A DNA stretch of 24,585 bases from IMG/VR virus record IMGVR_UViG_3300030329_001411, positions 1-24,585 of that record; one strand, 5' to 3'. This document shows positions 1 to 24,585 of the stretch, piece by piece. Origin of the DNA: a virus. Position numbers and translations under genes: made by a program. The first letter of the stretch is position 1. Each line of letters starts with the position of its first letter. The notes below the pieces were generated by a model. It saw only the letters and a list, made by a program, of their open reading frames with translations, did not search any database and had not been told where the DNA came from.

Positions 1-21
1 AGTTAAGAAAAGGAGATTACG

Positions 22-273
22 ATGACCGAGATAGACGTACAAGAAGATTTACAGGCGATAGTAAATCAAATAGAAAATTTGGTTGATGAAATGAGAAAAC
101 TTGACCAAACAAGAGATACGATGATGACTCAAATCGCAAATTTAAATGGGGTGGCGATGTATTTAAGGGGTAAAACAGCAACGGAAACACCAGTAGAACC
201 AGTGGAAGAAGTTGCAGTTCCTGCGGAAGATAATTTAGAAAGGTCAGCAGAATACCCAGCAGAAACATCGTAA
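22..273 (+). CDS. Small coiled-coil protein of the virion gene cluster, unknown function
   Basis: An 83-residue protein I do not recognise. Residues 5-45 are a charged, heptad-like helical stretch rich in Glu, Leu, Ile and Asn and probably form a coiled coil. Residues 52-83 are Pro/Glu/Val/Ala-rich and probably disordered. The start is well supported by an AAGGAG sequence about 8 bases before the ATG. It sits directly before the head-tail adaptor gene with a 20-base gap, where phages often place small proteins between capsid and connector genes, so a virion or assembly role is a positional guess. No catalytic motif, Cys cluster or membrane segment is visible. Confidence 0.75.
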   Translation: MTEIDVQEDLQAIVNQIENLVDEMRKLDQTRDTMMTQIANLNGVAMYLRGKTATETPVEPVEEVAVPAEDNLERSAEYPAETS

Positions 274-293
274 ACTCCCAAATGGGGAGATAA

Positions 294-1409
294 ATGGCTA
301 CAACCGATTTTAGTTTTACAAGTGTGTTAACCTATAACGGTTCTTCTTTTGGAGATATGACCCTAGAGGCACAAAAGCCTGGAGGGACAAGTTTTGGCGC
401 CTTTGTAGAAACTAGTCATTTTTTGTATCTGGGGCATGACAGCAAGTTTGACATGGCTGTTTTTGATATTGATACAGCAGGCACTCTTGGTACGCTAAAA
501 TATGAATACTATAATGGTAGTGCGTGGACTGAATTTATCCCTTCATCCGCTTTATATGCTACGGACCCTGACGATAGCGAAGATGCGCAGTATGCTTTTG
601 ATAAAGACGGCGCCGAAATGTTTCCATTAAATCGGTTAGATAGTTGGGCTACAACAGCTATAAACAGCACTACAAAATATTGGATACGAATTTCAAGTCC
701 TACTTCTGTAACACAAAACCCTACGTTTAAGCGTATACAGATGCGCCCAGTAGCAGCTTATTGCTCAACCAAAGACATTTATGAGTTATTACAAATGGGG
801 GGCGTATTAGGAGGAACGGATTTTACTACCTCTACCTATCCAACTAAAGAGCAAGTAGAAAGTTTAATTAACAGCGCCCAATCTTACATTGATTTTACCA
901 CTAGAAAATCATGGAGACCGAATATTGTTTACGGGGAAATGCACGAGTTTAATTTAAGTGGTTTTAAGTTAGATAGACCAGACCCTTATAAAATTATTGA
1001 CTTTAAAATTTGGAATGGCTCTTCTTGGGACACTAAAACACAAGGACGAAAACAAGACTTTTTCTTAGTACCAGATACAGGCACTTTACATTTTTCTAGG
1101 TATTTCCTATTACCAGCTAGATTTCAATCTTATAACGCTCCTATATGGAGATGGGGCGGTGGCGAATTTACCATGCCCATTAAGGTTACTTATCTAAACG
1201 GCAGGGATTTACATACAGATGTACGTGAAAGTGGAGTTGTTCACGAATCATGCAAAAAATTAGTAGCTATAGAAATTACTAAGAACGCAGATTTTGGGGG
1301 CATGGTAGTAAGTGGTATGGATAGAGTTACCCTATCTCAACGAATGGAATCTTGGAAACAAGAAATTGATGAACAATTAGAAAGCTTAAAAGCTTTTGAA
1401 ATATTTTAG
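294..1409 (+). CDS. Head-tail adaptor (connector) protein with extra N-terminal beta domain
   Basis: This 371-residue protein seems to have two parts. Residues about 156-371 look like a phage head-tail connector of the HK97 gp6/SPP1 gp15 type: a helical start (STKDIYELLQMGG), then a segment where such proteins read 'EQVESLINSAQSYID' followed by an Arg/Trp-rich turn, a beta-rich middle, and a C-terminal helix. In that family the protein forms a ring under the portal. Residues about 10-150 are a separate beta-rich domain with Gly, Ser and aromatic residues (YYNGSAW, KYWIRISSP), resembling add-on domains on phage structural proteins. Adaptors are usually 100-200 residues, so the protein is long for the family. 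A GGGAG-like site precedes the ATG, and the putative tail terminator follows after 9 bases. The role rests on motif resemblance plus gene order; the N-terminal domain's role is unknown. Confidence 0.6.
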   Translation: MATTDFSFTSVLTYNGSSFGDMTLEAQKPGGTSFGAFVETSHFLYLGHDSKFDMAVFDIDTAGTLGTLKYEYYNGSAWTEFIPSSALYATDPDDSEDAQYAFDKDGAEMFPLNRLDSWATTAINSTTKYWIRISSPTSVTQNPTFKRIQMRPVAAYCSTKDIYELLQMGGVLGGTDFTTSTYPTKEQVESLINSAQSYIDFTTRKSWRPNIVYGEMHEFNLSGFKLDRPDPYKIIDFKIWNGSSWDTKTQGRKQDFFLVPDTGTLHFSRYFLLPARFQSYNAPIWRWGGGEFTMPIKVTYLNGRDLHTDVRESGVVHESCKKLVAIEITKNADFGGMVVSGMDRVTLSQRMESWKQEIDEQLESLKAFEIF

Positions 1410-1418
1410 AGGTAAAAA

Positions 1419-1856
1419 ATGCCTGAACCATTACCAGTTACCGATGTAATTAGTGAGTTAAATTCACAATGGAATGCATCAAATGTGACAAAGCCTACGT
1501 TAATTGAGTATAACGGTGGGCAAACTACGACGATGCGTATTGATTTAAATAATGCTGATTATTTAATTGGTCAACCAGGAACTCCAACCCTTGATGAAGT
1601 TCCGATTGGTAATTGGAAGTTTGTCGACAGAAATTATGCTGTTTCTTTAGAATTAAGGACTAAAGTAAGCAGACAACGGCTATATGATTTAATGGCAGAA
1701 ATTAGAAGAATATGTCATGCAAGAAGACATAGCATGACGAATTTTCAACGACTTCAGTTTTCAATGTTTAATGAAACAATAGGGGAAGAATTAAACATAT
1801 GGTCAGGTATGGTAGAAATATTTGTTGTAAATACCCATATTACAGCAGAAACTTAA
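1419..1856 (+). CDS. Putative tail terminator / tail completion protein
   Basis: A 145-residue protein placed between the adaptor and the tail tube genes, where siphophages encode the tail terminator that caps the tube and joins it to the head. It shows alternating strands and one long basic helix (residues about 82-103, RQRLYDLMAEIRRICHARR), then a C-terminal strand pair (WSGMVEIFVVN). This alpha/beta make-up and size fit lambda gpU/SPP1 gp17-like proteins. No sequence signature is decisive, so the call is mainly from gene order; a head-closure protein or a second connector subunit is the main alternative. The AGAGGTAAAAA stretch before the ATG is an acceptable ribosome binding site. Confidence 0.45.
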   Translation: MPEPLPVTDVISELNSQWNASNVTKPTLIEYNGGQTTTMRIDLNNADYLIGQPGTPTLDEVPIGNWKFVDRNYAVSLELRTKVSRQRLYDLMAEIRRICHARRHSMTNFQRLQFSMFNETIGEELNIWSGMVEIFVVNTHITAET

Positions 1857-1866
1857 GAAAAATGAG

Positions 1867-1872
1867 TATAAT
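1867..1872 (+). promoter_or_regulatory. Perfect -10-like TATAAT hexamer before the tail tube gene
   Basis: A TATAAT hexamer lies in the only sizeable intergenic gap of the tail operon. No TTGACA-like -35 box is seen 15-19 bases upstream (AGCAGA at the ideal spacing). It could be a weak promoter, a site for the virus-encoded sigma factor, or chance in AT-rich DNA. Confidence 0.25.
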
Positions 1873-1874
1873 AT

Positions 1875-1896
1875 AAAGAACGCAAATGTTCTTTTT
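1875..1896 (+). promoter_or_regulatory. Leader hairpin upstream of the tail tube gene
   Basis: AAAGAAC (1875-1881) pairs perfectly with GTTCTTT (1888-1894) around a 6-base loop, followed by two more Ts. The stem has few G-C pairs and the T-run is short, so as a terminator it would be leaky. It may equally act as an attenuator, or as a 5' hairpin stabilising the mRNA of a highly expressed tail tube gene. The strong ribosome binding site GAGGAGG lies just downstream and is not in the stem. Confidence 0.4.
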
Positions 1897-1912
1897 CAAT
1901 TGAGGAGGAAAT

Positions 1913-3631
1913 ATGGCAATATATAGGTCGGACCAAGCGCAACTAACTTTTGGTGTAGAAGCTGCCCAAGGAGGTCATCCAGAATTAGCTAGCGCGGTAA
2001 CAGATGGTACTGGGTCAGCAGTAATTAATAATTCAGCTGGATATGCTGCAGGCACAAGAACTCTTACTGTAGACGCTTTATCGGGCATTACAGCTGGTGA
2101 ATTTATTCAAATAGGACCTGAAGTTAGTGGTAGTGGTACTACCAGAGCTTCCGAAGTACGGAAAGTAGAATATGTTGATGGAACAACTGGTCTTACTTTA
2201 GATGCTCCTACGGCGTTTTTTCATCCAGATAATACTAATATTCAAGTAGTAACTGGTGTAACCGACACAGATGGAAATAAATATATTGACCTTATTCCAG
2301 GCGTTTATGAAACTGTAGATTTACCTGATATGGCTCCATCAATTGAGCCTAGATATTTTTTAGGTACTGCATCTAAACGAAACTTTTTTGCTGCATATAG
2401 TGGACAACAAACTTATACAGGTTCCATAGGAGGCTTTGTACTTTTAAACGGAAAAGCTTTAAGATTTCCAATAGGACAAGTAGCTACTTCAACTGCTTTT
2501 GTAAATACAGCAGGTTCAAGTAATGACCCTAGTTATGGGGCAATGATTAATGGCGCAGTAAAAAAAGGTGATGTTCACGTAACGGTAGATGCTGCATTTG
2601 GGAGCATTGTTCAAAATAGCTATATAGTTTTTACAGGGTCAACGACACAAGCGACCGAATCTAGTTCTACCTCAGAAGTACGACAACATATAGGCGCAGA
2701 CTCTACAACTGCTTTGCTATTAGACTATCCTCTTCAATTTGACCATGCTGATGATGAATTTGTATATCTTGTAATGACTACGGATGGGGGAACTACTGTA
2801 GCAACTCCCTCTAATACTGTAGCTACTTTTACTCACGCAATTACAGAAAAAACGGATTTAGATTCTGTCACTTGGCATGCTCATATGCGAGCTTCCGACG
2901 AGGATGCGGATAAAGATTTTGACCGCCGATATTATGGTGGAAAAATTGGAAGTGCTTCTATTTCGGCAGAAGAAGGCGGATTGGTCACAATGTCATGGGA
3001 CGGAGTACAATTTTTAGGCATGATAACCAACCAACAATATAACACAGGATTTTCAAGTAGCACCAACCATCCTTTTTATTCTTTGATGCAAAAAATTGAT
3101 AGTGATGATGTAAATTTCCCAACAACAGACCCATATTATTTCTCACAAGGAGAAGTATCAATGTTTGGGCAAACAATTGCCCGATTACGTAACTTTACTC
3201 TTAGTATATCTAATGGTGAAGAAGCGCGATATTATATACAAAAGCAAATGGGACGCCGTAAGGGTCCCGTAGAGACAAAAGAAAATCGAAGAGAATATTC
3301 GATGTCAGCTACTATTGCATTACCAGATGCACTAACTTCAGCTAGTACTGCTGCAAGAACACTATTTACCGAAATGTTACTAGAAGGTGACTACGGTTCT
3401 GGAAAAGCTGGTTTTAATATAACGTTAACCTTTACACGAGGAACTAACGATACTATTACAATTACAATTCCAGATGATGGTAGTGCAGGTACGGGGGGCA
3501 ATAACCAAGGAGCTTTCATACGAAGCGCGCAACATGATTTTGGGGGAGACAACCCATTCCAAGTTGATGCAGACATTCTTTTCCGTAATATGAAGATAGA
3601 CGTAGTAGATTCAGAGCATTATTACCCATAA
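1913..3631 (+). CDS. Major tail tube protein with inserted beta modules
   Basis: A 572-residue structural protein preceded by the strongest ribosome binding site of the region (GAGGAGG), as expected for a gene whose product is needed in many copies. It has no signal peptide and is rich in Gly, Thr, Ser and Asp. Residues about 125-190 and 300-460 read like a tube-forming beta-barrel protein (for example SASISAEEGGLVTMSWDGV, then RLRNFTLSISNGEEARYYI). Two similar modules are inserted at residues about 41-113 and 212-287, each with a strand-turn-'G..I.....FI.IG' pattern matching modules in the giant hub/fibre protein. Tube proteins are often 150-350 residues; the insertions account for the extra length and would probably face outward. 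Position between the terminator candidate and the tail chaperone supports the call. Confidence 0.65.
   Translation: MAIYRSDQAQLTFGVEAAQGGHPELASAVTDGTGSAVINNSAGYAAGTRTLTVDALSGITAGEFIQIGPEVSGSGTTRASEVRKVEYVDGTTGLTLDAPTAFFHPDNTNIQVVTGVTDTDGNKYIDLIPGVYETVDLPDMAPSIEPRYFLGTASKRNFFAAYSGQQTYTGSIGGFVLLNGKALRFPIGQVATSTAFVNTAGSSNDPSYGAMINGAVKKGDVHVTVDAAFGSIVQNSYIVFTGSTTQATESSSTSEVRQHIGADSTTALLLDYPLQFDHADDEFVYLVMTTDGGTTVATPSNTVATFTHAITEKTDLDSVTWHAHMRASDEDADKDFDRRYYGGKIGSASISAEEGGLVTMSWDGVQFLGMITNQQYNTGFSSSTNHPFYSLMQKIDSDDVNFPTTDPYYFSQGEVSMFGQTIARLRNFTLSISNGEEARYYIQKQMGRRKGPVETKENRREYSMSATIALPDALTSASTAARTLFTEMLLEGDYGSGKAGFNITLTFTRGTNDTITITIPDDGSAGTGGNNQGAFIRSAQHDFGGDNPFQVDADILFRNMKIDVVDSEHYYP
2033..2251 (+). 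repeat. Beta module copy 1 in the tail tube protein (residues about 41-113)
   Basis: Pattern: TLTVDALSGITAGEFIQIG, then a charged strand and 'TGLTLDAPTAFFH..NT.IQVV'. It resembles the hub/fibre modules but lacks their 'TRG..GT.AA.H' end. Confidence 0.45.
2546..2773 (+). repeat. Beta module copy 2 in the tail tube protein (residues about 212-287)
   Basis: Pattern: KGDVHVTVDAAFGSIVQNSY, then 'SSTSEVRQHIGADSTTALLLDYPL.F.H.DDEFVYLV'. It parallels copy 1 in the order of strands and in the EVR step, and is set in the middle of the tube fold. Confidence 0.4.
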
Positions 3632-3664
3632 GCCAATAGAAAAACTAAATATAGCGGAGGACAG

Positions 3665-4054
3665 ATGGCTACAACTAGTAGAACTAAAAACGCGTCATCA
3701 TTTGACGTGTCAAAATACCAGATTACCGACAGCACCAAAGTAGAGACTGTTACTATTGAAGAAACAGGTGATACTTTTGAGATTACCATAAAACCGTTAA
3801 GCTGGGCGCGTAAAAATAAACTTCTTTCCGAACACCTTACATGGGACAATGACGGCAATACAGCATTTCAAAGCGCAGAATATGTTCGTGCTTCTTTGAG
3901 AGAAATGATTGTTGATGCTCCTTGGGGTAAAACAACGGAAAGTTTTTTAATTTCTATAGATAGTAGATTAGGTAATGCTTTAGAAGCCATAGTACCTAAA
4001 GCATTTGATGGAGACGATAAAGAAGAAAGTGCATCAAACGTAAAAAAAGAATAA
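3665..4054 (+). CDS. Tail assembly chaperone, short (G-type) product
   Basis: The zero-frame 129-residue product. It has a disordered Ser/Thr-rich start, a beta strand pair (VETVTIEETGDTFEITIKPL) and helices, and an acidic/Lys tail ending in VKKE. This is the usual size and place of the lambda gpG-type tail assembly chaperone, made just before the tape measure protein, which it binds in the cytoplasm during tail assembly. The start is set by a GGAGG at 3656-3660. The last codons run through an A7 slippery stretch, and a -1 shift there gives the longer product listed separately. In this family the short form is made in large excess. Confidence 0.75.
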   Translation: MATTSRTKNASSFDVSKYQITDSTKVETVTIEETGDTFEITIKPLSWARKNKLLSEHLTWDNDGNTAFQSAEYVRASLREMIVDAPWGKTTESFLISIDSRLGNALEAIVPKAFDGDDKEESASNVKKE

Positions 4055-4275
4055 GAGTCTTTCTATCGGGAGTAGGAAATCTACAACCAGGGGAAAGACT
4101 TATTTTTAATTATTGGGGGATAATTTTAAATTTACTTAAACTAGGATTACCTTACGATGTAATTATGAATTTTTCCGAAGCAGAATTAAATATAGTGTTA
4201 GCGTACGAGCAAGCCATTGCGGAAAGAAATGAAGAAGAGCGACAACGACAACAACGCATTGCGAATAATGGATAA
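3665..4275 (+). CDS. Tail assembly chaperone, long (GT-type) product by -1 programmed frameshift
   Basis: If ribosomes slip back one base on A AAA AAA (4042-4048), translation continues from AGA at 4048 through 75 more codons to TAA at 4273-4275, giving about 203 residues. The extension reads coherently (ERLIFNYWGIILNLLKLGL, then PYDVIMNFSEAELNIVLAY) and ends in a Glu/Arg/Gln-rich helix. This matches the T part of G/GT chaperones: hydrophobic helix, a 'D.i....E.e...l..y' segment, charged tail. It has no start codon with a ribosome binding site of its own and ends 5 bases before the tape measure gene, which itself lacks a clear Shine-Dalgarno and may be translationally coupled to it. The -1 frameshift in this gene is widely conserved in dsDNA tailed phages (Xu, Hendrix and Duda). 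An assembly indel in the A-run is the alternative. Confidence 0.8.
4042..4101 (+). promoter_or_regulatory. -1 frameshift signal: slippery A7 plus downstream stem-loop
   Basis: The heptamer A AAA AAA (4042-4048, in zero frame gtA AAA AAA) is a legal X XXY YYZ slippery site. Six bases later a stem starts: 4055-4064 pairs with 4092-4101, with eight Watson-Crick pairs in a row (AGTCTTTC with GAAAGACT) flanked by one G-U pair at each end. A small inner hairpin GTAG-GAAAT-CTAC (4072-4084) sits in the loop. The spacing is in the range that favours -1 slippage, and the zero-frame stop (4052-4054) lies in the spacer. Confidence 0.8.
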
Positions 4276-4280
4276 TAAAT

Positions 4281-5786
4281 ATGCCTTCACAAAAAATAGA
4301 AGTAGAAGTTAGAAATCAAGCGGGGAGCGATGTTTCACGCGCAGATAAAGAAACTCGCAAGCAAGTTAAAAAACAAACCGAGTATGCTAAAGAAGCTGAA
4401 AAAGTAAGAGAAAAAAGTGCTTTACAACAAGCAGGAATTAGTTTTTCTTTAGGTTCAGTTTTAAAACAATCTCAGGTATTTACTAGCACGATTGGTTCAA
4501 TATTTCAATTGTTAGGAGCTTTAGTTGACGTTATATTAGCTCCGTTTTTACCTATTGTAGTTCCCGCTATTAAAACGTTAGCTTCATTTATTCCTAAAGT
4601 AGCAAAATACGCTAGAGAATCTGCTGAAATTGCTATACCAAGAATTAAAGAATATTTATCGCCTGTTATAGATGCTTTAAAGAAAATTTTTAATATGGAA
4701 GAAGGCGGATTTTCAGATTTATTAATGGCTATCGGCAAAATTATTGTTGATTTTGTAACTAAATTTTTACCATATATTGCTACGTATATAACTGATAACA
4801 TGGATAGGTACATTGCCGCTGCGTCAGATTTTTGGGATTATTTAAAAAATGAAATACCTATTTTAGGTACGATAGAAACAAATATAAGAAACTTATGGAC
4901 TTCAATTACGGAATGGAAACAAAAAAACTTGCCTTGGCTAGAAAGTACAGAAAACGCCCTTTCTGGGGCACTTGAGTATTTGGGCAATTTAGCAGCTTGG
5001 TTAACTACTGGCGGCGGATATGATATGGGCGTTAAAGCCCTAGGCGTTGAGCTTGAAAATATAGGGGAGTTTATAGAGGCAGTAGGGGAGTATATTGGAA
5101 AAACTATAACTAATTTAGAAGATAATATTACACAATATTATAGTTGGTTTACAAAAGAATTTCCTAAATATATGGTTCTTGTCAAAGACTTAATGTGGGC
5201 TGTTTCAGGGGATTTCCAAAAATTCTTTACAGGTTTTGGCGTCGATGTTAAAGCTATATTTGAAGCGTTCGGAGATGATTTAGAATATGTGTTTAGTGGT
5301 TTAGGTAATATTGGAAGTGTTGTTGCTGAGGCTATAACGGTAGGTTTACACAACTATTTTAGCTTTTGGGCAGATAATAAGTCAGTTAGCATGAAACTCT
5401 GGGAAAATGGTTTTGACAAAAGCAAACTCTCACTACCTGGAATAGCTATGGATGCTTTAAATACTGCATTATCCAATTCACGCACAGCAAATGTGACAAA
5501 AAATGTTGGAAGTGGGGTTTACGGATTTGCCCCTCCTCCAGGACCTGTAGGCATGAAGGATAACCCTCGGCCAGGGTACGAAATGAGCGAAGAAATGAAA
5601 GAATTTCTTCGCATGTTTGGAAGACTCCCATTATTAGTTGGTGGTACTGAAGCATATCAATCATGGGACATTAAAGATAGGCAACGTTATACCGAACAAC
5701 GAAACCATAATATGCAAATTGATAAAGGCGTATTTGCGCGAAGCCATGATATTTATGGCGAAGACAGCCATCACGGCTGGATGTAA
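4281..5786 (+). CDS. Tape measure protein
   Basis: A 501-residue protein directly after the tail chaperone, the defining place of the tape measure gene. Residues 18-50 are a highly charged helix (Lys/Glu/Arg). Residues about 71-105 are strongly hydrophobic (IGSIFQLLGALVDVILAPFL), as is about 143-172; hydrophobic stretches of this kind are typical of tape measure proteins. Most of the rest is predicted helical with many Trp/Phe/Ile residues, and a Pro/Gly-rich linker near residues 415-430 leads to a polar tail. By the usual rule of about 1.5 angstrom per residue it would set a tail of about 75 nm, short for a siphophage. The ATG has no good Shine-Dalgarno, so translation probably relies on coupling to the frameshifted chaperone ending at 4275. 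No lytic domain is seen. Confidence 0.75.
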   Translation: MPSQKIEVEVRNQAGSDVSRADKETRKQVKKQTEYAKEAEKVREKSALQQAGISFSLGSVLKQSQVFTSTIGSIFQLLGALVDVILAPFLPIVVPAIKTLASFIPKVAKYARESAEIAIPRIKEYLSPVIDALKKIFNMEEGGFSDLLMAIGKIIVDFVTKFLPYIATYITDNMDRYIAAASDFWDYLKNEIPILGTIETNIRNLWTSITEWKQKNLPWLESTENALSGALEYLGNLAAWLTTGGGYDMGVKALGVELENIGEFIEAVGEYIGKTITNLEDNITQYYSWFTKEFPKYMVLVKDLMWAVSGDFQKFFTGFGVDVKAIFEAFGDDLEYVFSGLGNIGSVVAEAITVGLHNYFSFWADNKSVSMKLWENGFDKSKLSLPGIAMDALNTALSNSRTANVTKNVGSGVYGFAPPPGPVGMKDNPRPGYEMSEEMKEFLRMFGRLPLLVGGTEAYQSWDIKDRQRYTEQRNHNMQIDKGVFARSHDIYGEDSHHGWM

Positions 5787-5801
5787 TAAAAGGAAAAATA
5801 T

Positions 5802-6416
5802 ATGAGTTTAGCTATTTTATTAAGAAATTGTGGGCATGATAATAACGCAACAAGTACAACCTATATTAGGTATGCGTTAAAAGCGGATACCGTAGCAATT
5901 AATATTGCAAAAAGTCCTATTCAAATTCCAATACCTCAACAAGCTCCTGAAATTATTGATTTAGGATTATTTAGACCTGCTATTTCAATTGGAGGTTTAG
6001 TAGATAATGTAGGTCTTGCAAGTACAACTACCAGTGGTTTTGAAAATATGGAAAGTATGAGTATAACCCGTAAATATTGGGCAAGCACAAGTAATTATAC
6101 TGATGTATCCCAAACTTATTACGTACCCTATAAAAATAAATTAGAAGAAACTTTATATAAATGGATGGCTAGCGCAGACCAAGAGTTAGAATTAGAAATT
6201 GGTGACGCTAATTTTCCTGTGTATAATGTAGGAGCTGAGACGAATGGAGCTAGTCCTGCTGTATCTACTGTTTCGGGTACTAACAGTGAAACAGGGGGCG
6301 CAGTATATGTAGTAGCTTTACAAACATGTAGAATAAGCCAAAATGCTGGAGCAGAAAATAGATGGGAATTTCAAATGCAGTTTATTTGCAAATCTCGTGC
6401 TGATGTTACGTTTTAG
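5802..6416 (+). CDS. Putative distal tail (baseplate) protein
   Basis: A 204-residue protein between the tape measure and the hub/fibre gene, the position of distal tail (Dit) proteins. It shows beta-rich stretches (PQQAPEIIDLGLFRPAISIGG) and a middle helix (NKLEETLYKWMASADQELEL) followed by more strands. The pattern of a tube-like beta sandwich with one helix is compatible with Dit or another tube-capping ring. Nothing in the sequence is diagnostic, so the product name rests on position. AAAGGA about 10 bases before the ATG is a fair ribosome binding site, and the next gene follows after 12 bases. Confidence 0.45.
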   Translation: MSLAILLRNCGHDNNATSTTYIRYALKADTVAINIAKSPIQIPIPQQAPEIIDLGLFRPAISIGGLVDNVGLASTTTSGFENMESMSITRKYWASTSNYTDVSQTYYVPYKNKLEETLYKWMASADQELELEIGDANFPVYNVGAETNGASPAVSTVSGTNSETGGAVYVVALQTCRISQNAGAENRWEFQMQFICKSRADVTF

Positions 6417-6428
6417 GGAGTTGTAAAA

Positions 6429-9400
6429 ATGCCTAGTCCTTCAATTAGATTAGATTATTTTGATGGAACCAATTGGGTTCAAGCATTAACACACGCTAAT
6501 TCTAATGCAGTTTTAAGTTGTGAAATTGAAAAAACAATAGATGCGCCTGGAATAGCATTGCTTTTGTTAAGTAACCGTTCTCAAAATTATTCTTCAACAA
6601 CAACTAGCAAAAGCGCATCTAATAGCTCACAAGGTAAATTAACAGGTATTTTTACGGAGTTTATGGATTGTAGACTTAGAGATGAAGAAACAGGCACAAT
6701 GCTATATAGAGGTCGCGTTGTTGAAGAACAAAATCAATATAGTTTACAAGCAGGAAGCACAATACGTCTACGGTTACGTGAAGTGTCTGCAGAATTAGCA
6801 GATTATGCGTTAGATAATGCTCCAAACAGCTTAAAAGCTATTGATATTGAAACGAGTAGCCAAACCCCTGACACTCAAAAACGAAGTGGGGTAGTACAAA
6901 AAATTTTAAGTACTGTATCGTCTAATTTTGATACGGATGATACAAGTAAATTTGAAGCTTCACAAGTAGCCTTTACTGAGAACGAACGAACAACAGGCGA
7001 AAAAACTTCTAATAATAAAGATGCCTTAGATATTACAAAAAGCGGAAAAGGGCAATTACTACGAACTATTCACGCACTAGCTATGACAGACCCACATAGT
7101 GCGACTGACAATAAACATTTTGGGTATGATTTTTACGTAGACCCTAATATTACAAGCTTAGTATCTACACATAATCCAAATGTGGATTTTAATTATTTTA
7201 GGCGCGGAACTCGTCCTGGAGTAGGAGGTAGCACATCAGCAGACCCTACTAAATATGGGGTAACAATTGAGTATCCCTCAGCTGGGTGGGGAGGACAAAC
7301 AAACTTTAAACGAGCCATGTTAAGTGATTGTGAATTTGATTCATCTACTGCTGAATTATATACTTCTGTTATTGCGCATTATACAGAAACTGCTGTATTA
7401 GATTCAGGCATGAATACTCAATATGAAAATATTGCAAGCTTTGAAATTTTACCTGGAACAATTGTAGGAGCATTAGATTGGTCAGGTAAGCGATTAACAT
7501 ATATAAAATTTCAAACTCCTACAGGTACAGATAAAGAAGCAGAAGCAACAAATCCATTATTGTTATATAGAGCTAATCCAGCAACGGCGTTAAATGGGGC
7601 TATAAATGCTAGCGTAACTTCAGTTGTAGTTGATTCTGTAACTGATTTTGTTGTAGGGCAAATTATAACCGTAGATAGCGAAAAAATGACCATTACTGCC
7701 ATTAATACGTCTACAAACACCTTTACTGTTACACGTGCTTCTAGTAGCACAAGTGCTGCAAGCCATAGTGACGATGCAACAGTTACAGGCACAGTTGTAA
7801 ATCCTTGCGCAACTTTACATTATCAAAGCGGTACAGGGTCTTCTCAGTATATAATTGTTTCAAATATTTATGATGAAGCCACAACTTATCAGTTTACTAA
7901 TTATACAGGATTAACTTTTGACCCATTTCCAACATCTTCAAGCAGTACAAGATTTTTCTTAACAGCAGGTACGGCGGCTTCCTCTACAGCAGCTACTCAA
8001 CTAAATGAGGCGTTAGATGATAGCGAAACAGCTGTTGATGTTGATTCTGGGGCCGTTTTTGCGGTAAATCAAATAATTACTTGCGAATCGGAACAAATGT
8101 TAATTACAGCAATTAGTACTAATACGTTAACTGTAACACGCGGATATAACGGAACAACTGCTGCTGCTCATGATGACGATACAGCTATAACAGGTTATTA
8201 CATAGATTTGACCCCAAGTACAGCTCGACGTAAAACCAAACTGTCATACGTAAAACCTTATAGGTTAGAATCGCGAATAAATATAGCGCGAGATGCAATT
8301 AGAGATGAAATTATTAGTCTTTTAGATACAACTTCTACAGGCCAAATTACACGGGCAACTGTAGGTACGGTTAGGTATCCATATGTTAAATTAGAATCAG
8401 CAGCTGCAAATGTTAGTCGAAGCAGTAACGTGTTAACGTTTGCTACGGCACCGACAGCAACAACTCAAATTAACATGGCAGGAAATATTAATACTAGCGC
8501 TACAGAATTAGTAGTAGATTCAGCTTCTGGTTTTAGCGTTAATGATATTATTGTTTGTGAAAACGAACAAATGCAAATTACGGCTATTGACTCAAATACT
8601 TTTACAGTAAGTAGAGGAGTAAATAGTACCACAGCAGCCTCTCATAATGATAATACGGCAATTACAGGAGTTGGAGCATTTACACCTGCTGATGGCACGT
8701 CGCCTGGAAATAATCCTTTATCTTACGGGGTAAAAGTAGGTATGTCTGTAGCTGAATTATCAACATCTGGAAAAACTGTAACTCGTTATGCTTATGTTTC
8801 TGCGGTAAATAGTACTACTATTACATACGGCGCGTCTGCTACGGACACTAGTGACGGCACAGCTTTAGACGCTAGTAAACCCATAGCTGTTTATATTCCT
8901 AGTGAACCTGGGCATTGCGTTCAAGTTAAAAATAATTTATGGAATAAAAATTATAAAGTTTTATTATCAAGTATACGTTATTCGTTAAATAATGGGGTGT
9001 TAACTACTTATTTAGATGGGTATGGCTTAGATATTAATGATGAAGGTATTCCTGCAACGGTACCTTCAACTAAACCGATAGATGTAGATTTTCCCAGCAC
9101 ATTATTATCTGGTGGAACTTTTTGGTCTATTTCTAATGGCAAAATTCAAGCTGGGCATAGCAGTACAGCAGCCGATAATTACAAAACTGTAAAAGTTACA
9201 GCAAATGATGGAACTTCATCTACAGTTACGTTAATTACGCATCCTGATGGTAAAAGTTATATTTTAAAAACGGGTAATTATGACATAAGTGGTAGTGGAA
9301 ATACTGCTAATCAATGGCATACTTTATTTTTACGACCTTTAGCGGAACAGGATTTGACAAATTTAACTAATGACCATCAATCCTTACAAATAGTAGCTAA

Positions 9401-12188
9401 CGCTTCTAACGGGAACGAGACATTATATACTGATATATCTGATTCAGGGGATATTATTTTAGGGCGAGCTAAAACAAACGTAACTTTATCGGCTACTGAT
9501 GATACAACGTTAAACGGGGGCACACCTGATTATGAGGGGTTAGCTATATTAGAATTAACTAATAATGTTGGAGCAATTGATGGAGAACAAGGGTTTTCAA
9601 TTAGTGCAGCAGGCGGGTCTACTAATCAATTATTAACTGTAAACTCAGCAGGTTTTCATTTATTTACTAACAGCGGAGGAACGCAAGTAAAAGCTGTTTC
9701 GATGGATAATATGGGCGTTCCAAGAATTACGGTTGGAGATTCACAAGCGCCTGAAAATACGACACAAATTGCAACTACAGGAACGTTATATGCTGTCCCA
9801 TCGCAAAAAACTACGACACTTAATATGGCTGGGAATTTAAATGCGACGGCCACAGAAATCACACTTGACTCGACTGCGGGATTTGTAGCGGGGGATATTA
9901 TTCAAATTGCTACGTCAGGCGTTAACTATGGGTCTGACCCCGAAGTACATGAACAAATTAAAATTGATTCAGTTGACAGCAGTTCAGTATTAACTGTTAC
10001 ACGTAGTTTTAATGGTACAGCAGGTGTTTCATATGTAGATAATGCTAATATTAAAGGATATCAAGGACATAATGAAGCAAAAACTTTTCCTAATATTCCT
10101 TTACAGTTTCATCATAATATTAGTGCGGTATTAAGTGAAACGAGGTCGTCTACACAATTAGCAGAAGCATTGGATAATAGCGAAACTCAGATTGACGTTG
10201 ATAGCACTTCGGGATTTTTAGTAGGACAATATTTTCTTGTTGATAGTGAAGTAATGAAAATTACAGCTATTTCAGGTACTACGCGTTTTACCGTACTTAG
10301 AGGGCAAGAAGGAACAAGTGCAGCTACTCATAATGATAATACAGCGGTTAAAACATGGGTAAATAGTAACTTTGGTCAAACTGCTACCGAGATATATAGA
10401 CAAGGGTATACAATGAGTTCGACTACTTATCAAGATAGTGCTTATAATACAGGAGATAACCCAGGTAGAGGCAGAAACCTTATTATACATGATGATGGAG
10501 GAGAACAACGAAATCCCGAAATTCCAAAAGATTTGACTACAAATTATGAAACTTTACAAGTAGCTTCACGCCTTGTTGCTAATAATTTAGCTATTCAAGC
10601 TCCTAGATTTTATGGGAGTACTTGGGGCACAGGCACAGCTCAATCTCAATTACATCCTACTTATTCTTTTAGCACTGATTTAGATACAGGTATGTATCAA
10701 GAAGCTGCTAACCAACTAGATTGGTCTGTAGGCGGTGTACGTGAAATGACTTTGGTAGGGGATGGCTTAACAATTCACGGCAATTTAACTATTGACGGAA
10801 CCTTTAGTAACACTGAAGCTAGTCAATTTGGAGGCAAAGTAGCATTAAATTTTGATGATGCTGCTTTAACAGCGGACGGTACAACTGCCACATTAGTAGC
10901 TCATTATGGTGGAACTTACTACGCTGGATTTCCTAGAGGAAGACTTGCTCACATACAACCAGGAGATAGGTTATTTATAGATGTAGCCCAACACGCAGAT
11001 AATCATCAAGAAGACATACGAATTACTAATGCTAGTGCTGACGGAACATCAGTTGATATAAGAAGACCAAATGCAGGGGTTACCAGTATTGGCGGAACCA
11101 CTATGAAATTTTTAACAACTGGAACTGATTATACTGCTACTGATACTGTATTAGTAATAAGCACTGATGCGTGGCTAGACCCTGGAAGCACTAGAAGACA
11201 AGCTGAACTTACTGTTGCTGGAACGGGGGAAAAACTTAGAGTTATAAATAAAACAACTGTTGGGAGTGAAGATGCAATAACCGTAGAACGAGGATATATG
11301 GGAACTACAGCAGCGGCTATAACACATAATACTGCGTTTACTGTAGCAAGGTCAGGTTCGTTTTCCGCAGCGTCAGGAACTTATAACAGTCATTTAGAAG
11401 CTTTTCTTGGACGACAATTTGAATGTGGAAATATTTTAGCGCTTCCCTTTAACCAATTACTTGATAACGATGCTAGTGCGGATTATAATCCAGGCACTCT
11501 TGCTGGCACAACGGTAGGGGCTGATAGATATTTGTGTGATATACGTCCCGCGTATTCTTTTCAACAGGACCAAGGCGCAGGAATGTGGTTAATGACCACT
11601 ACCACTGGTAATATGCTAGGTTTTACAGTAGGTGGTACGGAACTATTAAGCGTTGGATTTAATGGAAATATAGCTTCAGAACATGCTGCCAAATTATATA
11701 TAGGGCGAAATTGGGAAGGCGCTACAAATACAGGAAATACATACCATGAAGTAACAACTATTGTGCATGGTAATATAATTCCTGACCGAAATGGAACTAT
11801 GAGTAGTGGTCCTGCCCAAAGTTATACGCACTCCCATACAATAGGCACAAATGCCTATCCGTGGCACGGTTTTTGGTCCGAAAGTAATGTAAACGTAACT
11901 TCTGATATTAGAATAAAAGAAAATATAACAGATATTACTAACGGTCTTGATATAATTATGGCATTATCTCCTATTAAATATAATAAATTAGAAGAAACAG
12001 AAATTGAATTCGGGTTTTCGGCGCAAGATGTTAAAGCTCAATTATTAAATTTAGGTTATTCAGAAGATATATCTATTTATAGTGATGATGAGGATATATG
12101 GTCTTTACAATATGAACAATTAATTGCCCCATTAGTAGCAGCTATTCAAGAGCTTAAAGCAGAATTAGATAAACTTAAAAACGGGTAA
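6429..12188 (+). CDS. Giant tail hub/fibre protein with C-terminal S74 chaperone domain
   Basis: 1919 residues. The first 280 or so look like a tail hub: beta-rich with 'MLYRGRVVEE' and a long linker, positioned after the Dit candidate. From residue 388 on, at least six copies of a 65-80-residue beta module occur (starts near residues 388, 525, 681, 1131, 1244 and 1565) with the pattern 'DS..GF.VG..I..DSE.M.ITAI..NT.TVTRG..GT.AA.H.D.TAI'. Two 'P.YSF..D...GM' fibre motifs lie at about 1409 and 1706. The last 95 residues match the S74 intramolecular chaperone family: SDIRIKENI (Ser1825, Lys1830), LSPIKYN, EFGFSAQDVK, and a coiled-coil end LQYEQLIAPLVAAIQELKAE. In that family the domain trimerises the fibre and cuts itself off using a Ser-Lys pair spaced as here. 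The stop overlaps the next ATG (TAATG). Receptor binding is the likely job. Confidence 0.8.
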   Translation: MPSPSIRLDYFDGTNWVQALTHANSNAVLSCEIEKTIDAPGIALLLLSNRSQNYSSTTTSKSASNSSQGKLTGIFTEFMDCRLRDEETGTMLYRGRVVEEQNQYSLQAGSTIRLRLREVSAELADYALDNAPNSLKAIDIETSSQTPDTQKRSGVVQKILSTVSSNFDTDDTSKFEASQVAFTENERTTGEKTSNNKDALDITKSGKGQLLRTIHALAMTDPHSATDNKHFGYDFYVDPNITSLVSTHNPNVDFNYFRRGTRPGVGGSTSADPTKYGVTIEYPSAGWGGQTNFKRAMLSDCEFDSSTAELYTSVIAHYTETAVLDSGMNTQYENIASFEILPGTIVGALDWSGKRLTYIKFQTPTGTDKEAEATNPLLLYRANPATALNGAINASVTSVVVDSVTDFVVGQIITVDSEKMTITAINTSTNTFTVTRASSSTSAASHSDDATVTGTVVNPCATLHYQSGTGSSQYIIVSNIYDEATTYQFTNYTGLTFDPFPTSSSSTRFFLTAGTAASSTAATQLNEALDDSETAVDVDSGAVFAVNQIITCESEQMLITAISTNTLTVTRGYNGTTAAAHDDDTAITGYYIDLTPSTARRKTKLSYVKPYRLESRINIARDAIRDEIISLLDTTSTGQITRATVGTVRYPYVKLESAAANVSRSSNVLTFATAPTATTQINMAGNINTSATELVVDSASGFSVNDIIVCENEQMQITAIDSNTFTVSRGVNSTTAASHNDNTAITGVGAFTPADGTSPGNNPLSYGVKVGMSVAELSTSGKTVTRYAYVSAVNSTTITYGASATDTSDGTALDASKPIAVYIPSEPGHCVQVKNNLWNKNYKVLLSSIRYSLNNGVLTTYLDGYGLDINDEGIPATVPSTKPIDVDFPSTLLSGGTFWSISNGKIQAGHSSTAADNYKTVKVTANDGTSSTVTLITHPDGKSYILKTGNYDISGSGNTANQWHTLFLRPLAEQDLTNLTNDHQSLQIVANASNGNETLYTDISDSGDIILGRAKTNVTLSATDDTTLNGGTPDYEGLAILELTNNVGAIDGEQGFSISAAGGSTNQLLTVNSAGFHLFTNSGGTQVKAVSMDNMGVPRITVGDSQAPENTTQIATTGTLYAVPSQKTTTLNMAGNLNATATEITLDSTAGFVAGDIIQIATSGVNYGSDPEVHEQIKIDSVDSSSVLTVTRSFNGTAGVSYVDNANIKGYQGHNEAKTFPNIPLQFHHNISAVLSETRSSTQLAEALDNSETQIDVDSTSGFLVGQYFLVDSEVMKITAISGTTRFTVLRGQEGTSAATHNDNTAVKTWVNSNFGQTATEIYRQGYTMSSTTYQDSAYNTGDNPGRGRNLIIHDDGGEQRNPEIPKDLTTNYETLQVASRLVANNLAIQAPRFYGSTWGTGTAQSQLHPTYSFSTDLDTGMYQEAANQLDWSVGGVREMTLVGDGLTIHGNLTIDGTFSNTEASQFGGKVALNFDDAALTADGTTATLVAHYGGTYYAGFPRGRLAHIQPGDRLFIDVAQHADNHQEDIRITNASADGTSVDIRRPNAGVTSIGGTTMKFLTTGTDYTATDTVLVISTDAWLDPGSTRRQAELTVAGTGEKLRVINKTTVGSEDAITVERGYMGTTAAAITHNTAFTVARSGSFSAASGTYNSHLEAFLGRQFECGNILALPFNQLLDNDASADYNPGTLAGTTVGADRYLCDIRPAYSFQQDQGAGMWLMTTTTGNMLGFTVGGTELLSVGFNGNIASEHAAKLYIGRNWEGATNTGNTYHEVTTIVHGNIIPDRNGTMSSGPAQSYTHSHTIGTNAYPWHGFWSESNVNVTSDIRIKENITDITNGLDIIMALSPIKYNKLEETEIEFGFSAQDVKAQLLNLGYSEDISIYSDDEDIWSLQYEQLIAPLVAAIQELKAELDKLKNG
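7590..7790 (+). repeat. Hub/fibre beta module 1 (residues 388-454)
   Basis: Shows VVVDSVTDFVVGQIITVDSE, then MTITAI and 'NTFTVTRASSST'. The Arg-Gly step of other copies is Arg-Ala here. Confidence 0.7.
8001..8195 (+). repeat. Hub/fibre beta module 2 (residues 525-589)
   Basis: Shows LNEALDDSETAVDVDSGAVF, then CESEQMLITAI and TLTVTRGYNGTTAAAHDDD. This is the clearest copy and starts almost like module 5 (LAEALDNSETQIDVDS). Confidence 0.75.
8469..8669 (+). repeat. Hub/fibre beta module 3 (residues 681-747)
   Basis: Shows INMAGNINTSATELVVDSAS, then CENEQMQITAID and VSRGVNSTTAASHNDNTAI. Its start resembles module 4 (LNMAGNLNATATEI). Confidence 0.75.
9819..10058 (+). repeat. Hub/fibre beta module 4 (residues 1131-1210)
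   Basis: Shows LNMAGNLNATATEITLDSTA, then 'GDIIQIATSG', an extra loop of about 12 residues (YGSDPEVHEQIKI) and LTVTRSFNGTAG. The longer loop resembles the tail tube copies. Confidence 0.65.
10158..10352 (+). repeat. Hub/fibre beta module 5 (residues 1244-1308)
   Basis: Shows LAEALDNSETQIDVDSTSGF, then VDSEVMKITAI and FTVLRGQEGTSAATHNDNTA. It is close to module 2. Confidence 0.75.
11121..11355 (+). repeat. Hub/fibre beta module 6, divergent (residues about 1565-1642)
   Basis: Shows TATDTVLVISTDAWLDPG, then 'EKLRVIN' and AITVERGYMGTTAAAITHNT. Only the second half matches the other copies well. Confidence 0.5.
11901..12185 (+). other. S74 intramolecular chaperone domain of the fibre (residues 1825-1919)
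   Basis: The domain starts at the Ser-Asp step of SDIRIK, where homologues self-cleave. Ser1825 and Lys1830 have the +5 spacing of the family's catalytic pair. LSPIKYN and FGFSAQDVK are core family motifs, and a terminal coiled coil follows. Cleavage would release a 95-residue trimeric chaperone after the fibre has folded. Confidence 0.8.
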
Positions 12189-12571
12189 TGCGTACTGATA
12201 AAAAAATTATTAGATTGCGAAAACAGAAACCCTTATTGACGGGCTCAGAAATAAGTCGTAAATTAGATGTATCTCGACAATATGTTTATAAAGTCTTAAA
12301 AGACGCAGGATTACATAATAGGCAACCTAACTATAAGAAAAAAATAGTTTTGTGTTTGGTTTGTGGGGCACGAACTCCGCGTAATCAACAGTTATGTCCA
12401 ACGGGGGATTGTAAGGAAAAATATTTTTATGTGGATGTAGAATGTTCATTCTGCCATCATAAATTTAAATTACAACGAAGTCATGTAATTCAAAGGTACT
12501 ATAGAGGACGGGCACATATTTATTGTAGCCAGAAATGTTACGGTCTGGGACAACGGGATGGTATAAGTTAA
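12188..12571 (+). CDS. HTH and double zinc-cluster DNA-binding protein
   Basis: A 127-residue basic protein. Residues about 17-41 form a clear helix-turn-helix (TGSEISRKLDVSRQYVYKVL). Two Cys clusters follow: C56-x2-C59 with C70-x4-C75, and C86-x2-C89 with C113-x3-C117, each able to bind one zinc ion, the second in an HNH-like or ribbon-like layout without obvious catalytic His-Asn residues. The N-terminal half is very Lys/Arg-rich. It is the first gene after the structural operon (TAATG overlap) and overlaps or abuts the sigma factor gene, so a transcriptional regulator acting with that sigma factor is the natural inference. A degenerate homing-type nuclease is the alternative, because HTH plus HNH-like zinc fingers occur there too. 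The AACGGG before the ATG is a weak ribosome binding site, suggesting translational coupling. Confidence 0.6.
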   Translation: MRTDKKIIRLRKQKPLLTGSEISRKLDVSRQYVYKVLKDAGLHNRQPNYKKKIVLCLVCGARTPRNQQLCPTGDCKEKYFYVDVECSFCHHKFKLQRSHVIQRYYRGRAHIYCSQKCYGLGQRDGIS

Positions 12572-13128
12572 TAGTGGATATTAATGATGAGTTATTAGAA
12601 AAATGGGAACCTAAAGTCCAAAAGTTTTTACAGACCACATTTGTAAATGGTATGGATAGAGATGATATTGCTCAAGAATTGCGCATAGCTATAGTAAAAG
12701 CAGCTGACCATTATGACGCATCCAAAGGCGTGGTTTTTCATACTTACCTTCATACCGTAATGGTTAATACATTAAGAACATTAATTTCTAAAGCCCAAAA
12801 AACTAAAAACGTTAATATTACATACAGCATTGATGGTATGGATGTTGACGATAATCCACAAGGGTTTTTACCTAATGAAATTGCTAATTCATTAGCAGAT
12901 TTAACTGCCTTAGAGTTTATTAACAACGTAGAATTAATGGATTTAATTAAACGTGCTGATTTAACCACTAGAGAACTGACATTTTTAGAGCTACGCTTAG
13001 AAGGAATGACCATGGAATATATTTCAGAACGTTTAGGAGACTCGGCTTATAAAACTCGTAATGCGATTCAAAAAAAGATACGCGCTTTTGTAATAAACAG
13101 AGATTTTGATGAAAAAACGTTTCCGTAA
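12535..13128 (+). CDS. Sigma-70 family RNA polymerase sigma factor, phage-encoded
   Basis: 197 residues from the ATG. Residues about 23-90 resemble sigma region 2: 'DRDDIAQELRIAIVKAADHYD' followed by KGVVFHTYLHTVMVNTLR, the helix pair that binds the polymerase clamp and melts the -10 box. Residues about 142-186 resemble region 4: LTTRELTFLELRLEGMTMEY, then ISERLGDSAYKTRNAIQKKI, a helix-turn-helix. The acidic linker between them is short and regions 1 and 3 are missing, as in compact ECF-like factors. The start is unsure. The ATG at 12535 overlaps the upstream gene by 37 bases without a ribosome binding site; a GTG at 12574, two bases after the upstream stop and with a distant GGGATGG, would give 184 residues and loses nothing sigma-like. 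It probably directs host polymerase to viral promoters. Confidence 0.75.
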   Translation: MLRSGTTGWYKLIVDINDELLEKWEPKVQKFLQTTFVNGMDRDDIAQELRIAIVKAADHYDASKGVVFHTYLHTVMVNTLRTLISKAQKTKNVNITYSIDGMDVDDNPQGFLPNEIANSLADLTALEFINNVELMDLIKRADLTTRELTFLELRLEGMTMEYISERLGDSAYKTRNAIQKKIRAFVINRDFDEKTFP

Positions 13129-13348
13129 CCGACTTGGAGGATTTTTAAAAAATAAATCCTTGACAACTGATTTTACTACGGTATATGATGTTATCGCAGT
13201 AAATAAAAATGATGGTACAATCGTAAAAATTGGCGTAGCTAAAAATATTAACGAAGCAAAATCTTTAAAGCAGACCCATAAACTTGTAGGTTTTTCTTAT
13301 TATATTTTGGAGGATAAGTCAATTTTGACAGAAATACCAGAGAGGTAA
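13109..13348 (+). CDS. Small protein between sigma factor and helicase, unknown function
   Basis: 79 residues from the ATG at 13109 (a TTG codon just before it is also possible). The N-terminus is strongly basic (MKKRFRNRLGGFLKNK), followed by an alpha/beta domain of about 60 residues: strand VYDVIAVNKNDG, strand TIVKIGVAKNI, helix NEAKSLKQTHKL and strand GFSYYILED. It overlaps the end of the sigma gene by 20 bases and ends 2 bases before the helicase start. I do not recognise the family. A nucleic-acid-binding or sigma-associated role is only a guess from the basic start and the neighbours. Confidence 0.55.
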   Translation: MKKRFRNRLGGFLKNKSLTTDFTTVYDVIAVNKNDGTIVKIGVAKNINEAKSLKQTHKLVGFSYYILEDKSILTEIPER

Positions 13349-13350
13349 CA

Positions 13351-14655
13351 ATGCAAGAATATTCCCGATTGGATGAAATGAATTCTCAAATGTATCCTAA
13401 AGTAGAGTCGGCGATTTTATGTAATTTAGATATAGAAAAATTAAATGAATTCCCGTATACAGCTAGCCATTTTAGCGCCCATGGTGATGCGTTAAATTGG
13501 GTAAAAGATTTTGTAAATAAATATAAAAAAATGCCGACAGTAGGCGAACTAACAGACGCCTTTCCTAATGTTGATGCCGACATGAAAGGCTATAGTTGGG
13601 ATTTTGTACAAGACATTTTTAAAAAACAGGTTATTTACAGAAAAGTTGATGAAGTTATTAATTCGTTTGGGACATCTTTACGCAGAGACCCGCAAAAAGG
13701 TGTAGTAGATTTACAATCGGAATTAGCTGATATTGAATTAGAGTTTGATGATGATATTAGCGTTTACGATGATGGTACATTGGATAGACTTCAAGAGTAT
13801 AAAGCGGACCGCGAAAAACTTCTTGCTAATAAGGGCATAATGGGAATCTCAACGCCGTTTAATGCATTAAAAACTATTGGCAGTGGATGGAAACCTGGAG
13901 AACTTATAGGAATATTTGCAAGGTCAGGCGTAGGTAAAACTTGGTTTTGTACAGAAATAGCTGCAACGGCAGTTTTAGAAGGTACAAAAACATTATTTAT
14001 TACTCCTGAGTTAACTACTAAACAGTACAGCGCCCGATTAGATACTGTTTTAGGTTACAAAATGGGGTATAAGTTTTTACATTCAGATTTAGCGAATTTA
14101 CAACCTCTTGAGGACGAAGAGGCGTACAAAACATTTTTACAGAACAATAATTCGAAAAGTCACTCTATTTGTCATGCTATAAAAGGGGATGACGGGATAA
14201 CGATTCAATCTATTAAACGATTAATCAGAAGATATAAACCAGAATTTGTAATTGTAGATGGTATTTATTTAATTCGCAGTCAAAATTCGCGGGCTAATCA
14301 ACATACATGGGAAAAATCTTATGATTTAGCTAATGATTTTAAAACTTTAGCAACACAAGAAAATATTTCTATTTGTGTATCAACTCAAGCTAATAGAGAA
14401 AGTTTTGATGAGTTTGAGCCCCCTAGAGCTAATACGGTAGCATTCGGAGATGGCTTACTGTCTGCAGCTGATTATTTATTTTCAATGGCTAAAACATACG
14501 ATACAAATGGGGATTATGACGAAAAACTTAGAAAAATTAGATGCTTAAAGATTCGTGACGGGGCTATGATACAAGGAGACATGACCTTTGCATGGGATGT
14601 TAACAAAGGCATTATTGAGGAGAAAATAGGTTATGCAATCGAAACCTCTTACTAA
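13351..14655 (+). CDS. dnaB: Replicative DNA helicase, DnaB type
   Basis: 434 residues. The N-terminal helical part (residues 1-150) matches the DnaB layout that contacts primase, though it is divergent. The RecA-fold motor follows: Walker A ARSGVGKT at residues 190-197 (Lys196), a 'LFITPEL' strand with the conserved Glu at 220 (position equivalent to DnaB 'SLEM'), Walker B FVIVDG at 299-304 (Asp303), and a Q-loop-like VSTQANRE at 343-350. It would form a hexamer that unwinds DNA at the fork 5' to 3' with ATP. GAGAGG 5 bases before the ATG is a good ribosome binding site, and the primase gene overlaps its end by 23 bases, in keeping with a helicase-primase pair. A phage-type helicase alternative (T4 gp41-like) is in the same superfamily. 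Confidence 0.85.
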   Translation: MQEYSRLDEMNSQMYPKVESAILCNLDIEKLNEFPYTASHFSAHGDALNWVKDFVNKYKKMPTVGELTDAFPNVDADMKGYSWDFVQDIFKKQVIYRKVDEVINSFGTSLRRDPQKGVVDLQSELADIELEFDDDISVYDDGTLDRLQEYKADREKLLANKGIMGISTPFNALKTIGSGWKPGELIGIFARSGVGKTWFCTEIAATAVLEGTKTLFITPELTTKQYSARLDTVLGYKMGYKFLHSDLANLQPLEDEEAYKTFLQNNNSKSHSICHAIKGDDGITIQSIKRLIRRYKPEFVIVDGIYLIRSQNSRANQHTWEKSYDLANDFKTLATQENISICVSTQANRESFDEFEPPRANTVAFGDGLLSAADYLFSMAKTYDTNGDYDEKLRKIRCLKIRDGAMIQGDMTFAWDVNKGIIEEKIGYAIETSY

Positions 14656-15520
14656 TGATTCTATTGATTGGATACAAAGCTTACTAGCATTTAATTTTAA
14701 TATTCCGATTTTACAAGACCAATTTAATATAGAGTGCCCTTTTCATGTAGATTCTCATGCTTCCTGTGCTATTAACACAGCTAAAGGAGTGTGGATATGT
14801 TTTGCGGGCTGTGGCGAAGGAAGTTTGTACGGATTTTTAAAAAGGGCTTTAGAGCTTTCTGACGAAGATTTACAAAGCCGATTAATATTATTAACAGAAA
14901 ATTCGCGCCCTATAATTGAAGTAGAAGAGGATATTGAAGATTTACCTACTATTACCCTACCAGAGAATTTTAAAAACGGGGAATACCCCGAATGGCTATT
15001 GGACCGAGGATTTACACAAGACTTTTTAGATTTATGGCAATGTGGAAAAAATCCGTATAACGATTTTATTATTCCTATTAGGTATTCTGATGGTCGTATC
15101 GTAGGGTATGCTAGTAGACGTTTAACAACTTTACCAAAATATTTATATAATTCGGGATTTAAAAAATCTCAATTGTTATTTGGGGCTGATAAAATAAAAG
15201 CAACGGATTATGTTTGCATTACGGAAGGACCTTTAGATGCTATGTGGTTACACCAAAATGGTTATCAAGCCGTAGCCTTATTAGGAATTCATTTATCCAG
15301 ACGACAACTTGATTTATTACAACAATTGCCTACTAAAGAGTTTGTGTTATGTTTAGATAATGATAAAGCTGGACAAATAGGGCTTGATAAGGCCCTTAAA
15401 CAACTTAGAAAAATAGCTCCAACTACTTATATTAACATTCCGTATCCCTATAAAGACATTCAAGATATTAAAGATAAAAATATACTTGACAGCTTATTAA
15501 GCAACAGATATACTTGGTAA
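14633..15520 (+). CDS. dnaG: DNA primase, DnaG type (CHC2 zinc finger and Toprim)
   Basis: 295 residues, short compared with about 580 in bacterial DnaG. A CHC2-type zinc finger sits at residues 35-60 (Cys35, His38, Cys56, Cys60), which reads the template. A Toprim domain follows: VCITEGPLDAMWLHQNGYQ with the metal-binding Glu198, and LCLDNDKAGQIGLDKAL with Asp242 and Asp244. The helicase-binding C-terminal domain of bacterial DnaG is absent. It makes RNA primers for lagging-strand synthesis. GAGGAG 11 bases upstream supports the ATG, which lies inside the helicase gene, so the two are probably translationally coupled. Confidence 0.88.
   Translation: MQSKPLTNDSIDWIQSLLAFNFNIPILQDQFNIECPFHVDSHASCAINTAKGVWICFAGCGEGSLYGFLKRALELSDEDLQSRLILLTENSRPIIEVEEDIEDLPTITLPENFKNGEYPEWLLDRGFTQDFLDLWQCGKNPYNDFIIPIRYSDGRIVGYASRRLTTLPKYLYNSGFKKSQLLFGADKIKATDYVCITEGPLDAMWLHQNGYQAVALLGIHLSRRQLDLLQQLPTKEFVLCLDNDKAGQIGLDKALKQLRKIAPTTYINIPYPYKDIQDIKDKNILDSLLSNRYTW
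15486..15514 (+). promoter_or_regulatory. Near-consensus sigma-70 promoter before the SSB and polA genes
   Basis: A perfect -35 box TTGACA (15486-15491) is followed by exactly 17 bases and a -10 box TATACT (15509-15514, one mismatch). It lies in the last codons of the primase gene, so transcription would begin at about 15521 in the gap before the SSB gene. It fits host sigma-70 polymerase, and so early or middle expression. A chance match cannot be ruled out in AT-rich DNA, but its position is right. Confidence 0.55.
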
Positions 15521-15544
15521 TAACTTATATTAAGGAGGCAGAAA

Positions 15545-16279
15545 ATGCCAGGAATAAATCGCATTTTGAAAAGGCGAGAAGAACAAGAAGCTAGGACTAG
15601 CCAACAGTCATCCGTACCTAATCAAGAAATTTATTTGAGAGATGGTGACCAAGTGTTTATACAACCTTGGTGTACTGGGAAAGATGACGTAGACGACAAA
15701 ACGGGGTATTTGCAAGATTATTATATGTATACATGGAATAGTAATGCTACAGGGTCCCCTAGATTTGTTAATTTATTATCCGACCCGTCTATTGACGATA
15801 GTGTAGTACCTGACCTAGATGCATACGATAACCCAATACGACCACGACGCAAATTTGCATTTTGGGGTTATGTATCGGAGATTGTACATAAAGATATTAC
15901 AGACCGTGGACGAGACCAAGGTTGGGAACCTATAGAAAGTAATGCTAACGGGACTCGTTATAAAGAAACCGTTAACGATTTTAAAATTATGGCCCTTGGG
16001 TTTGGACGCGGGGATTCTGTGTTTAACCAATTGATTGAGGCTTATAATGATTTAAACGGAGATTTATCTTCAGGAGTATTGAGAGTTTCGAGAATTGGTA
16101 GTGGGTTAGATACTTCCTACAATATTAGATGCACAACTCTTGACAAAACTACTGTAGAAGATGAGGTAGAATTACCTAGCATTATAGACTATATGAAAGA
16201 ACGTTATGGGGAAGTTTATCAACCGAATAACGGAAACCAAAGTCCTGTAGCTTCTACTAACGAAGGCCCGTTATTTTAA
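15545..16279 (+). CDS. Putative single-stranded DNA-binding protein
   Basis: 244 residues. An N-terminal basic segment (INRILKRREEQEAR) is followed by a beta-rich core with many aromatic residues (YLQDYYMYTWNS, KFAFWGYVSEIV, FKIMALGFGRG) typical of an OB-like ssDNA-binding fold. A polar, disordered C-terminus ends in NEGPLF, comparable to the hydrophobic tip of bacterial SSB and the acidic-Phe end of T7 gp2.5 that recruit replication partners. Its place between primase and DNA polymerase, the strongest ribosome binding site in the replication block (TAAGGAGG) and the promoter just upstream fit a protein needed in large amounts. No Cys zinc site is seen. The family assignment is an inference; another replication accessory protein is possible. 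Confidence 0.55.
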   Translation: MPGINRILKRREEQEARTSQQSSVPNQEIYLRDGDQVFIQPWCTGKDDVDDKTGYLQDYYMYTWNSNATGSPRFVNLLSDPSIDDSVVPDLDAYDNPIRPRRKFAFWGYVSEIVHKDITDRGRDQGWEPIESNANGTRYKETVNDFKIMALGFGRGDSVFNQLIEAYNDLNGDLSSGVLRVSRIGSGLDTSYNIRCTTLDKTTVEDEVELPSIIDYMKERYGEVYQPNNGNQSPVASTNEGPLF

Positions 16280-18211
16280 TTGTTAGTTAACACTGACATA
16301 TTATATGATGAGGTTATAGAAAACTTAATCACCTATCCTACATGGTGCGTGGACGTAGAAACTGATGGTTTAAGCGTCGATGCGGGAAATCGGCTGTGTG
16401 GGATAGGGGTTTCTATAAGCGAAACATCGGGAGATATTAAAACTTTTTATTTTCCGTTTAGGCATAACGCAGGTCAAAATTTAGAGCTAACTTATTTAGA
16501 TGATTTGTTAACAACTATGAGTTGTAGGACTCATTTAATAGGCTATAATTTAAAATTTGATTTACGTTTTTTAGAAGAGGATGGTTTAGATTTACGATAT
16601 AAAACGTTGATTGATACTATGTTATTAGTAAGGCTTACGGCTCATTCTGAAGTCCGAGATTTTGGGTTAACAAAAACCATTAAGCGTTTATATGGCGAGG
16701 AAGAAGCGCAATATGAACTTGAGATGAAAAAAGAATTGAGAAGAGAACTTGCTAAATTAGACCCACCTGTTAAAACTTCTAGTGGGAATTATTCATTAGG
16801 CTCTGTAGAGCTTATTGGTCCTTATTGTGAAAAAGATGTATATTATACGTATAAACTTTATAACGAATTATTACCTAAAGTTGAGTCTAGCGGGCAATTA
16901 GATGTATTACATATGCAATATGATTTGACGCGGGTATTATATGAAATGGAATGTACAGGCGTTAAGATTGATACGGACTATGCGCAAGAATCTATTAACA
17001 AAGTTAAAGACCAGCAGGCTAGAGTTGAACAACAAATTTATGCTTTAGTTGGCAAAGAATTTAATATGCGCAGTACTGTTGAATTAGGAGAAGTATTCCA
17101 TGAGCTAGGAATTTATTCTAGTTTAAAAACGCAGAAAGGCGCAGAGTCGTGGAGTGAGAAGGCCTTAAAAGAAATTGACCATCCACTAGCTATTTTAATA
17201 CGGCAATATAGAGCTCTGTATAAGTTATCTTCAACTTATTTAGAACCTTATCTTGAAACTGAAATTTTACATACATCGTTTTGTAATTGGGGAACCATAA
17301 CGGGGAGATTATCGTCGAGAGAACCGAATTTACAAAATATTCCTAGAACCCACTTTAAGTTAGAAAATTTAGATTTAGATGTTACTACTACACAAGACGA
17401 TTGGGGCTTTAAAGGCGAAGGGTACTATGATGAAAAAGACCCTACGCAAGTAGCAATGCGACGTTTGTTTATTCCTCGCGAAGATTATCAATTTGTTAGT
17501 TTTGACTATTCGCAAATGGAAGTTAGAGTGTTTCTTAGCTATTTAGATAATCCTGAAATGCAGGACCTTTTAAATCGAACGGATGTAGATTTTCATAGTG
17601 AAACAGCTAAAATTGCATTTGGCTCAGACGAAACGCATCCAGAATTTAAAGAACATAGACAAATGGCGAAAAGCATTACCTTTGGCATTATGTATGGAAT
17701 AGGTACTTGGTTGTTATCTCAACAAATGCAAACTACTATGCCTAAAGCTGCTCAATACAAAAAACGGTATTTAGATAGCATTACAGGGGCGAAAGAATTT
17801 ATTGATGGCGTGGAAAAGGCGGTAGAAGATAGGGGCTGGATTAAAAATAGATATGGACGGGTATATAAAGTTTTACCTGAATTTAGTTACAAGGGCGTTA
17901 ATTATTTGGTACAGGGGACTAGTGCCGATATTCTTAACGAACGTTTGATTGAAATTTCGGAATTTTTAGCAGATAAGAAAAGTCGAATGCTTTTACAAGT
18001 ACATGATGAGATTATTTTTGAAATACATAATACCGAAATGGATAGTATTATTGAGCCTATTGTGAATTTAATGCAATCAAATAGTCTTAATATACCTTTA
18101 TTTGTTGACCAAGAAATTTGTACACCGTCATGGGCAAATAAACAAGATGTTCAGGATTGGGTACAGAGCAGAAAAAGTGATATTAGCCAGTATATTGACT
18201 GGGATATATAG
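16280..18211 (+). CDS. polA: DNA polymerase I family A with 3'-5' proofreading exonuclease
   Basis: 643 residues, without the 5'-3' exonuclease domain of cellular Pol I. Exonuclease motifs: Exo I VDVETDG (Asp25, Glu27), Exo II GYNLKFD (Asn90, Asp94), Exo III YCEKD (Tyr182, Asp186). Polymerase motifs: A FDYSQMEVR (Asp409), B RQMAKSITFGIMYG (Arg460, Lys464, Phe468, Tyr472), C VHDEI (His575, Asp576, Glu577). All catalytic residues are present. Phe468 matches Phe762 of E. coli Pol I. Between NLQNIPR and RRLFIPR about 35-40 extra residues (about 356-393, DDWGFKGEGYYDEKDP) are inserted in the palm; family members usually have a short turn there. The start is TTG directly after the SSB stop in the same frame; no ATG exists before Exo I, and the ribosome binding site is poor, suggesting reinitiation. 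Confidence 0.9.
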   Translation: MLVNTDILYDEVIENLITYPTWCVDVETDGLSVDAGNRLCGIGVSISETSGDIKTFYFPFRHNAGQNLELTYLDDLLTTMSCRTHLIGYNLKFDLRFLEEDGLDLRYKTLIDTMLLVRLTAHSEVRDFGLTKTIKRLYGEEEAQYELEMKKELRRELAKLDPPVKTSSGNYSLGSVELIGPYCEKDVYYTYKLYNELLPKVESSGQLDVLHMQYDLTRVLYEMECTGVKIDTDYAQESINKVKDQQARVEQQIYALVGKEFNMRSTVELGEVFHELGIYSSLKTQKGAESWSEKALKEIDHPLAILIRQYRALYKLSSTYLEPYLETEILHTSFCNWGTITGRLSSREPNLQNIPRTHFKLENLDLDVTTTQDDWGFKGEGYYDEKDPTQVAMRRLFIPREDYQFVSFDYSQMEVRVFLSYLDNPEMQDLLNRTDVDFHSETAKIAFGSDETHPEFKEHRQMAKSITFGIMYGIGTWLLSQQMQTTMPKAAQYKKRYLDSITGAKEFIDGVEKAVEDRGWIKNRYGRVYKVLPEFSYKGVNYLVQGTSADILNERLIEISEFLADKKSRMLLQVHDEIIFEIHNTEMDSIIEPIVNLMQSNSLNIPLFVDQEICTPSWANKQDVQDWVQSRKSDISQYIDWDI

Positions 18212-18220
18212 GAGAGAAAA

Positions 18221-18439
18221 ATGGCAAAAGTTAGTGCACATGTAGGATTTACCTTTAGAATTGGGGATTTAGACTTAAACCAATATGGAAGAGTCGATGT
18301 TAATATTAATGATATTGATACCGAATTACCTATTGATACACAATTAGAGGAAGCGCAAGATACTGTAGATAAAGTTTTTGCAATTGTGAAAAGTAAAGTA
18401 GATACTCAAGTTGATGATATGTTAGATGGAGCCGCATGA
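18221..18439 (+). CDS. Small acidic protein between PolA and RecA, unknown function
   Basis: 72 residues, strongly acidic (many Asp, few basic residues). The first half looks like beta strands (VSAHVGFTFRIG, RVDVNINDID), the second like one amphipathic helix (TQLEEAQDTVDKVFAIVKSK). GGAGAG before the ATG is a sound ribosome binding site. Its end overlaps the RecA-like gene by ATGA, so the two are coupled. I do not recognise it. A partner or regulator of RecA or the polymerase is only suggested by position. Confidence 0.6.
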   Translation: MAKVSAHVGFTFRIGDLDLNQYGRVDVNINDIDTELPIDTQLEEAQDTVDKVFAIVKSKVDTQVDDMLDGAA

Positions 18440-19374
18440 AAGATAATGCTGAACAAGTGATTCAACAATTACTTGCGAACAAAAATTTAAATTTATTTAG
18501 AGGAAATAATACTGCGTTTGATTACGAACGTATTCCTTTTGGTATACCCGCATTAGACACACTTACTGGTGGTGGTATACCTAAAAAGCGTATGACACTC
18601 CTCTACGGGCCTACAAACGTCGGTAAAAGCTATTTAGCGAGTCAAATATGTGCTAATGCGCAGAAACAAGGCGGTACGGCAGGCTGGGTAGATACGGAAT
18701 TATCCTGGGACTCAGACTGGGTAACTAAATGTGGCGTAGACGCAGAAAAAATTCTTGTTGCTCAACCAACTAATGGCGAAGAAGCGTTAGAAATAGTACG
18801 CGAAATGATGATAGCTGGCGTTGATGTTATAGTGTTAGATAGCATAGCAGGATTAGTTCCTACCGCTGTAGCTGAAGAAGAATTTAGTTATAATCCTATG
18901 GCATGGCAAGCGCGTTTTATTAATTCAGCTTTACCGAAACTTTTGCCTAATTTAAAAAATGGGTCAGCGCTAGTGGCTATTAATCAAGTACGTTCTAGTT
19001 TAGGCCCAGTAGCTATAGATAACATGCCTGGCGGATTAGCTCAAACCTTCTTTTCGCATTTTCTTTTACAGGTACGTCGAAGTGGTTGGATTGAAGAGAA
19101 TAAACAACGTGTAGGGTTTGATATGGAAATTCGTTTACGAAAAAGTAAAGTAGGCGGAGAAAACTGGCGTAATGCTATTGTTCCATTTAGAGTAGCTGGT
19201 GGTATTGACGTTCTGGAAAGTTTTATTAGAGAAGCGTTAGATAGAGGCTTGATTACTAGGGCAGGCGCTTGGTATACTTATAAAGAAGATAAAGCAATGG
19301 GATTAAATGGGTTAAAACAAATTTTTCTTGACAATCCCGAAAAAATTGAACAGCTAAAATCTGAAATTATATGA
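18436..19374 (+). CDS. recA: RecA/UvsX-like recombinase
   Basis: 312 residues, slightly shorter than RecA (about 350). Walker A GPTNVGKS at residues 58-65 (Lys64), a 'GWVDTELSWD' strand with the likely catalytic Glu88, Walker B VIVLDSIAG (Asp135), and a motif like the RecA L2 region: AINQVRSSLG with Gln184, then 'PGGLAQTFFSHFLL' matching the RecA TGG-(N)AL-FYAS region. The N-terminal polymerisation helix is present and the RecA C-terminal domain is short. It should form filaments on ssDNA for strand exchange in recombination-dependent replication and repair. It is coupled to the neighbours by ATGA on both sides. A RadA-like protein is less likely because no zinc finger or Lon-like part is present. 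Confidence 0.85.
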   Translation: MKDNAEQVIQQLLANKNLNLFRGNNTAFDYERIPFGIPALDTLTGGGIPKKRMTLLYGPTNVGKSYLASQICANAQKQGGTAGWVDTELSWDSDWVTKCGVDAEKILVAQPTNGEEALEIVREMMIAGVDVIVLDSIAGLVPTAVAEEEFSYNPMAWQARFINSALPKLLPNLKNGSALVAINQVRSSLGPVAIDNMPGGLAQTFFSHFLLQVRRSGWIEENKQRVGFDMEIRLRKSKVGGENWRNAIVPFRVAGGIDVLESFIREALDRGLITRAGAWYTYKEDKAMGLNGLKQIFLDNPEKIEQLKSEII

Positions 19375-19670
19375 ATATACATCCTACCGAATATACGGAC
19401 CAAGAAAATATAATTGCTGATTGTTTATCGGAATTAGGGTTTCGTTATGAACAACAAGTACATTTTGGGAAATATAGGGTAGATTTTTGGATTCCTGAAT
19501 TAAGTTTAGTGATTGAAGCAGATGGTGTATATGGACATTTAAAAAAACGAGATATACAACGAGACACTGAATTAATGGACATTAACGACATTGGGAATAT
19601 ATTTCATATTCGTGCAGATACAAAGAAACGGGTATTGGAGGAGTTATGGCGGGCATTGAACAAATTGTAA
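19371..19670 (+). CDS. Vsr/DUF559-like PD-(D/E)XK endonuclease
   Basis: 99 residues. The core FGKYRVDFWIPELSLVIEAD followed by 'GVYGH..KRDIQRDTELMD' matches the layout of very-short-patch-repair-like and DUF559 nucleases: Asp38 on the first strand, Glu49 and Asp51 on the second, then a conserved Gly-x-x-His and a helix of charged residues. These bind Mg2+ and cut one or both DNA strands; the substrate here is unknown. Length is near the minimum for the family. It is coupled to RecA (ATGA) and overlaps the Cas4-like gene by 25 bases, suggesting a job in recombination, resection or nick processing rather than a selfish homing nuclease, though a free-standing homing endonuclease is a real alternative. 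Confidence 0.7.
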   Translation: MNIHPTEYTDQENIIADCLSELGFRYEQQVHFGKYRVDFWIPELSLVIEADGVYGHLKKRDIQRDTELMDINDIGNIFHIRADTKKRVLEELWRALNKL

Positions 19671-20314
19671 ATAGACGTAAACGGTTTGCCATAAGTCAGG
19701 ATAAATGGTTATTAAAGAATATTGACGAAACGTTAAAACAAAAACCATATCCACCCAGAAAAGGAGTATTTTATCCGTCAGCCTTAGGTAGTGAGTGTGA
19801 TAGATATTTATACAATTGCTATAATGGATTAGTACAGCCCGAAGAAATTTCTGGAGTAGCAAGACGCATTTTTGATTGCGGAGATTATTTAGGTTATCGC
19901 TATGAGAAATATTTTGAAAAAATGGGAATTTTATTAGGAACTGAGTCTCGCTTAAAGTCAGAGATTCCTCCGATTTCAGGGCGTTTAGACTTTTTAATTC
20001 AACATCCCGAACATGGGGCAACAATTGTCGAATTAAAATCTATTAATCAAAAAGGTTTTGCGTTACTAAATGAAGCTAAACCTGAACACACCATTCAGTT
20101 GCAAATTTATTTAAATTTAACGGGACATGAACACGGTATTGTTTTATATGAAAATAAAAATGACCAAAAAATTAAAGCATTTTATCAAGTAAAAAATTCT
20201 TCGGCTTGGGATAAAATTGCCTCCAGATGTTTAATGATTATGGGACTTACTAAACAACCCGACAAATGTACGGGCAGCCGTTATTGCCCATGTAATCGAG
20301 AAAACAATGATTAG
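19646..20314 (+). CDS. Cas4-like PD-(D/E)XK exonuclease with Fe-S cluster cysteines
   Basis: 222 residues. RecB/Cas4 nuclease motifs: SGRLDFLI (Asp115), IVELKS (Glu129, Lys131), and a QLQIYL motif (Gln151-Tyr155) matching the Q-x3-Y of the family. One Cys pair is near the start (Cys51, Cys58) and a Cys triplet lies at the end (C208-x5-C214-x-C216), the split arrangement that holds a [4Fe-4S] cluster in Cas4 and AddB-like proteins, though the C-terminal spacing is not canonical. No CRISPR array or other cas gene is present, so it is most likely a viral recombination/end-processing exonuclease. GGAGGAG before the ATG is strong. Confidence 0.75.
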   Translation: MAGIEQIVNRRKRFAISQDKWLLKNIDETLKQKPYPPRKGVFYPSALGSECDRYLYNCYNGLVQPEEISGVARRIFDCGDYLGYRYEKYFEKMGILLGTESRLKSEIPPISGRLDFLIQHPEHGATIVELKSINQKGFALLNEAKPEHTIQLQIYLNLTGHEHGIVLYENKNDQKIKAFYQVKNSSAWDKIASRCLMIMGLTKQPDKCTGSRYCPCNRENND

Positions 20315-20840
20315 TTTAGATAATCAAAATTCTAAATGGAGCCCTTTTAGAGCTTTATCGGAAGCTGATGCATTTGTTAAAGATTTAAATATACCTCCTT
20401 TAAGTAAAGATGTTACTAAAGACTATAATTTAGATTTTACAAATTTAATGAATTCGGATAATAAACAATTAGAAGAATTTTTAACTATGTTTGGAGGGTA
20501 TAGAGCATATTTAGAATATCAATTATCTGACATTACTTCAAAGAAAAGCGCTTTAGAAGCTGCCTTTGATGAAGGATATGCTACAGCAATTTATAGATTG
20601 GCAGATGAAAGGGAGACAGCGGGCAAGAAAAAATTAACTCGCGAAGAAGTTCGTGGAGCAGCATTTGATACATATTCTAGTTTAAAGCAACTTCGGCGAG
20701 AAGTTATAGAACAGGAAGCAATCCACACAAAAGTAGCAGGATTACTTAACGCATATAAAGCAGCATACGATGCAGTAAGCAGAGTAGTAACTTTAAGAAG
20801 TCTCGGTAGAGAGAGTTCTAAAGGAGGCTTTAATGGCTAA
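20307..20840 (+). CDS. Helical protein following the Cas4-like gene, unknown function
   Basis: 177 residues. Residues about 55-175 are almost wholly helical and charged, with two or three long helices (LEYQLSDITSKKSALEAAFD; REEVRGAAFDTYSSLKQLRR; ending LLNAYKAAYDAVSRVVTLRS), suggesting a coiled coil or helical bundle. It overlaps the upstream gene by 8 bases and the downstream one by 8 bases. I do not recognise the family. It may be a partner of the RecA and nuclease group, for example a loader or annealing accessory, but no motif shows it. Confidence 0.65.
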   Translation: MISLDNQNSKWSPFRALSEADAFVKDLNIPPLSKDVTKDYNLDFTNLMNSDNKQLEEFLTMFGGYRAYLEYQLSDITSKKSALEAAFDEGYATAIYRLADERETAGKKKLTREEVRGAAFDTYSSLKQLRREVIEQEAIHTKVAGLLNAYKAAYDAVSRVVTLRSLGRESSKGGFNG

Positions 20841-21018
20841 AGAATTTGACAGTCACGGGTTATTAGATATATCAACTAAAGCAGAGATTGTGATTCGTGG
20901 GTTACGTTACGCGGTTTTATATCAAGATATAGATACATTACGAAAATGCGTAACTGATTTACGCAATTGTGTATTAGATATGAATGAAATAGTAGAGGAA
21001 GAGTTTGGCCGAGAATGA
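20833..21018 (+). CDS. Small helical protein, unknown function
   Basis: 61 residues, probably a helix pair (TKAEIVIRGLRYAVLYQDI and DTLRKCVTDLRNCVLDMNEI). The second helix has Cys at positions 39 and 46, one face apart. AGGAGG gives a strong start, and the end overlaps the RuvC-like gene by 14 bases. Not recognised; possibly a subunit working with the neighbouring helical protein. Confidence 0.6.
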   Translation: MAKEFDSHGLLDISTKAEIVIRGLRYAVLYQDIDTLRKCVTDLRNCVLDMNEIVEEEFGRE

Positions 21019-21526
21019 AAGTAATTGGCAGATTTTTCAAGATTTCCCTCCAATTGTATATATGGGGATTGACTGTTCATCTAAAGCAGTTCATGCGGTA
21101 CTAGTAGATTCTACTGAAACCGTAATTGCACAAGGAAAATGGGCGTCAATTAATAAAGATTTTAATATCAGAAGTTTGGAAATTGCTCGAAAATTTGCCA
21201 AAGATTTGAGTAAAATAAAAGTAGAAATAGAAGCTGCTGTAGAGGCAGCTATATTTATTCAAAATCCTAGAGCGACTATGGAGATTGCTGGGGTTGTGCA
21301 GACCGTTAGAGTGTTATGCGACCAGCGTACTATTAACTGTATTCCAGTCGATAATAGACATTGGAAAAAGTATATTTTAGGTAAAGGTAATTTAAATAAA
21401 CAGGCTATTAAAGAATTTACAGTTGATAAATGGGGAAATATTTTTTCGGAACAGGATTGGTGTGATGCATCCTGTATAGCATTATGGATTAAACGTAAAT
21501 TTACAGGGGAACTTTTAGAACTTTAA
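21005..21526 (+). CDS. RuvC-like Holliday junction resolvase
   Basis: 173 residues from a TTG start with GAGGAAG 4 bases upstream; an ATG at 21062 with no ribosome binding site would remove only 19 residues before the fold. The RNase H-like core is visible: YMGIDCSSKAVHAVLVDS (Asp23 on strand 1), an 'AAVEAAIF' strand with Glu80, and a C-terminal 'QDWCDASCIALW' with Asp151 and Asp154 where RuvC has its last acidic pair. These residues would bind two metal ions. In phages such enzymes resolve branched DNA before packaging, which suits the position between recombination genes and the terminase. Sequence identity to RuvC is weak, so the call rests on the acidic pattern. Confidence 0.65.
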   Translation: MAENESNWQIFQDFPPIVYMGIDCSSKAVHAVLVDSTETVIAQGKWASINKDFNIRSLEIARKFAKDLSKIKVEIEAAVEAAIFIQNPRATMEIAGVVQTVRVLCDQRTINCIPVDNRHWKKYILGKGNLNKQAIKEFTVDKWGNIFSEQDWCDASCIALWIKRKFTGELLEL

Positions 21527-21544
21527 AATTAAGGAGTATAGAAA

Positions 21545-22045
21545 ATGATGGGAAAAGGAGGGCTACAAAAAGTAGGCCCAGAGATTAGACAAGCATTCAT
21601 AGGACCAGCTAAAAAGAAAATTCGGAAGTATGAAGATACATTTCCAAAAGATTTGCCAACGATAGAGGATGTTAAAGCTAAATATGGCACGGTTATTTGG
21701 TGTAAGTTTACAGATTGTAAATACAATCAGGAGATAGATGATTTACAACGAACTAGTAGTTCTATTATGAAGAACAAAACTTATAAACCTATAGGTGAAC
21801 AGGAACATATTTGGGTTAATGTATGTACGAAAGACGAAATTTCAATTAAGTTTCAAGAAGTTAATACTCAATATAGTACAGTCAAAGTTCCTTTTTGTTT
21901 TTCAGCCTCTAATAAAACAGCAGGGCATATAGACTTTACTAGATTCTTGAATTCCGATGGCACGCCATTAGGTGGCAACATTGACTCACAACATGTGTCT
22001 GACGCTGGCTATGGAGCCATGGATTCTAATACATTTTATCAATAG
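21545..22045 (+). CDS. Cys-containing protein before the terminase, unknown function
   Basis: 166 residues; two in-frame ATGs (21545 and 21548), the first nearer to AAGGAG. The first 35 residues are basic (GPAKKKIRKYEDTFPKD). Cys53-x4-Cys58 (WCKFTDCKYN), Cys94, Cys118 and His128 might bind a metal ion; the middle is beta-rich (IWVNVCTKDEISIKFQEV). The last 25 residues are Gly/Asp/Ser-rich and probably disordered. I do not recognise it. It directly precedes the small terminase gene, so a packaging- or DNA-related role is possible. It has no membrane segment, so it is not a lysis protein. Confidence 0.65.
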   Translation: MMGKGGLQKVGPEIRQAFIGPAKKKIRKYEDTFPKDLPTIEDVKAKYGTVIWCKFTDCKYNQEIDDLQRTSSSIMKNKTYKPIGEQEHIWVNVCTKDEISIKFQEVNTQYSTVKVPFCFSASNKTAGHIDFTRFLNSDGTPLGGNIDSQHVSDAGYGAMDSNTFYQ

Positions 22046-22053
22046 GATATCTA

Positions 22054-22554
22054 ATGCCAAAACGAATAGCGCAAGAAGTAAAAACTAAAGCTATGGAATT
22101 ATTTTTAGAGGGCAAACCTGCTAAAGACATAGCCGAAAAAGTAAGTGATACGTTTAATACAGTTGTTAAACCTTCAACTATATACGCTTGGGCAAATCAG
22201 TATAACTGGGGAGAAACTAGAGCAGTGTCTCGAACTGATGCGGTAGCAAAAGTGGCTGAGTCTGAAACTCAAAGGTATGCTCGGTTACAAGAAGAACACT
22301 TATCTACGTATGAAAATTTACGTCGAAAAGCATCTGCCGAGTTAAATACACAAATGTTTGACCGAGCTTCAGATGCAGCTAAAGCGTTAGATTTAGGCAT
22401 TAAAGGCGAACGAATAGTTATGGAGGGCATGATTAACCTTCAATTTATACAAGACGTAATGTCTGTATTGATTGACGAAATTTCAGACCCCGACACACTT
22501 AATAAAATAGCTATAAAATTAAAAGCTTTGGTGCAAGTAAAGAATGACGAATAG
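22054..22554 (+). CDS. terS: Terminase small subunit
   Basis: 166 residues. An N-terminal helix-turn-helix of the type found in terminase small subunits is clear (EVKTKAMELFLEGKPAKDIA, then a recognition helix VKPSTIYAWANQYNWGE with the Trp-Gly motif common in these proteins). A long helical region (residues about 68-130) would form the oligomer, and the C-terminus is helical and charged. It recognises viral DNA and starts packaging with the large subunit, whose gene overlaps its end by 11 bases. No strong ribosome binding site precedes the ATG. Confidence 0.8.
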   Translation: MPKRIAQEVKTKAMELFLEGKPAKDIAEKVSDTFNTVVKPSTIYAWANQYNWGETRAVSRTDAVAKVAESETQRYARLQEEHLSTYENLRRKASAELNTQMFDRASDAAKALDLGIKGERIVMEGMINLQFIQDVMSVLIDEISDPDTLNKIAIKLKALVQVKNDE

Positions 22555-24268
22555 ACAACATTCTACAACCTTTGATGATGCGTTTTCTAAATTAGCGCAA
22601 GGCCTAGAAGCACGCCAAGCGATTAAGGTTGGTAGCTTTTGGGAATTTGTGCGAGATGTGTGGAGTCAATCGTTTGACCATCCAGAGTATTTTCAAGCTT
22701 GGCATGTCGGAGTTATAACAGAAGATTTAGAAAAATGCCTTGAAGACGGGCTGAACTACGTTGCTATTCTTCCTCGTTTCCATTTTAAATCAACAATTAT
22801 AGGGCACGCGTTTAGTGTATGGAGGCTTTTAAAAGCCAACAGGGACTGTTCTGTGTTATATCTATCCTACAGTGACCATATGGCTCGATATCATATTTCA
22901 GAAATTAATAAAACCGTAAGTCGAAATGAACAACTTAAAGAATGGATGGTTAATCGTAGTCCAAAAGCAGATTATTCTTTTAGATATTATGTTAATGGTT
23001 ATCCAATGGAAATTGCTCATGGGGGCCTTTTTTCATTTAAAAGAGGTATGCACGTTAACGGAGCATTAATAGCCGATGACATACTTCGTGACCCTGATAA
23101 TCCTTTAAATTTGGGGCAAATAAACAAAATTGAAGACCATTTTTTAACAGAGTCTATGTATATTCCGTTAAAAGGAGTACCAAGTGTTGTATTGGGGACG
23201 CCGATGTTACCTGGAGACTTATTAACTAATTTACAATCAGACGAAAGATTTTTGGCCAGAGTATTGCCTGCGTTAGACCCAGCTCCTGGACGTAGGGTAT
23301 TAATGCCAGAGCTCTACACGGAAGAATGGTTATTACAACAACAAAAAGCTAGACCTAAATCTTTTGCATCAGAATTTTTACTAGTTCCACATTTAACTAC
23401 TATGTCTTATTTTGAAGATGAAGATATACGAAATTGCGAACATCCTAATTTAATTAATTATTCTGCTTATTCTAAATATGATGATGAATCTGATTTATTA
23501 TTTGCGGGGTTTGATGTAGGTAAAAAACGTCACCCATCACATTTAGTAATTTTTAGAAAAAGGGGGTCGCAGGTCGAACAAGTACATCAATCTTGGTTAG
23601 ATGGATGGAATTATTCGGACCAAATTGAATATTTAAATCAGGTTGCTGAGAATTTTAATATACAAAGAGGGTACATAGATAATACAAGAGGTGAATTAGA
23701 AGATAGAGGGTTAGATGCGGTATGGGATTCTATGTCATTTAGCCAAAAATCTAAAAACACTATGGCTCAAATATTTGAACAATATGTACATTCTGGTAAT
23801 TTAAAGTTATTAGCAGATGAAAGACAAAGGCAACAGATATTGTCAGTAAACAATGAATTAAAAGCTCCTGAAGGCCCTATGGGTCATGGGGACGCGTTCT
23901 TTTCAATTGCTATGGCATTACAAGCTGCATATGAATCGAGTCTATATAACGTACAATCTTTAGGCAATGTAATGGATTGGTTTAGCGATATGGACCCAGA
24001 TTCTGCGGGACAAAAGTCGTCTAATCCGAGCGCAGATTTACAAAAGAAGTGGGGGAAAGTGTTGACACATGGGTCGGCTTTAAAAGATAATGACCCAACA
24101 AATTGGGACGGAAAACCGTGGGCAGAACAAACGCCCGAAGATACCATAGCTCGTATCGACCAAATTAGGGAAGAAGCACCTAACAAGACTTGTTCCGAGA
24201 GCTTATGTAATCCATCATATTGGGTTAAAGAACGTAACCTATGTTTATATTGCGGACATAGGGGTTAA
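22544..24268 (+). CDS. terL: Terminase large subunit with C-terminal zinc-ribbon-like tail
   Basis: 574 residues. ATPase: variant Walker A LPRFHFKST (residues 76-84, Lys82), Walker B ALIADD (174-179, Asp178/179), and a coupling-like VVLGTPM (215-221). Nuclease (RNase H fold): FAGFDVGKKRHPSHLVIF (Asp324), GYIDNTRGELED (Asp379, Glu384) and GHGDAFFSIAMA (Asp450). All elements of a packaging motor plus DNA-cutting nuclease are present; it docks on the portal. After the nuclease a poorly conserved linker of about 90 residues leads to C550-x4-C555-x11-C567-x2-C570, the last residues of the protein, which look like a zinc-binding ribbon and are not usual for this family. The gene overlaps the small subunit by 11 bases. 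Confidence 0.88.
   Translation: MTNRQHSTTFDDAFSKLAQGLEARQAIKVGSFWEFVRDVWSQSFDHPEYFQAWHVGVITEDLEKCLEDGLNYVAILPRFHFKSTIIGHAFSVWRLLKANRDCSVLYLSYSDHMARYHISEINKTVSRNEQLKEWMVNRSPKADYSFRYYVNGYPMEIAHGGLFSFKRGMHVNGALIADDILRDPDNPLNLGQINKIEDHFLTESMYIPLKGVPSVVLGTPMLPGDLLTNLQSDERFLARVLPALDPAPGRRVLMPELYTEEWLLQQQKARPKSFASEFLLVPHLTTMSYFEDEDIRNCEHPNLINYSAYSKYDDESDLLFAGFDVGKKRHPSHLVIFRKRGSQVEQVHQSWLDGWNYSDQIEYLNQVAENFNIQRGYIDNTRGELEDRGLDAVWDSMSFSQKSKNTMAQIFEQYVHSGNLKLLADERQRQQILSVNNELKAPEGPMGHGDAFFSIAMALQAAYESSLYNVQSLGNVMDWFSDMDPDSAGQKSSNPSADLQKKWGKVLTHGSALKDNDPTNWDGKPWAEQTPEDTIARIDQIREEAPNKTCSESLCNPSYWVKERNLCLYCGHRG
24235..24267 (+). terminator. Weak hairpin across the terminase stop codon
   Basis: CCTATGT (24238-24244) pairs with ACATAGG (24256-24262) around an 11-base loop, and TAA (24235-24237) can pair with TTA (24265-24267) over a GG bulge; ATTTTA follows. 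Only three of the seven core pairs are G-C and the T-run is short, so at best it is a leaky terminator before the RNR gene. It overlaps codons of the Cys tail, so it may be a coding coincidence. Confidence 0.25.
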
Positions 24269-24285
24269 TTTTAGGAGGAGAACTT

Positions 24286-24585
24286 ATGACAGTATCTAGG
24301 CGTTTATCATTTAACTTACCATCATCGGAAACTTTTGCACATAAAGAATTGTCCGACCAATCAAAAATTATTTTAAATCATAGATATTATTTAAAAGATG
24401 AAAATTCACAGCCTATTGAAGATGCTAATGGGTTGTTTGACAGAGTTGCTTGGGCTTTAGCCAAAGTAGATAAACAGTATGGGGCATTACCAGTAGAGGT
24501 TGAATTAACCCATAAAGATTTTTATTTTATGATGAGGAATTTATATTTTCTTCCTAATAGTCCTACGTTAATGAATGCTGGTACA
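24286..24585 (+). CDS. Ribonucleotide reductase, N-terminal part (runs off the window)
   Basis: The first 100 residues of an open frame that continues past the end, so the gene is incomplete here. AGGAGGAG before the ATG is a strong ribosome binding site. The N-terminus has KIILNHRYYLKDENSQPIED, 'FDRVAWALAKVD' and FLPNSPTLMNAGT, which is the signature of the catalytic chain of ribonucleotide reductase just before the first active-site Cys. The enzyme makes deoxyribonucleotides, so it would supply dNTPs for replication. The short start without an ATP-cone and the 'RYYLKD' opening resemble B12-dependent class II enzymes (NrdJ) more than NrdA, but the class cannot be settled from 100 residues. 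It is a common viral auxiliary gene. Confidence 0.8.
   Translation, partial: MTVSRRLSFNLPSSETFAHKELSDQSKIILNHRYYLKDENSQPIEDANGLFDRVAWALAKVDKQYGALPVEVELTHKDFYFMMRNLYFLPNSPTLMNAGT

Follow-up and report, generated by a model that had tools for sequence, protein, structure and literature searches.

A probable lambda-type G/GT tail-chaperone pair, made by -1 frameshifting at a slippery site next to an RNA hairpin, in an uncultivated tailed virus

In phage lambda, gpG and the rarer gpGT, present at a ratio of about 30:1, bind the tape measure protein, and the T part recruits tail tube subunits (PMC5009743). A -1 frameshift between the tail chaperone genes is a widely conserved feature of long-tailed phages and is also known in haloarchaeal viruses (PMC5009743; PMC8211752). 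Stem-loops located 5-9 bases past the slippery site are textbook stimulators of the shift (PMC8211752, PMC5009743), and software dedicated to the prediction of such frameshifts is available (PRFect; PMC10885494).

The stretch of DNA analysed here (the window) is the linear viral DNA of IMG/VR record IMGVR_UViG_3300030329_001411, 24,585 bases long, the source of which is an uncultivated, probably marine tailed virus. The features of the locus of interest, all on the plus strand, are as follows.

1913 to 3631, plus strand: probable tail tube protein (Pfam Phage_tube_2, E 0.002, under the curated cut-off; gene order)
3665 to 4054, plus strand: G, the zero-frame product, a predicted tail assembly chaperone of 129 aa (PHROG, predicted fold, position)
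4042 to 4048, plus strand: slippery heptamer A AAA AAA in -1 phase (in-phase heptamer at all 79 related loci)
4048 to 4275, plus strand: T extension, with 75 codons in the -1 frame and a stop at 4273-4275, giving a GT fusion of 203 aa
4052 to 4054, plus strand: zero-frame stop TAA, one codon past the heptamer
4055 to 4101, plus strand: stem-loop with arms 4055-4064 and 4092-4101, after a 6-nt spacer from the heptamer (compensatory changes in the window's clade)
4281 to 5786, plus strand: tape measure protein (phrog_305, tail length tape measure protein, E 2.7e-7)

We consider this locus, with a probability of roughly 94%, to be a lambda-type G/GT tail-assembly-chaperone pair made by -1 ribosomal frameshifting. 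The slippery site, the open and conserved -1 frame, the chaperone fold, the gene order and the covariation of the stem at clade level form the basis of this reading, and from them we infer the occurrence of slippage, its rate, the effect of the stem and the functions of the two products. In such a scheme most ribosomes would finish G, and a small share would slip by -1 at A AAA AAA, bypass the TAA one codon on and yield GT, with the hairpin 6 nt downstream probably raising the slip rate in the window virus and its close relatives. If the analogy with lambda holds, the tape measure protein would be bound by many copies of G and few of GT, and the T domain would recruit tail tube subunits.

On this reading, the two systems share a single start with two products and a low-level -1 slip near the end of G, as well as the flanking tail tube and tape measure genes, with T ending just before the latter; in the window, the match of the gene 5' of G, probably the tail tube gene, is weak. 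The window differs from lambda by its A AAA AAA site (that of lambda is G GGA AAG), by the strong hairpin adjoining it on the 3' side and by the lack of any detectable sequence relation between the T parts. The arrangement is the familiar one of lambda, and the understanding of the frameshift mechanism is unchanged; the novelty is confined to the addition of a member that lacked annotation and whose RNA hairpin is unusually clear. The A-rich heptamer followed by a stem-loop at 5-9 nt also recalls the frameshift sites of insertion sequences (A AAA AAG type; PMC5009743, PMC8211752), which however lie in another gene and serve another purpose, and no kinship is claimed.

In the zero frame G ends with GTA AAA AAA GAA TAA, whilst after the slip the -1 frame reads AGA ATA AGA GTC and stays open from 4048 to 4272, with the ATG of the tape measure gene (4281) coming 5 nt past the T stop. 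Such a long open frame is exceptional in the window: only the heptamer at 4042-4048, among the 63 in-phase X XXY YYZ heptamers in its ORFs, opens more than 33 codons in the -1 frame, and none of the positions wholly within these ORFs has 75 open -1 codons. Moreover, 4055-4280 is the sole intergenic gap longer than 60 nt in the window. The original prediction of this frameshift had placed an in-phase run of seven A's, both stem arms, an inner hairpin, 75 open codons and the 5-nt gap, and we reproduced all of its coordinates. The T half would be missed by ordinary gene calling, and its recovery adds 226 nt of annotation to the window virus.

When G was used as a query of viral contigs, 79 related loci were found in IMG/VR, amounting to 66 distinct sites including the window, or 56 once near-copies were removed, and the T half is likewise recovered for this family of 56. 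An in-phase slippery heptamer lies 3-15 nt 5' of the G stop in 79/79 relatives, and past this stop the -1 frame is open for 63-88 codons in every one of them, the +1 frames being mostly short. Homopolymer errors are common, and a miscounted A-run could in principle split one continuous gene in two, or the open frame could be there by chance. However, all 79 other contigs, which come from many samples, show the identical split at the identical position, and a fused single frame occurs in 0 of 79. The retention of heptamer and extension throughout the relatives excludes both sequencing or assembly error and chance, to which we assign a negligible probability. Two findings had been named beforehand as speaking against a frameshift, an A-run length that puts both parts in one frame and relatives that lack both the slippery site and the open -1 frame; neither was encountered.

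Runs of 7-9 A's in nearly all relatives would suit slippage at transcription, in which RNA polymerase adds or drops A's within the run and the resulting mixed mRNAs encode G and GT, this being the route of some insertion sequences (PMC5009743). The heptamer is A AAA AAA throughout the relatives, with the exception of L013 (A AAA AAC), which has six A's, and of L026 and L089 (T TTA AAA), with A-runs of only three and four, and yet the -1 extension is retained in these loci. For polymerase slippage, seven A's make a short run. What stays constant is the phase of the tandem-slip heptamer, needed by ribosomal slippage only, and the T TTA AAA sites, which have no long A-run, argue for ribosomal over transcriptional slippage, leaving the latter very improbable.

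A slightly smaller probability still goes to a separate T protein made by termination at the G stop and reinitiation. A start of the TAATG type, i.e., an in-frame ATG that overlaps the G stop or abuts it, is found in 15/56 distinct sites (e.g., L012, L015, L020, L021), and in a few further sites an ATG or GTG lies three bases earlier. Such a start is missing from the window and from most relatives, the first ATG, GTG or TTG in the window's -1 frame being codon 40, and it is the heptamer that is universal, not the start codon. Lineages with TAATG could additionally make free T by reinitiation.

Ribosomal frameshifting between G and T also agrees with what G seems to be. Its sequence matches a PHROG of tail assembly chaperones (E 6.5e-5), and 38/55 family members match phrog_25860; weak matches to PF08890 (Phage_TAC_5) in 17/55, with a best E of 0.0028, are too weak for a Pfam assignment. 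An AlphaFold2 model of G built from 55 sequences (pLDDT 74.5) matched tail assembly chaperones in a viral structure library searched with Foldseek, including those of Haloarcula hispanica tailed virus 2 (HHTV-2; E 8e-7) and Bacillus phages. The same tool found no significant match for the model in the PDB, and a sequence search of solved structures returned chance matches only. Comparison of the model to solved structures with VIA-align gave as the top two the Bacillus YqbN/XkdN-like protein (YqbN, 3klu; PF08890) with a Z of 7.7 and the HK97 chaperone (2ob9) with 5.8; a Z below 8 is weak by itself, but both are structures of the expected family and agree with the sequence evidence. The fold of G aligns with them across 89-95 residues, but at 9-12% identity. 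The identity of G as a tail assembly chaperone is hence supported by its profile matches, its position and its predicted fold, and with it, and with the heptamer and -1 frame of every relative found, the original proposal of a G/GT chaperone frameshift stands.

The nearest named relative of G is gp47 of HHTV-2 (tblastn E 2e-3, besides the Foldseek match). In this virus gp48 lies in the -1 frame and overlaps the end of gp47, but it is larger than T and separately annotated. Unlike the window, HHTV-2 is a high-GC haloarchaeal virus, and no canonical heptamer was seen at the end of gp47. The -1 frame is open across the gp47 end (L091, 3202-3800), and a non-canonical frameshift may join gp47 and gp48.

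The T extension carries a conserved core, [FY]xYW...LLK.GI.W..I...S..EI...LG, and its AF2 model is all-helical, with four helices and a mean pLDDT of 94.5. Substitutions between close pairs, which are not independent of each other, number 330/200/503 at the first, second and third codon positions of T. The pattern is that expected of a translated -1 frame, which, by this and by the conservation of the protein, behaves as a translated and selected protein. T proteins are very divergent; searches of T against Pfam, PHROGs and, by fold, BFVD gave scattered weak matches only and detected no known T protein, and T alone as a query of viral contigs retrieved no relatives, these being reached via G. 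The extension may be called T-type by its position and frame, and to this extent the original label holds; homology to lambda gpT, however, could be shown neither by sequence nor by fold.

Past the heptamer, the window's stem has 10 pairs, eight Watson-Crick and two G-U, and encloses in its loop a 4-bp inner hairpin (GUAG/CUAC). The minimum free energy of the stem-loop is -20.0 kcal/mol (z -4.3 vs dinucleotide shuffles), and its 6-nt spacer falls within the 5-9 nt range of stimulators. When the T protein is kept and its codons are synonymously recoded, however, the window's own stem stands out only to a modest degree (p about 0.03), and it is its context in the clade and in the family that makes it convincing. 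The clade formed by the window with L012, L013 and L014, which is supported, has 95% of cells paired, three doubly changed pairs and a covariation of 0.417 vs at most 0.167 for slid partners; in a second clade of nine, with another register, 96% are paired and covariation is 0.242 vs at most 0.091, both sets being small, with 14 and 9 of 500 shuffles covarying as strongly as the real sequences. Across the family, stability just 3' of the heptamer reaches p<0.05 with redrawn synonymous codons in 36% of sites, vs 3% in a downstream control stretch. Long helices whose 5' arm starts 2-13 nt past the heptamer are found in 20-27% of relatives, vs about 0-11% elsewhere, in a sharp peak.

The frameshift could be real and the hairpin nonetheless incidental, arising only because the encoded protein carries the motif [AV]-F-L ... 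E-x-x-L. The modest p of the window's stem under recoding would fit this, as would the fact that most relatives manage without the stem. We regard this as unlikely, though by no means as remote as the alternatives to ribosomal slippage discussed above: it sits poorly with the compensatory changes at clade level, with a helix peak exactly at the position of a stimulator, and with the 17/56 sites that have a helix below -12 kcal/mol, where 4.0 are expected from synonymous recoding. We take the hairpin to be a probable enhancer of slippage in the window and its near kin. The original view of the stem-loop as a specific stimulator gains from the covariation in the window's clade, but it does not extend to the family, in most of which the stem is absent or different, with several registers. 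Such absence indicates that the stimulator role is not general, nor the stem an obligate part.

On the tree, parsimony calls for no fewer than 8 gains or losses of strong stems, a count that varies with the energy cut-off, and 3 of them are forced by well-supported branches. With a near-invariant heptamer and a hairpin repeatedly gained, lost or re-registered at a fixed distance from it, it is tempting to speculate that lineages tune the G:GT ratio by swapping hairpins under the same protein code. We hold this only tentatively, as a possibility with the odds somewhat against it; were it true, the tuning might perhaps serve tail length or the host ribosome. The contrast of a patchy hairpin with a slippery site that does not vary is the one point that specialists may want, and this natural series of sites, with one heptamer and varied hairpins, should be useful to gauge the weight of the hairpin in phage tail genes.

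We rejected the idea that all relatives share one stem register, since in 14 mixed sequences the pairing of the window did no better than a slid one. Just past the G stop, L074-L088, a separate clade, have a 10-13 bp stem with a GATCGAT-like sequence, in a register unlike that of the window.

As to the virus itself, a search of 84,980 genomes of bacteria and archaea found no relative. Elsewhere in the window, 6429-12188 encodes a tail fibre-like protein of 1919 aa with a Peptidase_S74 intramolecular chaperone at its C-terminal end (E 6.5e-11); repeats of the form '...ITAI...TFTVTRG...' occur several times inside the protein. A protein with sigma-70 region 2 (12535-13128; Pfam E 6e-12) adjoins an HTH protein (12188-12571); as a virus-encoded sigma factor, it hints at a bacterial host. 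To such a host point, taken together, this protein, PolA, a DnaB-like helicase and a DnaG-like primase. The longest ORF of the family A DNA polymerase (16280-18211) begins with a TTG right at the stop of the preceding gene (16279), and a RuvC-like resolvase (21005-21526; a weak match, E 0.0045) has its TTG start inside the gene before it.
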